DNA of 64,000 bases from Candidatus Korarchaeum sp. Lineage in GTDB: Archaea; Korarchaeota; Korarchaeia; Korarchaeales; Korarchaeaceae. Location of the stretch: assembly GCA_020833055.1 (NCBI GenBank), contig JAJHQZ010000003.1, positions 1 through 64,000 on the forward strand, read 5' to 3'. The notes under the pieces are model-generated. The model was not told where the DNA came from, did not search any database, and was given only the letters and a program-made list of their open reading frames with translations. Positions 1 to 64,000 of the stretch are shown here, piece after piece (the first letter of the stretch is position 1; every line of letters starts with the position of its first letter). Made by a program: the position numbers and the translations under genes.

Positions 1-62
1 CAGTAAATCATAAATATAAATTTCTCGTCATTCGTCGTATATATAGCTATCGCATGAAAATC

Positions 63-73
63 TCTATATTATT
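63..73 (+). promoter_or_regulatory. TATA box of the secreted orphan gene
   Basis: A T/A-rich box (ctatattattt) is centred about 26 nt before the ATG at 94. Archaeal transcription usually starts 25-30 nt downstream of the box, so the mRNA would be nearly leaderless. This supports the ATG at 94. Confidence 0.5.
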
Positions 74-93
74 TTTCCTTCTCTATTCGGATT

Positions 94-963
94 ATGAGAG
101 ACCTTCTATTAGTTTCCCTACTCATATTGCTTCTATTACCCATTCTATATGGAGAGGCTCAGCCGGATAATATGACTCGAGAGCTACCGGAGGGCAAAGA
201 GGTGGATGAGGGGATAAACATTACTGAATTAAAGGAATTATGGGAAGAGATAAAGAACGCGCCGACGCCAGAGTTGATACCAGAGCCTAACGTATACGTC
301 CCAGGAAGGGGTTACGTTACGGATGAGCAGGGGAGGTTCATCAAAAGAGGAATCAATGTGACGGATGAGCCCATCGATGTTGACCGCTACTATGACATTA
401 ATGGGAGTAGCTTTTACGTCTATCTGAATGATAAGCTCATATTCGGTAAGGTAGCAGACAGCCAGTTCAAAGGTACATATTTCTCAGTTTGGGATATGAG
501 TGGAAATTGTCTTAATTGTGCCAGTGGTATACAGACATTTTCAGATTATAAGCACTATAACTGGATAGGGAATTACACCATGCAAACATATCCGAATTAT
601 TACAGGATACATGTGAAGTACTTCATACAGGCTATATTAACAGGTAACGTCTCCAAGAACGGGAAGGTAGTACAACTGAAAGTCAGGGATAATACTGGGA
701 ATCTTATTACGAGATTTGAGGCGGAGTTATGGAGCCAAGCCGACTTTTATAAGGGTAATACGAAATGGCGGCTCTACGGTTATCCTAATTATCCTGGTGG
801 AGGGGCTTCTTACATAAGGGGGAAGAAGCTATCGGTCTCAGTGGGTTACGCTTATTACGCACTTCCCTATCCCAACAAGTCCTCCAGAAGCTTCGGTCAT
901 CCCTATGTGATCATTCTATACTCCCGCTTCTATCACCAATTCGCGATAATAAGCGCTTCCTAG
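94..963 (+). CDS. secreted protein of unknown function
   Basis: 289 aa. Residues 1-20 are a clear signal peptide: Met-Arg-Asp, a long Leu/Ile run, then a small-residue cleavage zone. The mature part is polar and rich in Tyr, Asn and Gly, with several N-x-S/T sequons and a single CxxC (Cys139 and Cys142). No family is recognised. The composition suggests an extracellular or surface beta-rich protein exported by the Sec route. The TATA box about 26 nt upstream makes this a near-leaderless monocistronic gene. The next gene is on the other strand. Secretion is well supported; function is unknown. Confidence 0.8.
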   Translation: MRDLLLVSLLILLLLPILYGEAQPDNMTRELPEGKEVDEGINITELKELWEEIKNAPTPELIPEPNVYVPGRGYVTDEQGRFIKRGINVTDEPIDVDRYYDINGSSFYVYLNDKLIFGKVADSQFKGTYFSVWDMSGNCLNCASGIQTFSDYKHYNWIGNYTMQTYPNYYRIHVKYFIQAILTGNVSKNGKVVQLKVRDNTGNLITRFEAELWSQADFYKGNTKWRLYGYPNYPGGGASYIRGKKLSVSVGYAYYALPYPNKSSRSFGHPYVIILYSRFYHQFAIISAS

Positions 964-1237
964 TTTTTATTTAAACAACGTAGTGAGAGGTGATTAACCG
1001 ATTTCCTTTTTTCTTAATCGCTCTTAAGACTGAATGATGCTCCTGATAGGTCTAACTATGCCTCAGGGTGCTTAGGAGAAGGAATGTGAAAGCGAGAGCT
1101 ATGCTCTCACAAATAACCTAATATGAGAAGAATAGAGATAATTAAACTGTGTTAAAAACACTAATTTCTCCAAGCTTCTCTTAAATGTTTTTCCATATTC
1201 TCCCTAATGCAGTGTACTGCCGAGACTCAGCATAGCA

Positions 1238-2005
1238 TCAAGATAGGCTCCTCAGCCTCCCGACGATCTCATTGACATCCTTTATCATAGTGACAGCTAG
1301 GGGAATCCTCATCACAGAAGCTAGCTTTATACCTAACTCATCCACGCTATCCGGCTGAGGGCCGTGGAGCACCACTAAGCTCGGCCTCACATCGACGACC
1401 TTCAGGGCCACTAAGGGGCTCCTCCCGGCGGATACTCTCGTGAATATCAGAGCCCTCTCAGTGGAAGTCCCGAAGAGCCTCATGAAATCCGATCCACTTA
1501 AATTGAGGATCGCCTTGAGGCTGTCTATTACCGTATAACCATGCACATAAGTCGGTTGAGAAGCTTCCACTATTATCCTTCCATCTATCGCCTCGAGGAA
1601 CCTCTCCAGTTCAACTGGCAATGTGTACTCGTTCATATCTATGACGCTAGATAATAGGGGGACTAGACCCGTAGTCCTCACTAGGGATCTGAGGACAGCC
1701 CCTCCCCTCTTCTCATCCTCCTCTATCAGAGCCATCACAAACCTCTTGAGCACAGAGGAGCCCGGGCTCTTCCTCCTATTTGATTCATAATCGGAGACTA
1801 CTGAAGCGGATACCCCTAGAGCCCTAGCCAGCTCACTCTGTTTAACTCCGAAGTACTCCCTCCACTTCCTCATCGCCTGCCCTATATTATCGCTGAAGAG
1901 TATATCCCCAGCTACTTTCTTCGCGACTACTTCCTTCAATATCCTCCTGTGGTAATTCGATAGGAGTTCCCTGTCGATATCATCACTCGCATCCATCGAT
2001 ACCAC
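1238..2005 (-). CDS. XRE-family HTH transcriptional regulator, archaeal type
   Basis: 255 aa. Residues about 45-105 form a Cro/C1-type helix-turn-helix (QSELARALGVSASVVSDYE). The 150-residue C-terminal part resembles the conserved effector half of archaeal predicted regulators such as the MJ0164 group (COG1395), here from memory. Start choice: GTG at 2005 lies about 26 nt from a TATA-like box (minus-strand ctttataac near 2030); an in-frame ATG at 1996 is the alternative. No target operator is visible. It lies convergent with the preceding secreted gene and upstream of the SWIM gene on the same strand, separated by about 50 nt. Confidence 0.8.
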   Translation of the reverse strand: MVSMDASDDIDRELLSNYHRRILKEVVAKKVAGDILFSDNIGQAMRKWREYFGVKQSELARALGVSASVVSDYESNRRKSPGSSVLKRFVMALIEEDEKRGGAVLRSLVRTTGLVPLLSSVIDMNEYTLPVELERFLEAIDGRIIVEASQPTYVHGYTVIDSLKAILNLSGSDFMRLFGTSTERALIFTRVSAGRSPLVALKVVDVRPSLVVLHGPQPDSVDELGIKLASVMRIPLAVTMIKDVNEIVGRLRSLS

Positions 2006-2052
2006 TTAGCCTTCATATCGCTCCCAGTTATAAAGTCTTCGGTATTCAACGA

Positions 2053-2427
2053 TCATACATCAATGAGTATACCCTCTGATAGCATTATTTTCCTCAATAT
2101 CCCGAGGAATTCTTGATCCTTATGCTCTATTTCCCTTATCTTTCCGAACTCCCTAGCTATCATCACTGAGATGATGTGATGGCAGGCCCTCCTCCTCCCC
2201 CTGATTACGACATTTAAGTAGTAATCGATACAAGAACAGATCAGATCTTCGAGGACTATATGATCGCCCATCTCCCCCCTAACGATGTAAAAGTATCTAC
2301 CGCTCGGGGAGAAAACGTGCCTCTCGACTCTATCCCTCAGAGCATACTTAAGGGCCTTTACCGCGCTCCTCCATGGTAGGGAGGAGAGCATTGAATGTAT
2401 TTTAATCCGCTTGACCTCATCATCCAA
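2053..2427 (-). CDS. SWIM zinc-finger protein
   Basis: 124 aa. The centre holds a SWIM-type zinc motif: Cys-Ser-Cys, about 15 residues, then Cys-His-His (CSC...RRRACHH), matching the CxCx(n)CxH ligand pattern. SWIM domains bind nucleic acid or protein, and archaeal stand-alone copies are often linked with recombination proteins. The start is TTG at 2427, only 2 nt from the start of the divergent phosphoesterase gene; an internal ATG at codon 13 is possible. Role inferred only at domain level. Confidence 0.75.
   Translation of the reverse strand: MDDEVKRIKIHSMLSSLPWRSAVKALKYALRDRVERHVFSPSGRYFYIVRGEMGDHIVLEDLICSCIDYYLNVVIRGRRRACHHIISVMIAREFGKIREIEHKDQEFLGILRKIMLSEGILIDV
2398..2408 (+). promoter_or_regulatory. 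TATA box of the phosphoesterase gene, inside the SWIM gene
   Basis: The sequence gtattttaatc is centred about 27 nt before the ATG at 2430 and lies within codons of the oppositely oriented SWIM gene. It implies a leaderless mRNA starting at or near 2430. Confidence 0.5.
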
Positions 2428-2429
2428 GG

Positions 2430-3134
2430 ATGAGACCTGTCTGGGGGAGGCCGGCTATAGAGATAAACTTTGATGGTGAGACCTGGGTCGTAGTAGCGGA
2501 CCTCCACGTGGGCTATGAGATTGAATTAGCGAGCCAAGGTGTTTACATACCTGACCAAAGCGAGAAAATATTTGAGGATCTTATCTCATTAGGTAGTAAA
2601 AATTTGTTCATTGCTGGGGACTTGAAGCACTCTATAGGTCTAGTTTTCAGTCATAGGATTAGGGGCTTCATAGAGAAGCTCTCTAAGAGCTTCGATAGAG
2701 TCGAGATCGTCCAAGGGAATCATGATGGAGGCCTCCTGAATTTAGCGGGAAGTAATTTCATAGTCCATGGGAGCAGGGGAGCAGCTCTAGGCGATGCTTG
2801 GATCTTTCACGGCCATGCTTACCCAGCGGAGGAGTCCTCTTCTTACGAATTCGGGATAATGGGGCATGTGCATCCATCTATATCATTGAGAGGTATCGGG
2901 AGGATCCCCGTCTGGGTAATCGGGGATTCTATCTGTGAGAAGCTCCCCGAGACTATAGTGATCATGCCAGCATTCAATACGTTAATAGGATATGGTGATA
3001 TCCTCAACCCCGGGGATTACGGGCCGATATTCCCGAGGTGCCTAGATCCAGACTCCACTGATGTGCTGACGCTGGATGGGGAGTACTTAGGCACGCTCTC
3101 CTTCTTAGCTAGTAGATACGGGACTGATAACTGA
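2430..3134 (+). CDS. metallophosphoesterase, SbcD/Mre11-related archaeal family
   Basis: 234 aa. Calcineurin-like dimetal phosphoesterase motifs are present in order: ADLHVGYE (DxH) near residue 23, AGDLKH (GDxxH) near 63, QGNHDGG (GNHD) near 95, FHGH near 127 and GHVHP (GHxH) near 144. These supply the metal ligands. The family (TIGR00024-like) is compact compared with true Mre11 and lacks its capping domain, so a role in DNA repair is not shown; substrates are unknown. Divergent from the SWIM gene with overlapping control regions, which suggests joint regulation. Confidence 0.85.
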   Translation: MRPVWGRPAIEINFDGETWVVVADLHVGYEIELASQGVYIPDQSEKIFEDLISLGSKNLFIAGDLKHSIGLVFSHRIRGFIEKLSKSFDRVEIVQGNHDGGLLNLAGSNFIVHGSRGAALGDAWIFHGHAYPAEESSSYEFGIMGHVHPSISLRGIGRIPVWVIGDSICEKLPETIVIMPAFNTLIGYGDILNPGDYGPIFPRCLDPDSTDVLTLDGEYLGTLSFLASRYGTDN

Positions 3135-3200
3135 GGGATCTGAACTCTCATAGCGATCTTCATTGCGTTCACGAGAGTTCATCAGGCCCCCGCTTTCCTG

Positions 3201-3215
3201 GAAAAGCTTATATAT
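3201..3215 (+). promoter_or_regulatory. BRE/TATA promoter
   Basis: gaaaagcttatatat is a textbook archaeal purine-rich BRE followed by a TATA box. Transcription would begin near 3235-3240, just before the TTG at 3244. This rules out the longer reading frame that begins upstream of the promoter. Confidence 0.7.
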
Positions 3216-3243
3216 AGAGTCCCCGCCCTTCGGGGAGGGAATA

Positions 3244-4638
3244 TTGAAGGGTTGGGATGTCGTCATCGTGGGAGCTGGCCCTTCAGGGCTCTTCTCCGCG
3301 ATCGAGATAAAGAAGATCGTCCCAGAAGCTGAAGTACTCGTTATCGAGATGGGGAAGGATTTAGAGGAGAGGAGGTGCCCCCTGAAATCTATCGGTAGAT
3401 GCGCTGTCTGTCAGATATGCGATATAGTCTCGGGCTTCGGGGGAGCTGGTACTTTCAGCGATGGGAAGCTCAACCTCACTAAGGATGTAGGCGGTGATTT
3501 AGCCAGTTTGATAGGTGAGAGGGAGTTCTGGGAGCTAGTAGATTATGTAGATGATTCCTTCTTGAAGTTAGGCGCTCCTAAGGAAGTCCATGGTGAGGAT
3601 CAGGAGGAAGTGGAGAGGCTGAGGAGGAAGGCCCTGAAAGCAGGCCTCCTCTTAGTCCCATTCAGGATAAGGCACATGGGGAGTGATGGAGGTTACAGAG
3701 TCTTAATGAACCTCAGGAAGCTAGTGGATGAGATGGGGATAGAGATCAAGTTCGGAGCGACTGCTAGTAAGATCTTAACTGAGGGTAAGAGGGTATCTGG
3801 AGTATCTCTCTCCAATGGAGAGGAGATTATGGCTAAATACGTCGTCTTAGCCACTGGAAGGGTCATGGAGAGCTGGTTAGTCAGCGAGATGAGGAGGCTC
3901 GGGGTCAAGGTGGACGGGGGTAAAGTGGACCTAGGGGTAAGGGTCGAAGTCCCTTACGAAGTCATGCGTGAGTACACTGACGTCCTCTACGAGCCGAAGC
4001 TAATCTATTACAGTGATACGTTCGACGATAAAGTCAGGGTGTTCTGCGTTAACCCTAGAGGGGAGGTGGTCACTGAATCTTACTGGGGGATAGTGACTGT
4101 CAACGGTATCTCTAGGAACGACTTCAAGACGGAGAACACGAATTTCGCTATCTTAGTCACGACAGAATTCACAGCACCTTACAGGGACACTATCTCTTAC
4201 GCTTTGAGCATAGCTAAGATGGCGAATGAGATAGCTGGGAATCAGCCGATAGTTCAGAGGCTGGGAGATTTGAAGAGAGGGAGGAGATCTACAGAAGCTA
4301 GATTGAGTAGAAGCATAGTGAAGCCGACGCTCCCGGGCTCTACTCCTGGAGATTTGAGCTTCGTGCTCCCCTTCAGATATCTGAAGGATATACTGGAGAT
4401 GTTGCGTGCGATGAATGAGATAATGCCAGGGATATACTCAGATCACACGCTGCTCTATGGAGTGGAAGTTAAGTTATACGGAGCGAAGCTAGATCTGAAG
4501 CCCAATCTCGAGACCAGGGTTATAGAGGGCCTCTACGCTGGGGGTGATGGCGCAGGGGTCTCGAGGGGCCTAGTCCAAGCTGCAGCTTCAGGTGTGTGGA
4601 TAGGGAGAGATATAGCTAGGAAGCTATCCCATGGCTAA
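3244..4638 (+). CDS. FAD-dependent dehydrogenase (NAD/FAD oxidoreductase)
   Basis: 464 aa from the preferred TTG start at 3244. The start is chosen because a strong promoter lies at 3201-3215 and GGGAGGG precedes the TTG; an upstream TTG at 3163 would lie before the promoter. The N-terminus is a dinucleotide-binding fold (VVIVGAGPSGLFSA) and the C-terminus has the FAD-closing signature GLYAGGDGAGVSRGL. A Cys-rich patch (CPLKSIGRCAVCQIC) near residues 45-60 resembles the COG2509 uncharacterised dehydrogenases. Substrate unknown. Probably a cytosolic flavoprotein. Confidence 0.85.
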   Translation: MKGWDVVIVGAGPSGLFSAIEIKKIVPEAEVLVIEMGKDLEERRCPLKSIGRCAVCQICDIVSGFGGAGTFSDGKLNLTKDVGGDLASLIGEREFWELVDYVDDSFLKLGAPKEVHGEDQEEVERLRRKALKAGLLLVPFRIRHMGSDGGYRVLMNLRKLVDEMGIEIKFGATASKILTEGKRVSGVSLSNGEEIMAKYVVLATGRVMESWLVSEMRRLGVKVDGGKVDLGVRVEVPYEVMREYTDVLYEPKLIYYSDTFDDKVRVFCVNPRGEVVTESYWGIVTVNGISRNDFKTENTNFAILVTTEFTAPYRDTISYALSIAKMANEIAGNQPIVQRLGDLKRGRRSTEARLSRSIVKPTLPGSTPGDLSFVLPFRYLKDILEMLRAMNEIMPGIYSDHTLLYGVEVKLYGAKLDLKPNLETRVIEGLYAGGDGAGVSRGLVQAAASGVWIGRDIARKLSHG

Positions 4639-4639
4639 T

Positions 4640-4850
4640 CTCAATTATCACGTCCCTAAACCAGCTTGATCTGGGGACTTTGGAGTTAGTGTACTATCCA
4701 CTATCTGATAATCCCCCGATATCTCTCAATCCGACTGGAGAGATCGAGATAGAGCTCATGAATTGCATCTATATTTGAGGAGGAGTTCGAGGTCGCTGAG
4801 ATCGCTCTAGGGGCAGCGTCGAAGCTGGGCTATCGGCGGAGAAATTTTAT
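4640..4850 (+). pseudogene. possible decayed gene fragment
   Basis: One frame reads about 45 codons of plausible protein (including LVYYPLSDNPPISLNPTGE) without a usable start, and stops at a TGA near 4778. A neighbouring frame then continues with EEEFEVAEIALGAASKLGY. A plausible amphipathic composition split by one frameshift suggests a gene remnant. No family is recognised; it could also be chance. Confidence 0.25.
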
Positions 4851-4873
4851 TAGTTTTTACGCATCTTTATATA

Positions 4874-5056
4874 ATGAGGAAAAGGGTGTTGGGAATGTCG
4901 ATAGGGATCAGGGAGGAGAGGATCTTCAAGAAAAAATACGGGAGTTATTTGAAGATATTGAGAGAACTTAACATAAGAAATCCTGAGGAAGTAGCCGCTC
5001 TCTTAGCAGTAGCTGAGATTTTAACGAGTTATGAGAGGATTGATTTGAGAGTTTGA
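4874..5056 (+). CDS. small conserved-looking protein, unknown
   Basis: 60 aa, basic and probably helical, beginning MRKRVLGMSIGIREERIF. A TATA-like box (gaaattttatt, 4841-4851) lies about 28 nt upstream of the ATG, which is the spacing seen for leaderless genes here; an ATG at codon 8 is the alternative. It ends at the convergent fumarase beta gene without a gap. No domain is recognised. Confidence 0.45.
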   Translation: MRKRVLGMSIGIREERIFKKKYGSYLKILRELNIRNPEEVAALLAVAEILTSYERIDLRV

Positions 5057-5656
5057 TCATATCTTGGCCTTTATCTCCTCAGCCTTCCTCTTGACGTTTT
5101 GCAGAACGTCCAAGAATAAGTTGTTCCCATGAGAATCTATAGCCACCATAGTCGGGCCGAAGTTCTCAACCTCGACGACCCACATAGCCTCTGGAACTCC
5201 CAAATCGAGCCAATGGACATCAACAACTCTTTTCACAGCATTAGTCGCGAGGACGGAGACTCCACCTGGATATGCGAGATAAGCTGCCCCGTACTCCTTC
5301 ATCGCTTGAGTAGTCCTCTCGAATAAACCACCCTTCCCTATTATGAGCCTCACTCCGAACTCCCTTATGAAATCAGCCTCAACGCTCTCCATCCTAGCGC
5401 TCGTAGTCGGGCCGAAGCCGTATATCTTCCACTCCCCATCGACTTTACCTACTATGGGTCCGCAGTGATACAGAGCCATTCCCTCCAGCTTAACCGGCAC
5501 TTTATCCTTCTCCCCCTTTGAAGCGAGCTCCAAGGCCCTTCTGTGTACCTGGTCCCTTCCAGTTATTATTATCCCATCCAGATATACGACATCCCCTACT
5601 TTCAACTTCCTGACTTGCTCCTCAGTTACGGGGGTCCTCAACCTATACTCCGCCAT
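5057..5656 (-). CDS. fumB: class I fumarate hydratase, beta subunit
   Basis: 199 aa from the ATG at 5656, chosen because GGAGGTGATC sits just upstream; the longer frame to 5686 would remove this site. The protein matches the C-terminal (beta) half of iron-sulfur class I fumarases and tartrate dehydratases, with the family segment VYLDGIIITGRDQVHRR, the CGPIVGK region and the GPTTSARM segment. With the alpha subunit it interconverts fumarate and malate. It follows the alpha gene by 13 nt in one operon, the usual archaeal split arrangement. Confidence 0.92.
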   Translation of the reverse strand: MAEYRLRTPVTEEQVRKLKVGDVVYLDGIIITGRDQVHRRALELASKGEKDKVPVKLEGMALYHCGPIVGKVDGEWKIYGFGPTTSARMESVEADFIREFGVRLIIGKGGLFERTTQAMKEYGAAYLAYPGGVSVLATNAVKRVVDVHWLDLGVPEAMWVVEVENFGPTMVAIDSHGNNLFLDVLQNVKRKAEEIKAKI

Positions 5657-5669
5657 AAGATCACCTCCC

Positions 5670-6548
5670 TCAAGGCGGTAAAACAATCTTCAAATTACCG
5701 TTCCTATCGAAGATACCTTCCGCCCTCCTGAAAGCCCAGCATTGAGTACTTATACCAACCGGGAGACTGGCTGGATGCTTGTGAGCCCACTCCACTTTGA
5801 CCCCTAGGGCGTAAGTCTTGCCTCCCAGCCCCATCGGTCCTATCCCGAGCGAATTTATCATCTCCAAGAGTTCATTCTCCAGTTCAGCGAGCTTTGGATC
5901 GGGATTGGGCTCATCAAGCCTCCTGAAAGTCGCCTTCTTCGCTAGCTTTATCGCTAGATCGGCGCTCCCCCCAACGCCGATACCCACTATTATCGGTGGG
6001 CAGGGCATCGGACCCGCATCGACCATTGCATCTATAACAGCTCTCTTTATGCCCTTTATACCGAGCACAGGACTGAGCATGTATATCTTCGATGTGTTCT
6101 CACTTCCCCCTCCCTTAGCTAAGAAGAGAACTCTCATCTGATCTCCGGGGACGAGGTCTAAGTGTATTATAGGGACGTGCCTTCCAGTGTTATCCCCTGG
6201 GTTCTCACCGGTCCAAGGGTCCACTGTATTGGGCCTCAAGGGTATCTCAGCTGTAGCTCTCCTGACGGCTTCCTCTATTACTGACTTGATCTCCGACCTC
6301 AGGGGGAAATCATCGCCCAACTCTATGAAGAAAGTCGGAGTTCCCGTATCTTGACACATCGGCATCTTGAGCTTACCAGACGCATCTATGTTCTTCAAAA
6401 TCGCCTCTAAGTTCGCTCTAGCGACAGGATTGTCCTCTGATTCATATGCTTTTATCAGAGCATCCTTGACATCCCTAGTGACATTAAAAGAAGCTTCCCG
6501 CATCATCTTAACGATACCATCTATAATCGAGGCCCTCAGGTCTCCCAT
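5670..6548 (-). CDS. fumA: class I fumarate hydratase, alpha subunit
   Basis: 292 aa from ATG at 6548. A GTG at 6566 is also open, but a TATA-like box (minus-strand aaaagttaataattta near 6580-6594) is too close to that codon. The protein shows the alpha-subunit motifs for the [4Fe-4S] cluster: PMCQDTGT with the first Cys, GPMPCPP with a second and STQCWA with a third. It carries the iron-sulfur and substrate site; the beta subunit is encoded directly downstream. Oxygen-sensitive family, suiting an anaerobe. Confidence 0.93.
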   Translation of the reverse strand: MGDLRASIIDGIVKMMREASFNVTRDVKDALIKAYESEDNPVARANLEAILKNIDASGKLKMPMCQDTGTPTFFIELGDDFPLRSEIKSVIEEAVRRATAEIPLRPNTVDPWTGENPGDNTGRHVPIIHLDLVPGDQMRVLFLAKGGGSENTSKIYMLSPVLGIKGIKRAVIDAMVDAGPMPCPPIIVGIGVGGSADLAIKLAKKATFRRLDEPNPDPKLAELENELLEMINSLGIGPMGLGGKTYALGVKVEWAHKHPASLPVGISTQCWAFRRAEGIFDRNGNLKIVLPP

Positions 6549-6674
6549 CGGAAGCCCCTTCACCACACCATGTGTAAATTATTAACTTTTCTGATAAAGC
6601 TCCTACTCCTCACTTGGGAGAGATCTCAAGCGAGCACTGTACGGCGGGGAGGAGGGGAGGAAAAAGTTAAAATA

Positions 6675-7970
6675 TTACACTGATTTTGACAGGAGAGATC
6701 CTAGCTTCCTTATCCCCTCCTCTATCACCGCCGGATCATTGTAAGAATAGCCCAGCCTCATCCCGTTCTTAGGCGTCCTCTTCCTCACATCCACCAAGCT
6801 CCCCTCTGATGGATCGTAAATATGACCTGTGAGTGGATAGAAGGCCTCCCCTGGGACATAAAGGACGTCATTCGGTATCGCTACCTCCTCCAAGAACTTT
6901 TTACTGTCGAAATCCTTTCTTGATGATTCCCACCATATGAAGAAACCGCCCGTAGGATCTGTCCTCGTCCCATCTGGGAAGCTCTCATCTATAGCTTTAG
7001 CCATGGCCTCATACCTCTTCCTGTAGCCCTCCCTGACTTTCTCTATGAATTTGGGGAAGTAGAGCTCGTAGTAAAGTTTGGCCATCTTCTGCGTTATTGT
7101 AGGAGTGCAGAGGTCGTGATAACCTTTGGCCTTCACCACCTCCTCCCTTATCTCCGGAGGCATCAAGTTATATCCGACCCTCAGGACGGATACCTCCTTG
7201 CTAGTCGTCCTCATATATATCACAGTGCTGCCTTCCTCATCGAAGGCCCTTATAGGCTTTATCCTCTCCCCTCTGAACTGGATCTCCCTATAGGCAGCGT
7301 CCTCCATTAGGTAAATTCCGTTCTCCTCAGCTATCTCCAGTAGCTTCCTCCTCCTGCTCTCAGGTAGTGTTGTCCCCGAGGGATTATCAGAATCTGGAAT
7401 AACATATATGAGCTTCGGCTTCTTTCCGAGCTCTTTTTGAGCCTTCTTTATCGCATCCTCGACGTAATCCGGTATTATTCCGTCCTTATCCCCCGGGACG
7501 GCTATAGTATCCCCATAGAGCTTCGTAACTACGTTAACGAAACCCAAGTAGACAGGAGCGGGGACTATCACTATATCTCCGGGATTCAAGAGGACATCTA
7601 GTGCTAAGTAGATCATCTGCTGAGAACCAGTTGTAATCACAACCTGCTTCCATCCCTCATCCTTATCCAGATCTATTGAATCCCTCTCCCTCAGGAAGTT
7701 AGCTAGAGTTTTCCTCACATCAGGTAGACCATCCGTAGGACCGTAATTGTAGTCCTCTATCACATCTATCTCCCTTCCTGAGAAGACGCTCTCTAGCTCC
7801 TGGAGAGCCAGCCTCATCAGTACCATCGGGAAGGCTCCTGTAGGTATTACGCCGGGCTTACCCCCTGCGAAGTAATACTTGACATTATACCTGAGGAGTC
7901 TCCTTATCTCTGACTCGGGAATCAGCTTAGTCCACTTAGCTAGCTCAACGCCGGGCGGCGACAAACTCAC
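6675..7970 (-). CDS. PLP-dependent aminotransferase, class I/II
   Basis: 431 aa. Fold-type I aminotransferase features: GSQQMIYLALDVLL cofactor region near 112, the PDSDNPSGTT loop near 192, and the PLP lysine in TSKEVSVLRVGYN. The overall shape matches the LysN/aromatic/2-aminoadipate group. A likely role is transfer of amino groups from aromatic or branched amino acids to 2-oxoglutarate, feeding 2-oxoacids to the Ior enzyme encoded at 23 kb (inference). Start: GTG at 7970 or TTG at 7964; GAGGTG spacing favours 7964. A TATA-like box is near 8005. Confidence 0.88.
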   Translation of the reverse strand: MSLSPPGVELAKWTKLIPESEIRRLLRYNVKYYFAGGKPGVIPTGAFPMVLMRLALQELESVFSGREIDVIEDYNYGPTDGLPDVRKTLANFLRERDSIDLDKDEGWKQVVITTGSQQMIYLALDVLLNPGDIVIVPAPVYLGFVNVVTKLYGDTIAVPGDKDGIIPDYVEDAIKKAQKELGKKPKLIYVIPDSDNPSGTTLPESRRRKLLEIAEENGIYLMEDAAYREIQFRGERIKPIRAFDEEGSTVIYMRTTSKEVSVLRVGYNLMPPEIREEVVKAKGYHDLCTPTITQKMAKLYYELYFPKFIEKVREGYRKRYEAMAKAIDESFPDGTRTDPTGGFFIWWESSRKDFDSKKFLEEVAIPNDVLYVPGEAFYPLTGHIYDPSEGSLVDVRKRTPKNGMRLGYSYNDPAVIEEGIRKLGSLLSKSV

Positions 7971-8153
7971 ACCTCAATAATCTCCTGAGAAAATAATTTA
8001 ATCGTATTGGGATGTAGTAAGCGTTACTTAGGAAAAGTATTTAACTAGAGGTTCGTTATTTATCGCATAATATCCTGCTCAATTTCACCCCGAGACCTAA
8101 AAAATAACATAAAATTCACTAAAAATCTCCCCCTCATGGGATCTCAGGTATAA

Positions 8154-8582
8154 TTACCACTTCGGCCTCCCTCTGTAACCCTCATCCCTTCCTCTGAAAT
8201 CCCTCCTTCTCCTCTGGGGCCTGAAATCTCCCGGAGCCTGAGGCATATCCTCTGGTATCTCCTCGGCCTTCACGAAACCCTCATCATCCATCTCAATGAA
8301 GCTACCCATGTTCCCTAAGTTGAGTTGGACTTTGTCCTTATAAACGGTTGTGAAAGCGTTCTGCAGCTGTACTACCTTTCCCTCCTTCAGTTTCCCAGCG
8401 TGATTGCCCCACAGGACTAGGACCACTCTACCAGTTTCATCCCCAACTGTCGCTTCCGAGAGGGTCCTAGGACCCCTCTTCGTCTCAACAACTCTCGACT
8501 CACCAACTTCGAGGACCCGGACCTTCACGTTCACACTATTCTCCCCGGGTCTCAGATCCAATACCTTCCGACTCGTCGACAT
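8154..8582 (-). CDS. ssb: single-stranded DNA-binding protein, single OB fold
   Basis: 142 aa. One OB-fold covers about residues 8-95 (VNVKVRVLEVGESRVVETK, VGDETGRVVLVLWG), close to the crenarchaeal Sulfolobus-type SSB. The C-terminal tail (about 110-142) is disordered and rich in Arg, Gly and Asp (RPQRRRRDFRGRDEGYRGR), a typical interaction tail. It would protect single-stranded DNA in replication and repair. Monocistronic; flanked by AT-rich spacers. Confidence 0.88.
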   Translation of the reverse strand: MSTSRKVLDLRPGENSVNVKVRVLEVGESRVVETKRGPRTLSEATVGDETGRVVLVLWGNHAGKLKEGKVVQLQNAFTTVYKDKVQLNLGNMGSFIEMDDEGFVKAEEIPEDMPQAPGDFRPQRRRRDFRGRDEGYRGRPKW

Positions 8583-8847
8583 ACTACTCGCCTCGAAGGC
8601 GTTGCCTTAATCCCAAGTTTCGCTATTTAAACGTATGCCTCGAGCGTTCAGCATTACAAAAGTTGGAAATCGTGATACGAGATCCGCATGAATCCTAATT
8701 TTTATTACTATAACTGGAGAGTATCCGATTAACTTTTAGTATATTTTCTAGTATTAGCTAAATTAAATTCATGAGCCGCTATCTCGAGCCTAAAATGATA
8801 AACATTAAAAAATCATAAACTCGCGTAGTAGTGGGAGATGAAGAGAT

Positions 8848-10281
8848 ATGGCTAACGATATCAACGTTAATGAGCTAATCCTGGATATAAGGAGAATTCT
8901 GGGAAATGCTCTCGCCAGGAGATTTATAAAAATGATCGGAAAGCCCCTCGATATAGTGAAGATACTATCAATTTACGCTGGATTAGAGGACCCATCGTCT
9001 GTGAAGGAGAAGGTCCTCTCCGAGATAGTAAGCTACATACTGTCTAAGTCGGCCGATAAGTTCGGATTCGATGAATCCATCCTGAAGGAGAGGCTCAAGG
9101 ACCCTTACATGAGGAGGGGGATAGCTAATATATTACTTGGCATCGCTTACTACGGTATAACGAGACCTCAGAAATTATACTCGCCTTTCATGGTCGTCTG
9201 GGACTTCACTAAGAGGTGCAACCTCTCCTGCCTTCACTGTTACGCGAGCGCTTCATACCTACCGCCACCGGATGAGCTGAACCTCGATGGGAGGCTCTCC
9301 GTCTTGAGCCAACTTGATGAAGCTGGTGTTGCTGCTATTTCGTTCTCGGGAGGAGAGCCATTAATCGTCCCCGATTTCTGGGAGGTAGCTCAGAGAGCTG
9401 CTAAAGCCGGTATGTACGTTAGCGTAGCGACGAACGGTACTCTGATAAGGCCTGAGGTAGCTAGGAGGCTGAAGGGGATCGGAGTTAGGTACGTTGAGGT
9501 GAGCTTGGATTCGCCGAATCCCGAATCTCATGACAGCTTCAGGGGGATAAGGGGCGCGTGGGAGAAGTCAGTGGAGGGGATAAGGAACGCTAAGAGTGCT
9601 GGAATGGATGTGGGAATCGCTATGACGATAACTAAGAAGAACTACAAGGAGGTGGCGGATATGATAAAGCTAGCGAAGGAACTGGGGGTGGATAGGTTCA
9701 TAGCATTCAACTTCATACCGACTGGGAGGGGGAAGGACATAATTGAGTACGATTTGAGCCCGAAGGAGAGGATGGAGGTCTTAGAGCTCCTTTACTCCGA
9801 GCTCTCGAACGGCTTCCAGGCTTTCTCAACCAGCCCGATATATGCGATAGTCTCCCTGAAGCATGTCGATAAGGGAGGGAAGCTCACTCCGACTCACTTC
9901 GCCGAACTAGCGATCCCCGAGGAGTACATGTATGCTGGATTCGCTCTAGCCGAGTTCCTCGGTGGCTGCGGGGCTGGGAGGATATATTGCTCTATAGAGC
10001 ATAATGGAGACATTCAACCGTGCGTCTTCATGCCCATAGTATTGGGGAACGTACTGAGGGATGGCTTCCTCAAGGTCTGGCATGAGAACGAACTCCTGAA
10101 TGAGCTCAGGGATAGGGATTATTCTGGATACGCATGTTCGACATGTAGCTATAGGTACATATGTGGGGGATGCAGGGCCAGGGCATTAGCTTACTACAAC
10201 GATCCCCTCGGACCCGATCCGAGTTGCGAGTTCAATGAGAAGCTCTGGGATGAGTTGAGAGCTATCTCTATTTATCATTGA
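8848..10281 (+). CDS. radical SAM/SPASM protein
   Basis: 477 aa. After a helical N-terminal domain of about 115 residues, the radical SAM motif CNLSCLHCYA (CxxxCxxC) appears near 129, followed by SFSGGEP. The C-terminus has a SPASM-type auxiliary cluster domain: GGCGAG, CSIEHNGDIQPC, then CSTCSYRYICGGCRARAL. Such proteins modify peptides or make cofactors (PqqE, NirJ, AhbD, AOR-associated). No peptide substrate or partner enzyme is adjacent, so the reaction is unknown. A promoter-like AT block and GTGGGAGATGA ribosome-binding region precede the ATG. Confidence 0.88.
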   Translation: MANDINVNELILDIRRILGNALARRFIKMIGKPLDIVKILSIYAGLEDPSSVKEKVLSEIVSYILSKSADKFGFDESILKERLKDPYMRRGIANILLGIAYYGITRPQKLYSPFMVVWDFTKRCNLSCLHCYASASYLPPPDELNLDGRLSVLSQLDEAGVAAISFSGGEPLIVPDFWEVAQRAAKAGMYVSVATNGTLIRPEVARRLKGIGVRYVEVSLDSPNPESHDSFRGIRGAWEKSVEGIRNAKSAGMDVGIAMTITKKNYKEVADMIKLAKELGVDRFIAFNFIPTGRGKDIIEYDLSPKERMEVLELLYSELSNGFQAFSTSPIYAIVSLKHVDKGGKLTPTHFAELAIPEEYMYAGFALAEFLGGCGAGRIYCSIEHNGDIQPCVFMPIVLGNVLRDGFLKVWHENELLNELRDRDYSGYACSTCSYRYICGGCRARALAYYNDPLGPDPSCEFNEKLWDELRAISIYH

Positions 10282-11260
10282 GCTTCTCCAGTATTATATC
10301 GACTAATTTCGTTTTTCTATTTGCTAGGAGCATGAGAATAGCTCCTTCCCTCTCAGAGAATTCTATTATTTTCTGAGCAGAATCTGAGCACTCATCGACG
10401 TAGATGCAATTCTCACCCACATACCTGGCCACTGATTTTGCCCCGAACCCACTGACGAATATCTTAACGATGAAATCCTTCTTAGATAGATCTCTGAGGA
10501 ATCTGGCGAATAGAGATGTCCTATCTCTCCTGTCCTTCCTGAAGTTCGCGGATACAACGAACTCCCTCTTATACTTCCTCAAGAAGTAGTTGATTAGTAT
10601 CTCGGCGCTCTCAGGATCGTTCACTTTCGAACCATCGTACCAAAGAAGCTCCCCCTTCTTCCTCACGCTGAGTCCCCTCTCTATCTCCTCAATAAGTCCG
10701 GTCCTCTCCTCCTCACTCAGAGTGTCGTTCATCAGCTTGAGGACTTCCTCTATTATGCCTATAGATTCCGAGCAGGGGATACCGTAATTCCTCGCCCTTA
10801 TGTAATTAGCTCCGATCCTCTCAGCTCTCCCCCTTATTATCCCCTCTATATCGCTCCTTTCCTCCCCATTGATGACGAACTCCACGGACTCATTGAACGA
10901 AGAAGCAATGGATTTAGCTATCTCGATCTTACTCTCTCCCAGGAACTCCGTATGATCGAGCCTGACGTTAGTTACTGCGATGACTTCTGGCTCAATTATC
11001 CGATGGAAGACCTTCATCGTATAAGGTGTTATCGCTTGATTCTCTATTATCGCGATATCGTGAGGGATTTTTATCACCTCAAAGTTCTCATCAAGGACTG
11101 ATTTGGGTCTATTAATCTTAAATACTCCTTCTCCCACCCATAGTAGAGCTTCATCCCCCGTCGTCTTAGACACTACCCTCAACCCCCTCCTCACTAGTGC
11201 CTGGTGAAGCATCCTCACTGTAGTCGTCTTCCCGCGCGTCCCTGAGATCGAGATCCTCAA
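10268..11260 (-). CDS. PgsB/CapB-like Mur ligase (poly-gamma-glutamate synthase catalytic subunit)
   Basis: 330 aa from TTG at 11260, whose first bases overlap the TGA of the upstream gene (TTGA), indicating translational coupling; a GTG at 11269 is also open. The N-terminus has a Mur-ligase P-loop (SGTRGKTTTVRML) followed by VSKTTGD, the signature order of PgsB/CapB, and TNVRLDHTEFLG near 115. PgsB polymerises glutamate through gamma-carboxyl activation with ATP at the membrane. It is shorter than bacterial PgsB (about 390-400 aa). The gene upstream is PgsC-like, which strengthens the call. Confidence 0.75.
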   Translation of the reverse strand: MRISISGTRGKTTTVRMLHQALVRRGLRVVSKTTGDEALLWVGEGVFKINRPKSVLDENFEVIKIPHDIAIIENQAITPYTMKVFHRIIEPEVIAVTNVRLDHTEFLGESKIEIAKSIASSFNESVEFVINGEERSDIEGIIRGRAERIGANYIRARNYGIPCSESIGIIEEVLKLMNDTLSEEERTGLIEEIERGLSVRKKGELLWYDGSKVNDPESAEILINYFLRKYKREFVVSANFRKDRRDRTSLFARFLRDLSKKDFIVKIFVSGFGAKSVARYVGENCIYVDECSDSAQKIIEFSEREGAILMLLANRKTKLVDIILEKLNDK

Positions 11261-11685
11261 GATAACCACCTAACAATATGATAAATCGCATAAGAAAGTA
11301 GAAATACTGCCGAGAATAGGGAAGCTGTCTTGATCTGATCCCTGCTCGAGTGAGTATCGTACGCCATTTGGCCGGATAGCATCGCTAATACGAGGGATAG
11401 ATGGTCTGAGGAAGCTAAGGAGTAGGGGAGCATTGAAGTAATCGATATGAAGAGTTGAGCGTGGAAGACTCTCATACCATATATGAGGAATCTCCTGAAG
11501 AGGAATTCCCCTAATATTAAGGAGATCAAGAAGCAGAACAAGAACATGACAGAAAAGATAGGCTTATCTACCGCATAAATAGCGCCTATTACTGGGTAAG
11601 GGACTACGTTTCTGACGTTATAACGCCTGAATAGGACATAAGATAGGAGGATCATAGAGGATGATATCGCGTACTCTGAGAGCAT
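11257..11685 (-). CDS. PgsC/CapC-like membrane protein
   Basis: 142 aa from ATG at 11685, chosen because GGGGAGGT lies at the right distance. Four to five hydrophobic segments span nearly the full length, with a cytoplasmic GEFLFRRFLIYGMRVFHAQ loop. Length and layout match PgsC/CapC, the small membrane partner of PgsB in poly-gamma-glutamate synthesis. The stop overlaps the PgsB-like start. No PgsA/CapA exporter is seen in this window. The identification rests on operon pairing plus topology; sequence similarity of small membrane proteins is weak evidence. Confidence 0.6.
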   Translation of the reverse strand: MLSEYAISSSMILLSYVLFRRYNVRNVVPYPVIGAIYAVDKPIFSVMFLFCFLISLILGEFLFRRFLIYGMRVFHAQLFISITSMLPYSLASSDHLSLVLAMLSGQMAYDTHSSRDQIKTASLFSAVFLLSYAIYHIVRWLS

Positions 11686-11789
11686 GTTCAGACCTCCCCG
11701 CACATCCTTTTATCCATTTAGATAAGGGGGCGCTCTGGGAATGGCTTGAAATTTTTAACATTAATGCTGGAGGCCCCCTCACACTAGGG

Positions 11790-11802
11790 AAAAATTTTTA
11801 AG
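11790..11802 (+). promoter_or_regulatory. TATA region of gdhA
   Basis: An A/T block (aaaatttttaag) lies about 45 nt before the ATG at 11841, giving a predicted start near 11822 and a short leader that contains the GGAGGTGT ribosome-binding site. Confidence 0.5.
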
Positions 11803-11840
11803 AAAAAGGTTCTCGATACCTCGGACCGGAGGTGTCCGTT

Positions 11841-13109
11841 ATGGCCGAGGAGTTGAACCCATGGGAGAATGCTCTAAAGCAGCTAGATAAAGCTGCAAAA
11901 GTTTTGAACTTAGATCCGGGGCTACACCAAATACTTGCGACGCCCAAACTAGTGCTGGAGGTCCAGCTCCCAGTCAGGATGGATGATGGGTCGATAAAGG
12001 TCTTCATGGGATGGAGGGTCCAGCACAACGACGCCAGAGGGCCGTTCAAGGGCGGGATAAGGTACCATCCGAACACGAACGCTGATGAAGTAAAGGCTTT
12101 AGCTATGTGGATGACTTGGAAGACGGCTGTAGTCGATGTCCCATTCGGCGGTGGGAAGGGTGGAGTTAGGGTAGATCCGAAGGCACTCAGCCCGGGAGAG
12201 CTGGAGAGGTTAACGAGGAGATATGCATACGCTATAGCCCCGATAATAGGTGTAGATGTGGATATACCCGCCCCAGATGTCTACACTAATCCCCAGACGA
12301 TGGCCTGGATAGCGGACACTTACGCCGCTATAAAGGGCTACTTCGAGCCGGGAGTTATAACGGGGAAGCCCCTAGAGATAGGGGGGAGCGAGGGTAGGAC
12401 TGAAGCGACAGCTAGAGGGCTCCAATACGTCACAGAGGAGGCATTGAAAGTCCTGAATATGGATCCGAAGAAAGCTAAAGTAGCAGTCCAGGGCTATGGT
12501 AATGCGGGTTACTTCTCAGCTAAATTCATGAAGGAACTCGGCATGAAGGTCGTAGCTGTCAGCGATTCGAAGGGAGCGATATACAACCCAGATGGGCTAG
12601 ACCCTGAGAAGGTCTTGGAACACAAGGAGAAGACTGGTTCTGTAGTCGGATTCCCAGGGGCCACTTCCCTGGATAACGATCCTCAGAGGGCAAATGAGAA
12701 GTTACTGGAACTAGATGTCGATGTGCTCATACCTGCTGCTGTGGAGAACGTGATAACTGATAAGAACGCTGATAAAATCAAGGCTAAGCTAATAGTCGAG
12801 GCAGCGAATGGACCGACCACACCTGAGGCCGATAATATACTCTACGAGAGGGGCGTGGTAGTTGCTCCCGATATACTCGCTAACGCTGGAGGGGTCACTG
12901 TGAGTTACTTCGAGTGGGTGCAGAATAGGACGAGGGAGTATTGGGACATAGATACCGTGAGGATGAAGCTCAGGGCCAAGATGACGAAGGCATTCAGAGA
13001 TGTGTATGAGATGCATAAGGAACTCAAGGTAGATATGAGGACAGCAGCTCTCTGCTTGGCGGTTAAGAGGGTAGCTAAGGCTATTGAACTGAGGGGGATC
13101 TGGCCCTAA
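11841..13109 (+). CDS. gdhA: glutamate dehydrogenase
   Basis: 422 aa from ATG at 11841; GGAGGTG seven bases upstream favours it over the GTG at 11832. Glu/Leu/Phe/Val dehydrogenase hallmarks: GWRVQHND, the lysine signature VPFGGGKGGVRVDP near 100, the Asp of DIPAPDVYT, and the Rossmann segment VAVQGYGNAGY near 218. It oxidises glutamate to 2-oxoglutarate and ammonia with NAD(P)+, or the reverse. Divergent from the PgsB/C-like pair, and adjacent to an aminotransferase, so glutamate is the local theme. A hexameric cytosolic enzyme by family. Confidence 0.95.
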   Translation: MAEELNPWENALKQLDKAAKVLNLDPGLHQILATPKLVLEVQLPVRMDDGSIKVFMGWRVQHNDARGPFKGGIRYHPNTNADEVKALAMWMTWKTAVVDVPFGGGKGGVRVDPKALSPGELERLTRRYAYAIAPIIGVDVDIPAPDVYTNPQTMAWIADTYAAIKGYFEPGVITGKPLEIGGSEGRTEATARGLQYVTEEALKVLNMDPKKAKVAVQGYGNAGYFSAKFMKELGMKVVAVSDSKGAIYNPDGLDPEKVLEHKEKTGSVVGFPGATSLDNDPQRANEKLLELDVDVLIPAAVENVITDKNADKIKAKLIVEAANGPTTPEADNILYERGVVVAPDILANAGGVTVSYFEWVQNRTREYWDIDTVRMKLRAKMTKAFRDVYEMHKELKVDMRTAALCLAVKRVAKAIELRGIWP

Positions 13110-13200
13110 AAATATCTCCCCTTTTTATTTTAATTTCCTTCCCTTGATTATTTCGAGTCTAATCTCCTCGATCCTCTCTCCGCATCGGGAGTCCCATCTC

Positions 13201-13374
13201 TCAGGTAACATACGCTAAGGTCTGAACTATCGCGATAAGCACTATTATGAGTCCTATGAGGATGTACTCTAACCAGTTCGGATTTATTGGTATGATCACT
13301 TCTAGAACTGCCTTATAGGCGGATATGAGACTCCTCAGAGTAGAGGATATCAACGTGCCGATTAGTATTCCCAT
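13201..13374 (-). CDS. small two-helix membrane protein, hypothetical
   Basis: 57 aa from an ATG at 13374. The sequence starts MGILIGTLISS and ends in a strong hydrophobic segment (YILIGLIIVLIAIVQTLAYV). A longer frame reaches 13500, but its extra residues are Pro/Arg-rich and low in plausibility. No clear promoter or ribosome-binding site was identified, so it may not be a gene. Confidence 0.35.
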   Translation of the reverse strand: MGILIGTLISSTLRSLISAYKAVLEVIIPINPNWLEYILIGLIIVLIAIVQTLAYVT

Positions 13375-13378
13375 GCTA

Positions 13379-13524
13379 TTTCGGTGATACCGATGTCGTG
13401 AAGGCCCTCGAGCTAGGGGATAAGGGGTACCTCCTCGTGAGCTGGGAGGTGAGGTATGAGGGAGATCCCAGAGTACTATTGAGCCATCCCCAATTTTCAA
13501 GGCTCTATCTGGGAATATTGAGAT
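13379..13524 (+). pseudogene. possible 3' remnant of a lost gene
   Basis: Forty-seven codons with natural-looking composition (ending in SHPQFSRLYLGILR, then TGA) have no start and no coherent upstream frame. The region lies opposite the 5' part of the weak membrane ORF. It could be the tail of a deleted gene; no family recognised. Confidence 0.2.
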
Positions 13525-13591
13525 GAATTCCCGTGTTTATTTGAACATCATCCTTTTTATTTTAATACTCCACTGAGCGGGAAGTGGTAGT

Positions 13592-14878
13592 ATGTCTATA
13601 TCAATAGAGGATGCCAAGAGTTTCATCCAATCGGCTTATCCTATAACATATCCCGTGATTTTTGAGAGAGCTAAAGGAATTGAAATGTGGGATGTCGAAG
13701 GAAGGAAATATCTAGACTTCCTCGCTGGTATAGGAGTGATGAACTACGGTCATTCTCATCCAAAGATAGTTAAGGCTGTTCAGGAGCAGATAGAGAAGCT
13801 TTCACATGTCTCAATGCTTTACTATAATGTCCCAGCGATACTTTTAGCCAGGAAATTAGCTGAAATAGCGCCGGGGGATTTGAGGAAAACATATTACGCT
13901 AACAGCGGGACCGAAGCTGTCGAGAGCGCAATCAAGCTAGCGAAGAAATACTCCGTGAAGGTAAAGGGAGGCACTGGCTCTTATATAATCGCATTCGATT
14001 GCGCTTTCCACGGGAGGGGAGGCCTCACACTCACGCTCACTGCATCGCATAAGTACAAGAAGCTGATGGGCCACTTCGCCAACTATCCCGGAGTCGTCCA
14101 CCTCCCAACTCCCTATTGCTACAGGTTCCCCGGGGACGTTGAGACTTGCAAGCAGTACACACTCGAGAAAGTTGATGAGTACATAAAGTACCGCTTGGGA
14201 CCTGAGAACACGGCAGCCGTCATAGTAGAGCCAGTGATGGGGGAGGGAGGAATAATAGTGCCTCCGGATGGGTGGTTGAAGGAGTTAGAGAGGATATGCA
14301 GGGAAAATGGTGTGCTGCTCATTGTCGATGAAGTTCAGAGCGGATTTGGAAGAACTGGAAAGATATTTGGACATGAATGGGAGAACGTGAGAGCCGATAT
14401 AATGACAATGGCTAAGGCCTTAGGCGCGGGCCTCCCTCTAGCTGGTATAATGGCAACTGGGGATGTTGATAAAGCTTGGGAGCCTGGAGACCATAATGTG
14501 ACATTCTCAGGCAATCCCGTCGCTTGTGCAGCTGCTTTAGCGGGTATAGAGGTATTATTAGAGGAGAGATTGCACGAGAACGCACTCAAAGTCGGTAATT
14601 TCATAATGGGTAAGCTGAGAGATGCCTCTCTGAAGCCCGTGGGTGAGGTGAGAGGGAGGGGCCTCTTCATAGGCATCGAGATCGTGAAGGAAGGGAAGAA
14701 ACCGGATCCGGATGCTACTAAGAGGATAGGGAATGAGATGTTCAAGAGAGGGTACATAATTGGGACTGGCGGTATCTTCGGGAATGTAGTGAGGATAGAG
14801 CCACCTCTCATCGTGACTATGGAGCAAGCGGACAAGATGACCGATGATTTGATAGATGTGATCAAGAGGCTTCAGTAA
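13592..14878 (+). CDS. class III aminotransferase (4-aminobutyrate/acetylornithine type)
   Basis: 428 aa. Fold-type I class III hallmarks: GIGVMNYGHSHP near 46, the PLP-phosphate contact NSGTEAVE near 104, DEVQSGFGRTG near 245 and the cofactor lysine in MTMAKALGAGLP near 273. Family members act on omega-amino groups (GABA, ornithine, acetylornithine) or as broad amino-acid racemases. No arginine or lysine biosynthetic genes adjoin, so the substrate is undecided. Single gene with ATG start; a promoter-like cctttttattttaatac precedes it. Confidence 0.88.
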   Translation: MSISIEDAKSFIQSAYPITYPVIFERAKGIEMWDVEGRKYLDFLAGIGVMNYGHSHPKIVKAVQEQIEKLSHVSMLYYNVPAILLARKLAEIAPGDLRKTYYANSGTEAVESAIKLAKKYSVKVKGGTGSYIIAFDCAFHGRGGLTLTLTASHKYKKLMGHFANYPGVVHLPTPYCYRFPGDVETCKQYTLEKVDEYIKYRLGPENTAAVIVEPVMGEGGIIVPPDGWLKELERICRENGVLLIVDEVQSGFGRTGKIFGHEWENVRADIMTMAKALGAGLPLAGIMATGDVDKAWEPGDHNVTFSGNPVACAAALAGIEVLLEERLHENALKVGNFIMGKLRDASLKPVGEVRGRGLFIGIEIVKEGKKPDPDATKRIGNEMFKRGYIIGTGGIFGNVVRIEPPLIVTMEQADKMTDDLIDVIKRLQ

Positions 14879-15507
14879 AATTGGGGTCGATTACCCCTGG
14901 GTGAATCATCCGTCCCCATCAGTCTGGGATGGCTATCTCATCCCCCTTGAGATGCAAGCCGAAACCTAATTAATCTTTTCCGTCGTCGGGTATAGCATTC
15001 ACTACCCGTTCCATCTGGGATAGCCCCTTATTGCTATCCTCATTGATGACTTTCAGGGGCAACGGGGCTCCCCTCATCCTGCGCATGTACCATTCGGTGC
15101 TACTTACCACCACATAGGCGCAGAAGGACAGGATCTTCTACTATGAACTTATGTGTGTATTCACATAAGAGTCATAGTTAACTTCTTGGGGACTGCTGAC
15201 GGATCCCATTGAAGCCATCTCAACTACTCACTGTTCGGTCCTCTAGATCATCTAACGACTAGAAAAACGCTCCAGTCGACTGAAATTTCTAGTTAAGAAG
15301 CTCCCTACTTTTCCAAAGGTCTCAGTTCATTTTATGAGGTTTTCATTGAAGCAGTATGGAACGTTAAGCTTTCGGGGGAATTATCCACCGCATAGTAAAG
15401 CTTAGATAGGAGAGCGAGGCCCCTTATGATGACAGAGGTGAGGGGATGAGGGAGTGGGGATTATATACTTCTTACCGTGATATCAAGGGGGAGGTGCTTA
15501 AAGTTAA
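14879..15507 (+). other. 629-base gene-poor region with relic reading frames
   Basis: No complete gene is seen. A minus-strand frame at 14970-15137 resembles the end of a transposase (listed separately). The rest is AT-balanced spacer without tRNA or CRISPR features. The last bases contain GGGGGAGGTG about 12 nt before the ATG at 15508. Confidence 0.5.
14970..15137 (-). pseudogene. possible transposase C-terminal relic
   Basis: Fifty-five open codons end in a TAA. They include a hydrophobic stretch, a basic turn (EWYMRRMRG) and an ERVVNAI tail, an arrangement reminiscent of the C-terminus of IS4/IS1634-type DDE transposases. There is no start, and in-frame stops lie just upstream. Weak call from pattern only. 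Confidence 0.22.
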
Positions 15508-16548
15508 ATGACATACAAGTCAAAGAGGGGCCATTATGCTGATTACATCATAAAGGCCGTGAGGGAGGATTCCCCCTGGATGTTGGATCTGAGAGGGGGG
15601 TTCTCGCTCTTACTACTGAGGGATCTCAATGTAGATGGTAGGAAGGTGAAATGCGGGTTCTCAATGGAGTACAGGACATCTCCGAGTAGCAATAGATCCG
15701 GTAGATTGAATCCCATGATTTTGATAGAGGATGGGAGTGAATGGAGGGTCTTAGATTCCCTATGGACGCTTGGGAGGATAGCTGGGGGAACTACTGCTTC
15801 AGCTTTCTCTCAGAACCCCTCCCTCCTATTGGATCCCCCATCGTCTATCGCGATAATCAGGAGAGTTTTAGCTAGAATCAGGGATATTGAGGTATCAAAT
15901 TTCAAGGACTTGTCTGAAATCCTGAATTATCTCCCGGAATCCTCAGTTATCGGTGAGAAATCGGAGGAGGAGATAAAGTTAGCCCTCGAATCGATTTCTG
16001 AATATCTGAAGGATAGGGAAGTGAGCGTATTCGGAAGGATAAGTATCCTCCTGGGAAGCTGGCCTGTTGAGGAATTCAGAAAGAGATTTTCCCTCAGCTT
16101 AGAGGCAGTGAGGATGATGGAGGAGGAAGTCCAACCCCTCTACGATGAGATATATCAACTCGCCAGAGTAGATGAGTTCGTGTGCTTCAGGCACGATGAG
16201 TTCTCCCTCTCTGGGGAGGATGCCGAGATCTCGCAATCCGTCTCCTTGGGTTGGATCTTTTACTCCTTCGAGAGGAGCTCCTCCGGGGAGGGAATAAGCA
16301 AGGAATACTATAATGAGCTCGGAAGGGCTCCTTTAGAGCATGAATTGGGTTTGGAGGATGCTGCTGGATGGAAGGAGATAATGGTGGAGTACGTGAAGAG
16401 GATATTGGATGATTGGCTCTCTAAGAAGAAGAGGATCTTATCTGAGGAACCTGAAATCGATGTTAAGAGCGAGACCCTGAGGAGGATGCTTAGAACGGTA
16501 TTAGGTGAGGAATATAGCCTTAGCGGGAGTTTAGAGGGATTCTTCTGA
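15508..16548 (+). CDS. hypothetical protein, unknown
   Basis: 346 aa, soluble, acidic, mixed alpha/beta at the N-terminus (residues 1-120) and mostly helical after 150. No catalytic motif or domain is recognised. ATG start preceded by GGGGGAGGTG, though at about 12 nt spacing. It stands alone between relic DNA upstream and a 400-base spacer downstream. Codon use matches its neighbours, so it is probably a real gene. Proximity to Cas6 (about 0.8 kb) is not evidence of a CRISPR role. Confidence 0.65.
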   Translation: MTYKSKRGHYADYIIKAVREDSPWMLDLRGGFSLLLLRDLNVDGRKVKCGFSMEYRTSPSSNRSGRLNPMILIEDGSEWRVLDSLWTLGRIAGGTTASAFSQNPSLLLDPPSSIAIIRRVLARIRDIEVSNFKDLSEILNYLPESSVIGEKSEEEIKLALESISEYLKDREVSVFGRISILLGSWPVEEFRKRFSLSLEAVRMMEEEVQPLYDEIYQLARVDEFVCFRHDEFSLSGEDAEISQSVSLGWIFYSFERSSSGEGISKEYYNELGRAPLEHELGLEDAAGWKEIMVEYVKRILDDWLSKKKRILSEEPEIDVKSETLRRMLRTVLGEEYSLSGSLEGFF

Positions 16549-16952
16549 TCGATCCCAGGGATAATTTCCATGCTAAATGTTATACGGTGACTTACGACGG
16601 AGCTTAATATAGTCCCCCTCCCCCTGTACGGGGGGGATCGGTTCAATTAGCCATCAAAAGTTGATATTAGAGCCTTTCTCAGTTAATTGAGCTCAATGGA
16701 AATTCATCCCAGAAAATACTATCTATTTTATCTCATTTGGTTCGCATAAATCTCAGAAAATCCATTCATAATGAATTCGCGATTTTTATCTGCGTATAGT
16801 TCGAGAGAGTCGAGTTGACCTCCGATCTGACAGCAAAATTAAGATATCTTAGAGCTTATCCTCAAACTTAGGGCAATCAGGCAGCTCTTCGTAATCTTTT
16901 TAAATAGAATATGAGTCATTTTATGCATAGGGAGGCGGAGGTGGGGTGAAAA
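16549..16952 (+). other. 404-base spacer
   Basis: No gene found. It holds a C/G hairpin at about 16612-16638 (ccccc, short loop, ggggg) shortly after the upstream gene, possibly a terminator-like or RNA-stability element, and a TATA-like aatctttttaaatag near 16890-16905 that would serve the SpeD gene. Confidence 0.45.
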
Positions 16953-17345
16953 ATGGAGAGGGCCTTCGAATACCATGTGATAGGTGAGCTGTTCGGCATC
17001 AACAGGGATCTACTCGAGGATATCGGTTTCGTAGAGAGCGCGTTGATAGAGTCCGTCATGAACTCCGGACTCGCGTTATTCGATATAATAACGATGCGGA
17101 AACCTAACTGCGGGGTCTTGAGCATCGCGATAATAGGAGAATCTCACGCCGCCGTTCACACATGGCCGGAATCAGGAAGTTTAACTGTATCGATCTCCTC
17201 GTGTAAGGACTCTATTAGCACTTGGAGGGTCTTCTGGGAGCTCAAGAGGATATTCGGAGCTATCGATCACAAGGCAATTGAGTTGAGGAGCGGGATCCTC
17301 TTATTGGAGAGAGTGAAGAAGGGTTTGCTAGAGGCTATTGCCTGA
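16953..17345 (+). CDS. speD: S-adenosylmethionine decarboxylase proenzyme
   Basis: 130 aa, the usual size of class 1B SpeD. The processing site and active site are complete: the ESH sequence whose Ser becomes the pyruvoyl group, the HTWPE segment with the conserved His, and a Cys 15 residues after it (aligning with Ser63, His68 and Cys83 of the Thermotoga enzyme). Self-cleavage gives two chains; the product donates aminopropyl groups for polyamines. GGAGGTGGGGTG precedes the ATG. A second, degenerate copy is encoded at 42672-43040. Recently described relatives decarboxylate Arg or Orn instead, so substrate is not certain. Confidence 0.88.
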   Translation: MERAFEYHVIGELFGINRDLLEDIGFVESALIESVMNSGLALFDIITMRKPNCGVLSIAIIGESHAAVHTWPESGSLTVSISSCKDSISTWRVFWELKRIFGAIDHKAIELRSGILLLERVKKGLLEAIA

Positions 17346-17348
17346 CGA

Positions 17349-18164
17349 TCATTTCCTCTTGACCTCAAACTTTATCCTCCCGAACCCCATGTTCCTCATA
17401 TATCCTACTCCTATCAGTTCCCCGAACATGAGGTAAGTAGCTAGCCACGTAGCCATCTCCTCATGCGAGGATCTATGCCATTCGGGATGATCTATCACCT
17501 TGTAATTCACCCATCCCATGAAACCGACGAATGTCCTCCCTCCGCTCATCTCAACTGGTTTAGTTGTGCATAATTCGTATCCCGTCTCTACAACACTGAG
17601 ATCGGCCCATGTAGCGACTAACCTAGTTTCCGGGCCTTTCTTAGGTGAGAGAGCATTCCAAGCTGAAGCTAGAGAGGAGACTATAAGCCTCGGATTTGGA
17701 TAGAGGTAGCAGTACTGAGAAGTCGCCCTCTTGAAGCACGTCGGTGTGAGGAAGCGGAGCCTGAAATTCTTGCACGGATTTTCCTGAATGAAGTCCAGTA
17801 TATTTATCTCTTGATGCGAGTAAGATGTCACTTTAAATGGGATATCTTTTATCGTTATAGTCGGCTTTTTGTATATCCAAGATTTTATTGCATCACTTAC
17901 CACATTATCATTAAATATTATTATAGAACCTCTGTACTCAGATCCTATGTAAACAGGCTCCTCTAAGGAGCCGCAAGGCATCTGCTTCCTCTCTTTCCTG
18001 AGGGCCTCAACGAATATCTTTTTAGAGGAGAGTTCCAAGGCTTTCGCGAGCAGGGGATCCTGAGAGGATATCGATCTCAATACAGCAGCCCTGAAGAGAG
18101 GTCCCGTGAAGGGTATCACACCATCCCCCTGACTGGTCGCTTCGACCTCTATTATCGAGATCAT
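17349..18164 (-). CDS. cas6: CRISPR repeat endoribonuclease Cas6
   Basis: 271 aa. Double ferredoxin-like RAMP protein: the C-terminus carries the glycine-rich Cas6 signature (GELIGVGYMRNMGFGRIKFE), and the middle part contains FRLRFLTPTCFKR, a typical Cas6 strand-loop. Cas6 cuts pre-crRNA within the repeat. No other cas gene and no repeat array occurs in this window, so it is solitary here and must work on arrays elsewhere, if any. Promoter-like ttttaatatgg near 18200 and GAGGGA precede the ATG. Divergent from the UPF0200 kinase gene. Confidence 0.85.
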   Translation of the reverse strand: MISIIEVEATSQGDGVIPFTGPLFRAAVLRSISSQDPLLAKALELSSKKIFVEALRKERKQMPCGSLEEPVYIGSEYRGSIIIFNDNVVSDAIKSWIYKKPTITIKDIPFKVTSYSHQEINILDFIQENPCKNFRLRFLTPTCFKRATSQYCYLYPNPRLIVSSLASAWNALSPKKGPETRLVATWADLSVVETGYELCTTKPVEMSGGRTFVGFMGWVNYKVIDHPEWHRSSHEEMATWLATYLMFGELIGVGYMRNMGFGRIKFEVKRK

Positions 18165-18234
18165 GTTTTATTCCCTCACTTGAATTACTACTCCATATTA
18201 AAAGGGAATCCGCTATTGGGTTGGGGTAGGGCAT

Positions 18235-18804
18235 ATGAGTTGGAGATGCCCGGGTAAGCCTATAGTACTGATAGTGGGGCTGCCCGGCAGCGGCAAGGAT
18301 GAAGCTTCGAAAACGCTCCAGGAGGCTCTAGGGTATAAAGTCATAAGGATGAGCGATTTATTGATGGAGGAAGTTGAGAAGAGGGGATTGAGGAGGACTA
18401 GGGAGAGCTTAAGATCTGTCGGTATCGAGCTCAGGAGGGAGAGGGGGGCTAGCGCTATCGCTAAGCTAGCTATAGAGATCATCAAGAGATCCCCTCCCCC
18501 CCGATGCTACGTCATAAATGGTATAAGAAATATTGAGGAAATTGATGAATTTAAAAAAGAGTTTGGGGAAGATGTAGTAACCATAGCGATATTATCCTCC
18601 AGGTGGTTGAGGTTCATCAGGACGTCCCTAAGGAAGAGGGAGGGTTTCGATAGGGGGAGCTACGAGGAATTCCTGAGGGAGGATAGAGAGGAGATAGAGA
18701 CCTTCCATCTCGGGGATGCCCTAGCTTATGCTGATCACTTCCTCCTCAATGATGGGTGCCTCGAGGAATTCAAATGGAAGCTCCTTTCCCTAGTCACCGG
18801 CTGA
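18235..18804 (+). CDS. UPF0200 family nucleotide kinase-like P-loop protein
   Basis: 189 aa. The Walker A loop VGLPGSGKDEASK is near residue 14. The family segment following it (VIRMSDLLMEEVEKRGL) is typical of archaeal UPF0200 proteins, related to dephospho-CoA and nucleoside-monophosphate kinases; a basic lid (RRERGASAIAKLAIEIIK) follows. Substrate unproven. The 3' end overlaps the convergent radical SAM gene by 11 nt. Confidence 0.85.
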   Translation: MSWRCPGKPIVLIVGLPGSGKDEASKTLQEALGYKVIRMSDLLMEEVEKRGLRRTRESLRSVGIELRRERGASAIAKLAIEIIKRSPPPRCYVINGIRNIEEIDEFKKEFGEDVVTIAILSSRWLRFIRTSLRKREGFDRGSYEEFLREDREEIETFHLGDALAYADHFLLNDGCLEEFKWKLLSLVTG

Positions 18805-19858
18805 CCGATCTCCATCTCAACTTGAGGCTATCAGCGAGTTCGAATGCCTCCCTCATCTCATCCGAACTGACCCTCCTATTCATCTGGGGTACTTGGTGAG
18901 CCTTGTACTCCGGCCTGTACTGGTCCATTATGTTCACGAGGGCTCTCGGTATGTTCTTAGATATCCAGATCAGTATGGGCTTAGTGCAGCATTCTATGTG
19001 ATTGGGCAGTACTAGGTGCCTCACTATCATCTCACCTGGCGGGAATTCGTAGGCCATAGATAAGTTCCTCTTAACGACTTCAGAATATCTGGGAATCCCG
19101 CTCAAGGTCCTGGCGCATTCATCCCTCCAATACTTGAAGTCAGGGAGCCAGAGATCTACGATACCGAGTAGGAGCTTCATGCTCTCCTCACTCATGTACA
19201 TATTCGAGTTCCATATCACGGGGAAGTCCTCGGAAGCGTACCTTAGGGAGAGCAATATCGTATGTATATTCGGGGTCGGCTCCCCACCTACTAAGTTTAT
19301 GTTCCTGACACCCCTCCTCCTGAGATCGTCCATCAGAGCAGCTAATTTCTCGGGAGATACTACCCTCCCGGATTCAGGGAATTGAGATATATCCCAGTTC
19401 TGACAGTATATGCACCTGAAATTGCAGCCAGAGAAGAATATTGTACCCGATGGGCTGACTGGAGGTTCTTCCCCCATGTGGATGAAACTACTCGAGACTC
19501 TCGTCTCCCTCACCCTGCATACGCCCGATCCTCCCTCGATCCTATTGACGCCGCACTTCCACTCGCAGAACCTACATTTCCCCGCGAGCTCTAGGGATAG
19601 GTATACTTTGACATCTAAGAGGGATATCCCGTCATCGCTCCTCTTAGGGGTCTCATCCCCCTCTAAGATTTCCCTGAGGATCCTCAGACCTTCCTCATGA
19701 GCTTTCCAGAGGTCATCCGTTGACTCGAGCCTGATGATCTTCGAGAGCTTGAAGAGAGGTAGCTTCCTCCCCTCAACTACGTCTATGTAGCGAGGTATGG
19801 ACTCCCTTATCTCCCTCTCCTCGAACGCCGTGATGCAATCCGGCCTCAAGAACCACAT
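18794..19858 (-). CDS. radical SAM protein, PflA-like (COG1313 type)
   Basis: 354 aa from ATG at 19858; a GTG at 19867 is also open. An N-terminal Cys group (CRFCEWKCGVNR...GVCRV) resembles a zinc or auxiliary-cluster site, followed by the radical SAM motif FSGCNFRCIYCQNWDIS (CxxxCxxC) and GGEP. This layout is that of archaeal PFL-activase-like proteins of unknown target. Its promoter lies about 165 nt upstream, separated by the structured RNA at 19885-20021, so the gene probably has a long structured leader. Ribosome-binding GGTGGAG is inside a potential hairpin. Confidence 0.85.
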   Translation of the reverse strand: MWFLRPDCITAFEEREIRESIPRYIDVVEGRKLPLFKLSKIIRLESTDDLWKAHEEGLRILREILEGDETPKRSDDGISLLDVKVYLSLELAGKCRFCEWKCGVNRIEGGSGVCRVRETRVSSSFIHMGEEPPVSPSGTIFFSGCNFRCIYCQNWDISQFPESGRVVSPEKLAALMDDLRRRGVRNINLVGGEPTPNIHTILLSLRYASEDFPVIWNSNMYMSEESMKLLLGIVDLWLPDFKYWRDECARTLSGIPRYSEVVKRNLSMAYEFPPGEMIVRHLVLPNHIECCTKPILIWISKNIPRALVNIMDQYRPEYKAHQVPQMNRRVSSDEMREAFELADSLKLRWRSVSR

Positions 19859-19863
19859 TCTCT

Positions 19864-19885
19864 CCACCGAGGGAGGCGGAGGTGG
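19864..19885 (-). promoter_or_regulatory. hairpin masking the ribosome-binding site of the radical SAM gene
   Basis: On the minus strand CCACC (19885-19881) can pair with GGTGG (19868-19864) around a 12-nt pyrimidine-rich loop. The GGTGGAG is the only plausible Shine-Dalgarno sequence for the ATG at 19858 and includes the GTG alternative start. The first CCACC base is also the last base of the big closing helix, so the two helices meet end to end. Confidence 0.4.
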
Positions 19886-20021
19886 GGGTCACCCGGCGCG
19901 AAGTACGGAGGGTGGCGTCCCAAGGGACGCCCATGATCGGGGCCAACGAGGGGCCCCTTCCCCCGCACTATATCGCGATAGCCCACGGAGGGGCTAAGCC
20001 CGCAGAGGGCCGGGTGACCCC
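19885..20021 (-). ncRNA. GC-rich structured RNA or 5' leader, unknown class
   Basis: About 137 nt, far richer in GC than its surroundings. The ends pair perfectly over 13 bp (ggggtcacccggc with gccgggtgacccc). Inside are at least two further stems: ggggcc/ggcccc with a 7-nt loop (19957-19939) and ggcgtcc/ggacgcc with a 4-nt loop (19931-19914). A TATA box on the minus strand is centred 26 nt before the first G, so transcription should start at the helix. It matches none of the families I can recall (5S, SRP, RNase P, known archaeal riboswitches). It may be an independent ncRNA or the riboswitch-like leader of the radical SAM gene. Confidence 0.6.
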
Positions 20022-20042
20022 ATGACTTACTGTATGAGGTGA

Positions 20043-20055
20043 GATAAATACCTTT
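20043..20055 (-). promoter_or_regulatory. TATA/BRE of the structured RNA
   Basis: Minus-strand gaaaggtatttatc has a purine-rich BRE-like part then a TATA box centred at 20047, exactly 26 nt from the start of the closing helix at 20021. Confidence 0.55.
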
Positions 20056-20225
20056 CGATGCTCAAATGATTGCACTACCACTCCCTCACTTATGTTTTTA
20101 GAACTTCAGCGAATATAAAATTGAATGATATCTTCATTTTAATCTAATTCTGAGTTAATTATGAGAACTCATTTGATATTCTTCCCCGGCGAATCTCCAG
20201 GAGGAATCTTTATCTTTTAAGACCA

Positions 20226-21083
20226 GTGAAAGTGCTCGTGCTGATAGACAGAGTCAGGTTCGGACCCGCCGGATATCCGATCGATGCCCCCAGGGAGAGA
20301 GCCTTCTCTTACCTGAGGGAAATAGGTCTCGATGCTATGGAGTATCAAGCTGTGAGAGCTATACCTAAGAACGAAGATCTACTCTCTTGGGTGAGGAATG
20401 AAGCCTCTGAAAACGATATAATGCTAACCCTACATGCCCCATACGCGATAAACCTCTGCTCTAAGGAGAAAGGTGCGGCTAGCGTTAAGAGGCTAGTGGA
20501 CTCGGGGATAGCCGCGAGTAAGATTGGCGCTAATCACGTCACGTTTCATCCAGGGTATTATGGGAAGATGAGTGAGGAGGATGCCCTTAAAACAGCTATA
20601 GAATCTTTGAAGAGAGTAAGGGAAGAACTGATATCTCTAGGAATAAATCTGGAGCTAGGACCTGAGACAACGGGTAAGCCATCCCAGTTGGGATCCCTCG
20701 ATGAGGTCCTGAGGATGGCGGAGGAGGTGGATGGAGTTAGGCCCACGATAGATTTCGCGCACATCCACGCGAGAGAGGGAGGGAGCATAAGGAGTAGGGA
20801 GGATTATGAGAGGATCCTGAAGATCATTGAGAGAGAGCTGGGGGATCTGAACGGTCTCGTAATTCACTTCACTGAGGTCGAGCTCACTAAATCTGGAGTA
20901 GGGGAGAGGATGCATCACGATCTAGGGTCAGGCTATGGACCTCCATTCGAACCTTTAGCCGAAATTATAGCGGAATATGGCTTGAGATGGCTCATAATAT
21001 CCGAGTCTCCTGTGCTCGAGAGGGACTCTATTAAGATGAAGGCCCTCTACGTGGACGCTCTCACTAAGGTGAAAAATTTATAA
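20226..21083 (+). CDS. endonuclease IV-like TIM-barrel protein (AP endonuclease family 2)
   Basis: 285 aa. Metal-ligand motifs of the Nfo/xylose-isomerase-like barrel appear in order: LHAPYA near 80, FHPGYY near 109, LELGPETTGK near 142, TIDFAHIHA near 180, VIHFTEVE near 218, HHDLGSGYG near 235 and ISESP near 259. This is the full set expected for endonuclease IV, which cuts DNA at abasic sites, so AP endonuclease is likely, though sugar isomerases share the fold. Start is GTG at 20226. Followed after 25 nt by tRNA-Asp. Confidence 0.8.
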   Translation: MKVLVLIDRVRFGPAGYPIDAPRERAFSYLREIGLDAMEYQAVRAIPKNEDLLSWVRNEASENDIMLTLHAPYAINLCSKEKGAASVKRLVDSGIAASKIGANHVTFHPGYYGKMSEEDALKTAIESLKRVREELISLGINLELGPETTGKPSQLGSLDEVLRMAEEVDGVRPTIDFAHIHAREGGSIRSREDYERILKIIERELGDLNGLVIHFTEVELTKSGVGERMHHDLGSGYGPPFEPLAEIIAEYGLRWLIISESPVLERDSIKMKALYVDALTKVKNL

Positions 21084-21108
21084 TGAGATACGTCGCCTCA
21101 TCAATGGT

Positions 21109-21185
21109 GCCCGGGTGGTGTAGCCCGGCCAGCATAGGGGCCTGTCGAGCCCCAGACCCGGGTTCAAATCCCGGCCCGGGCGCCA
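21109..21185 (+). tRNA. tRNA-Asp (GTC)
   Basis: Cloverleaf: acceptor GCCCGGG/CCCGGGC, anticodon stem GGGGC/GCCCC around loop CTGTCGA (anticodon GTC), T arm CCGGG-TTCAAAT-CCCGG, discriminator G, and an encoded CCA at 21183-21185. No intron. Very GC-rich stems suit a thermophile. Confidence 0.96.
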
Positions 21186-21197
21186 TTATTTTGAGGG

Positions 21198-21716
21198 GTG
21201 ATCCGGATAAAGTTCAGGAGATATTTTTTGACTCTCAAGGAGAGCAGGCAGCTCATAGATAGGGCTATCTCTGAGATACCTGGGATGAATGAGGTATTTC
21301 AGAGGAGGAAGATCTCCCTCCAAGTATTGGAAGTACCTCTGAGGGGTGATATCGCGAAAGTCTATTACCTACAAGATTCCCCGATACTCATAGAACTCCC
21401 GGATGGGAGACTCATACCCTTCCTAACCGCAGTGGAGAAATTGAGACTACCCATACCTAAAGTCGTCGTAGATCTAGGCGCTGTCAAACCTATAGCGAGT
21501 GGAGCTGATGTAATGGGACCGGGGATAAAGGAAGTGGAGGGGAACTTCAACCCCGGAGACCTCGTTGCTGTCGTCGATGAGAAACTTAAAGCTGTTATAG
21601 CTCTTGGAATAGCTCAGAGATCCAGCGATGAAGCTAAAGAGAGGGGGAAAACTATTAAAAATATTCACCATGCCGGAGACACGATATGGAGAGCTGTGGC
21701 ATCAGGAATGGGGTGA
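21198..21716 (+). CDS. PUA-domain RNA-binding protein, MCT-1 family
   Basis: 172 aa. An N-terminal domain (about 1-85) is followed by a PUA domain (about 88-168) with VDLGAVKPIASGADVMGPGI and the GDLVAVVDEKLKAVIALG strand pair. This is the archaeal MCT-1/Tma20-type family (COG2016), linked in eukaryotes with translation restart and ribosome recycling with DENR. GTG start at 21198 after TTGAGGG. It begins 13 nt after tRNA-Asp and runs into the acyl-CoA synthetase-like gene after 6 nt, so these likely share a transcript. Confidence 0.85.
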   Translation: MIRIKFRRYFLTLKESRQLIDRAISEIPGMNEVFQRRKISLQVLEVPLRGDIAKVYYLQDSPILIELPDGRLIPFLTAVEKLRLPIPKVVVDLGAVKPIASGADVMGPGIKEVEGNFNPGDLVAVVDEKLKAVIALGIAQRSSDEAKERGKTIKNIHHAGDTIWRAVASGMG

Positions 21717-21722
21717 ATCCCA

Positions 21723-23018
21723 TTGAAAAATACTAAAGAAAGCTTGGAAAGTCTCTTCAATCCTAAATCTATAGCTGTAGTCGGGGTCTCAAAGACGCCT
21801 GGAAAACTCGGTCATGAAGTAATGAACAACCTCTTGAGATACGGTTTCAGGGGGCCTATATATCCGATAAGCCATAGGTACTCGGAGGTCCAAGATATAA
21901 GATGCTATAGGTCAGTGCTAGATGTGACTGATGAGGTAGATCTCGCCGTAATATCAGCTCCTGAGAACTATGTCCCAAAGGTTTTGGAGGAGTTAGGAGC
22001 TAAGGGTGTGAGAAGTACTATAATACTCTCTGGGAGGAGGATGAGTCCCCTAACTGAAGTAATCTCGGGGGTATCGAGGAAGTACGGTATGAGGGTACTA
22101 GGTCCCTCATCACTCGGTGTTTACTACCCGAAGCACAAGTTGAACGCTTCTCCAATATCTCTGAACGGAGAGGGGGGAGGGATAGCTCTCATCTCAGAAT
22201 CTAAGACATTAGGGATGTCCATGATAGATTTCGCTATATCTGAAGGGCTTGAGTTCTCCGCTATAGTGGGTACCGGGGGGAAAGCGGATATAGAGGAGCA
22301 AGATCTCCTCAACTACCTCTCTGAAGATGATGATATTAAGTCTATATTGATCCACATGGAGACCCTGAGGGATCAGAAGAAGTTCATAGAGTCGGTCAGG
22401 AATGCTCTCAAGAGGAAGCCCATAATAATAATAGCAGGCTCTACAGAAATTAGAAAGAGGCTCGAGCCACTCAGGAGAGAAGTCCCTATCACAAATGATT
22501 TCATGACTGCTTTCGATATAGCTGCAGTTTTCCTAGGGAAGAAAATCATGGGGAAGAGGGTCCTTGTAGTAAGTAACAGTAGCGGAGCTGGGAATTTGTT
22601 CATTGAGTCCCTTGAAGATACCTCCCTGGAAGTCCCCCCTTTGAGCGATGCGTTCATCGATGATACGAGGATATTCATGCCAGAGGGATCTTCGCATAAG
22701 AACCCGCTCGACCTGACTCCCGAAGCTAGTCCCGAGATATTCAGGGGGATCCTAGAGAGCAGCATGAACTCCAGTGAGATAGATCTCATAATCTTAATTT
22801 ATTGTGGGTCGAATCCCTTGAATTTAGAGAAACTCCAGATGATGCTCCTTGAGATGAGGGATCTCATAGATAAACCTGTGATCCCAGTCTTTATAGGTGG
22901 GTATCTCAGTAAGGAGGTCGCAAGGAAGCTCAGAAAAGACAGGATTCCGTCTTACGTTAATATCGCGAACGTAGGTAAAGCTCTGGATTTCGCAATCAAG
23001 TACTTCGAGTCCCACTGA
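21723..23018 (+). CDS. acyl-CoA synthetase (ADP-forming) alpha-like protein, catalytic His motif absent
   Basis: 431 aa, TTG start. N-terminal CoA-binding Rossmann domain (NPKSIAVVGVSKTPGKLG) and two succinyl-CoA-synthetase-like ligase domains (VLVVSNSSGAGNLF near 282) give the alpha-subunit order. However, the SHTGxxAGS loop that carries the phosphohistidine is missing: after KPIIIIAGSTEIRKR the sequence passes directly to the next helix. The gene ending at 63366 does have this loop. It may be regulatory, structural or a CoA-ligand sensor. Upstream of iorA, whose aryl-CoA products are ACD substrates. Fold is confident, activity doubtful. Confidence 0.8.
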   Translation: MKNTKESLESLFNPKSIAVVGVSKTPGKLGHEVMNNLLRYGFRGPIYPISHRYSEVQDIRCYRSVLDVTDEVDLAVISAPENYVPKVLEELGAKGVRSTIILSGRRMSPLTEVISGVSRKYGMRVLGPSSLGVYYPKHKLNASPISLNGEGGGIALISESKTLGMSMIDFAISEGLEFSAIVGTGGKADIEEQDLLNYLSEDDDIKSILIHMETLRDQKKFIESVRNALKRKPIIIIAGSTEIRKRLEPLRREVPITNDFMTAFDIAAVFLGKKIMGKRVLVVSNSSGAGNLFIESLEDTSLEVPPLSDAFIDDTRIFMPEGSSHKNPLDLTPEASPEIFRGILESSMNSSEIDLIILIYCGSNPLNLEKLQMMLLEMRDLIDKPVIPVFIGGYLSKEVARKLRKDRIPSYVNIANVGKALDFAIKYFESH

Positions 23019-23187
23019 GAGATTTGCTCAAATATTTTTCTCTATCTTCAGCTATTCTCTATCTTTTACATAAACTCCAGTATATTTCGATTAATTAAAA
23101 TCTTATACTGGATTTATAGTTTGTAATTGTTACGATCTACTGGGAGGGGAAGTTTTAATTTTTTCCCTGCAATTCTCTTGGGAGAGC

Positions 23188-25080
23188 ATGGGGGACCTAT
23201 TAGCTCCACCTGGTACTTTAGAGACCCTATTGGGGAATGAGGCTATCGCTAGAGGGGCTCTAGAGGGCGGCCTCAATGTGGCAGCAGCTTATCCCGGGAC
23301 CCCTAGCACTGAGATAGGCGAGGCCTTGTCCCTAGCTGCGAAGAAACTGGGTATATACTTCGAGTGGTCATCTAATGAGAAGGTAGCTGCTGAAGTAGCT
23401 ATAGGAGCAGCTTGGTCGGGACTAAGGTCTATGACTATGATGAAGCACGTCGGCTTCAACGTAGCTGCTGACGCTATCTTCACTCTCACATACGCAGGGC
23501 TCACTGGTGCGATGGTGATAGTATCAGCAGACGATCCCCATTGCCATAGCAGCCAGAACGAGCAGGATAATAGACATTATAGCGAAGCAGCATACCTACC
23601 CATGCTAGAACCATCTAACGTTCAGGAAGCCAAGGATTTCACGAAGGAGGCGATGGAGCTATCTTACAGATATAAGATACCATTCATGCTCAGGACGACA
23701 ACGAGGATAAATCACCAGAGGGGTCCCGTAAGGCTAGGCGAGATAACAGCTAAGGGTGCTATAGGTAAGTTCGAGCCACCAGAACCCGATAGGTATCTGC
23801 AGGTAGGTGCGATAGCTAGGAGGCACCATCTAGAACTTGTCAGAAAGATAAAGGAAATTCAAGAAATTTCAGGGAATTATGCGAGAGTAGAAGGGCCTCA
23901 TGATTCTGAGATAGGGATAATAACATCTGGAGTATCTTATGCTCATGTCAGGGACGCCTTGAGGTTGACAGGCCTCGAGGCAAAGGTACTGAAGATAGGT
24001 ATGACCTTCCCCTTGCCTGAACGCATGATAGGGGAATTCTTGAGATCTATAAACACAGCTTTCATAGTTGAGGAGCTAGATCCCTTCCTTGAGCTCAGAA
24101 TAAAGGCTTTAGCCAAGGATTATGCCCCAGACCTCGAGATACTGGGTAAGCTCACGGGACACATGCCTCAAGTCCACGAGTACACTGTAAGGACTGTCCT
24201 TGAAGGATTTTCAAAAGCATTCGGAGTTAAATTACCAATAGATTTCAGTGAAATCGATAGAAAGAGTTCTAAATTGCTCGAAATGGTTCCTCCTAGGCAA
24301 CCGATCCTCTGTCCAGCTTGCCCCCATAGATCAGCAGGTTATGCTTTGAGGAGAGCGGCTGGAAGGGCTGTTTTCATGGGAGATATAGGTTGCTATGCTC
24401 TCCTCTTCCAGCCCCCGTTCAGAGTGGAACACGTGACTCATGCGATGGGCTCATCCATAGGGATAGCTAATGGTGTGAGTTTAGCGACTCAGCAAGACGT
24501 CGTCGCGCTCATAGGGGACTCTACATTCTTCCACGCAGGGATACCAGCTTTGATAAACGCTGTGCATAATAAGAGGAAGTTCACAGTTATTATAATGGAC
24601 AACAGGACGACAGCGATGACCGGACATCAACCGCATCCTGGCGTGCCTTACGACGCCATTGGACGCGAGGCCCCCTCGATAAATATAGAGGATTTAGTGA
24701 GAGCGATAGGAGTTAGTTACGTCAAGGTAGTCGATCCATTCGATCACAAGGTTACTGAAGAAGCGATAAGGGAGGCTCTGAAGACAGATGGTGTTTCAGT
24801 CGTGATAACGAGGAGGGAATGCGCTCTCTTAACGGTCAGGAAGATCAGAGCTGAGGGGAAGAGGATAATACCTTATAGAGTTAACGAGGATAAGTGCACT
24901 TACTGTAGGGTGTGCATAAACACATTCGCATGCCCGGCTTTCGTCGATACAGGTTCCTTAGTCAAGATAGATCCAACTATATGTTTCGGATGTGGTGCTT
25001 GCGTTCAGGTCTGCCCATATGATGCGATAGAACCTCAAGAGGGATCGGTAAATTGGAAGGATGATAAAATAGGGGTGTGA
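23188..25080 (+). CDS. iorA: indolepyruvate:ferredoxin oxidoreductase, alpha subunit
   Basis: 630 aa, usual size. The N-terminal pyrimidine-binding part begins LLGNEAIARGALEGG and includes YPGTPSTEIGE; the TPP pyrophosphate site is GDIGCY near 397 and GDSTFFHAG near 437 with the DNRTTAMTGHQPHPG loop. The C-terminus binds two [4Fe-4S] clusters: CTYCRVCINTFACP and CFGCGACVQVCPYDAI. It decarboxylates aryl pyruvates to aryl-acetyl-CoA and reduces ferredoxin. TATA-like agttttaattt near 23152-23162; ATG start. First gene of iorA-iorB-abce1, with iorB overlapping. Confidence 0.95.
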   Translation: MGDLLAPPGTLETLLGNEAIARGALEGGLNVAAAYPGTPSTEIGEALSLAAKKLGIYFEWSSNEKVAAEVAIGAAWSGLRSMTMMKHVGFNVAADAIFTLTYAGLTGAMVIVSADDPHCHSSQNEQDNRHYSEAAYLPMLEPSNVQEAKDFTKEAMELSYRYKIPFMLRTTTRINHQRGPVRLGEITAKGAIGKFEPPEPDRYLQVGAIARRHHLELVRKIKEIQEISGNYARVEGPHDSEIGIITSGVSYAHVRDALRLTGLEAKVLKIGMTFPLPERMIGEFLRSINTAFIVEELDPFLELRIKALAKDYAPDLEILGKLTGHMPQVHEYTVRTVLEGFSKAFGVKLPIDFSEIDRKSSKLLEMVPPRQPILCPACPHRSAGYALRRAAGRAVFMGDIGCYALLFQPPFRVEHVTHAMGSSIGIANGVSLATQQDVVALIGDSTFFHAGIPALINAVHNKRKFTVIIMDNRTTAMTGHQPHPGVPYDAIGREAPSINIEDLVRAIGVSYVKVVDPFDHKVTEEAIREALKTDGVSVVITRRECALLTVRKIRAEGKRIIPYRVNEDKCTYCRVCINTFACPAFVDTGSLVKIDPTICFGCGACVQVCPYDAIEPQEGSVNWKDDKIGV

Positions 25081-25685
25081 GCATGATAGAGGAATTCAAC
25101 GTGATAGTAGCTGGTGTTGGAGGCCAGGGGATCCTGTTCACGACGAATGTACTCGCTAGAGCAGCTCTGAAGATGGGGATGAATTTCGTTCAGAGCGAGA
25201 TACACGGCCTCTCCCAGAGGTATGGATCTATTAGGACTGAGCTCAGGATAGGGAGCGAGGTCCACAGTCCTCTGATCCTCGAGGGGACTCTCGATTTGCT
25301 CATAGGAATGGAACCCTTAGAAACGCTGAGGCAAGCTCCATACGTATCTGAGAGGACCACTGTCGTCATGAACGATCACATAATAGTTCCCATGGCTGCT
25401 TACTTGAGCAGATTCAGGGTGCCGAGCTTGGAGGAGATTATAGAGGCTATTAAGAGCTTGAAACCGAAGAAGTTGTTCACTGTAGATGCTTATGGTTTAG
25501 CTGAGAAGGCGGGCGATTATATAGCTGCTAATGTCGTCATCTTAGGCGCAGCTCAGGCGAGCGGAGCTATACCTTTCCCAGAGGATGTGATCAAGGAAGC
25601 TATATCTGAGCTATCGCCAGCTAGATATCGGGATCTAAATCTTAGGGCCTTCGATCTCGGGAGGGAGGCCTCCCTTCCGAGGTGA
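25077..25685 (+). CDS. iorB: indolepyruvate:ferredoxin oxidoreductase, beta subunit
   Basis: 202 aa. Gamma-domain fold of 2-oxoacid oxidoreductases: GVGGQGILFTTNVLARAAL near 13, then HGLSQRYGSIRTELRIG, both family hallmarks. It pairs with IorA to form the aryl-pyruvate oxidoreductase. The GTG at 25077 overlaps the iorA stop; an ATG at 25083 is equally likely. Four bases separate it from abce1. Confidence 0.93.
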   Translation: MSMIEEFNVIVAGVGGQGILFTTNVLARAALKMGMNFVQSEIHGLSQRYGSIRTELRIGSEVHSPLILEGTLDLLIGMEPLETLRQAPYVSERTTVVMNDHIIVPMAAYLSRFRVPSLEEIIEAIKSLKPKKLFTVDAYGLAEKAGDYIAANVVILGAAQASGAIPFPEDVIKEAISELSPARYRDLNLRAFDLGREASLPR

Positions 25686-25689
25686 TCCC

Positions 25690-27465
25690 TTGCCGGGTAA
25701 GAGAATAGCTGTGATCGATAGGGATAGGTGCAACCCTAAGAAGTGCGGTCTAGAGTGCGTGAAGTACTGCCCGGAGGTGAGGATGGGAGTAGAAGATACG
25801 ATAAAGTTAGTCGATTCCACTCTGATAATAGATGAGAAATTGTGTACAGGATGCGGAATTTGTGTAAAGAAATGCCCATTTAATGCCATATCTGTAGTTA
25901 ACCTACCAGCACCTATCGAGGGCGAGGAAGTCCATAGATATGGAGTGAACGGGTTCACCCTCTTCAGGCTGCCGATAGTTAGGCCCTCTAAGGTCCTGGG
26001 CCTCATAGGTCCTAACGGCGTCGGGAAGACTACAGCTATTTCAATACTCTCGGGGAGAGTGAAGCCGAACCTAGGGATCGTCGATAGAGATGTCTCATGG
26101 GATGAGATTTTGGAGAGATTCAGGGGATCTGAGCTCCACTCCTACTTGAAGAAGCTTATCAACAATGAGATAAGGGTCATTTTGAAGCCCGAGAGGATAG
26201 ATAAAATACCTGAAGTAGTGAGAGGCAGAGTATCCGAGGTCTTGAGGAGAGTGGATGAGAGGGGCTCTTACGATGAGGTCAATTCCATTCTCGAGCTTGA
26301 GAATATAAGGGATAGGGATCTCAGGGAGTTGAGCGGTGGTGAGTTACAGAAAGTAGCTATAGCTGCGGCTTACTTGAGGGAGGGTGATCTCTACATATTC
26401 GATGAACCTACGAACTATCTAGATGTCTTCCAGAGGATGAAAGCCGCTAAGCTCCTGAGGGAGCTCCAGAATGAGAATAAGTCCTTGATAGTAGTTGAGC
26501 ACGATCTAGCGGTTTTAGATTACCTAAGCGATTACGTCCACATACTTTACGGTGAGCCCGGCGTATATGGTGTCGTGAGCCATCCTCATCCCACTAGGGA
26601 GGGCATAAACATATTCTTAGATGGCTATCTACCTGACGATAACGTCAGGTTCAGGGAAGAGGCTATATCCTTCCTGCAGAGGTCTGTCCCTTCCGAGCCC
26701 TCATCGGAGGTCCTGATCTCCTACTCAGACATGGTGAAACGCTTAAACGGATTCTCCCTCCGCGTGAGCGGTGCCCAGATATATGTGGGTGAGGTAGTTG
26801 TTGCTGTTGGGCCGAATGGGATCGGGAAGACTACTTTCATAAGGCTCTTAGCTGGGGAGCTCCAACCTGATGAGGGGAGCTTGAACGCGAACCTAAAGAT
26901 ATCTTATAAGCCTCAGTACGTCAAGCCAAGTTACGATGGGACTGTCGAATCCCTCTTGAGGAAAGTGGCTGGGCAGAACTACTCCAGTCCTTACTTCAGG
27001 GTAGAAGTCATGAGGAGGCTCGGCATAGAGCGGCTCTTAGATAAGTACTTGGATGAGTTGAGCGGTGGTGAGTTACAGAAAGTAGCTATAGCAGCTTGCC
27101 TAGGTAGGGAGGCCGATATATACTTAATAGATGAGCCTAGCGCATTCCTAGATGTTGAAGCTAGGTTCTCAGTAGCTAAAGCTATAAGGAGGAGGATAAA
27201 GGGAGAGAAGAAGGCAGTCATCGTCGTTGAGCACGATATACTCTCCATAGAGACTTACTCCGATAGGATAATGATATTCAGAGGGATACCCGGGAAGGAG
27301 GGTTATGCATCGGCGCCTAAGGACCCTAGGGAGGGGTTAAATGAGTTCCTGATGGACGTCGATATCACCTTCAGGAGGGATCCCGATACCGGTAGGCCCA
27401 GGGTGAACAAACCGGGGTCGAAGTTAGATCTGATGGCTAGAGCAACCGGGAGGTACTATCCTTGA
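25690..27465 (+). CDS. abce1: ribosome recycling ATPase ABCE1 (RNase L inhibitor homolog)
   Basis: 591 aa. N-terminal iron-sulfur domain with two ferredoxin motifs (CNPKKCGLECVKYCP and CTGCGICVKKCPF), then two ABC domains: Walker A GPNGVGKTT near 110 and GPNGIGKTT near 376, identical LSGGELQKVAIA signatures in both, Walker B YIFDEPTNYLD and YLIDEPSAFLD. ABCE1 splits ribosomes after termination. TTG start preceded by GAGGTGATCCC. A 38-bp stretch around the signature is identical at DNA level in both halves (26326-26363 and 27055-27092). Unusual neighbours: it is co-operonic with iorAB. Confidence 0.96.
   Translation: MPGKRIAVIDRDRCNPKKCGLECVKYCPEVRMGVEDTIKLVDSTLIIDEKLCTGCGICVKKCPFNAISVVNLPAPIEGEEVHRYGVNGFTLFRLPIVRPSKVLGLIGPNGVGKTTAISILSGRVKPNLGIVDRDVSWDEILERFRGSELHSYLKKLINNEIRVILKPERIDKIPEVVRGRVSEVLRRVDERGSYDEVNSILELENIRDRDLRELSGGELQKVAIAAAYLREGDLYIFDEPTNYLDVFQRMKAAKLLRELQNENKSLIVVEHDLAVLDYLSDYVHILYGEPGVYGVVSHPHPTREGINIFLDGYLPDDNVRFREEAISFLQRSVPSEPSSEVLISYSDMVKRLNGFSLRVSGAQIYVGEVVVAVGPNGIGKTTFIRLLAGELQPDEGSLNANLKISYKPQYVKPSYDGTVESLLRKVAGQNYSSPYFRVEVMRRLGIERLLDKYLDELSGGELQKVAIAACLGREADIYLIDEPSAFLDVEARFSVAKAIRRRIKGEKKAVIVVEHDILSIETYSDRIMIFRGIPGKEGYASAPKDPREGLNEFLMDVDITFRRDPDTGRPRVNKPGSKLDLMARATGRYYP
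26326..26363 (+). repeat. 38-bp direct repeat within abce1, copy 1
   Basis: Encodes the ABC signature of the first nucleotide-binding domain. All 38 bases match copy 2 at 27055-27092, including third codon positions. Confidence 0.9.
27055..27092 (+). repeat. 38-bp direct repeat within abce1, copy 2
   Basis: Same 38 bases as 26326-26363, in the second nucleotide-binding domain; the flanks diverge at once on both sides. Confidence 0.9.
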
Positions 27466-28130
27466 GTATCCTAGGCTTCCTCTCGGGAAGGGAGGAGGAG
27501 CTGAAGAGCTTTGGGATGAATTTAGATCCTATATATTCGATGATCTCACTCCTCCTCTTCTTCATCTTCAATGCAACATCTCTCCTCCTCTTGCAACTTA
27601 AGATATCATGTTCTAGTGCTATTCTAGATGATAGAGTGAGGGCATTCTTAGATGCGAAGGGTTTCCTCTTCCTCAATTCTTGGGTATTCATTGCCTTAAG
27701 CTGGTTCCTCACAGTAGCTCTATTCTCGAGATACGTACCTAGAGAACTTAATATGAGGAGGAGAAAGTATTTCTATCTTATAAGCAATTGTTCAATTATA
27801 TATGCGATCGTAGGGGGCCTCAATACGATTATATTGATGATCTTACCTGGTAGGATAATATCATGCGAGGGAGCTGGATGGAAGGAGCTCCTATCGAGAT
27901 TCTCGAGTGAGATGATAGATTACTTATTCTCCTTCCCGAACTCGATCCCCACGATCCTCTCCCTGCTCTCGATAATCTGGTTCTCATGGATATTATTCAG
28001 GATACATAGGATCTCCTTCGGGATGAATAGATACAAATCTTTCCTATATTCAGTAGGCTTCACTCTCGTATTCATCTCTATTTCGACTCTATTTATCGTA
28101 TCCTCAGCGATCATCTTATTACTCCTGTGA
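27462..28130 (+). CDS. polytopic membrane protein, unknown
   Basis: 222 aa. Four to five hydrophobic segments (about 25-45, 65-85, 100-122, 155-178 and 195-220). No motif is recognised. The TTG start overlaps the abce1 stop (TTGA), so it is translationally coupled to the operon end. The 3' end overlaps the convergent G1P dehydrogenase gene by 20 nt. Confidence 0.7.
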   Translation: MSILGFLSGREEELKSFGMNLDPIYSMISLLLFFIFNATSLLLLQLKISCSSAILDDRVRAFLDAKGFLFLNSWVFIALSWFLTVALFSRYVPRELNMRRRKYFYLISNCSIIYAIVGGLNTIILMILPGRIISCEGAGWKELLSRFSSEMIDYLFSFPNSIPTILSLLSIIWFSWILFRIHRISFGMNRYKSFLYSVGFTLVFISISTLFIVSSAIILLLL

Positions 28131-29226
28131 CCCGCGCTAATTTCTCAGCCGCGCTCAAAGTCAGGCCCGAACTCCCCAGTATTGTGTACCTCTCCCTCAC
28201 CTTGTGTGCTATAGTCAGGGCTTTCACTACCATATCAGGGCTTATACCAGCTTCCTCAGCAGTAGTAGGGACTCCAGCTTCTATCAGTTTATCCTTTATC
28301 ATCTTCCAATCTTGGCCCTGTAAATAAGCCATCATTATAGTGCCTATAGCTACTTGGATGCCGTGAGGCGCTGGCTTAGCACCGGCTTCCGATGAGAGTA
28401 TATCGAGAGCGTGACTGAACATATGCTCACTCCCGCTAGCTGGTCTCGAACTGCCTGCTATACTCATAGCTACACCGCTACCTATGAGGGCTTTGACCAG
28501 TATCCTGGTAGATTCCTCCAGACGCGTCCTTATCTCATGGGCATGATCCATCGCGATTTTAGCGCTCAATAAAGACATAGATGCAGCGTATTCACTATAA
28601 GGTTCATCTCTGAGCTTATATGCTAGCTCCCAATCCCTCACAGCTGTTATCTTAGCGACTAGGTCTCCGAATCCGGACTTGAATGTGATCGGGGATGCCC
28701 TATTTATTATCGTCGTATCGGCCAGAATAGCTGTGGGTGCCTCCACTCTTATCGCCCTCCCCAACCTCACTTCTATCTCCCTAGAGAGAGTGAAACTAAC
28801 TGAAGGTGAGGCTATACCATCGTGACTCGCTGCCGTGGGGACTACTATGTACCTGACACCTAGTTCTGAGGCCACTACTTTCGTAATGTCGAGCGGTTTC
28901 CCTCCTCCAACTCCTATGAGGAGGTCTACTCCAGATTTCCTCGCTTTACTGATTGTGTCCATTAGGTCCTCGAGCCCGCCCGTCGTCGTCACGTGTAGGA
29001 TCCTATAATCGGGCTCTAGTGAGGAGGCCAAGTCCTCCGCAATCGCTTTAGTCACGCTCGGCCCGCTTATCAAGAGGATCGGGGACCTTATATTCAGGCT
29101 CCTCAAGACTTCCTCGACTTTAGAGATGGCATTGGGACCGAAGAATATGTACCTGGGACTCTCTATCCTCTCCAATCCCTTCTTATTCTCCAGCTCCGAG
29201 CACCCAGATTGAATAGTTGAACTCAA
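28111..29226 (-). CDS. egsA: sn-glycerol-1-phosphate dehydrogenase
   Basis: 371 aa. NAD(P)-dependent G1P dehydrogenase family: dinucleotide site IGVGGGKPLDITKVV near 103, VPTAASHDGIASP near 131, metal ligands in EHMFSHAL (His) and APHGIQVAIGT (His) in the C-terminal helical domain. It reduces dihydroxyacetone phosphate to sn-glycerol-1-phosphate, the stereochemical base of archaeal lipids. A TATA-like gtataaataaacg near 29250-29262 lies about 28 nt before the TTG at 29226. Confidence 0.95.
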   Translation of the reverse strand: MSSTIQSGCSELENKKGLERIESPRYIFFGPNAISKVEEVLRSLNIRSPILLISGPSVTKAIAEDLASSLEPDYRILHVTTTGGLEDLMDTISKARKSGVDLLIGVGGGKPLDITKVVASELGVRYIVVPTAASHDGIASPSVSFTLSREIEVRLGRAIRVEAPTAILADTTIINRASPITFKSGFGDLVAKITAVRDWELAYKLRDEPYSEYAASMSLLSAKIAMDHAHEIRTRLEESTRILVKALIGSGVAMSIAGSSRPASGSEHMFSHALDILSSEAGAKPAPHGIQVAIGTIMMAYLQGQDWKMIKDKLIEAGVPTTAEEAGISPDMVVKALTIAHKVRERYTILGSSGLTLSAAEKLARVTGVIR

Positions 29227-29289
29227 TATAAGGTATTCGCGTCGGTAACGTTTATTTATACTACGATCTGGGAGGAGGTTAGGTGCTCT

Positions 29290-29988
29290 ATGAACAGCAG
29301 GGTCCTAATGGCAGTTGCTTTAAATGTGATATTCGTAGCGATCCTATTGATCTGGCCATTAATGAACTCCCCTAAGTTCACGATATCGATAGAAGAGAAG
29401 ACTGTTCCCTTGGGCGGGAAGTTGAACTTCACTATATCTTTCCCATCGGTACCATCTGAAGTAACTGCTGAAGTCGTAGATGCTGAGTTGAATAGGACCG
29501 TATACGTAACCTCATTCCCGCCTCGTAAGGAGATCAGAGGAAGCATAGATATAGAGGAGGGAAAGTATAGGATCGGTTTCCATATCTTGAGAATAAGAGC
29601 TACTTTAAATGGACAAGATATCACTGAGGAATCTTATTTCAGCGTATTTGGGGCTCCTCCTCTAGAACTAGAGCTTAAAGTAGAGAATCCTGTCTTAACA
29701 GTGAGAATAACTAACGCTACTTATGCTGAAGTGAGCAACAGAGTGTACGCGAGAGTGACCATGGATGGAAAGCCCGTCGAGAACGCTAAGCTCCTGGCAG
29801 TCTCTCTAGGATCTAACTCGACAGTTACTGAATATGTTAAGACCGATAGTGAGGGGAGGGCTTCCCTCGAGTGGCGTGCGAATGTGACCGGGAACTCAAC
29901 TTTCAGAGTCGTGGTCCAAGCTACGAAACCGGGTCACCCAATAGCATCAGGAGATATCACTATAGAGGTTATAGTGAGGAAAGACTAA
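29290..29988 (+). CDS. membrane-anchored extracellular protein with Ig-like domains
   Basis: 232 aa. One N-terminal signal anchor (about 6-24), then beta-rich sequence with two Ig-like/fibronectin-like units: about 30-120 and 125-232, the second containing the Big_1-like linker DGKPVENAKLLAVSL...TDSEGRASLEW. Several N-x-S/T sequons. Probably faces outside as an adhesive or S-layer-associated protein. Ends 4 nt into the convergent MetRS gene. Confidence 0.7.
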   Translation: MNSRVLMAVALNVIFVAILLIWPLMNSPKFTISIEEKTVPLGGKLNFTISFPSVPSEVTAEVVDAELNRTVYVTSFPPRKEIRGSIDIEEGKYRIGFHILRIRATLNGQDITEESYFSVFGAPPLELELKVENPVLTVRITNATYAEVSNRVYARVTMDGKPVENAKLLAVSLGSNSTVTEYVKTDSEGRASLEWRANVTGNSTFRVVVQATKPGHPIASGDITIEVIVRKD

Positions 29989-31664
29989 CTCTCTCTAGCC
30001 GAGAGGACTTCACCTTTTTCCCTCATTTGTTTTAACCTGTCTAGCAGTTCTTCTTTTTTTATTTTTCTGAATAAAGGTTCTAAAGAACGTACCTTCCCGT
30101 TCTCATGCTCTGAGAAAGCGACTCTGGCGTTGGGCTCACCTTCCAGTCCGAGCATATTCCAGAGCTTCTCAGCGGAGGAGGGCATGAATATATGCATGTA
30201 GAATGCGATTATCTTGATGAGAATGTAAGATGCGAGTACTGTGGAGTCCGCCCTCTTTCTATTTGATTCAAAGTCCTTCCATGGCTCTCTGTTATTGAAG
30301 AACCTATTTCCTAATCTCGCTATCTCTATGAATGCCCTCAGGGCATCTCTGAGCCTTATTTTCATCAAGTTCTCCTCTATCTCCCTGCTCATCTCCCTCA
30401 CCCTCTTGAGGAAGCTCGACGCTTCCTCGTCCAGCTCGACTGATGGTACCTGACCGCCGTATCTCGAGGCTATGAAGGAGAGGACCCTGTGTATCAAGTT
30501 ACCGATCGTATCGTTGAGCTCATCGTTCACTTTGGACTCAAAATCCTCCCATGAGAAACTCGTATCCTTAAGCTCAGGTCTCATATAGATCATGTAGAAC
30601 CTCCAGTAATCTGCCGGGAGTAGTTGGAGGGCCTCATCCATCCAGATACCTCTTCTCTCGCTCTTTGAGAATTTCTCACCTTCGTAGAGGAGGAACTCCG
30701 TAGAGGCGACACTGAACGGGAGCACGTAGTTTTCCCCACTAGCCATGAGGAGAGCGGGGAATATTATAGTGTGGAATGGGATGTTGTCCTTCCCTATGAA
30801 ATAAATAGATCTCGTATCCTCACTCTTCCAGAACTCCTCGAATTTCCCAGTCTCTCCTCTCCTGAGGAAGTACTCCTTCACAGCGGAAATGTATCCTAGG
30901 ACAGCCTCCATCCACACGTAGATAGTCTTCCCCTCAGAACCCGGGAAGGGCGCGGGGATCCCCCACTTATTATCCCTAGTTAGAGACCTCGGTCTGAGAC
31001 CCTCTTCTATCATCGATAGAGATAAGGCTTTTGCATTCTCGGGCAAATTATCATTCTCCTCTATATATTTTCTCAATTTCTCTGAGAACTTTGGGAGGTC
31101 GAAAAACCAATGCTTAGTCCTCCTCACCTCCGGCACGGAGCCGCATATCGAACACTTGGGATCTATCAGGTCAGTCGGATTGAGGAGCCTGCCGCATCTA
31201 TCGCATTGATCTCCATGGGCCCTCTCATAACCGCAATAAGGACAAGTCCCAGTAACGAACCTGTCCGGGAGGAATAACTCGTCCTTAGGGCAGTATAATT
31301 GCTCCGTTTCCCTCTCAAATATGTGACCCTCGTTATAGATCTTGAGGTAGAAGTCCCTGACGAATTCCTTATGAACATCGCTCTCAGTCCTCGTGTAGTT
31401 ATCATAGCTTATCCCGAAGCTCTCGAAGAGCCTAGTGACGTATTCGTGCATCTTATCCGTTAGCTCCTTAGGAGCTATTCCCCTCCTTATCGCTTCTATC
31501 TCTATAGGTGTCCCATGCTCATCTGAGCCGGAGACGAACACTACTTCCTCCCCCATCTTCCTCAGGAACCTAGCGAATACGTCTGAGGAGAGCACCTGGA
31601 CTAAGGTACCCAAGTGCGGGACGGCGTTTATGTAAGGCCAAGCTGAGGCTACTATCCACCTCAT
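29985..31664 (-). CDS. metG: methionyl-tRNA synthetase, catalytic subunit
   Basis: 559 aa from ATG at 31664 (MRWIVASAWPYINA), chosen because the minus-strand TATA at about 31690-31702 lies before it and GGGAGCG precedes it; longer frames to 31751 cross the promoter. Class I synthetase: HLGT in place of HIGH near 17, four-Cys zinc insert (CPKDE...CPYC...CDRCG...CSICG), and KFSKSERRG for KMSKS. There is no C-terminal tRNA-binding OB domain; a separate gene for it lies at 61843-62169. Confidence 0.95.
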   Translation of the reverse strand: MRWIVASAWPYINAVPHLGTLVQVLSSDVFARFLRKMGEEVVFVSGSDEHGTPIEIEAIRRGIAPKELTDKMHEYVTRLFESFGISYDNYTRTESDVHKEFVRDFYLKIYNEGHIFERETEQLYCPKDELFLPDRFVTGTCPYCGYERAHGDQCDRCGRLLNPTDLIDPKCSICGSVPEVRRTKHWFFDLPKFSEKLRKYIEENDNLPENAKALSLSMIEEGLRPRSLTRDNKWGIPAPFPGSEGKTIYVWMEAVLGYISAVKEYFLRRGETGKFEEFWKSEDTRSIYFIGKDNIPFHTIIFPALLMASGENYVLPFSVASTEFLLYEGEKFSKSERRGIWMDEALQLLPADYWRFYMIYMRPELKDTSFSWEDFESKVNDELNDTIGNLIHRVLSFIASRYGGQVPSVELDEEASSFLKRVREMSREIEENLMKIRLRDALRAFIEIARLGNRFFNNREPWKDFESNRKRADSTVLASYILIKIIAFYMHIFMPSSAEKLWNMLGLEGEPNARVAFSEHENGKVRSLEPLFRKIKKEELLDRLKQMREKGEVLSARES

Positions 31665-31687
31665 CTTCGCTCCCAATCTGGGCGTCA

Positions 31688-31702
31688 TAACAATTTTAAG
31701 CG
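31688..31702. promoter_or_regulatory. shared bidirectional TATA region
   Basis: aacaattttaagcg is nearly symmetrical. On the plus strand it sits about 26 nt before the GTG at 31722; on the minus strand about 30 nt before the ATG of metG at 31664. One box may drive both genes. Confidence 0.5.
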
Positions 31703-31721
31703 TATCCCCACACTGGGTCCC

Positions 31722-32192
31722 GTGGGATCGCTCGAGGATTGTATATATCAAATGAATGAGGAGTTCCTAATGCTACTTGAGGAATTAGAATCAGAGCCAG
31801 AGCGACATAGGAGGGTGAGGGATCTCTGTAGGATGAGTGGGTACCTCAGATTTCTCTTCTTCGAGACGTTACATGAGAACGTTCGGGATGCTGAGGGAGG
31901 GGATCTCAAGACCCTCATATGCGGGATCCCTCTAGTCATAATGAGGAGCGTTGAGTTTTGTGAGAGTTCTGTCGATGCCGAGGAGAAGGGACTGGCTTGC
32001 GATGTCATGAGAGATACTCTCTATCTTGCCTTGATAATCGCTAGGAAGTTCAGGAAGGATGAGCCATTATTAGATATCCTAAGTGAACTGCTCATAGAAT
32101 CCGATCCTGGATCTCTCGATGAAAGATCTGTTGATGAACTCTCAGTACTCGCTAAAGAATTCTCAAATTCTTTCATTAAGCTATTTAGATGA
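31722..32192 (+). CDS. hypothetical helical protein
   Basis: 156 aa, acidic and almost all helical, with Cys scattered through the middle (residues 7, 36, 67, 79, 90). No domain recognised. The GTG start at 31722 is supported by the TATA box 26 nt upstream (leaderless); an ATG at 31755 is the alternative. It ends 12 nt inside the convergent ribL gene. Confidence 0.6.
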   Translation: MGSLEDCIYQMNEEFLMLLEELESEPERHRRVRDLCRMSGYLRFLFFETLHENVRDAEGGDLKTLICGIPLVIMRSVEFCESSVDAEEKGLACDVMRDTLYLALIIARKFRKDEPLLDILSELLIESDPGSLDERSVDELSVLAKEFSNSFIKLFR

Positions 32193-32615
32193 ACAGAATA
32201 AGTTTAACACTCTCTCGACTATCGATGAAGATGAACTATCGCCGAACCTAGGCAATCTAACTATTTCCACATTCAATCCCCTCTTCAGGAGCTCTTCCTT
32301 CAACCATTTCTCATCTGCCCACTGATCGTAACCCAAAGCGATGACATCGGGCTTCAGTTTCACTATAGATTCTATAGGATCCCTCTCCCCTAACACTACT
32401 TTATCGACCGGCTTCAGATTCTTCACTATATAAGCCCTTATGGATTCCTCTAGTATCGGCTCCCTCCCCTTGTACTTCCTCACGTTCTCATCCCTAGCTA
32501 CCACGACTACTAATTCACCATCATCTCCAGCTAAACTCTTCGCCCTCCAGAGCATTTTTATGTGACCCTCGTGGATTATATCGAAAGTCCCAGCGACCAT
32601 GACCCTACGTCCCAT
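32181..32615 (-). CDS. ribL: FAD synthetase, archaeal RibL type
   Basis: 144 aa from ATG at 32615. Cytidylyltransferase fold with the HxGH nucleotide site in GTFDIIHEGHI near 14 and the YDQWA segment near 98 (LGYDQWADE). Archaeal RibL adenylates FMN to FAD; the close relatives are glycerol-3-phosphate cytidylyltransferases, so confidence rests on the archaeal subfamily pattern. A TATA-like run near 32640 gives a near-leaderless message; TTG at 32624 is the alternative. Confidence 0.82.
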   Translation of the reverse strand: MGRRVMVAGTFDIIHEGHIKMLWRAKSLAGDDGELVVVVARDENVRKYKGREPILEESIRAYIVKNLKPVDKVVLGERDPIESIVKLKPDVIALGYDQWADEKWLKEELLKRGLNVEIVRLPRFGDSSSSSIVERVLNLFCSSK

Positions 32616-32675
32616 TCCGAGCAATAAAATTCCTAAAGATTAAAAAAGGTATCATCGAACTTAAGATGGTCGGGA

Positions 32676-33563
32676 ATGCTCGAGGATATACTCAAGGAGG
32701 AGAGGCTGTCCATATGCAGTCATGGGGAGGATTTAGATGGCCTCGTATCAGCTTCCTTAATGATGGTAGTGAGACCTGAGGGTCTGGAAATCCACTTCTC
32801 AGCCCCTTATGAGATAAAGAATAGTGAGAGCAGTTACGATATAGTCCTGGATCTCCCTCCTCCTAGGGGAGGGGCTAGAGTGCTCATAGATCATCACATC
32901 TCTAACTCATCTGCTCTGGATAGAGTGGCGATCCCTATACTGAGGACGGACTCCCCTTCGACAGCTAGGATAGTGTACGAGCTCATCAGCGAGTGGGAGC
33001 CCGGGATAGAGAGGTACTCAGCAGCAGTTGAGCTCACAGATGAGATCGATTCAGGTAAAATGGATTTAAAATCCGCTATCTTCACATCAGCTGTAAGGAA
33101 GTTATTCAAGGAGAGGAGGAAGAAGCTCATCAATATATGTAAGGATATCCTAAAATATCCCCCGAATTCTACGGAATCTTTGATAGAACTTCCCTCAATA
33201 AGATCAGAAGTTAATCTTATAATGAGAGAATATGGAAATTTAATTGATAAGATTCTGGGACTCCCCGGCGGAGACTCTATCTTGCTGAGGATAGAGAGCT
33301 ACCCATCTTACCTCGTACCCATCATTCAACTCGCTGCCAATAGCTACAAACTCTTAGGTACGGTGACTAGAGGATCCGACGGCCTCTTGAGGCTCTCCAT
33401 AAGGAGCAGAACTGATTCCCCCCTGACAGCCCTTCAATTAGCTGAAGCTTTCGGAGGCGGGGGACATGAGCATGCTGCTGGAGCTCTAATAATGCCATCG
33501 AGAATGCCTGAGGTTATAGAGAGGATAAGGAATTTCATGTCCCTTGAGGTAATAGACCTCTGA
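32676..33563 (+). CDS. DHH/DHHA1 family phosphoesterase (RecJ-like)
   Basis: 295 aa. Motifs: SHGEDLDGLVSAS (DxD type) near 15, DLPPPRGG near 56, IDHHIS (DHH) near 67, and C-terminal AFGGGGHEHAAGA (DHHA1 substrate loop) near 264. Such archaeal proteins act as nanoRNases, cyclic-dinucleotide or ssDNA phosphodiesterases, and relatives associate with GINS. This copy is short and lacks the RecJ OB domain. ATG start shortly after a divergent start of ribL; the two share a 60-nt control region. Confidence 0.82.
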   Translation: MLEDILKEERLSICSHGEDLDGLVSASLMMVVRPEGLEIHFSAPYEIKNSESSYDIVLDLPPPRGGARVLIDHHISNSSALDRVAIPILRTDSPSTARIVYELISEWEPGIERYSAAVELTDEIDSGKMDLKSAIFTSAVRKLFKERRKKLINICKDILKYPPNSTESLIELPSIRSEVNLIMREYGNLIDKILGLPGGDSILLRIESYPSYLVPIIQLAANSYKLLGTVTRGSDGLLRLSIRSRTDSPLTALQLAEAFGGGGHEHAAGALIMPSRMPEVIERIRNFMSLEVIDL

Positions 33564-33854
33564 GAAAGATTTTAGAGAGCCTTATGCAGAGAGACTGGGG
33601 GCGATGAGGTAGGAGGTGATCTATGATCTTATGATTATATTCATGAAACCGAGCCCCCGGATGAATATGCCTTCAAGTGAAAGATCTTCCCCTATTTCAG
33701 AAGTTTCAGCGGACTTATATCTATAATAAAGACTCGATGAACTCTCGGGAGGCCTAATCCGAAGGATCCGAGGGTTTCTTGAGTCCTATCCGTTACTTAA
33801 GCAAGCTAGTACTCGAGCCCAATCTTTATCTTAAAATAGATACTTCGTAACCAC

Positions 33855-34208
33855 ATGCGGGCTCTCGTCAGGGATGTGAGATCTATAGAGTTCTCAGATG
33901 TCCCAGGGGCGAGAGGAACTCAGATCAAGTGGTTGATCTCCCCTAAAGATGGAGCACCGACTTTCGCGATGAGATTGATCAGGATAGAAGCTAATGGTGA
34001 GATACCGGAGCACTCGCACCCATGGGAGCATGAGATATTCATCCTAAAGGGGAGTGGAAAGATAAGAGTCTATGAAACGATCTATGATGTCTCGGAGGGG
34101 GATGCTGTACTGATACCTCCTGACGCGCCTCACGAGTATCACGCGGATACTGAGATGCTCTTCATATGCTTGATCCCGAACAGCGGGGTACCGCCTGAGT
34201 ACAGGTGA
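33855..34208 (+). CDS. cupin-domain protein
   Basis: 117 aa, single cupin barrel. Metal motif 1 is HSHPWEHEIFILKG (HxH...E) near 56 and motif 2 ends PPDAPHEYHA near 92. Small cupins of this type bind a metal and serve as isomerases, dioxygenases or sensors; no substrate is evident. A TATA-like aatctttatcttaaaat about 30 nt upstream suggests a leaderless ATG. Four bases separate it from thpR. Confidence 0.8.
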   Translation: MRALVRDVRSIEFSDVPGARGTQIKWLISPKDGAPTFAMRLIRIEANGEIPEHSHPWEHEIFILKGSGKIRVYETIYDVSEGDAVLIPPDAPHEYHADTEMLFICLIPNSGVPPEYR

Positions 34209-34212
34209 TCCC

Positions 34213-34776
34213 TTGCCGATAAGGAGCTTCATAGCGATTGATATAGAGGATCCCGAAGTTATCTCGAAGATATTGAGTATACAGGAGGAGATATGCTCAT
34301 CATCAGCGAAACTGAAGCCCGTTGAGAGGGAGAACTTGCACTTAACCCTTAAGTTCCTGGGGGAAGTGGAGGAGGGTAAGCTCGCTCATGTGAAGGATAC
34401 TATGGATGATATTTTGAAGAAATTCTCAAAATTTAGGATGAAATTAAAAGGAATTGGAGCATTTCCAACAATAAATAGACCAAATGTTGTCTGGATAGGA
34501 GTCGAGGAAGGTAGAGACTCTTTCGTGAGAGTAGCTATTGAGCTAGATAGAGCTCTCTCCAGGATGGGATTCCAGAGGGAAAGGGAGATAGAGCCTCACT
34601 TGACGGTAGCTAGAGTCAAGGGCCCTATAGGAAACCTACCAGAGGTCATAAGGAGGCTCTCTGATATAGAGATCGGTTACATCGATGTGAGGGAGGTGAA
34701 ATTGAAGAAGAGCACTTTAACCCCTAAGGGGCCCATATACGAGGATATGTACATCGTGGAGCTATCAAGCGAGTGA
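34213..34776 (+). CDS. thpR: RNA 2',3'-cyclic phosphodiesterase
   Basis: 187 aa. Two HxT motifs define the 2H family: HLTLKFLGEV near 45 and HLTVARVKG near 129. The enzyme opens 2',3'-cyclic phosphates on RNA ends and is associated with tRNA splicing. TTG start after GAGGTGATCCC-like context (aggtgatccc) overlapping the end of the cupin gene. Confidence 0.92.
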   Translation: MPIRSFIAIDIEDPEVISKILSIQEEICSSSAKLKPVERENLHLTLKFLGEVEEGKLAHVKDTMDDILKKFSKFRMKLKGIGAFPTINRPNVVWIGVEEGRDSFVRVAIELDRALSRMGFQREREIEPHLTVARVKGPIGNLPEVIRRLSDIEIGYIDVREVKLKKSTLTPKGPIYEDMYIVELSSE

Positions 34777-34784
34777 GAGGGATC

Positions 34785-34985
34785 TCAAGATGCTGGAGGA
34801 GCTGGTTTCATCGTTAGCAACTTCCAAGATATTATCAACATTAAGATTGAGATTATCAGGAGCCCTATTGAGCTCAATATCCTTAAGATCTGAAGCAAGC
34901 TCCTCTCATCTACTATTAAGACTAGGAACGAAGTCATCAATAGAGCGACTCCGCTCAAGCCGAAGAGTAAGCCCCTCAACTTCAC
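34785..34985 (-). CDS. small two-helix membrane protein
   Basis: 66 aa: two hydrophobic helices (about 5-27 and 33-55) joined by a short VDERSLLQ loop, with a Pro-rich C-terminus. The GTG start lies about 22 nt after a minus-strand TATA box (near 35001-35013), so it has a credible leaderless promoter despite its small size. Convergent with thpR. Unknown function. Confidence 0.5.
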   Translation of the reverse strand: MKLRGLLFGLSGVALLMTSFLVLIVDERSLLQILRILSSIGLLIISILMLIISWKLLTMKPAPPAS

Positions 34986-35000
34986 AGGTTAACTTGCAAC

Positions 35001-35015
35001 GGCAATATTAAAAAA
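35001..35015. promoter_or_regulatory. shared bidirectional TATA region
   Basis: gcaatattaaaaaat lies about 30 nt before the ATG at 35036 on the plus strand and about 22 nt before the GTG at 34985 on the minus strand. Confidence 0.5.
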
Positions 35016-35035
35016 TAGTGGGAGATGAACTCCAG

Positions 35036-35806
35036 ATGGTCACTCTATACTTACTTACCGACTTCGGATACCAGGACTACTATGTGGGGGCCCTCAAAGG
35101 GGTCATAAAATCTATCTGTCCGAGGGCTGAGATAATAGACCTGACTCATGAAGTCAGGAGGTTCGATGTGAGGCATGGGGCATTCTTGCTCTGGCAGAGT
35201 TTGAAATGGCTCGAGAGGAATTCTATAATAGTTGGAGTAGTGGATCCGGGAGTTGGGACCTCCAGAGATCCCGTGATGATAAGAGCGGGACATTACACAT
35301 TCGTAGGACCTGATAATGGCTTATTTTGGCCAGCTATTCAAAGCATAGGGTCTTATGAAGCTTATAAGATAGATCTGAGGGGCACTGGACTCGCTGAGAG
35401 GAGGACGGGGACTTTCGATGGGAGGGATGTGTTCGCTCCCATAGCTGCTATGCTAGCTTGCGGTAAATCTATAGATGAACTGGGATTCGAGAAGAAGTCC
35501 CTAGAGATCCTAGATTTATGGAGGGTCAGAGTGGAGGGGAAGAGGATCGTGGGTGAAGTTAGGAATATAGATCGCTTCGGTAACATAGTGACTAACATCC
35601 CTTGGAGTTATGTGAACTTCGAGGAAGCTGTCGTTAGAGTGGGCGATTCTTACGGGAGAGCTCGTGTGTCCCCTCACTATGAATACAGAGGGCTCCTCCT
35701 CATAAGGGGGAGCAGCGATCTACTTGAGGTCTCTATCTCTAGGGGAAGCGCTGCAGAGCTCCTGAACGCCGATCTGAACGATGAGATCTCATTCGAGGTG
35801 ATCTAA
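35036..35806 (+). CDS. S-adenosylmethionine hydroxide adenosyltransferase (DUF62)
   Basis: 256 aa from ATG at 35036; the longer GTG start at 35018 would lie too close to the TATA box. Family motifs: TLYLLTDFGYQDYYVGALKG with the catalytic Asp, LTHEV near 36, VVDPGVGTSR near 70, GPDNGLF near 90 and RNIDRFGNIVTN near 178. The family hydrolyses SAM to adenosine and methionine and is related to fluorinase/chlorinase. The TAA overlaps the next ATG, so it is coupled to the PEP-synthase-like gene. Confidence 0.9.
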   Translation: MVTLYLLTDFGYQDYYVGALKGVIKSICPRAEIIDLTHEVRRFDVRHGAFLLWQSLKWLERNSIIVGVVDPGVGTSRDPVMIRAGHYTFVGPDNGLFWPAIQSIGSYEAYKIDLRGTGLAERRTGTFDGRDVFAPIAAMLACGKSIDELGFEKKSLEILDLWRVRVEGKRIVGEVRNIDRFGNIVTNIPWSYVNFEEAVVRVGDSYGRARVSPHYEYRGLLLIRGSSDLLEVSISRGSAAELLNADLNDEISFEVI

Positions 35807-37410
35807 TGATCCTATCATTGAGAGATGTCCCGCTTAGATCTGAGGAAGAAGTCGGTTCTAAAGCTTGGAACTTAGCTAAAGTGCTATCTGAGGGACTGAG
35901 AGTCCCTGTGACGTTCTTGATCCCCTCCACTGAGGTCTCTAGGATGCTGATGGAGGGCCTGAGGCATAAGATATTCGAGCTCTCTAGGTCTCTGCTCTCA
36001 GAAGATTGGAATTATCTCTTTGAGATGGAGAGAGAACTTAAATCCTCTCTCTCAACAGTTCAGGTACCTGAGGAATTGTTAGAGGAACTAATGAGGGCGA
36101 TAGATGGGAGTATAAGGGATATAGCTATAATCCGCCCCTCTCCTTTCTCTCAGGGGATCTCGGAAGGGGATCTCAAGGGCAGGATGTCTGTATGGTATTT
36201 CAGACCTGAAAGGAAGGAGCTCTTGAGGGCCATTCAAAGAGTTTTATCTGAATCCTTCAACTTGAGAATGCTCGCCAGGATCCATGATCTAGGTCTCTAT
36301 CCGGAGGACCTCTCCCTAGCTCTCATGATACAGGAAGTCATTGTCGCTAGGTCCTCTGGGGTAGCTGTATGCTGCCCGGCTAGGAGGAATGAGATAGTGA
36401 TAAAGTCTACTTGGGGCTCCTTCGATGAGAGGCCCTCCGATAGATTCAGAGTGGGGATAGATCTCGGGGAGGTAATTGAGAGTGAGATCAATGAGAAGAA
36501 GACAAAGCTACTACCGACAGATAAGGGACTCAAGGAGTTCGATGTAGAGGCAGATCTCTGGTTGATGCCCTCTATATCGAAGGAAGAGGTCATGAGGATA
36601 GCTAGCATTTCCTTGAGCCTCTCCCGGATCTTCGGGACACCTAATGTGATAGAATGGATAATCCAAGAGGGTACAAACGATATATTCATTATCCAGGCAT
36701 ACAAGGAATCCGAAAAGCCCAAAATAAAATCATTGGAGAGGAAAGTGATCGATATGATTCAATCGAGAGCAGTGGAAGTGGCTACTATAGATAGGAGGAA
36801 GCAACAGATCCCGCAAGTCATTAAAGAGATGGAATTACCGCCTATTGGCTCTAGGGTTTATCTATTTGGTCATAATCAGATATTTGGAGCAGATGGATCT
36901 GTTTTGACGCAAGAGCATGTAATGAGAGGAGAAATCGATTGCTCACGCGCAGTACTCTTGATAGATGAATCCGAGACGTTGAGGGAGGAAGTCTTAGAGA
37001 GATGCAAGTCTCTATCGATAATCCTGAGACCTTCGAATATCTCATCAACTATTGAAGTTGCTAAGAGGATAATGTCGTATAATCCAAGCATAAAGTTAAT
37101 TCTATACTTGAAGGAACTCGGGATGGCCTTCCTCCCGGGTATCTCAGAGATCTTCAAGGGAGTAGTAGTTCCGATCGATATTATATCAGATGGCAGGATT
37201 TTTGAGGGATTTCTGAGGATCTTAAAGGATAACTTTAAGTCTATTATCATCGATCTCGGTGAATCTCTTCCCTCAGTGGATCTATTGAGCTCCTTGATTA
37301 AGATAGGTGCTGACTTCATATTGAGCGAGGGCCGAGCAATTCACCAAGCTCGCTTGATCTCGAGGGCTGAGTCGAGGGTATTTCTTGAATATGTTAGGGG
37401 GAATTTTTAG
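35806..37410 (+). CDS. PEP-synthase/PPDK-like protein lacking the phosphohistidine
   Basis: 534 aa. Residues about 1-310 follow the ATP-grasp (PPDK N-terminal) domain: GSKAWNLAKVLSEGLRVP near 18, IIRPSPFSQG near 107, ARSSGVAV near 178 and a closing IEWIIQEG...FIIQAY. Residues about 340-410 sit where the swivelling phosphohistidine domain should be, but the GGxTCHAA motif is absent. The rest (about 410-534) is a divergent alpha/beta part much shorter than the PEP-binding barrel. It probably does not make PEP; it may bind ATP as a sensor or transfer phosphate differently. Coupled to the DUF62 gene upstream and the HerA-like gene downstream. Confidence 0.65.
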   Translation: MILSLRDVPLRSEEEVGSKAWNLAKVLSEGLRVPVTFLIPSTEVSRMLMEGLRHKIFELSRSLLSEDWNYLFEMERELKSSLSTVQVPEELLEELMRAIDGSIRDIAIIRPSPFSQGISEGDLKGRMSVWYFRPERKELLRAIQRVLSESFNLRMLARIHDLGLYPEDLSLALMIQEVIVARSSGVAVCCPARRNEIVIKSTWGSFDERPSDRFRVGIDLGEVIESEINEKKTKLLPTDKGLKEFDVEADLWLMPSISKEEVMRIASISLSLSRIFGTPNVIEWIIQEGTNDIFIIQAYKESEKPKIKSLERKVIDMIQSRAVEVATIDRRKQQIPQVIKEMELPPIGSRVYLFGHNQIFGADGSVLTQEHVMRGEIDCSRAVLLIDESETLREEVLERCKSLSIILRPSNISSTIEVAKRIMSYNPSIKLILYLKELGMAFLPGISEIFKGVVVPIDIISDGRIFEGFLRILKDNFKSIIIDLGESLPSVDLLSSLIKIGADFILSEGRAIHQARLISRAESRVFLEYVRGNF

Positions 37411-38455
37411 GAGAATATGTCATTTAAATGAGGAGCTCAGAAAAATATTATTGAATATATTGATATTTGTAACTATTCTTTTAATATTAGCTGAGACTTC
37501 TAGAGGTATATTCATCCCGGATTCGAGGAGAGTGTATGTCATCTCCCTAGCCGGTTTCTTGATCTACCTCATTCTAGTCCTCAGAAGAAATAAGAGAACT
37601 CTTTTCCCTATATTCTTCGTATCCTCCTTCTTCTTCCCGCCGATTTTAATATTAGCCCTCATCCCGTTCGAGGTGCAGCGGAAGGAAGAGATCTGCCATG
37701 CCCCAGTTAAAGAGATAGACATCCTTAGCGCCTCATATAAATCTAATCTCGTGATCTGTAAGTCTGTCAGAGTTATGAGCTCTCTAGCTACCTCCTTAGC
37801 ACTCGAGATATCTAAGAGGAGGAGAGTAATCCTCGTGGACTGGAGCGGTGAGGCCCCGAAGAGGTTCAGAGATGTGGAGCATAAGATCGCGAGCCCATCG
37901 GATATCTGGTTGGGATATCAGGGGGCTCTAGGATCATCCTATGATCTGACTCTATCTGAGCTTCTCTCTTATTTTGGGGTCGATCAGTCCTTAATCCTCA
38001 ATGTAATTAAGAGAAAGGATTTAAGGGGCCCAGTAGATGACATACTCCTCCCATTATCTGGGGAGCGTGTGAGGATAGATGAAGCACTCCCGAAGCAGGG
38101 AGGGGCACTCATAATAGATCTATCAAAGCTTAATGCGAGGGGAAAGAATGCAATTTCCCTCATGATCCTCTTACAATGCTCAGCTTATGATGAGAGGGAT
38201 TTCCTAGTGATTTCCCCCCTATTAAGCCCGATAACTGATGGGAGATTGCATGAGAAGATAAGAGATGAGATTAAATGGCTTATATCCTCCCTTTCTAAGT
38301 CAGGATGTTTCATATTATCAACACATGAAGCTTCTCAGTTCTCCAATGAGTTCGATACGATCTTTGAATGTGATAGGTGCGTTACGCCGATTTACAAGTT
38401 GAACGGCTTCCTCCTCTGCCCCTGGACAGGGGGTAAAGGTAGGAGATTATTCTGA
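37385..38455 (+). CDS. membrane-anchored HerA/VirB4-like protein with degenerate ATPase motifs
   Basis: 356 aa. Three membrane segments (about 21-36, 50-66, 72-94) precede a cytosolic domain. That domain keeps the HerA/FtsK-like order: RRRVILVDWSGEAPKRF near 145 (HerA has DxxGEY), GALIIDLSKLNARGK near 240, and SGCFILSTHEASQF near 306 (HerA has TQxPS). But the Walker A position reads LVICKSVRVMSS without a P-loop, and Walker B reads FLVISPLL without acids. So it looks like an inactive, membrane-tethered relative. TTG start overlaps the upstream gene; 3' end overlaps the convergent GGR gene by 74 nt. Confidence 0.55.
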   Translation: MNMLGGIFRRICHLNEELRKILLNILIFVTILLILAETSRGIFIPDSRRVYVISLAGFLIYLILVLRRNKRTLFPIFFVSSFFFPPILILALIPFEVQRKEEICHAPVKEIDILSASYKSNLVICKSVRVMSSLATSLALEISKRRRVILVDWSGEAPKRFRDVEHKIASPSDIWLGYQGALGSSYDLTLSELLSYFGVDQSLILNVIKRKDLRGPVDDILLPLSGERVRIDEALPKQGGALIIDLSKLNARGKNAISLMILLQCSAYDERDFLVISPLLSPITDGRLHEKIRDEIKWLISSLSKSGCFILSTHEASQFSNEFDTIFECDRCVTPIYKLNGFLLCPWTGGKGRRLF

Positions 38456-39533
38456 GGAGGGGATAATATCTCCCTCTCCTCCCAGTTATGGCCTCTGAGA
38501 CAATAGATCGTGGGAGGAGGCCTATCGTCTTCTTAAGGATCCCGAACCTGAGAAGGATGTCAGCGGCTCTCCTGTAAGTAAGGCCAGCCTCTACTTCCCT
38601 TCTTATATACTTATTGACATAGGAAATGTACCTCTCCTCCGGGAGTTCGCTCTCGAGGGATTTAGAGAGTAAATAAGCTGATATTACGGCATTATGAATC
38701 CCCCCACCGTTAGATGGTATCACCATCCCAGCGGCATCCCCTAAGAGGAATATACCGTCCTTCGCTAATATCTTAGTCAATCCACCGACTGGGACGAATC
38801 TACCCCTTAAGTATTGAGCTTCAATCCCCAAGATAGAGAGGAATCTTCTCATGTAATCTAGGGGGTTCATCTCAATCAGACTACACCTCACTCCTAGGCC
38901 TACATTCGCTATCGAATCCCCTCTGGGGATTATCCAAGCATAAGCTCCGGGCGCTACTTCATCATCGAATATGAGCTCCATTTCACTAGGGTCCTCAACA
39001 CTCAGCTCTGTCTCTAAGGAGAAAGCGATGCTTACATCATCTGGATCCATCCTCTCCCCGTTTAAGAATCTCGAGATCCTGCTGATGAAACCATCAGCCC
39101 CTATTACATACTTCGCGAGGTACTCCCCCCTATTCGTTAAAATTTTGTATACTTTTTCCCTCTTAAGTGTTATGAAATTTTCCCCCAGCTTTATTCGAGC
39201 CCCGAGATCTTGGGCTCTCTTGAGTTTATCCTCAATCATATCATCCCTTCTTATCGAGTACCCTAAGTAATCGATTTTAAAAGACCTCCCGAATATCCTG
39301 AGGGATATTCTCCTCAATACATTCACTATGAAGGGTTTGAAGAATTCTGAGTAACTTGATCCCACTTCCCCTCCGATACCGAGTGAGCTGGGATCCGGGA
39401 CGTACTCTCCGCAGATGCTACTGACTTTCCTGTTCCTCTCGATCACTATTACCTTATATCCTCTCTGGGATAGGAAAAAGGAAGCAGCTGATCCAGCGGG
39501 ACCGGCCCCTATAATTGCAGCATCATAAATCAT
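38382..39533 (-). CDS. geranylgeranyl reductase family flavoprotein
   Basis: 383 aa. FAD-binding N-terminus (AAIIGAGPAGSAASFFLSQRG), CGEYVPDPS near 42, the second dinucleotide motif ADGFISRISRF near 146 and GDAAGMVIPSNGGGIHNA near 262 (FAD ribityl contact with the GGR-type tail). The family saturates the isoprenoid chains of archaeal lipids. The ATG overlaps the stop of the Tes-like gene by 4 nt, so both are one operon. The C-terminus overlaps the HerA-like gene; the last 25 residues (RGRGGSRSTCKSA) may be an extension from a lost stop. Confidence 0.88.
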   Translation of the reverse strand: MIYDAAIIGAGPAGSAASFFLSQRGYKVIVIERNRKVSSICGEYVPDPSSLGIGGEVGSSYSEFFKPFIVNVLRRISLRIFGRSFKIDYLGYSIRRDDMIEDKLKRAQDLGARIKLGENFITLKREKVYKILTNRGEYLAKYVIGADGFISRISRFLNGERMDPDDVSIAFSLETELSVEDPSEMELIFDDEVAPGAYAWIIPRGDSIANVGLGVRCSLIEMNPLDYMRRFLSILGIEAQYLRGRFVPVGGLTKILAKDGIFLLGDAAGMVIPSNGGGIHNAVISAYLLSKSLESELPEERYISYVNKYIRREVEAGLTYRRAADILLRFGILKKTIGLLPRSIVSEAITGRRGRYYPLLRIISYLYPLSRGRGGSRSTCKSA

Positions 39534-41254
39534 TCAGCATCCCCTCTTAAGCCCTTGATCTTATCCATAAATGGCTCATATGTCTTCAAATATAGCTCTG
39601 ATGACTCCAACTTCTTTATGTCCCTCTTGTACTTAATAGATGGACCCACTTTACCAGAACCATACTTCCTCTCGTACTCCTCGAGGCTCATAGAGTGCTC
39701 CCTGAGGACCCTATCCCTGTATATATCCGAGATCACGTTATACGTGCAGAACGGTATCATCCTCCCATCGGGGGAGAAGTAGTGTATATCGCACCTTATC
39801 ACCCTCTGGATATCGTAGTTATAGAGGTCCATGAAGTGCATCATCCCCAAGAATAAGGCCTTATAATGGAACTCCCCCAGAGCTTCATAGTTCCTCTTGA
39901 GTAATATCCTCCTGAGGATTTTTATGAGATCGAGGCCGGGAGGCTGCTTCTCCCTCTCTATGAAGCTGCTTAACTTTGATACGACTTTGAGTAAGACTAG
40001 GAGCTTATTCCTCCCTTCCATTATCTCCCTAGTCTTCTCCGAGAGGAATTCGTAGAGGCCCTCGACGTCCACGAAATCTGTTATAGGTATGAACTTCACT
40101 TCCCTCCTCCCATCCACATTCTCGAATACTGGGAAAACGTAAGTCGCCATACCGCAAGCTGGATGATTTGTGAGCATTAACTTAGGCTTTCCAGTTATCG
40201 CCTCAACGAACTGGCTTATTGGGACAGTGAATGGGACTGGATACCATGATTCCCTAGATATCTGTCCATCAGTCTGCTCCTCTATCCTCTTTATGACATC
40301 AGGTATCGTTATCCTGTACTTATCCCTCTGATCCCTCGGCATCCTCCCCGTGAGGGAGACCGGTTGGAAGTTGACCCCCCTCACTACATCGATATTGTAA
40401 GCAGCGAACTTCACTATATCCCCGACTTCCCTATCATTTATTCCCTTTATCACAGTTGGGACGAGCACTATGCTAGTCATTGAGGACTTCCTAGCGAGAT
40501 CCAATATGTAAGGAGTCTCCCAATGCGTCTTAGGATTGGCTATAGGAGTGACACCATCGAAACTGAAGTAGATAGTGTTGACTCCAGCTTCCCTGAGTTC
40601 CTTCATGAGCCAGGGTTTCTCGAGGAACGCTATTCCCTCCGTATTCAACTGAATATGTGTAACTCCCTTCCTCTTGAGCAATCTCACTATCTCGACTATA
40701 TCGTCCCTCAGCAGGGGCTCACCACCGGTTATCTGCACGGCATTACCATGCGCTGGCTTCTCCTTCAGCATGAGATCGATCATCCTATCTATCTCCTCGA
40801 GGCTGGGCTCATAGACGTATCCCATCTTCTCAGCATAGAAGAAGCAGTACCAACAATCCATGTTGCACCTGTTGGTGACCACTAAGTTAGCTAGAGCTGT
40901 AGTGTTCCAATGAGCCTCGCATATGCCGCAGGAGAAAGGACAAGGCGTTTTAAGGCTAGTGTGCGGTGGATATATCCCTCTTCCCTTGACCTCAAATCTC
41001 ATAGCCTTCCTGAATAACTCCGAGTCCCCCCAGTAGAGGTCCTCGTACTCACCGTGCTCCGGGCAGACCTTCCTGATGAATATAGCGCCATCCCTCTCGA
41101 CTAAGATTGCTGGGAGTATCCTGTAGCATTCAGGGCATATAGAAGACGTATATCTGACGAGCTTCTCCGACTCTCTTACTTGAGGCCTGGGCCCCCCGAT
41201 ATTTATCTCCCTTCCAGCTACCTCGAAGGATCGCTTAGCTAACTCTACTACCAT
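39530..41254 (-). CDS. tes: tetraether lipid synthase-like radical SAM protein (MJ0619/Tes family)
   Basis: 574 aa from ATG at 41254, favoured by AGGAGGTG seven bases upstream over the TTG at 41263. Residues 20-80 hold the Tes-type lead cluster (SSICPECYRI...KVCPEHGEYED), followed by CPFSCGICEAHW and the radical SAM motif CNMDCWYCFF, then ITGGEP. The C-terminal region has IRCDIHYFSPDGRMIPFCTYN. Family members join biphytanyl chains to build tetraethers. Operon with a GGR gene reinforces a lipid role. A TATA-like atatttattaataat is upstream. Confidence 0.8.
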   Translation of the reverse strand: MVVELAKRSFEVAGREINIGGPRPQVRESEKLVRYTSSICPECYRILPAILVERDGAIFIRKVCPEHGEYEDLYWGDSELFRKAMRFEVKGRGIYPPHTSLKTPCPFSCGICEAHWNTTALANLVVTNRCNMDCWYCFFYAEKMGYVYEPSLEEIDRMIDLMLKEKPAHGNAVQITGGEPLLRDDIVEIVRLLKRKGVTHIQLNTEGIAFLEKPWLMKELREAGVNTIYFSFDGVTPIANPKTHWETPYILDLARKSSMTSIVLVPTVIKGINDREVGDIVKFAAYNIDVVRGVNFQPVSLTGRMPRDQRDKYRITIPDVIKRIEEQTDGQISRESWYPVPFTVPISQFVEAITGKPKLMLTNHPACGMATYVFPVFENVDGRREVKFIPITDFVDVEGLYEFLSEKTREIMEGRNKLLVLLKVVSKLSSFIEREKQPPGLDLIKILRRILLKRNYEALGEFHYKALFLGMMHFMDLYNYDIQRVIRCDIHYFSPDGRMIPFCTYNVISDIYRDRVLREHSMSLEEYERKYGSGKVGPSIKYKRDIKKLESSELYLKTYEPFMDKIKGLRGDAE

Positions 41255-41313
41255 TTCCAACACCTCCTCTCATACGCAAGGATTATTAATAAATATTACT
41301 ACATAGTGAGGGG

Positions 41314-41964
41314 ATGGAAATTAAGGGGGATGAAGATTGCCAGCTAGTGTTATATAAGATAATTTCACAATTGTTATCAGGAGAATGTGAGAGGGATATA
41401 TTGAGAGTGGGGGAGATATTGAACGAATACAGTGAGTGCTTCGGGGAGAAGCGTCAGGACATACTCTCCCTCCTCTCGGACATGGTGATTCATGTGAAAT
41501 GCGAGGGAGAAGTCAGGGGGTTTCTGAATAAACTGAGGGAGAAGCTCTATGATAAGAAGCTCAGGGATGAGGCTACTCTCATCCTTAGGGAGCTCTGCAG
41601 CCGGGAGATATTGGATCACCTTAAGGGATGGGGTGAGGACTTAGAGCCTAGTGTGAGGATCGCTTACCTCAAGTGCCTCTTGAAGCTCTTCGATAGAGGG
41701 GAAGTAGGGGTAGATTATCTAGTTCCTCTAGCGGAGGACCCCTCCCCTAAAGTTAGGCTCGCTCTCGTTTCCTCTCTCTCGATATACGCTGAGAGGGAGG
41801 AGGTCAGGAAGTTATTCATCGAGATGCTGAGGAGGGAGAGCAGGGGGGAGATCAGGAACTTGATATTAGAGGCGATATCCCCTAAAAGTCGATTGAGGGC
41901 TCCTGGGAACTCTGATGAAAAAATCTTAAACAAAATAATTAAAAAGTTAAAGAAAAATACATAA
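41314..41964 (+). CDS. HEAT-repeat-like protein
   Basis: 216 aa, all helical. Residues about 95-200 show HEAT-like helix pairs (EPSVRIAYLKCLLKLF, SPKVRLALVSSLSIYA, RGEIRNLILEAISP). The N-terminal half is more divergent but also helical. Likely a protein-binding scaffold. Divergent from the Tes-like gene over a 60-nt shared control region. Confidence 0.6.
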   Translation: MEIKGDEDCQLVLYKIISQLLSGECERDILRVGEILNEYSECFGEKRQDILSLLSDMVIHVKCEGEVRGFLNKLREKLYDKKLRDEATLILRELCSREILDHLKGWGEDLEPSVRIAYLKCLLKLFDRGEVGVDYLVPLAEDPSPKVRLALVSSLSIYAEREEVRKLFIEMLRRESRGEIRNLILEAISPKSRLRAPGNSDEKILNKIIKKLKKNT

Positions 41965-42007
41965 CTGATGAGAAAGCTTTTTTGCTATTCACTCAGTTAC
42001 GCTGGGT

Positions 42008-42682
42008 GTGAGTTTGGTGAGAGTCACGTTCCTAGGTCACTCCGCTTTCCTAGTGGAGGGGAGTAGGAGAGTCCTGATAGATCCCTGGATAGACGGTAAT
42101 CCACAGTCCCCAATTAAGATAGAAGAATGTAAGGGCGCTGATGTCTATATCGTCACACATGATCACGGGGATCACGGCTTAGAGGATGCTATAAAGCTCT
42201 CGAAGAGACATGGGGGCACTGTAGTATCTATCTATGAGATAGCTGAGGAAGCGAGGAGGAAGGGGGCTAACTCCCTCGGCGCTAATATAGGCAGCTTCTT
42301 CGAGGTCAATGGGATCAAAGTAGTCCTCACTAAAGCCCTCCACAGCAGCAATCTGGGGGCCCCAGTGGGAGCTGTCATCGAGCTAGATGGGAAGAGGATC
42401 TACCATGCCGGGGATACTGGTGTCTTCTACGATATGAAGATAATCGGTGAGCTCTACAAACCTGATATAGCCCTCCTCCCGATAGGAGGGCACTTCGTGA
42501 TGGGACCTTTGGAAGCCAGCCTCGCTATAGAGCTCCTCGGAGTTAGTAAGGTCATACCCATGCATTACCAAACGTTCCCAGTGCTCAAGGGGAGTGTTGA
42601 GGAATTAAAGGAGCATCTGGAGAGGAGGGGGATAAAAGCCGAAGTAATAGCGTTGAAACCAGGAGAGAGTTATGAGCTCTGA
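42008..42682 (+). CDS. metallo-beta-lactamase-fold hydrolase, UPF0173
   Basis: 224 aa. MBL metal motif THDHGDHG near 49 (HxHxDH), YHAGDTG near 135 and a late IPMHYQTFP near 188. It begins FLGHSAFLVEG, as in UPF0173 and UlaG-like lactonases. GTG at 42008; internal TTG/GTG starts are close. Its 3' end overlaps the SpeD-like gene by 11 nt, so the two are co-expressed. Confidence 0.88.
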   Translation: MSLVRVTFLGHSAFLVEGSRRVLIDPWIDGNPQSPIKIEECKGADVYIVTHDHGDHGLEDAIKLSKRHGGTVVSIYEIAEEARRKGANSLGANIGSFFEVNGIKVVLTKALHSSNLGAPVGAVIELDGKRIYHAGDTGVFYDMKIIGELYKPDIALLPIGGHFVMGPLEASLAIELLGVSKVIPMHYQTFPVLKGSVEELKEHLERRGIKAEVIALKPGESYEL

Positions 42683-43040
42683 AATAAAACCGAAGGAGAC
42701 TCAGATAATAGCGGAATTGTACGATGTCTCTGAGAAAGATCTCCTAGATTCCCCAGAGTTGATGAGGAAGCTACTCCAAGACGTAGCTGAGAAGAACGGG
42801 GAGAGGATCCTCCACGTGCACGTACACGAATTCGATCCCTATGGGATCAGCGGTTTCCTGATGACTGATAAAGGGTATGTGGCTATACATACATGGCCGG
42901 AGCATTCTTACGCTACGATAAACATAGTCAGCTTCTCAGAACCCAGTTGGCCCTGGGAGATGTATAAGATATTAGCGGGCCTCCTGAAACCGAAGCAGCA
43001 GAGCGCTGTTGAGATAAAGAGCGGCCTTGACTTCAAGTGA
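42672..43040 (+). CDS. SpeD-like pseudoenzyme (AdoMet decarboxylase paralog lacking the pyruvoyl serine)
   Basis: 122 aa. The fold is recognisable from VAIHTWPEHSYATINIVSF and the closing AVEIKSG. Compared with the complete SpeD at 16953, the ESH cleavage triad is KGY, so the Ser that becomes pyruvoyl is Gly, and the Cys 15 residues after the conserved His is Phe. It therefore should not self-process or decarboxylate. Possibly a regulatory partner of SpeD, or an allosteric subunit. ATG start within the end of the UPF0173 gene; convergent overlap of 8 nt with mtaB. Confidence 0.8.
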   Translation: MSSEIKPKETQIIAELYDVSEKDLLDSPELMRKLLQDVAEKNGERILHVHVHEFDPYGISGFLMTDKGYVAIHTWPEHSYATINIVSFSEPSWPWEMYKILAGLLKPKQQSAVEIKSGLDFK

Positions 43041-44331
43041 GCTCGAGTTCCATCTGAAACCCGGCCTTCCCTAACTCCTCCTTCACTTCACCTACCAGAT
43101 AGTTCGCCTTGAAGTCCACTATCTCCACGAGGTAGAAGTGGCCCAGTTTCGCTTCCCGGATGGCTACAGGCTTGTAACTATTCGTCCTCCCTTGGAATCC
43201 CTTCTCCCCTCTCTCAGAGACCAGTACTTCGAGTTCCTTACCTAGATATCTCTCATTGATCTCCTCCTTTATCTTATTAACTAACTCATTTACCTCCTTG
43301 CTCCTCCTAGATACGATGCTATCGGGGAGCCTCCTCATCTTAGCTGCCTCAGTCCCGGGCCTAGCTCCGAACTTGCTTATGTTCACTACGTCCGGCTTGA
43401 GCCTCTCTAACATAGCTAAAGTACTCTCGAAATCATCCTCATCCTCCGTCGGGAATCCGACTATTATGTCTGTAGCTATTGTAACATCTGAGAGCTCTTT
43501 CCTTATCAGATCGACTATCTTCAGGAACTGATCCACAGTGTAATCCCTCCTCATAGCCTTGAGCACTCGATCAGAACCGCTCTGGACCGGTAGATGGAAG
43601 AACTTGTAGACCTTCCGGGATCTGTAAGCTCCTATCAGCTCTTTTATTATAGGCAGAGCGGAGCTCGGGGTCATCATCCCCACTCTTATCCTGAAATCCC
43701 CAGGTAGATCACTCAAATCCTTTATCAAGCTCGCGAGATTGTCACCTATATCTCTACCGTAAGCTGCTGTATCCTCTGCTGTGAGCCAGAGCTCGACTGC
43801 TCCCTTAATCAGGAAGTGCTCAGCCAACCTAAGGATGCTCCTCTTGGGAAAGCTAGTGAGTCTCCCTCTAGCTAGCCTCGTTATACAGTAAGTGCACGCT
43901 CCCATACAGCCCTCGGCTATTGGGATTATCCCTATGAGCTCGAGGGGGTCCCTTAGATATGAGGACTTATCGATGAACTTCCATCCTAGGAATTCGGCTT
44001 CCCTCCCCTCTATCGCTGAGATAACTGCGTCAAATATCTTATCTATCTCCCTGGGAGCTACGAAGACCTTTGAGAAACCCTTCAGTCTGTCCCTCTGGGA
44101 TTTCGCCATACAGCCTGTTACAACTAAAGGAGCATATTTTGAAAGTTCCCTAGCTCTCTGAATCATTCTTTGCTCAGTAGGTGTCTTAACATTACATGTA
44201 TTCAATATTATAACGTCAGCTCCCGATGGGTCGTTCACTCTGAGGAGACCGGCTTCTTCAAGTATCCTCTCCATTATCTGAGCATCCGATCTATTCATAG
44301 AGCAACCATAAGTTTCCATATAAAATCTCAA
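43033..44331 (-). CDS. mtaB: tRNA threonylcarbamoyladenosine methylthiotransferase (CDKAL1-like MtaB)
   Basis: 432 aa. MTTase architecture: N-terminal UPF0004 domain with three Cys (ETYGCSMNRSD, LNTCNVKTPTE, VVTGCMAKSQ), radical SAM core GCMGACTYCITRLARG, and C-terminal TRAM domain (about 365-430, GRTNSYKPVAIREA). It converts t6A37 to ms2t6A37 in tRNAs. Length matches archaeal/eukaryal e-MtaB. Start overlaps the DUF211 gene by 4 nt. Confidence 0.93.
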   Translation of the reverse strand: MRFYMETYGCSMNRSDAQIMERILEEAGLLRVNDPSGADVIILNTCNVKTPTEQRMIQRARELSKYAPLVVTGCMAKSQRDRLKGFSKVFVAPREIDKIFDAVISAIEGREAEFLGWKFIDKSSYLRDPLELIGIIPIAEGCMGACTYCITRLARGRLTSFPKRSILRLAEHFLIKGAVELWLTAEDTAAYGRDIGDNLASLIKDLSDLPGDFRIRVGMMTPSSALPIIKELIGAYRSRKVYKFFHLPVQSGSDRVLKAMRRDYTVDQFLKIVDLIRKELSDVTIATDIIVGFPTEDEDDFESTLAMLERLKPDVVNISKFGARPGTEAAKMRRLPDSIVSRRSKEVNELVNKIKEEINERYLGKELEVLVSERGEKGFQGRTNSYKPVAIREAKLGHFYLVEIVDFKANYLVGEVKEELGKAGFQMELELT

Positions 44332-44633
44332 TCGACGAACTCCTCCGATTCCACAGTAACTCCATCAATGCTCGCTACATTTCCTCCGTAGTACTTGATG
44401 AGTTCCATTATGTCATCCTCATCTAAGTCATCCCCCTCGACCACGAGCCTCAACCTCTCTATATTCGAATCGTAGTCCCTCACCTCTACATCGACTTTCT
44501 TAACTCCATTGAGCTTCGAGATCGCATCAGCTACCTCTATTATATCAGGTTCATGAGGCTTCACTACATCGAGCACTAATCTCCTTATGAAAGTCCTCTT
44601 ACTGTTCAACTTCCCTGAGGGAGATCTCGCCAC
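44328..44633 (-). CDS. DUF211 family protein
   Basis: 101 aa. Begins (after a short tail) IRRLVLDVVKPHEPDIIEVA, the DUF211 signature, and ends with IKYYGGNVASIDGVTV. Ferredoxin-like archaeal proteins of unknown function (MTH889 type) forming ring-like oligomers that bind Ca. GTG start at 44633; a TTG eight codons in would match typical homolog N-termini better. A TATA-like aaatatttataag is at about 44672-44685. Confidence 0.85.
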   Translation of the reverse strand: MARSPSGKLNSKRTFIRRLVLDVVKPHEPDIIEVADAISKLNGVKKVDVEVRDYDSNIERLRLVVEGDDLDEDDIMELIKYYGGNVASIDGVTVESEEFVD

Positions 44634-44932
44634 TTCGCTAGGTCCTCCCCACCGGAGCCGGGAGCTGCAGCTTATAAATATTTATGATCAAATCCTCGAT
44701 AGTGCATCGATCTCACTGTATGATTAATTGAACGCTCGAGTTACTTGAGTAACGCAAACCCTAGGACCACTCCGCCTTGAGAGGCGAGGCCCTCTGTCGT
44801 GGATCTAGACTATTATCTCCCCACTCGATTCAGTGGAAAACCTAAACTACCCGAGAATCTTCAATATAAATATGGCTCATATCCTTAAGCTCGCTTAGGA
44901 TCTTCTTCAATATCCTAGATCCTCCGATGTCC

Positions 44933-45286
44933 TCAATTGACCTGATCTCTTCTGAGCTCTAGGAAGAGCTTCGCAATGACCTTGTTCACTGTCCTCCTCC
45001 TGCCACCCTTCAGCCTTATCAATCTTATCTTACCCTCGTACTCCTCCGGTATCTCGATATTCCTCGAGAATGTCACGAAGATCTCGATACCTCTATTCAA
45101 ACAATACTCTAAGATCTCCCTTATATCTCTCTCCTTACCTTTTACAGTGCTCCTAGGCTGCCAAACAGCTCCATAACCTAAGTAATTCAACCTCCTCTGA
45201 ATTGAGAAGTAGAAGTCCCTTGGGACAGTCCTATCGAAGAAGAAAAGGGTCTTATATCTCCTCACCTTCCTCCTCACCAAGTTCAT
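44933..45286 (-). CDS. hypothetical basic protein, possibly PIN-like
   Basis: 117 aa, strongly basic. An early Asp (FFFDRTVPRDF), a middle helix (REILEYCLNRGIEIFVTFSRN) and a short final strand recall PIN/DUF5615-like nucleases, but key acids are few, so this is only a hint. ATG at 45286 lies inside the end of dtdA (35-nt overlap, same strand), so it is probably co-transcribed. Confidence 0.5.
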   Translation of the reverse strand: MNLVRRKVRRYKTLFFFDRTVPRDFYFSIQRRLNYLGYGAVWQPRSTVKGKERDIREILEYCLNRGIEIFVTFSRNIEIPEEYEGKIRLIRLKGGRRRTVNKVIAKLFLELRRDQVN

Positions 45287-46082
45287 CCCTCAGAATTTTC
45301 CTAACTCTGATTATCTCGAGACCTAGGTCCCTAAGAGCCTCCTCTATCCTCTCCCTATCCTCTCCCTTCAATCCCTTGTTATCAACTATAGCTACTTCAG
45401 TGGGCTCGCCGTTCCTCGATATCGCTTGCTTCACCATCTCCCTATCCACCCACTCAGCATCTAGCTTCCTCACCGCATGTCCTATCGCGAACTTCGTGAA
45501 GAGCTCGACTCTAGTGAAGTGATCGTTTATGTGAGGCCCTCCGAATGCTACAGCTGCTACGAACTTACCATCTTCCCATGACTCTATTGCCTCTAAGATA
45601 GATTCAGCCGCGGCCCTCAATCCCCTCTCATCCCTCCAAGCTGTCTCATCGCAACCTATCTCTAGGAAAGCTGTCGGAATATCTAAAGTGGGGCCGTGAT
45701 GAGTTGGCTCGAAACCGACCCAGTAACCTATCTCTCCAGCTCTCTTACTCACTGAGATTAGGTATTCCTTCATCAGGGAGGGTATCGCTATGGATAACTT
45801 GAAATGATCCCCGCCGTATCTAGCCCTCCCGAAGTTCCCGGATACATGAGCTGTGAATATCGGATGATTTGGCGTACCGCTGTGCCTCGATAGCACCGCT
45901 AGATAATCGAAACCCTCGAAATGAGATCCACTCACATAGAGCATCTCTCTATCTACTTCAATTAGCTCACATCTCTTATCCGAGATTTCGAATTCCTCGC
46001 CCATCATATCTTTTATCTCGCGAGCCATACCTGAGCCAGCCGGGTCCTTTTTGGAGTACGCTAGAGCTAACCTTTTGCTCAT
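45252..46082 (-). CDS. dtdA: D-aminoacyl-tRNA deacylase, archaeal DTD2
   Basis: 276 aa. Family markers: LAYSKKDPAGSGMA at the start, SRHSGTPNHPIFTAH near 90, WVGFEPTHHGPTLDIP near 147 and FGGPHINDHFTR near 207. The His/Asp-rich motifs match the zinc-dependent GEK1/DTD2 family that removes D-amino acids (and aldehyde-modified residues) from tRNA. ATG start about 20 nt upstream of which the promoter-like tttataaaaggg occurs on the minus strand. Confidence 0.93.
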   Translation of the reverse strand: MSKRLALAYSKKDPAGSGMAREIKDMMGEEFEISDKRCELIEVDREMLYVSGSHFEGFDYLAVLSRHSGTPNHPIFTAHVSGNFGRARYGGDHFKLSIAIPSLMKEYLISVSKRAGEIGYWVGFEPTHHGPTLDIPTAFLEIGCDETAWRDERGLRAAAESILEAIESWEDGKFVAAVAFGGPHINDHFTRVELFTKFAIGHAVRKLDAEWVDREMVKQAISRNGEPTEVAIVDNKGLKGEDRERIEEALRDLGLEIIRVRKILRDELGEEEGEEI

Positions 46083-46137
46083 AAGCTATCGTATCAGCTC
46101 CTTTTATAAAAGGGTAGCAATATAGCTCGGGATGTAA

Positions 46138-46701
46138 ATGGATGGCCATAGGGCTCTGGCCTTAGTACTCTCCCCAGTAACAGTGGGCCTCTTAGCCGTG
46201 CTAGCTATAGGCTTTAAGGAAGGGGACTCCCTCGGCCTTCTCCTCTCGATAATCTTCATCGTCTTAATGCCGATAGCGGATGTGATAAGGAGGTATTTGA
46301 GGGGGGAGATAGATATACTCGTCCCGGAGAGATCGATGAGGGGGAAGTTCTTCCTGCAGGCATCCCTATCTTACTCAATCGGATTCATCCTCCTGAGGTT
46401 CTTCGGCAGCAGGACCTTGTCAACCCTAGCCCTCACTTACCTCTTCGTGAGCTTGGCGCTCATGCTGATAAATAGAGGGGTGACGAAGATCAGCGTGCAT
46501 ATGGCTGGGATAACTGGACCAGCAACCTTCCTCCTATACTCGGGGAACGAGCTCGGATATCCGATGATCCTCCTAATACCGATATTGGCCTGGTCCAGGT
46601 GGAAATCCGGCTCACATACGATCGGACAAGTTATACTGGGGATCTTAGTCTCCCTGCTCATAACGCTGATGACGTGCTCCCTCCTGAGGCTTGAGGATTG
46701 A
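46138..46701 (+). CDS. PAP2-like integral membrane protein
   Basis: 187 aa with about six membrane segments. The C-terminal SRWKSGSHTIGQVILGIL resembles the last PAP2 phosphatase motif (Gly-x-His then Gln/Asp), and the first motif may be PERSMRGKF near 63. Members dephosphorylate lipid phosphates, for example isoprenyl diphosphates, but the middle motif is only partial. Convergent 57-nt overlap with the TIM-barrel gene. Confidence 0.6.
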   Translation: MDGHRALALVLSPVTVGLLAVLAIGFKEGDSLGLLLSIIFIVLMPIADVIRRYLRGEIDILVPERSMRGKFFLQASLSYSIGFILLRFFGSRTLSTLALTYLFVSLALMLINRGVTKISVHMAGITGPATFLLYSGNELGYPMILLIPILAWSRWKSGSHTIGQVILGILVSLLITLMTCSLLRLED

Positions 46702-47469
46702 TAGTATCTTCTCCTTGGATATCCTCAGGTAATCGGGATCGCTGGAGTGGACCTCTAGCGTGACTGTACCTCTGTAGTTCGAGATCTCACCGAGGACCTC
46801 GGGCCAGGGGATCCTGCCAGCCCCTATCGGTAGATGTAGATCGCTGCTCATATCATTATCGTGAATATGCATGTGCACTATCTCCTTTCCGCACTTCTTG
46901 AGGTAGGATTTGAGCTTCTCTAGACCACCGTTAATTACGCTATGTCCTACATCTAACGTCATGAGGAGGCCATCCACATGATCCAGGAGGTACCTTATAT
47001 CGGGCGGGGATCTGAAGGCCCCATGATCCACGTTCTCAACTAAGATCTGGACTCCCAATTCCCTCCCGTGCTTAACCAATTCCCTGAACCCAACTACATT
47101 TAGTTCTCTAGCTTTCTCCTTGATCGATGCGAGCCAGCCAGGGGTGAATGGGTGGAATGTAGCTGATGTGGACTCCAATTTCCTGGACACTTCGAGGATC
47201 TTCAATGCTTCCTTCAAAGCCCCCCTCCTGACCTCCTCGTATGGATGGGCTATCTCCAAGTAATAGGGGGAGTGCACGAGCAGGAACGCGTTATGAGATT
47301 CCACAGCATCCTTGAGTTCATCTATCCTCCTCTCCACAGAATCCACCCAGGAGAGAGGCCATTCAACCGTTAGCTCCACGAAGTCCATTCCAATATCCAG
47401 TATACTCCTAACTTCACTCATCAGATCCCTATGTGGGTTATTCATACCACCGAACGTTAATTCGGCCAT
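46645..47469 (-). CDS. sugar phosphate isomerase/epimerase-like TIM barrel
   Basis: 274 aa from ATG at 47469. TATA-like gttaaatatga near 47490-47500 supports this leaderless start over the upstream ATG at 47493. Xylose-isomerase-like barrel motifs: VELTVEWP near 34, LVHSPYYLEIAHP near 74, ATFHPF near 104, LVENVDHG near 140, LTLDVGHS near 170, MHIHDND near 198 and LEVHSSDP near 238. Reaction unknown; relatives include endonuclease IV and sugar epimerases. Confidence 0.8.
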   Translation of the reverse strand: MAELTFGGMNNPHRDLMSEVRSILDIGMDFVELTVEWPLSWVDSVERRIDELKDAVESHNAFLLVHSPYYLEIAHPYEEVRRGALKEALKILEVSRKLESTSATFHPFTPGWLASIKEKARELNVVGFRELVKHGRELGVQILVENVDHGAFRSPPDIRYLLDHVDGLLMTLDVGHSVINGGLEKLKSYLKKCGKEIVHMHIHDNDMSSDLHLPIGAGRIPWPEVLGEISNYRGTVTLEVHSSDPDYLRISKEKILSILKPQEGARHQRYEQGD

Positions 47470-47568
47470 TGAGCTCACTTGATCCCTCTTCATATTTAAC
47501 GTGAACGGTTCAGGGGGAAATTGATCCTTCAGGAAGGGTTATAGATGAGCACATACTCATCATTAAGA

Positions 47569-47643
47569 GGGCCCGTAGCTCAGCAAGGATAGAGCGGCGG
47601 CCTTCGGAGCCGCAGGTCGGGGGTTCGAGTCCCTCCGGGCCCG
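47569..47643 (+). tRNA. tRNA-Arg (TCG)
   Basis: Acceptor GGGCCCG/CGGGCCC, D arm GCTC/GAGC, anticodon stem GCGGC/GCCGC with loop CTTCGGA (anticodon TCG), T arm GGGGG-TTCGAGT-CCCTC with one G-T pair, discriminator G. No intron and no encoded CCA, unlike tRNA-Asp in this window. Confidence 0.96.
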
Positions 47644-47769
47644 CTCCCCTTCCAAAGTTGGAGTCCTTACTTTTCTCTTTCCCGCTATTCACTTAATATT
47701 TCTGAGGACCTTCCGAAACATTAAATAGGTTTTTGAAGATATCCATTCAGCCTGGATGAGGGTGCTATA

Positions 47770-48038
47770 TTGAGTGAGAGAGTCAGGAGAGTTGGATTAT
47801 TTGTCGGAATAACTTTCATATTAAGTTGGCTCACAGTAATACTATTTTCAGCTTTAGGGGGGAAGTGGGAGACCTATAGTGGACTCATGATAGGAGTAGT
47901 ATTCATGTTCATGCCCATGATATCAGCTGTTCTAGTCCAGAGGTTCGTCTGTAGGGAACAGTTGAAGGAGCCCCTAGGGATCTCTCTCAAATTGAACAGA
48001 TGGTGGCTAGTGGCCTGGTTACTTCCGCTACTCATTAC
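47770..48038 (+). pseudogene. CPBP intramembrane protease, 5' part interrupted by IS
   Basis: About 89 codons, TTG start, encode the first three membrane segments of a CPBP (CAAX/Abi) protease, ending in WWLVAWLLPLLIT. The reading frame then enters the left end of an IS200/IS605 element directly after TTAC (48035-48038). The catalytic half continues at 49824. The whole gene is therefore disrupted. Confidence 0.85.
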
Positions 48039-48146
48039 AACCGAAAGCCTCGCCCTTTAGGGCGGGGATGGATAGAAATGATTATAAGGTGTGTATCCTA
48101 TAGTGTGTTCTGGAGGAGTGCCTTGGAGGGCGAATCTCTAGAATGG

Positions 48147-48551
48147 ATGAAGCTTAGGAGTACTAGGCATGCTAGGTACTGGTGTGGATATCACTTTGTT
48201 TGGATTCCAAAGTATCGCAGAGATATTCTTGTGGGAGATGTTGCTGAATACACTAGAGTGGTCTTGAGCGAAATACTCAGAGAGTTGGGATGCGAACCAT
48301 TAGCTATAGAGGTTTTGCCTGATCACGTCCATGTTTTTGCTCTATGCCCTCCAAGGCACTCTCCAGCCTATATTGTGAATTATCTTAAGGGTAAGAGTGC
48401 TAGGAGGATATTGCAGAGGTTTCCGGAGCTGAAGACTAGGGCTATTCGTGGGAAATTGTGGGATAGGAGCTACTTTGTAGCAACGGTTGGAAATGTAACA
48501 GCAGACATAGTTAAGAAGTATGTTGAGGAGCAGTGGGAGAAAGAGAGATGA
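48147..48551 (+). CDS. tnpA: IS200/IS605 transposase TnpA (Y1 HUH)
   Basis: 134 aa from ATG at 48147. The HUH metal motif is DHVHVFA near 62, and the catalytic Tyr is in DIVKKYVEEQ near the C-terminus. TnpA cuts and rejoins single-stranded IS ends after recognising the end hairpins. The longer upstream frame only reads through the left IS end and host gene. The stop overlaps the tnpB start (ATGA). Confidence 0.93.
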   Translation: MKLRSTRHARYWCGYHFVWIPKYRRDILVGDVAEYTRVVLSEILRELGCEPLAIEVLPDHVHVFALCPPRHSPAYIVNYLKGKSARRILQRFPELKTRAIRGKLWDRSYFVATVGNVTADIVKKYVEEQWEKER

Positions 48552-49864
48552 AGAGAGCAAGCATAGTAAGGCTCATAGTTGATAAAGACGCTGAGGAGAG
48601 GTTGAAGCTGCTATGCAGTTTATCCTCTAAGCTGTGGAATGAAGTGAACTACGCTAGGAGGAGAGCGTTCTTCGAGAAGAGAGGTGTAGACCTCAAAGCA
48701 ACATACAAAGAGTACTACGAGAAGTATAAAACACTCATAGGTTCTGCCACAGTACAGCAAATCCTAAACAAGAACAATGAGATGTGGAAGAGCTTCTTCA
48801 AAATGCTGAAGCTCAAGAAGGAAGGCAAGCTACCGCCATTCATTACGAAAGTCAATCCACCAGGTTACAAGAAGAAAAACAATAAGAGGGTCCTGTGGAC
48901 TGTTTTGAGGAAAGACCAGTATAGGGTAGAGGGTGATAAAATAGTCCTCAAGGGACTAGGAGCTATTGGAAGGATAGAAGTGAGGTACAAGGGCTTGATA
49001 CACTTGAGGGGAGAGCAGGGCAGGCTGGAGATACACTACGATCCAGACAGGAAGAAGTGGTATGCCCACATATCATTCGAGGCGAGCGAGAAAGCCATCA
49101 GGGGGGTCTGGGCTAGCGTCCCGAGGAGACCGAGAGGGAATCTAGTAGTAGGCATCGATATCGGCATTAACAACTTGATGGCTATATACGTTGAAAATGG
49201 TTTGGCAAAGTTTGTTAATGGTAGACCGCTTAAAGCGATATCTCACTACTGGAGGATGAGGATCGCCAAGTACCAGTCCACACTGAATAAGCATGACTTG
49301 AACTCTAGGAGGCTCAGGTCTATGTACTCTAAGTGGAGGAGGCAAGTTAAAGCCTATATTGACTCAAGGGTTAGACAAGCAATTGAATGGCTGTATAGTG
49401 TTGGAGTCTCAGTCATCAAGGTCGGCTATCCCAAATATATTGCCCAGGAGAACGGAAACTTCAACAACGTCCACATTTGGGCATATGGCTACCTACTGAG
49501 GAGAATCCACGAAGTTGCAGAAGAGTATGGGATAACAGTAGTCTACGTAGATGAGGCGTATACATCGTCTAAGTGCCCAATCCACGGCGAGGGATGCGGG
49601 GAGAGAATTAAGCGTGGACTATTCAAATGCACCAAGCTAAACAAAGTGTTCAACGCAGACCTAGTAGGAGCATACAACATACTCATAACCCCGAGTCCCG
49701 AGAGGGATAGGGGTAATGGGCCGGAGACCCGGCCCGGGATTGAACCCTCAGGAAGAGGGGATGTAATCCCAAACCCCCTCGCTCTAGGGGAACCATCGCC
49801 CTTCAGGGCGGGGAGGAGGTCAGTGGCTTCGGTGAGGAATTGGGTTGGCGAGGTTTTCTCCTAA
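48548..49864 (+). CDS. tnpB: TnpB, RNA-guided endonuclease of IS605 family
   Basis: 438 aa from ATG at 48548. RuvC residues are intact: Asp in VVGIDIGINNLMAIY near 201, Glu in VVYVDEAYTSSKCP near 335, and the last Asp in VFNADLVGAYN near 373. A partial zinc ribbon (CPIHGEGCG...FKC) sits between the latter two. It should cut DNA next to a TAM using an RNA from the IS right end. The stop at 49864 lies beyond the IS end, so about the last 14 residues come from the host CPBP gene and are specific to this insertion. Confidence 0.92.
   Translation: MKRASIVRLIVDKDAEERLKLLCSLSSKLWNEVNYARRRAFFEKRGVDLKATYKEYYEKYKTLIGSATVQQILNKNNEMWKSFFKMLKLKKEGKLPPFITKVNPPGYKKKNNKRVLWTVLRKDQYRVEGDKIVLKGLGAIGRIEVRYKGLIHLRGEQGRLEIHYDPDRKKWYAHISFEASEKAIRGVWASVPRRPRGNLVVGIDIGINNLMAIYVENGLAKFVNGRPLKAISHYWRMRIAKYQSTLNKHDLNSRRLRSMYSKWRRQVKAYIDSRVRQAIEWLYSVGVSVIKVGYPKYIAQENGNFNNVHIWAYGYLLRRIHEVAEEYGITVVYVDEAYTSSKCPIHGEGCGERIKRGLFKCTKLNKVFNADLVGAYNILITPSPERDRGNGPETRPGIEPSGRGDVIPNPLALGEPSPFRAGRRSVASVRNWVGEVFS
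49690..49823 (+). ncRNA. predicted omega (reRNA) scaffold at the IS right end
   Basis: TnpB guide RNAs cover the 3' end of tnpB and the right end. Here the tail is GC-rich with a strong hairpin (gggccgg-agac-ccggccc near 49718-49735) and the end hairpin near 49796-49810. The guide would be the host bases after 49823 (tggcttcggtgaggaattgg). The 5' limit is a guess. Confidence 0.45.
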
Positions 49865-50262
49865 GGAATTTAATCGATATAGGGTTCTGGAAATCCTCTG
49901 CTATCATCGGGCTCATCTGGGGTATATGGCACGCTCCACTCATCCTCCAAGGGCGACTCAGGTATCCTCAGCATCCGGTGGAAGGTGTAATCATGATGAT
50001 AATCTTCTGCCTCCTCCTCTCTCCCCTGTTCAGTTACATTAGATTGAAGTCGAAATCAGTCGTCGCTGCTGCGATTCTCCATGGCTCTTTCAATGGCACT
50101 ACAGGACTATCTATTTTAGCAGTGAAAGGAGGGAACGATCTGATCATCGGGATTACGGGGGCAGCCGGTTTCATCACACTCTTATTAGTGGATCTCCTGA
50201 TACTTCTCCTGGATAGTTCTATTAGAGAAGGATCTATAAAAGATACCGTAAAAATAAGTTAA
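49824..50262 (+). pseudogene. CPBP intramembrane protease, 3' catalytic part
   Basis: About 145 codons begin GFGEELGWRGF, the EExxxR glutamate motif, then GLIWGIWHAPLI with the second-motif His, and HGSFN with the third. These are the CPBP glutamic/metal-type catalytic motifs and are intact. It lacks its own start. Joined to the 5' part without the IS, the frame is kept (LLIT-GFGEEL). Relatives usually have about 60-70 residues between these points, so a deletion may accompany the insertion. Confidence 0.85.
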
Positions 50263-50332
50263 GTGTATGATAACGTCACTTAACTTAAAAAAGAAAAAAG
50301 ATGTTTATTTAAAATGTTTATTCAGGGGGTCT

Positions 50333-50563
50333 TTATCTCTTCCAGACGGCCTCAACAGCCATCTCTATGTCTCTATCGGTCACTGTCTTCCTCTTTGCGT
50401 GCTTCGCAAGCTCTACAGCTTGCGCCCCGACTTCCCTAGCGAATCTCTCGAGGTGATAGACCATCCTCTCCCTCGCATCGTCGCTTACCCTCTCAGCGCC
50501 CGCGCTCTTGATTATCCTATACACGGGTGCTAGGGGGAGATACCTAGTCTGCTTCTGGGGCAT
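50333..50563 (-). CDS. archaeal histone
   Basis: 76 aa, a single histone fold: LPLAPVYRIIKSAGAERVSDDAR, central helix, then KHAKRKTVTDRDIEMAVEAVWKR. Residues AP near 12 and the RxTVTDRD motif match HMf-type histones. It dimerises and wraps DNA. A TATA box (cttatatttaag on the minus strand near 50618-50630) and GAGGTGAT precede the ATG, giving a 35-nt leader. Confidence 0.96.
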   Translation of the reverse strand: MPQKQTRYLPLAPVYRIIKSAGAERVSDDARERMVYHLERFAREVGAQAVELAKHAKRKTVTDRDIEMAVEAVWKR

Positions 50564-51354
50564 ACCATATCACCTCTTAACAAACCCTATATGGGCCATG
50601 TATTATGCATAAGCACTTAAATATAAGCTTTTCTGAAGAATGAGCCATCGCCAGCTATATGGATGATAGGCTTACCTATCACATCAAGTGTTCAGTCCAC
50701 TGAAACATATAAATTTCTTGATACCCCCACTATGATGCCTCCAATTCATATTCAATGAAAAAAAGGCATTCTCAATTATGAAAAAATATATTTTGCAATT
50801 ATGTAGAAAAATCTATAAAAGAATAAAAAAATATCCTTATTTGGAAAAAATTTGGAGTTGCGTAATTAGAAGACTTCAGGGGACACAGCATACTTCTACT
50901 CGATTGTTATCAGCCGGAGTGGAAATATACCCGAGATGAGCTCATGAACTCGATCTATTGTACGCAATCTAATAAAAATATACCTATTCAAGTCATTGTC
51001 ATGGAAATAACTCATAAGAGCGAGACTTCATTTAAAATTACATTATGATCATGATAGATAAATTAAATAACTTTTTAGAGTGATCAAAGTCCCTCAAGAG
51101 ATACTTAGATGGGTCATTCAGATTAACTATCTTCCAGCTCTATTGGATCGCATAAAGAAATTTCGAGAGTAATTTCCCCATATTAAAGTGAAATATGTTC
51201 TCTTTGACTCCCCTATACTACCTAACAGACTTTAAGCTCCGGGAGTTTATCCCTGGAGTTCGTCTCTATAGGATTAGATCCAGAGAGCTCGGGAGGAATA
51301 TTTAATAGGAAAGAGGGACCCCTTGAAGTAGCCCTGAAATCTAGAGGGGTTCTC
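50564..51354 (+). other. 791-base AT-rich region without a gene
   Basis: After the histone promoter, no frame above about 20 codons looks coding. It holds a perfect hairpin (tgatagg-ctta-cctatca, 50664-50681), a TATA-like catataaattt near 50714 with no gene after it, and long A/T runs (50750-50860 and 51020-51080). No origin-recognition repeats were identified. It could be a small RNA locus or decayed DNA. Confidence 0.5.
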
Positions 51355-52080
51355 ATGGTAGAGTCAGCTAGGAGGGATGCTTTAAGGCTCCTTTGCTCCA
51401 CGGAATTCTTCTGGGGTTCAGATATTGGGGACGCTTCAGCTCATCTCATTAAAATAGGGTGCGAGGGCCTCGTTATATCCACAGATCCCCCTCATTATTT
51501 CCCATCGGCATTACACAGGGAGAGTTTCAGGGCTTTGAGGGATCTCATCAACAGCTTAGATGTCGTAGTAGCTGTTAGATCCCCTGAGACTGACGTTAAT
51601 ATCTTCAGCAGTAACCCTTATATCTCGGAGGCTTCTATCAGAAGTATCGAGGATTCAATAAACCTCTCACTCTCTTTAAACGCTGATTTCTCAATAATAA
51701 GACCTTCAAATACTGCTATCCCGCAGAATTATGGGCTTGTCATGAGCAAGTTGCAGAGGATACTCTCTGGAGTGGGCAGGAACTCTTACATAGCTCTAGA
51801 GTTGATAGGCGAGGGGGCCCTCGAGATCTCCTCTAGGATAAGGGAGAGGAGGATAGGCTTCGTCTATGTGGATGGAAGGAGTCCTGAGGGCCTTTTGAGA
51901 AGCGACAGAGTAGTCTGCTTATCCATCTACTCTAAATCAGATCCCCTCAGGGTGATCCCCGGTATGAGGACTAATATACCTTATCTAGCAATTTATCCGA
52001 GGGAGAGGGGAATGCACAGGGCCGATGACGTCAGAAGGATTGTTTTAAAGGTAAAAAGTTGGAGGGAGAGCCTCCTATGA
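51355..52080 (+). CDS. degenerate TIM-barrel-like protein, unknown
   Basis: 241 aa. Alternating strands and helices (LVISTDPPHYFP, VVVAVRSPET, FSIIRPSN, YIALELIGEG, IGFVYVDGRS) suggest the xylose-isomerase-like barrel, but most metal ligands are absent. So either a non-catalytic relative or another TIM family. ATG start after ggttctc; TATA-like gaatatttaata about 55 nt upstream. Convergent with the creatininase gene. Confidence 0.5.
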   Translation: MVESARRDALRLLCSTEFFWGSDIGDASAHLIKIGCEGLVISTDPPHYFPSALHRESFRALRDLINSLDVVVAVRSPETDVNIFSSNPYISEASIRSIEDSINLSLSLNADFSIIRPSNTAIPQNYGLVMSKLQRILSGVGRNSYIALELIGEGALEISSRIRERRIGFVYVDGRSPEGLLRSDRVVCLSIYSKSDPLRVIPGMRTNIPYLAIYPRERGMHRADDVRRIVLKVKSWRESLL

Positions 52081-52824
52081 TATATGGATTTCCTGCCTCT
52101 CCCATCCCTCGACTATCGCTCTCACTTCACTGAAGATCCTCTCCAGTAGCTTATTAGCGAATTCAGAGGCCTTATCCCTATCAGGTATCTTAATAGAGAA
52201 TCTATCATCGTAGGAGATTATAGAGCCGGGAGTGGGGACTGCGTAGATGCCCTCCCTCGTCCTATATATCTCCTCCCTCTCCATCTCCCCCCTGATTAAG
52301 GAGGGATCTATCTCTAGGATCATCGCTGTCTCATCTACACCAGCGTGCCCTCCGCTCCCCCCGAATATCTCCTCAGCCAGATCCCTAGCTAAACTCCACC
52401 AATTTACCATAGCTGACTTCAATCCGTAGTCGAACCACGCCCTCCTCATCGCTCTCAATATAGTTTCTACTTGACCAGAGCCCCCGTGCCCATTCATCAC
52501 TATCACTTTCTCGAACCCGTTCCTCATCAAATCAGTTAAGACATCGTACATGAGAGACTCCATCGTCGATTCACTTATCCTAAGCGTGCCGAAGTAACCT
52601 GAGAGGCCTAGAGTCACTCCGTAGTTTATCGGAGGAGCTATCAATGCGTTCAGCCTCTCAGCTAAGTTCAGGGCGATCCACTCCGGGATGAGGAAGTCTG
52701 TCCCCAGGGGGAGGTGGGGTCCGTGAGCCTCGCAGACACCTACCGGGAGTATCGCTAGATCCGTGTCCTCAATGGCCTCCCTGAACTCCCTCCAATTCAT
52801 CAACCAGATCCTTCTCTCGCTCAT
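52075..52824 (-). CDS. creatininase-family amidohydrolase
   Basis: 249 aa. Metal-site motifs: PVGVCEAHGPHLPLGTD (EAHGPHLPLGTD) near 26, VIVMNGHGG near 105 and GGHAGVDETAMIL near 157. The family includes creatininase, the archaeal ArfB deformylase of F420/riboflavin biosynthesis and mycofactocin MftE. ArfB is plausible in an archaeon, but no Rib or Cof genes adjoin. The ATG overlaps the stop of the cDPG synthetase-like gene by 4 nt. Confidence 0.82.
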   Translation of the reverse strand: MSERRIWLMNWREFREAIEDTDLAILPVGVCEAHGPHLPLGTDFLIPEWIALNLAERLNALIAPPINYGVTLGLSGYFGTLRISESTMESLMYDVLTDLMRNGFEKVIVMNGHGGSGQVETILRAMRRAWFDYGLKSAMVNWWSLARDLAEEIFGGSGGHAGVDETAMILEIDPSLIRGEMEREEIYRTREGIYAVPTPGSIISYDDRFSIKIPDRDKASEFANKLLERIFSEVRAIVEGWERQEIHIS

Positions 52825-54143
52825 AAGCCGACCCTCTTCAGGAACTCATCTATCACATCCTCTAGTGTCGGCGATCCTATCTCCTGTAGCTCGTAGTAAA
52901 CGTGGACGGCCGGTTTGTTTATCTTCAGATACCTGCTTATGTCCGTGGGAGTCCCTAGGACCACTGCCTCAGCCGGTGATTTGTTTATGGTCTCCTCCAG
53001 TTCCTTCATCTGGGCTTCCCCATAACCGACCGCCGGGAGCACTTGTGATAAGTGAGTGTACTTCTCATAAGTCTCCTTTATTGAGCCAACTGCGTATGGC
53101 CTCGGATCTATTATCTCAGCCCTCAGCTTCCGGGCCATTAAGTAACCGGCCCCGAAGCCCATATCTCCGTGTGTCACAGTCGGACCGTCCTCGACGACTA
53201 TTACTCTCTTCCCCTCTATTAACTCGGGCTTATCCACAGTGTAAGGGATAGCGGCAGTTATTATCTTAGCCCTCGGATTCACCCTCTCTACGTTCATGAT
53301 GACCTTCTCTATATCCGAGTAGCAAGCAGTATCTACCTTGCTCACTATTATCACATCGGCCATCCTGACGTTGACGCTCCCCGGCCAGTGAGTGAGCTCG
53401 TGGCCAGCTCTGAGAGGATCCACTACAGTTATCATGAGATCCGGTTTGTAGAACGGGAAGTCATTATTCCCCCCATCCCAGAGTATGACATCGCTCTCCT
53501 TCTCGGCTTCCCTCAGTATCTTCTCATAATCCACTCCAGCATAAACTATATTTCCTATCCTCAGATGGGGCTCATAATCTTCTCTCTCCTCTATCGTAGC
53601 ATTATGTCTATCTAGATCCTCTAATGAAGCGAACCTCTGGACTATCTGTTTCCTCAAGTCCCCGTAGGGCATCGGATGCCTCACAACAGATACCCTAAGC
53701 CCCCTAGCTTTCAGTATCTTCGATACCCTCCGGCTCGTCGGGCTCTTCCCAGCCCCAGTTCTAGCTGCAGTCACGGCTATTACTGGCTTATTAGACTTCA
53801 ACATCGTGCTCTTTGGGCCTAGGAGCATGAAATCTGCCCCATTTGCTTGAGCTATAGCAGCTCTCTCCATTATGTACTGATGGGAGACATCACTATACGA
53901 GAATACGACGAGATCCACATCATTCTCCCTTATTATCTTTGGAAGATCTTCCTCAGGATATATTGGGATTCCATCAGGGTAGAGAGGGCCCGCAAGCTCT
54001 GGTGGGTAAATCCTTCCAGCTATATTGGGCAGTTGAGCTGCAGTGAAAGCGACTACCCTATAATTCTCGTTATTCCGGAAGAAAACATTGAAGTTATGGA
54101 AATCCCGGCCAGCGGCACCCATGATGACTACTCTCCTGACCAT
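52821..54143 (-). CDS. cyclic 2,3-diphosphoglycerate synthetase-like P-loop protein (COG2403)
   Basis: 440 aa. An N-terminal Rossmann-like part (VVIMGAAGRDFHNFNVFF) is followed by the P-loop AVTAARTGAGKSPTSRRV near 145, a DGGNNDFPF motif near 228 and VVDPLRAGHELTHWPGSVN. This is the family of cDPG synthetase, which forms the thermoprotectant cyclic 2,3-diphosphoglycerate; remote GTPase relatives exist, so the substrate is moderately sure. GAGGTGATATC precedes the ATG. First gene of a two-gene operon. Confidence 0.75.
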   Translation of the reverse strand: MVRRVVIMGAAGRDFHNFNVFFRNNENYRVVAFTAAQLPNIAGRIYPPELAGPLYPDGIPIYPEEDLPKIIRENDVDLVVFSYSDVSHQYIMERAAIAQANGADFMLLGPKSTMLKSNKPVIAVTAARTGAGKSPTSRRVSKILKARGLRVSVVRHPMPYGDLRKQIVQRFASLEDLDRHNATIEEREDYEPHLRIGNIVYAGVDYEKILREAEKESDVILWDGGNNDFPFYKPDLMITVVDPLRAGHELTHWPGSVNVRMADVIIVSKVDTACYSDIEKVIMNVERVNPRAKIITAAIPYTVDKPELIEGKRVIVVEDGPTVTHGDMGFGAGYLMARKLRAEIIDPRPYAVGSIKETYEKYTHLSQVLPAVGYGEAQMKELEETINKSPAEAVVLGTPTDISRYLKINKPAVHVYYELQEIGSPTLEDVIDEFLKRVGL

Positions 54144-54201
54144 GATATCACCTCAGCATACGCTGGGGAAATGGATTTAACCTTGTGCTTCCGAGAGCCC
54201 C

Positions 54202-55164
54202 GTGAGGCCTGAGAGGGAGCTCATCGATGAGATAATTAGGCTAGTTTCAGAGGACCCACACGGTTTACTGAAACTTGGGAGGGATGATGCTTCAGCTAGA
54301 AGGCTGGAGGAAGGTATATATGTCTTTAAGATGGATATGGTATCTTCATCAACGGATCTGCTCCCCGGGATGAGCTTGAGGCAGTTAGCTAAGAAGTGCG
54401 TAGTAGCCAACTTCTCCGATATAGCATCTAAAGGAGCTAGGCCCCTCCTCTTCATGTGTTCCCTCGGTCTCCCTGAGGATATGGGGGATGAGGAATTCAC
54501 TTCGATATTCGAGGGGTTTGAGGAAGCAATGAGGAAGTACGGGACTTACTTAATCGGGGGGGATCTAGGGGAGTCGAAGGAGCTCGTAATATCGGGATTC
54601 GCTTTCGGTAGGGTAGAGAGGAGGCTCGTGGGGAGAGGTGGATCGAGGCCCGGTGATATCGTGATGACGACAGGTAGCTTCGGGTTGACTTGGCTAGGCT
54701 TCAAGCACCTCTTAGAGGGATTAGAGCTACCTGAGGGATTGAGGAGGAGGGCGTTGAGGGCTGTATACGAACCCGAGGCCAGAGTTGAGGAGGGGATAAT
54801 AATATCTAGTTATGCTACATCTACTGTAGATAGTAGCGATGGGCTCTATTGGTCGCTTAAAGAACTCTCTAGAGCTAGCGGCAATGGATTCCTGATAGAG
54901 GAGCTCCCCTTGGATGAGGAAGTCAGGCTCTTCTTAGGCGAGAGTTCGATGAGCGCTACTTTCCATGGGGGTGAGGAGTATGAGATAGTCTTCACTGTGA
55001 GGGAGGAGGATTCAGATAAGGTAAGGGATGAGCTCACAGTCCTCGGGGTCGAGCCTATTAAGATAGGTAGAGTCGTGGAGGGAGGGGGGATACACTTGAG
55101 AGTGGGGGACAGCTTGATAGAGGTCCCAGAGGGAGGCTGGGAGCATTTCAGAGGTCTAAAGTGA
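54202..55164 (+). CDS. thiL: thiamine-monophosphate kinase
   Basis: 320 aa. AIR-synthase-related fold: KLGRDDASARRL near 26 (GDDA site), FKMDMVSSSTDLLPGMS near 49, ANFSDIASKGARPL near 73, and VDSSDGLYWSLKELS near 210. ThiL phosphorylates thiamine monophosphate to the pyrophosphate cofactor, needed here by IorA. The Asp that would be in the GDD start (here RDD) is kept. GTG start leaderless: TATA-like gatttaacc about 30 nt upstream. Confidence 0.88.
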   Translation: MRPERELIDEIIRLVSEDPHGLLKLGRDDASARRLEEGIYVFKMDMVSSSTDLLPGMSLRQLAKKCVVANFSDIASKGARPLLFMCSLGLPEDMGDEEFTSIFEGFEEAMRKYGTYLIGGDLGESKELVISGFAFGRVERRLVGRGGSRPGDIVMTTGSFGLTWLGFKHLLEGLELPEGLRRRALRAVYEPEARVEEGIIISSYATSTVDSSDGLYWSLKELSRASGNGFLIEELPLDEEVRLFLGESSMSATFHGGEEYEIVFTVREEDSDKVRDELTVLGVEPIKIGRVVEGGGIHLRVGDSLIEVPEGGWEHFRGLK

Positions 55165-55786
55165 CGATCTCCCCTATCTCAGGGAGTAAAGTCTTGATAT
55201 TAAGGTCAGATGACTTGATCCTCTCTACGAATTCAGATCTCTCGCTATCATCCCCGTGGATCGGGACAGCTAAGTTAGGCACTACAGCTCTCGCTATCCT
55301 CACTGCTTCAGAGGGACTGGAATTAGGAGATGGAGAGCCTACTGGGATGAAAGCGAGATCCACAGGGGAGAAAGCTGAGAAACTCTTTGAAAATCCTGTA
55401 GAATCTCCATGGAATATCGATACTCTCCCCACCTCTAGTAAGAGCACGATAGGATGATAGCCGGGATGCACAGCCCTCAGAGCGTGTACTTTGATCCCCT
55501 CAAATTCTATCATCTCACCCTCCCTTATCCTGATGATATCTGAGGACCTCCTCGCTATCCTATAAGCCCCGGGATTCCCCACTACATGCGGATTGAACTC
55601 ATCGATCATAGAATTTAGAGTTGCGATATCCAAGTGATCTGAATGCTCGTGAGTGAAGAGGACTATATCGAGCCCTCCTAGATCGCGTACCTCATCGATT
55701 GAGAATAGGGAGGACGGATCTATCAGGACACCTATCCCCTCGGCCCTCAGGTATACTGCGGAACTCCCCTTCCAAACGAATATCAA
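55148..55786 (-). CDS. MBL-fold metallohydrolase, UlaG-like
   Basis: 212 aa. Metal motif FTHEHSDHLDI near 49 (HxHxDH), IFHGDSTGFS near 129 and AVPIHGDDSE near 175. Begins with WKGSSAVYLRAEGIGVLIDPS, typical of UlaG/MBL L-ascorbate-lactonase-like proteins. Substrate unknown. Start overlaps the cyclophilin-like gene by 4 nt; last gene of the eS25 operon. Confidence 0.85.
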   Translation of the reverse strand: MIFVWKGSSAVYLRAEGIGVLIDPSSLFSIDEVRDLGGLDIVLFTHEHSDHLDIATLNSMIDEFNPHVVGNPGAYRIARRSSDIIRIREGEMIEFEGIKVHALRAVHPGYHPIVLLLEVGRVSIFHGDSTGFSKSFSAFSPVDLAFIPVGSPSPNSSPSEAVRIARAVVPNLAVPIHGDDSERSEFVERIKSSDLNIKTLLPEIGEIVTLDL

Positions 55787-56169
55787 GACCTCACCAACTC
55801 CACACTCATACCAGTCCTCAATCCTCTAATAAACTCCATACCCGAGATGACCTTCCCCATCGGATTTATGGGCTCGCTCAACTTTATGTCCGATAGAGCT
55901 ATCAATAACATCTTTTTAGAGATAGAATATGCGACGTGGCCTCTCCTCATCGAGTTCCTAGACTTCTCAGATCTGGTCTCTATGGGGGCTGATATGTAAA
56001 TGAGCTCACCGCTGCTCACTACCATGCCCCTTATCGGGAGGCTCCTATAGAACCTCTCTATAGTTATAGGTGAGAGGTGTCTTATCAGCTCCAATTGAAC
56101 AATACCATCAGCACCTTCCCACCTAAGGGTAACTATATAGCTCTCTATTCCCTCAACTCTCTCTTTCAC
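55783..56169 (-). CDS. cyclophilin-like domain protein (TM1367-like)
   Basis: 128 aa. The order SPITIERFYRSLP, ELIYISAPIE, MRRGHVAYSISKKMLLIALS, PINPMGKVISGMEFIRGL resembles the minimal cyclophilin-like barrel of TM1367/DUF369. Typical isomerase residues are not evident. Between eS25 (32 nt upstream) and the MBL gene (4-nt overlap). Confidence 0.6.
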   Translation of the reverse strand: MKERVEGIESYIVTLRWEGADGIVQLELIRHLSPITIERFYRSLPIRGMVVSSGELIYISAPIETRSEKSRNSMRRGHVAYSISKKMLLIALSDIKLSEPINPMGKVISGMEFIRGLRTGMSVELVRS

Positions 56170-56201
56170 TATGCTTCCACCTCGGGGAGGGTCAAATAGC
56201 T

Positions 56202-56459
56202 CTATCCCTCCCCACCAATCTTCGCCTTAGCTCCTTTATAAATCCTTAGCCTAGAGTTACCATCCACATATACGACTAGCCCTTCCCTCTCGAACTCCCT
56301 CAGGAGCTTCCTAGCCACACTGACCCTTATGTTGTACTTCATCGCTAGGGACTGGGGAGTGATATAACTTGATCTAACTACTTCCTTCCTCATCTGCTCC
56401 ATAACTTGGGGCTTGACTTCAATATCCCTGATTATCTTCTCAGTCTTCTCAGCGCTCAT
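56202..56459 (-). CDS. rps25e: ribosomal protein eS25
   Basis: 85 aa from ATG at 56459, after GGGGAGGGATG. Winged-helix eS25: RSSYITPQSLAMKYNIRVSVARKLLREFEREG then VVYVDGNSRLRIYKG. It belongs to the small ribosomal subunit of archaea and eukaryotes, is absent from bacteria and is missing from many euryarchaeota. The N-terminal basic tail of eukaryotic eS25 is absent. Confidence 0.92.
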   Translation of the reverse strand: MSAEKTEKIIRDIEVKPQVMEQMRKEVVRSSYITPQSLAMKYNIRVSVARKLLREFEREGLVVYVDGNSRLRIYKGAKAKIGGEG

Positions 56460-56496
56460 GACGCATCCCTCCCCTCTCACCTAGAGGCTTTTTTAA

Positions 56497-57294
56497 TCAT
56501 ACCTCCTGACCCTCACCCCACTTCTTCATCCTCAGAGACTCCTCTTCCGATCTTAAAAGTTCAATTTTTTCCCTTTTTGCCTCTATTTCTTTATCTAAAA
56601 TTGAAATAAGCTCCTTTCTCATGTTTATATCATTAAGTATTGATGAGAGCTCGGAGACCTTCCCTAATAACTCTGAGAGAATCCCCTTACTAGATTCTAT
56701 CACTTCAGAGAACTTCCTGAACTCAGATAATGTAGGATAAAACTTCTTCAAGAGAGCTTCAGAGGAATCCCTCAGTTGCTTCGCTATAGTCTCTATTTCC
56801 TCAGCCAGATCTTTCCTCATCTTCCTCAGCTCATCTATTTCAGCTAGAAGCAACTCTTTCCTAGCTTCAAGTGTCTTTACCTCAGAGCCCAGGCTCTTAG
56901 ATATCTCCTCTAGCTTAGATAACTCGCTTCTCATGTTTGAAATCTTCAGATCCAATGAAGATACTTCAGATTCCAATACAGATTTTCTAGCCTCTATAGC
57001 GTTCAACTCGGCCCTCATCCTCTCCTTACCTTCCCTGAGAGCATCTATGTCTCTCTCCAATTCCCTTATTTGAGATTCCAGTTGGCTCACTATCGATCTC
57101 TTCTCAGTTATCTCACTTTCTAGCGATAGTTTCCTCCTCTGGAGATCCTCTATCCATTTCAAAAGCATCTGATATCTATTATTCAGGATCTCCACCTCTT
57201 TATTGAGTCTCCCAGCGATCTTACTGAGTTCTCTTATCCTCTCCTCTAGCTCCTCCTTTTCAGCTACCCTCTCTTCAAGGTCATCGCTACTCAT
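56497..57294 (-). CDS. long coiled-coil protein
   Basis: 265 aa, nearly all heptad coiled coil (about 5-255), rich in Glu, Lys, Leu and Ser, with no globular domain. ATG start. SMC- or COG1340-like coiled coils of this size are common in archaea near ribosomal genes, but function is unknown. It lies 37 nt upstream of eS25 and is the probable first gene of this operon. Confidence 0.75.
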   Translation of the reverse strand: MSSDDLEERVAEKEELEERIRELSKIAGRLNKEVEILNNRYQMLLKWIEDLQRRKLSLESEITEKRSIVSQLESQIRELERDIDALREGKERMRAELNAIEARKSVLESEVSSLDLKISNMRSELSKLEEISKSLGSEVKTLEARKELLLAEIDELRKMRKDLAEEIETIAKQLRDSSEALLKKFYPTLSEFRKFSEVIESSKGILSELLGKVSELSSILNDINMRKELISILDKEIEAKREKIELLRSEEESLRMKKWGEGQEV

Positions 57295-57418
57295 CGCGCA
57301 CCTCCTATTGATGAGACTCCCAATTTTTAATATGATCGGGGCGGTCCGCTCAACTCAGACACCCCCCATAACCCGGGGATCGCGAAACTAATTTTAATCC
57401 TAGTAAAGTCATAGTAGC

Positions 57419-57949
57419 ATGATGATCCCTAACTACAGGATAAGGCCCTTCAGACCGGAGGACCTAGAAGCAGTTGAGAGGATAAACAGAGTTTTCTTGC
57501 CGGAGAACTACCCAAGCTATTTCTTCATGGAAAATTACAGGAGATTCCCGAGGAGCTTCTTCGTAGCGGAGGATGAGAAAGGGAACATAGTCGGTTACGT
57601 CATGTGCAGAGTAGAGCCGCACTACACTAAGAAGGACACCCTCATCTTGGGGCACGTGCTATCGATAGCTGTGAGTAAGGAGCACAGGAGAAGGGGGATA
57701 GGGGAGGCTCTAATGCTGAAGGCTGAGGAGGGTCTCCTATCTTACAATTCCGATGCTATCTACCTCGAAGTCAGGGTATCCAACGAACCGGCTATAAGGT
57801 TATATGAGAAGCTGGGATATAAGAAACTCGGCATAATCCCGTTCTACTACGCGGATGGTGAGGACGCTTTCCTCATGTACAAGATAGTGAGGGAGGGCCT
57901 CGATGATTCAGCGATATACCAAGCCCTCGGGAACAGGGTGGTCCGTTGA
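57419..57949 (+). CDS. GNAT N-acetyltransferase (RimI/Ard1-like)
   Basis: 176 aa. GNAT acetyl-CoA loop VLSIAVSKEHRRRGIGEALM (motif A, R/Q-x-x-G-x-G) near 80, YLEVRVSNEPAIRLYEKLGY (motif B) near 118. It resembles archaeal Nat (SsArd1), which acetylates protein N-termini. TATA-like taattttaatcc about 28 nt before the ATG gives a leaderless start. First gene of a four-gene operon with TusA-like, ahcY and radical SAM. Confidence 0.88.
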   Translation: MMIPNYRIRPFRPEDLEAVERINRVFLPENYPSYFFMENYRRFPRSFFVAEDEKGNIVGYVMCRVEPHYTKKDTLILGHVLSIAVSKEHRRRGIGEALMLKAEEGLLSYNSDAIYLEVRVSNEPAIRLYEKLGYKKLGIIPFYYADGEDAFLMYKIVREGLDDSAIYQALGNRVVR

Positions 57950-58170
57950 GGAGGGCTGTTGATCTGAGGGGGATGAAGAGCCCCAGGACTATAGTTGAGA
58001 TAGCGAAGCTAGTGAGGAAGGCCGCGCCAGGTGAGACATTAGACTTCCTCGTGGGCGATAAGGGGACCGTGGACGATGTGTACGAGTGGGTGGGCAGGAC
58101 GGGCCACATGCTTAAAGTATCTGAGAGGGGGGATCACTGGCTCATCCAAATAACTAAGAGGGAGGGTTGA
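57946..58170 (+). CDS. TusA-like protein lacking the active Cys
   Basis: 74 aa. TusA/SirA fold: [19 protein letters not shown] near 5, [17 protein letters not shown], then [11 protein letters not shown]. The CPxP that carries the persulfide in TusA is SPRT here, so no Cys is present at the site or elsewhere. TTG start overlapping the GNAT stop (TTGA). The next gene is ahcY. Possibly a binding module or relay without sulfur carriage. Confidence 0.78.
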
Positions 58171-59411
58171 ATTTGCCGAAGGTGAAGGACGAAGGGTTAG
58201 CTGGTAGGGGGAAAGACTCTATTGAGTGGGCCAGGGCCCATATGCCAGTTCTATCAGAGATAGCTAGGAGGTTCCTCAAGGAGAGGCCCCTCGATGGCCT
58301 GAGGATCGCTGCTAGTATGCACGTCACTAAGGAGACAGCAGTATTGATGCTCGCTCTCAGGGATGGGGGCGCTGATATATTCCTCTCTCCATCGAATCCC
58401 CTCTCAACTCAGGACGATGTAGCAGCAGCTCTAGTCGAGGAGGGTATAGAGGTATACGCGTGGAGGGGCATGTCGGATTCTGAATATTTCTGGGCGATAG
58501 AGGAATGTCTCAAGGCTGGTCCGGATTTCACTATGGATGACGGAGGGGATCTCACTGTAATGGCCCATGAGAAAGGTTATGCTGAGAGGATAGCTGGGGG
58601 GACTGAGGAGACGACTACTGGGGTCCTGAGGTTGGTGGCGCTCGAGAGGGATGGTAAGCTGAAGTACCCTGTGATAGCGGTGAATGATGCCGAGACAAAG
58701 AGGAACTTTGATAACGTTTACGGGACGGGACAGAGCACTATAGATGGTATATTGAGAGCTACTAATATAATGATAGCTGGTAAGTGGTTCGTAGTCGCTG
58801 GATATGGATATGTGGGGAGAGGGATAGCTAATAGGGCTAGAGGGATGGGCGCTAAAGTTATAGTGACTGAAGTAGATCCTATAAGGGCTTTAATGGCTGC
58901 TATGGATGGTTTCATCGTGATGCCAATGCGAGAGGCAGCTAAACTCGGTGATATATTCGTTACAGCTACTGGGAACATCGGGGTCATAAAAGCGGAGCAT
59001 ATAAGCTTGATGAAGGACGGCGCTATACTCGCTAACGCTGGGCACTTCGATGTCGAAGTATCTGTCAAGGACCTGGAGCTAATGTCGTTAGCTAAGAGGG
59101 ATCTGAGGGAGAACTTGAGGGAGTACTTACTCCCCAATGGGAAGAGGGTTTACTTACTCGCTGAGGGGAGGTTGGTGAATTTAGTCGCAGCTGAGGGCCA
59201 TCCCAGTGAGGTCATGGATATGAGTTTCGCTAATCAAGCCCTGAGCCTCGAATATCTAGTGAGAGAGAGGGGGAAGCTCCCAGCTAAAGTGATACCAGTG
59301 CCCAGATGGATAGATAGCGAAGTAGCTAGGATAAAGCTGAGATCCATGGGGATAGAGATAGATAACTTGACGAAGGAGCAGGAGGAGTACTTGAGGAGCT
59401 GGCGGATCTGA
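58167..59411 (+). CDS. ahcY: S-adenosylhomocysteine hydrolase
   Basis: 414 aa. Family motifs: [21 protein letters not shown] near 46, [13 protein letters not shown] near 77, DDGGDLT near 127, [11 protein letters not shown] near 147, and the NAD site [21 protein letters not shown] near 210. It splits SAH to homocysteine and adenosine, relieving inhibition of methyltransferases; it complements the SAM-using enzymes in this window. TTG start overlaps the TusA-like stop. Followed after 1 nt by the radical SAM gene. Confidence 0.96.
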
Positions 59412-59412
59412 G

Positions 59413-60486
59413 ATGGAGGAACTCCCTTTAGGCGCACTCAGAGTTAGGGGATGGAGTAAGGGCTGCTATCTCTGTTGGAAGGGGGCTAAGAGCGTCCTCT
59501 TCATAACTGGGGAGTGTCCCTTATACGAGAGCTGTTTCTACTGCACGATATCGGATTGGAGGAGGGGCAAGAGAGATCTCATTATCGTGAACGAGAGGGT
59601 TATCGAGGGGGGATCATCTCTCATCGAGGAGATAGAGTACAGTTCCTCTCTAGGAGTTGGGATAACTGGAGGAGAACCATCTATCGTGCCCGATAGAGTT
59701 TATGAGTACGTCAAATTGCTTAAGGAGAGATTCGGAAGGGAGTTCCATGTCCATCTCTACACTAATTCTATCGGTATAGATGAGAGGACTCTATCCCTCT
59801 TCTACGATGCCGGAGTAGATGAGATAAGGTTCCACACGTGGGATGAGAGGAATTGGGAGAAGATCAGACTGGCTGTCTCCTTCGGATTCTCAGTGGGAGC
59901 TGAGATGCCATCGATCCCTGGGGAGGGATGGGTGAAGAAACTCATCCTACTCTCTGGCTTCCTCGATAAGGTAGGTGCTGATTTCTTGAACTTAAATGAA
60001 TTGGAGTTCACTCCCTCGAATAGAGAGAACCTATTGAGAATCGGTATGAGGCCGAGGATCGATGACGAAGCCGCTGTCGAGGGGAGCTTGGAGGCTGCTA
60101 AAGTCGTACTTGAGTACTTAGAGAGGGAGACCGGGATAATGGGTTACTTCTGCCCAGCCTCTCAGAAGGAGTATCAAGTGAGGATGAGGTGGATAAGGAG
60201 GGCTTCTAATATCGCTAGGGATTATGAGATGCCCACTGACGAGGGCACTCTCATATACGGGGAAGTGAGCGGTCCTGAGGAGAAACTTATGAGGATCTTC
60301 AGAAAATATGGGGGCCATTACAAAGATGGAAAACTATTAATGAGGGCCGATTCATTTGAGAAAGCTTCTAAAGAGATAAAGGAGCTCGGACTGGAGGGGA
60401 AGTTGATTGAAGTAATGCCAACTGAGGAGAGGAAGGTCCTGCAAGTATATCCGCTTGAATTCGTATTGAGGAGTAAGAGGAGCTAA
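59413..60486 (+). CDS. radical SAM protein (COG2108-like) with CX5CX2C motif
   Basis: 357 aa. After a short N-terminus with GCYLCWKGAKSVLFITGEC, the cluster motif reads CPLYESCFYC: five residues between the first two Cys rather than three, then CxxC. GITGGEPSI follows near 84. C-terminal part (about 270-357) is a basic alpha/beta domain. COG2108-type proteins are archaeal and uncharacterised; a few other radical SAM families, such as that of the Hmd cofactor, share CX5CX2C. Last gene of the operon with ahcY, so possibly tied to SAM or SAH chemistry. Confidence 0.8.
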   Translation: MEELPLGALRVRGWSKGCYLCWKGAKSVLFITGECPLYESCFYCTISDWRRGKRDLIIVNERVIEGGSSLIEEIEYSSSLGVGITGGEPSIVPDRVYEYVKLLKERFGREFHVHLYTNSIGIDERTLSLFYDAGVDEIRFHTWDERNWEKIRLAVSFGFSVGAEMPSIPGEGWVKKLILLSGFLDKVGADFLNLNELEFTPSNRENLLRIGMRPRIDDEAAVEGSLEAAKVVLEYLERETGIMGYFCPASQKEYQVRMRWIRRASNIARDYEMPTDEGTLIYGEVSGPEEKLMRIFRKYGGHYKDGKLLMRADSFEKASKEIKELGLEGKLIEVMPTEERKVLQVYPLEFVLRSKRS

Positions 60487-61757
60487 AAATCTAATGTCTC
60501 CTCTATTTCGGGTGAATATGCCGCTATCCCCATCTTCTCTAACTCATCAGCGAAATCACTAGCTCTATCCCCATGGACAGCTACTACCTCCCTAGGGCTG
60601 AGGTCCCTTATCGTCCTCAGGATGCCCGATCTACTCACGTGAGCTGAGAAGTTCAGTTGATTTACCCTCATCGAGATCCAATTATCCTCTCCATCTATCT
60701 CCATCTTCCCCTCCTCTAAAACCCTCCTCCCCTCAGATCCATCTACTTGATAGCCGGTGAGTATGAGAGCGCTGTTCTCATCCTCCTTCCTCTCCTTAAC
60801 GTAATAGTGGACGGGCCCTCCCTCCAGCATACCCGATGTAGTTAACACGACACTAGCTCTCTTCGCTATCCTCTCCCTCATCCCCCAATCCCTCACGGGG
60901 ATCATGCTCCTTATAGTCAGGCTCATCTCTTCATAATTCCTGACTTTATTTGAGAACTCCGATGTTATCTCTGTGCTCTTCCTCGCCATACCATCTAGGA
61001 ATATCTCGCCCTTGAAGCCCCTCGCCCTCAGGGCCATCGCTACCTCTAGTAACCTGCCTATCGCGAAGCCCGCTATTATGGCGGTACCTCCACTTTCCAA
61101 TGTCTCCATAACAGTCTCTTTCAGGAGTATCTCCTGCTTATCCCTGGGTGGATGCTCCTTCTTAGCGTAAGTCGTTTCAGTTATCAATATATCTATCTCG
61201 GGGACCTCCTCTATCTTAGCCGGAGGCATTAGCCTAGACTCCACTGTATTGAAGTCCCCTGTGTAAAGCAGGGAGGTGCCATCGTAATTTATGTAGAACA
61301 TAGCGCTCCCCGGGATGTGCCCAGCATCTATAGCAGTGACCTCCAAGTCCCCTACCTTAAACGGTATATTGAACTCTATGTTCCTGAAGTTCTCTAATGT
61401 CTTGTTCACTTCCCTCGCTCCATAACCTAAGTCGTGATCCTTCAATTTCGCTACCTTTATGGAATCGTAGAGCAAGAGTTCTGTGTAGTACTTCGTTATA
61501 TCTAGAGCGTATATAGGTACCTCCATACCGTGGCTCACGAGCCTGGGCAGTGCGCCAGAGTGGTCTAAGTGGGCATGCGTGAGGAGCACGGCATCTACTT
61601 CCTCCGGGATAGGGGGGAACTCTGGATGCTGCTTAGGTATTAACTTCATCCCATAATCCAGCAGTACTCTCGTCCTTCCAGCCTCGAGTAGGATTGCGCT
61701 CTTCCCAACTTCTCTAGTCCCCCCTAAGCACGTTATAGATACTTTAGCCACTTTCAT
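60483..61757 (-). CDS. beta-CASP ribonuclease, aCPSF2 type
   Basis: 424 aa from ATG at 61757. MBL motifs LTHAHLDHSG near 58 (HxHxDH), HIPGSAMFY near 148, YTGDFNTVESRLMPP near 165; beta-CASP motifs ETTYAKKEHPPR near 193, GFAIGRLLEV near 228, TTSGMLEGGP near 308, and late NFSAHVSRS and VHGD. There is no KH domain, so it is the aCPSF2/RNase J-like exonuclease rather than aCPSF1. Acts in RNA processing and decay. Convergent 4-nt overlap with the radical SAM gene. Confidence 0.9.
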   Translation of the reverse strand: MKVAKVSITCLGGTREVGKSAILLEAGRTRVLLDYGMKLIPKQHPEFPPIPEEVDAVLLTHAHLDHSGALPRLVSHGMEVPIYALDITKYYTELLLYDSIKVAKLKDHDLGYGAREVNKTLENFRNIEFNIPFKVGDLEVTAIDAGHIPGSAMFYINYDGTSLLYTGDFNTVESRLMPPAKIEEVPEIDILITETTYAKKEHPPRDKQEILLKETVMETLESGGTAIIAGFAIGRLLEVAMALRARGFKGEIFLDGMARKSTEITSEFSNKVRNYEEMSLTIRSMIPVRDWGMRERIAKRASVVLTTSGMLEGGPVHYYVKERKEDENSALILTGYQVDGSEGRRVLEEGKMEIDGEDNWISMRVNQLNFSAHVSRSGILRTIRDLSPREVVAVHGDRASDFADELEKMGIAAYSPEIEETLDF

Positions 61758-61842
61758 CACCTCTGACCTCTTCAGGTCTCAGCGGGGATAAGTCCAGTAG
61801 CCCTTTAAAAATATATGAGCTTGAGTTTAGAGAGGTGATCTC

Positions 61843-62169
61843 ATGAGCTACGTCCCCTTCTCAGACTTCAAGAAGCTTGATATAAGGATAGGGGAGATAA
61901 TAGAAGCTGATAAGATAGAGGGGAGCAGGAAGTTAGTTAGATTAGTAGTGGATCTGGGCAGTGAGAGGAGGCAACTCGTAGCAGGGATAGCTGAGTTCTA
62001 TGAGCCGAAGGACCTCATAGGGAGGCAGATAGTCGTAGTGACGAACTTAGAGAGGAGGAAGTTCATGGGAGTGGAGTCTCAAGGCATGCTACTAGCGGCT
62101 GTAGTCGATGGTAGGCCTGTCCTAATCGAGCCGGAGGAGAGAGTCCCGCCAGGGACTCCGGTCTCATGA
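61843..62169 (+). CDS. metG2: tRNA-binding domain protein, MetRS beta subunit
   Basis: 108 aa. EMAP-II/CsaA-like OB fold: FKKLDIRIGEIIEADKIEGSRKL near 9, QLVAGIAEFY near 46, VTNLERRKFMGVESQGML near 66. This is the C-terminal tRNA-binding domain found fused in many MetRS; here it is free, and the catalytic MetRS gene at 29985-31664 lacks it. ATG start after GAGGTGATCTC. TATA-like ttaaaaatatat upstream. Confidence 0.88.
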   Translation: MSYVPFSDFKKLDIRIGEIIEADKIEGSRKLVRLVVDLGSERRQLVAGIAEFYEPKDLIGRQIVVVTNLERRKFMGVESQGMLLAAVVDGRPVLIEPEERVPPGTPVS

Positions 62170-62580
62170 CTCCTCTTCCTCGGAGGCTCCGAGTATCCTA
62201 TATACTTCCACTCCCTCATCTCCTATCTTTTTGAAGTCGAGGAATGCCAGTCCCTTCCTCTCGAGCCCCTCCAGTATCTTCCTAGCGAGCTCAACTGGTA
62301 AGTTCAGTTCAGAGGATACGTCCGCTACTGAGACGAATCCACCCCTCCTCTTAGCCAGCCTTATGACAGCTGCCTCTAACCTCTCCTCGGAGGCTTTAGC
62401 TTCCCTCAACATATACCTGAGGTAGATCAACAAGCCCCCCAGGCCCATTAGGGCTATCCCCGGTAGCACTCTCATAGGTTCGAATACGCTAGCTATCAGG
62501 AATATCAATCCGAAAAATATGAGAACTGCTGAGAGCAAATAAGATAAGATATCAGATATTGAGGGCAATTTAACCCCCAA
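62164..62580 (-). CDS. two-TM protein with winged-helix domain
   Basis: 138 aa. Two hydrophobic helices (about 11-32 and 36-56) followed by a winged-helix (about 66-132: AVIRLAKRRGGFVSVADVSSELNLPVELARKILEGLERKG). A membrane-bound DNA-binding protein or a protein-interaction wing. Its ATG lies 11 nt inside the pspA gene, so it is translationally linked to PspA and may recruit or sense it. Confidence 0.75.
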   Translation of the reverse strand: MGVKLPSISDILSYLLSAVLIFFGLIFLIASVFEPMRVLPGIALMGLGGLLIYLRYMLREAKASEERLEAAVIRLAKRRGGFVSVADVSSELNLPVELARKILEGLERKGLAFLDFKKIGDEGVEVYRILGASEEEES

Positions 62581-63277
62581 CTTCCTCCTTCAGTTTCTTA
62601 ATCTCCTCCTCCAATTGAGCCTGCAGCTCTATCTTACCTAACTCCCTCTCTATGACATCCCTCTCCTCTGGCTCCAGTAAGTCTAGAGCTCCTCCAGTAG
62701 CTATTAATTCATCTATCGCTGCTGCTCTCGCCTTCATATCGCTTATTTTCTCCTCAGATCTCTCGATTATCCTAGCTGCTGATGCGAAGTCGTCTGATAA
62801 TCCTGTTATCATCCCCTGAACCTCGACCTGAGCCTTAGAGGCTTCATATTCTGCCTTAAGCTGCTCCTTCTTAGCCTTGAATAGCTCTATCTTAGTCCTA
62901 AGATTGTCCCTCAGAGAGAGCAGCTTTTCCTCGTCTTGCTTCATCTCATCTATCCTCTTACTTATGGTCTCCCTCTGCTGGACTAGGACTAACTTCCTCT
63001 CTAGAGCTTGCTTAGCTAGATCCTCCCTGCCCGCCTTAAGGGCCCTCTTAGCTTTATCATCCATATCCTTTATCCTCTCATCCAGCCTCTCTAACTCGAA
63101 TTCCAACTTCTTCCTAGCAGCTATCGCCCTAGATAGCGCTATCTCAACGTTATGCAACTGTTGAACGAGCTTATCGTAAGCGTAATCCAGTTGCTCCCTC
63201 GGGTCCTCGAATCTATCGAGCAGTTTATTCAACTTGGCCTCTATATTAGCTCTCAACCTATCCCAGAATCCGGACAT
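62570..63277 (-). CDS. pspA: PspA/Vipp1 (IM30) family protein
   Basis: 235 aa, long helical hairpin typical of PspA/IM30, the bacterial-archaeal branch of the ESCRT-III superfamily. N-terminus FWDRLRANIEAKLNKLLDRFEDPREQLDYAYDK is the family signature including the PREQLDYAY turn. It binds membranes, polymerises and helps repair the envelope under stress. ATG start; operon with the two-TM winged-helix gene. Confidence 0.9.
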   Translation of the reverse strand: MSGFWDRLRANIEAKLNKLLDRFEDPREQLDYAYDKLVQQLHNVEIALSRAIAARKKLEFELERLDERIKDMDDKAKRALKAGREDLAKQALERKLVLVQQRETISKRIDEMKQDEEKLLSLRDNLRTKIELFKAKKEQLKAEYEASKAQVEVQGMITGLSDDFASAARIIERSEEKISDMKARAAAIDELIATGGALDLLEPEERDVIERELGKIELQAQLEEEIKKLKEEVGG

Positions 63278-63365
63278 GGGACCACCCCCACTTAGACCCT
63301 CTCGAAGATAAAAAGATTAGCTCCTCACCGCCTCCCTCAGTATGTATCGGCCTCCCGTGATACAG

Positions 63366-64000
63366 CTAAGGCTCTCGAAATTTTCCCATGCTTCCGAGGA
63401 CTTCACCATATTTTTTGAGTGAGAGGAGAGCATGCGCGGCCCTCTCGGGCGTGGGGAATATCGGCAATCCCCTCTTCTTCAATTCCCTCAGTATAGAGTC
63501 TACCTCTTCAGTCGTAGGTACTGCTACAGCGACAATAGGTATCTTTGAGGACTCCAGGAGCTCTGATAATGCCTCTAAGGTCTTACTCGGTATCATAGCG
63601 GGGACCCCGAGTAAGGGTATTATGAAGAGGGCATCGTACTCACCGCTCTCGGAGAATATGCTGCCGACCTCTAGGAATTGCTCGGGTGTCGAGTCGCCTG
63701 TCAGATCCGTCGGATTTCCGATAGGATAGTAAGGGGGGAGTATCTCCTTCAGCTTCCTCTCCAACCTCTCAGAGGGTGGGTTCAACTCGAAGCCCATCGA
63801 TTCGAGGGCATCTACAGCTAGTATCCCGAAACCCCCTCCATTCGTTATAACAGCTACTCTATCGCCTGACATAGGGGGCTGTGATGCTAGCGTCTGAGTG
63901 GAATCCAAGAACTCCCCCAAACTGCTCACGAGTATCCCCCCGCTCTGCTTCACAGCCGAGTGGAATATCTCGCTGCTCCCCGCCATCGATCCAGTGTGAC
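63366..64000 (-). CDS. acdA: acyl-CoA synthetase (ADP-forming) alpha subunit, partial
   Basis: Runs off the window edge, about 211 residues visible. The first visible residues read HTGSMAGSSE, the phosphohistidine loop of ADP-forming acyl-CoA synthetases, then FHSAVKQSGGIL, VAVITNGGGFGILAVDALE and NPTDLTGDST. So the catalytic His is present here, unlike in the paralog at 21723. The ATG seen at 63986 is internal, not the start. The complete gene lies mostly beyond the window. The enzyme makes ATP from acetyl- or aryl-CoA. Confidence 0.88.
   Translation of the reverse strand, partial: HTGSMAGSSEIFHSAVKQSGGILVSSLGEFLDSTQTLASQPPMSGDRVAVITNGGGFGILAVDALESMGFELNPPSERLERKLKEILPPYYPIGNPTDLTGDSTPEQFLEVGSIFSESGEYDALFIIPLLGVPAMIPSKTLEALSELLESSKIPIVAVAVPTTEEVDSILRELKKRGLPIFPTPERAAHALLSLKKYGEVLGSMGKFREP

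Follow-up and report, generated by a model that had tools for sequence, protein, structure and literature searches.

The intergenic DNA ahead of a radical SAM gene in the window (the whole 64,000-nucleotide stretch that was analysed) encodes a real and new structured RNA that is specific to one korarchaeal family. We favour, tentatively and at a probability just short of even, the reading that this RNA is a structured 5' leader of the radical SAM unit, itself new and korarchaeal-family-specific, that controls translation. The features referred to below are as follows.

19885..20021, minus strand: structured RNA of a new family, 137 nt, with its 5' end (20021) at the predicted transcription start
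20009..20021, minus strand: 5' strand of the closing helix P1, 13 bp, with covariation
19885..19897, minus strand: 3' strand of P1, with covariation and a comparison with shuffles
19979..19996, minus strand: hairpin P2, UAGCCC/GGGCUA
19960..19968, minus strand: 5' strand (GUGCGGGGG) of a helix enclosing P4 and P5, prediction only
19939..19957, minus strand: hairpin P4, GGGGCC/GGCCCC, with a 7-nt loop ending in UU
19914..19931, minus strand: hairpin P5, GGCGUCC/GGACGCC
19903..19911, minus strand: 3' strand (CCUCCGUAC region) of the helix enclosing P4 and P5, prediction only
20044..20050, minus strand: TATA box TATTTAT, centred 26 nt before the RNA
20051-20056: purine-rich, BRE-like GAAAGG adjoining the TATA box
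19862..19881, minus strand: predicted hairpin hiding the Shine-Dalgarno (SD) sequence, CUCCGCC-UCCCUC-GGUGGAG, 7 bp with a 6-nt loop
18794..19858, minus strand: radical SAM gene (PF04055; weakly PFL-activase/NrdG2-like), conserved start ATG at 19858-19856
20226..21083, plus strand: divergent TIM-barrel gene (PF01261, endonuclease IV/xylose isomerase-like), syntenic in the family

The closing helix P1 (GGGGTCACCCGGC/GCCGGGTGACCCC) joins 20021-20009 with 19897-19885 in 13 perfect base pairs, compared with 10 bp for the longest terminal helix among 2000 shuffles. Both this perfect helix and the 137-nt length of the body, as given in a preliminary description of the DNA, were borne out. The minus-strand RNA has a fold energy of -90.7 kcal/mol versus -72.2 +/- 4.3 in shuffles (z=-4.3), and the opposite strand also folds better than shuffles (z=-4.6), so the folding energy alone cannot give the strand. 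The minus strand is assigned as the RNA on the basis of the TATA box, the position relative to the gene and the excess of G-U (14 cells) over A-C (4 cells) in the helix columns, as expected for an RNA on that strand. P4 is the most constant element between genera, where its loop usually ends in AUU. The predicted helix that encloses P4 and P5 may be replaced by a local hairpin (CCAC/GUGG) in modelled folds of other genus members. As had been described, the window RNA contains two copies of the octamer CCCTCCGT, but the octamer is not conserved in the homologs. A kink-turn at the base of P4 (GGAA/GAUC) was rejected, as it was not upheld in other genera in an alignment read by eye.

P1 is 10-16 bp long in every genome that carries the RNA, with a sequence that is quite different among genomes, as exemplified by GGGGACTGCCCGG/CCGGGCAGTCCCC in G002 and GGGGGCCGCTGC/GCAGCGGCCCCC in G019. 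Relative to a tree-aware null, which distributes the same substitutions over the same tree, the share of paired cells in P1 is 97.3% versus 86.5% expected (p=0.0002), and P1 contains 7 double-changed pairs versus 1.9 expected (p=0.0002). Compensatory changes among homologs, the absence of which had been named beforehand as evidence against the RNA, are therefore present in P1. Pairing of P2 is kept across genera beyond the same null (p=0.0014), P4 is consistent with pairing (p=0.07), and P5 is kept across the genus without independent covariation. An R-scape-like per-pair scan of the family alignment, which has too little power, returned none of the proposed single pairs as significant. The strongest covarying pair, columns 36 and 150 of alignment A5, connects the P2 loop with the stretch before the P1 3' strand and reads U-U, A-G, A-A, G-C and C-A; it is significant but was rejected as a helix pair because it is not Watson-Crick, and it may reflect either a tertiary contact or shared ancestry. 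The equally good folding of both strands would also be expected from a DNA-level inverted repeat or from chance GC-rich intergenic sequence that is not RNA at all. Such an origin is extremely improbable, as the covariation of P1 on the tree-aware null speaks strongly against it, as do the bias of G-U over A-C, the TATA spacing conserved in 22/22 genomes and the presence in five genera.

With the family model R2 the RNA was found in 22 of 394 archaeal genomes, all of one family (five genera) and with one copy each; the R2 hits are mostly its own training members, which makes the E-values optimistic. Within the genus, blastn located the RNA in 14 of the 15 other genomes, with 72-88% identity where the match was long, and the G002 copy gave only a short blastn match that was then confirmed by reading the sequence. 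The best matches of covariance model R1, trained on the window's genus alone, are in G022, G023 and G017, in each case precisely at the site ahead of the radical SAM gene, whereas in G016 and G020 it returned only chance matches away from the gene. The remaining family genomes, read directly, have the same architecture upstream of the gene. In all 22 genomes the RNA is directly upstream of the radical SAM gene and on the same strand (a pseudogene in G003), and in the genus, except for G002, the divergent TIM gene accompanies it beside the RNA. The conserved synteny was not accepted as proof that RNA and gene are linked, as the whole block of TIM gene, RNA, radical SAM gene and kinase gene is syntenic. 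RNA and gene are both absent from G013, but the flanking genes are missing too and the genome is 70% complete, making this case uninformative. A Cas6-type CRISPR endoribonuclease gene is located at 17349-18164 of the window, two genes beyond the radical SAM gene, and adjoins the kinase gene in G003.

Outside the family, R2 gave no match in the 394 archaeal genomes, and the RNA is absent at the radical SAM homologs (G025 by reading, the others by R2). A DNA pattern scan of 84,980 genomes gave nothing credible outside the group, its matches being nine archaeal contigs from genomes already found and two unrelated bacterial records unconfirmed by the model. BLAST against plasmids produced no match for the RNA. 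The earlier statement that the RNA fits no RNA family agrees with Rfam 15, in which neither the window RNA nor five other homologous loci gave a match at the gathering cut-off, and the best sub-threshold match at lax thresholds reached 16.8 bits compared with a cut-off of 79. No paper on such an RNA in Korarchaeota was found in the open literature that was searched.

The minus-strand TATTTAT at 20050-20044 is centred 26 nt ahead of 20021, where the closing helix begins, exactly the spacing given for the TATA box in the preliminary description, and 22 nt lie between the motif and the 137-nt stretch (minus strand of 19864-20055). The TATA centre is 24-27 nt from P1 in 22/22 genomes, as measured by script or, for G000, G002, G018 and G019, where a near-palindromic P1 was matched on the other strand, by eye. 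Because of this spacing, the first base of P1 (20021 in the window) should be the transcription start. No second promoter is visible in the sequence between the RNA and the radical SAM gene (a spacer of ~13 to 110 nt), which makes co-transcription of the two the simplest inference.

The spacer from the P1 3' end to the conserved ATG (19858) measures 26 nt in the window, not the 27 nt first reported, and contains GGTGGAG at 19868-19862. The CCACC/GGTGG hairpin proposed for hiding this site exists, but CUCCGCC/GGUGGAG is a stronger alternative, and the 5' arm of the latter overlaps a CACCUCC motif matching the 16S anti-SD sequence. CACCUCC motifs, which we take to be equal to that 16S sequence, occur in the spacer (19884-19870 in the window, and in homologs) of almost every genus member whose gene is intact, G014 being an exception. 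The predicted SD pairing is CACC/GGUG, from CACCUCC, in most other genus members and CAUC/GGUG in G022. Overall, the hairpin is predicted for most genus members with an intact gene, is weak in G022 and G023, is missing in G014 and is not evident in G016, G019, G020 or most other genera. As a 4-bp hairpin easily arises by chance, we regard this modelled element as a lead. From genus to genus, the interval that separates RNA and gene shows no conservation. In G019 (L051) the radical SAM gene seems to start ~13 nt after the closing helix, and the usual WFLRPD N-terminus is absent. In G016 and G020 (L048/L049) ~100 nt with further GC-rich hairpins separate RNA and gene, and a spacer hairpin followed by UUUU might act as a terminator there. 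In most genomes the sequence between RNA and gene contains no visible U-run terminator or processing site.

For a leader, the following mechanism can be proposed. Transcription would start at P1, 24-27 nt after the TATA box, and the first ~137 nt, folded as a closed domain of several hairpins, would remain part of the mRNA and influence how the adjoining downstream gene is translated. The CACCUCC motifs of the genus spacer, as mimics of the anti-SD sequence, could pair with the SD sequence of the gene. By binding either a ligand or a protein, which could be the product of the gene itself, the folded domain may then set whether the hairpin hides the ribosome site; both the switching step and its effector are what we infer from this arrangement. 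The leader is favoured by the universal adjacency and the lack of a visible separate promoter for the gene, whereas the absence of the SD hairpin from G014 and most other genera disfavours it.

The same order of promoter, closed domain, short spacer, SD hairpin and radical SAM enzyme would suit a classical metabolite riboswitch responding to SAM or another cofactor, which is a sub-case of the leader reading, not an additional one, and is unlikely. SAM is a reagent or cofactor of radical SAM enzymes, so the gene gives no clear clue to a ligand, and none of the Rfam riboswitches matched. The SD hairpin is unconserved outside the genus except weakly in G022 and G023. Invariant columns between genera are nearly all in helices, with almost no unpaired position invariant and no conserved unpaired core found in an inter-genus loop alignment that is uncertain. 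This argues against a metabolite pocket and also counts against the leader in general. Together with the observation that no other gene in these genomes carries the element, the poor conservation of unpaired bases makes a strict metabolite riboswitch less likely.

Two genomes of the family bear on whether the RNA acts in cis or in trans. In G002 the surroundings are wholly different, with the kinase gene and the PUA gene on other contigs and no TIM gene next to the RNA, yet the RNA and the radical SAM gene are still together. This joint relocation fits a linked unit and is counted in favour of the leader, as is the hairpin that is predicted for most of the genus and would hide the SD sequence, but a promoter shared by RNA and gene would by itself lead one to expect it. 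In G003 ~29 indels and numerous stops disrupt the radical SAM gene, and the TIM gene is no less damaged, while both the kinase gene and the PUA gene remain intact. TIM-barrel and radical SAM genes are here both pseudogenes in one genome (L014 / L092), and their joint loss suggests that they may belong to one shared pathway. Compared with its G014 counterpart, the G003 RNA has 15 substitutions, no indels and 33/33 helix pairs kept, and the TATA box is retained. When the 15 substitutions were placed at random with the spectrum of the pseudogenes, ~4-5 pairs were broken and none in 0.35% of trials, giving p=0.0035 for neutral decay (0.0018 with P3); G003 is a single metagenome-assembled genome in which substitutions before gene death are inseparable from later ones. 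The indel density of the G003 pseudogenes predicts roughly 3-5 indels in the RNA, compared with the 0 seen. With its pairs intact and no indels beside indel-riddled flanking genes, the RNA seems to have been kept without the gene, which disfavours the leader.

In a relative-rate comparison, on the other hand, the RNA has 12 changes on the G003 branch versus 0 on that of its sister G014, an excess absent from the intact genes (kinase 31:43, PUA 26:31) and therefore indicative of relaxed constraint. This faster evolution where the gene died favours the leader, and it makes G003 less than unambiguous proof that the RNA is independent. One of the G003 results is hard to reconcile with a pure leader, and the other with a purely independent RNA.

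The close rival to the leader, and quite possibly the correct reading, is an independent gene for a trans-acting ncRNA. The radical SAM gene would be carried along on the promoter of this ncRNA, both being part of one transcript, and processing at P1 would free the RNA. It would account for the TATA box and fold that remain in G003 between two pseudogenes, the single copy per genome, the GC-rich P1, which is 10-16 bp long and begins at the predicted start site, the unconserved RNA-gene interval between genera and the poor conservation of unpaired bases, as in a protein-bound scaffold. It is less easily reconciled with the 22 genomes, in which the RNA is never away from the radical SAM gene or its pseudogene, with the 12:0 acceleration in G003, and with the lack of a visible U-run terminator or processing site before the gene in most genomes. 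That the element is a discrete ncRNA of a new class in this korarchaeal family, trans-acting, located within the 5' leader of the radical SAM mRNA and selected after gene death, is conceivable but on the unlikely side; if true, one transcript would give two products. Of the two layouts offered in the preliminary description, the leader is supported by adjacency, the lack of a visible separate promoter for the gene, G002 and the SD hairpin, and the free ncRNA by G003, whereas responsiveness to a ligand, as in a riboswitch, is unsupported.

A constitutive 5' structure without switching, serving as a stability cap or a ribosome standby site, would be in line with the high stability of the GC-rich closed domain located at the 5' end and with the little sequence conservation outside the helices between genera. 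It is quite unlikely, as a multi-hairpin architecture in which P4 and its loop are kept in five genera is more than a cap needs, and the fold is kept in G003 without the gene. The structured leader controlling translation remains the reading that we favour. A covarying single-locus RNA kept through five genera offers structural, ligand-binding and RNA-seq studies a defined object, and G003, where the fold has outlived the gene, makes the choice between leader and ncRNA directly testable.

To our knowledge, only a small number of structured leaders or regulatory RNAs have been described in archaea. Archaeal H/ACA and C/D guide RNAs are likewise small structured RNAs, but no archaeal guide-RNA family scored here and no ACA box follows P1 by eye. 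RNase P RNA, SRP RNA and 5S rRNA share with the korarchaeal RNA a single copy, high GC content and a long terminal closing helix; they were rejected as its identity, as the genome has clear separate copies elsewhere and their models do not score at this locus. Translational riboswitches and structured leaders, such as those for SAM, TPP and fluoride, also place a promoter-proximal closed domain ahead of a ribosome-binding site, which a hairpin can sequester. In contrast to these, the korarchaeal RNA has no Rfam match, precedes one gene only, lacks a conserved unpaired pocket between genera and has an SD hairpin that is not conserved in the family. Autoregulatory protein-binding leaders, for example those of ribosomal proteins, are lineage-restricted, single-locus and helix-rich and lie upstream of one gene. 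Although the downstream protein is here a radical SAM enzyme, in which a domain search found no RNA-binding domain, the korarchaeal RNA is like these leaders in being restricted to one lineage, present at a single locus, rich in helices and positioned before one gene.
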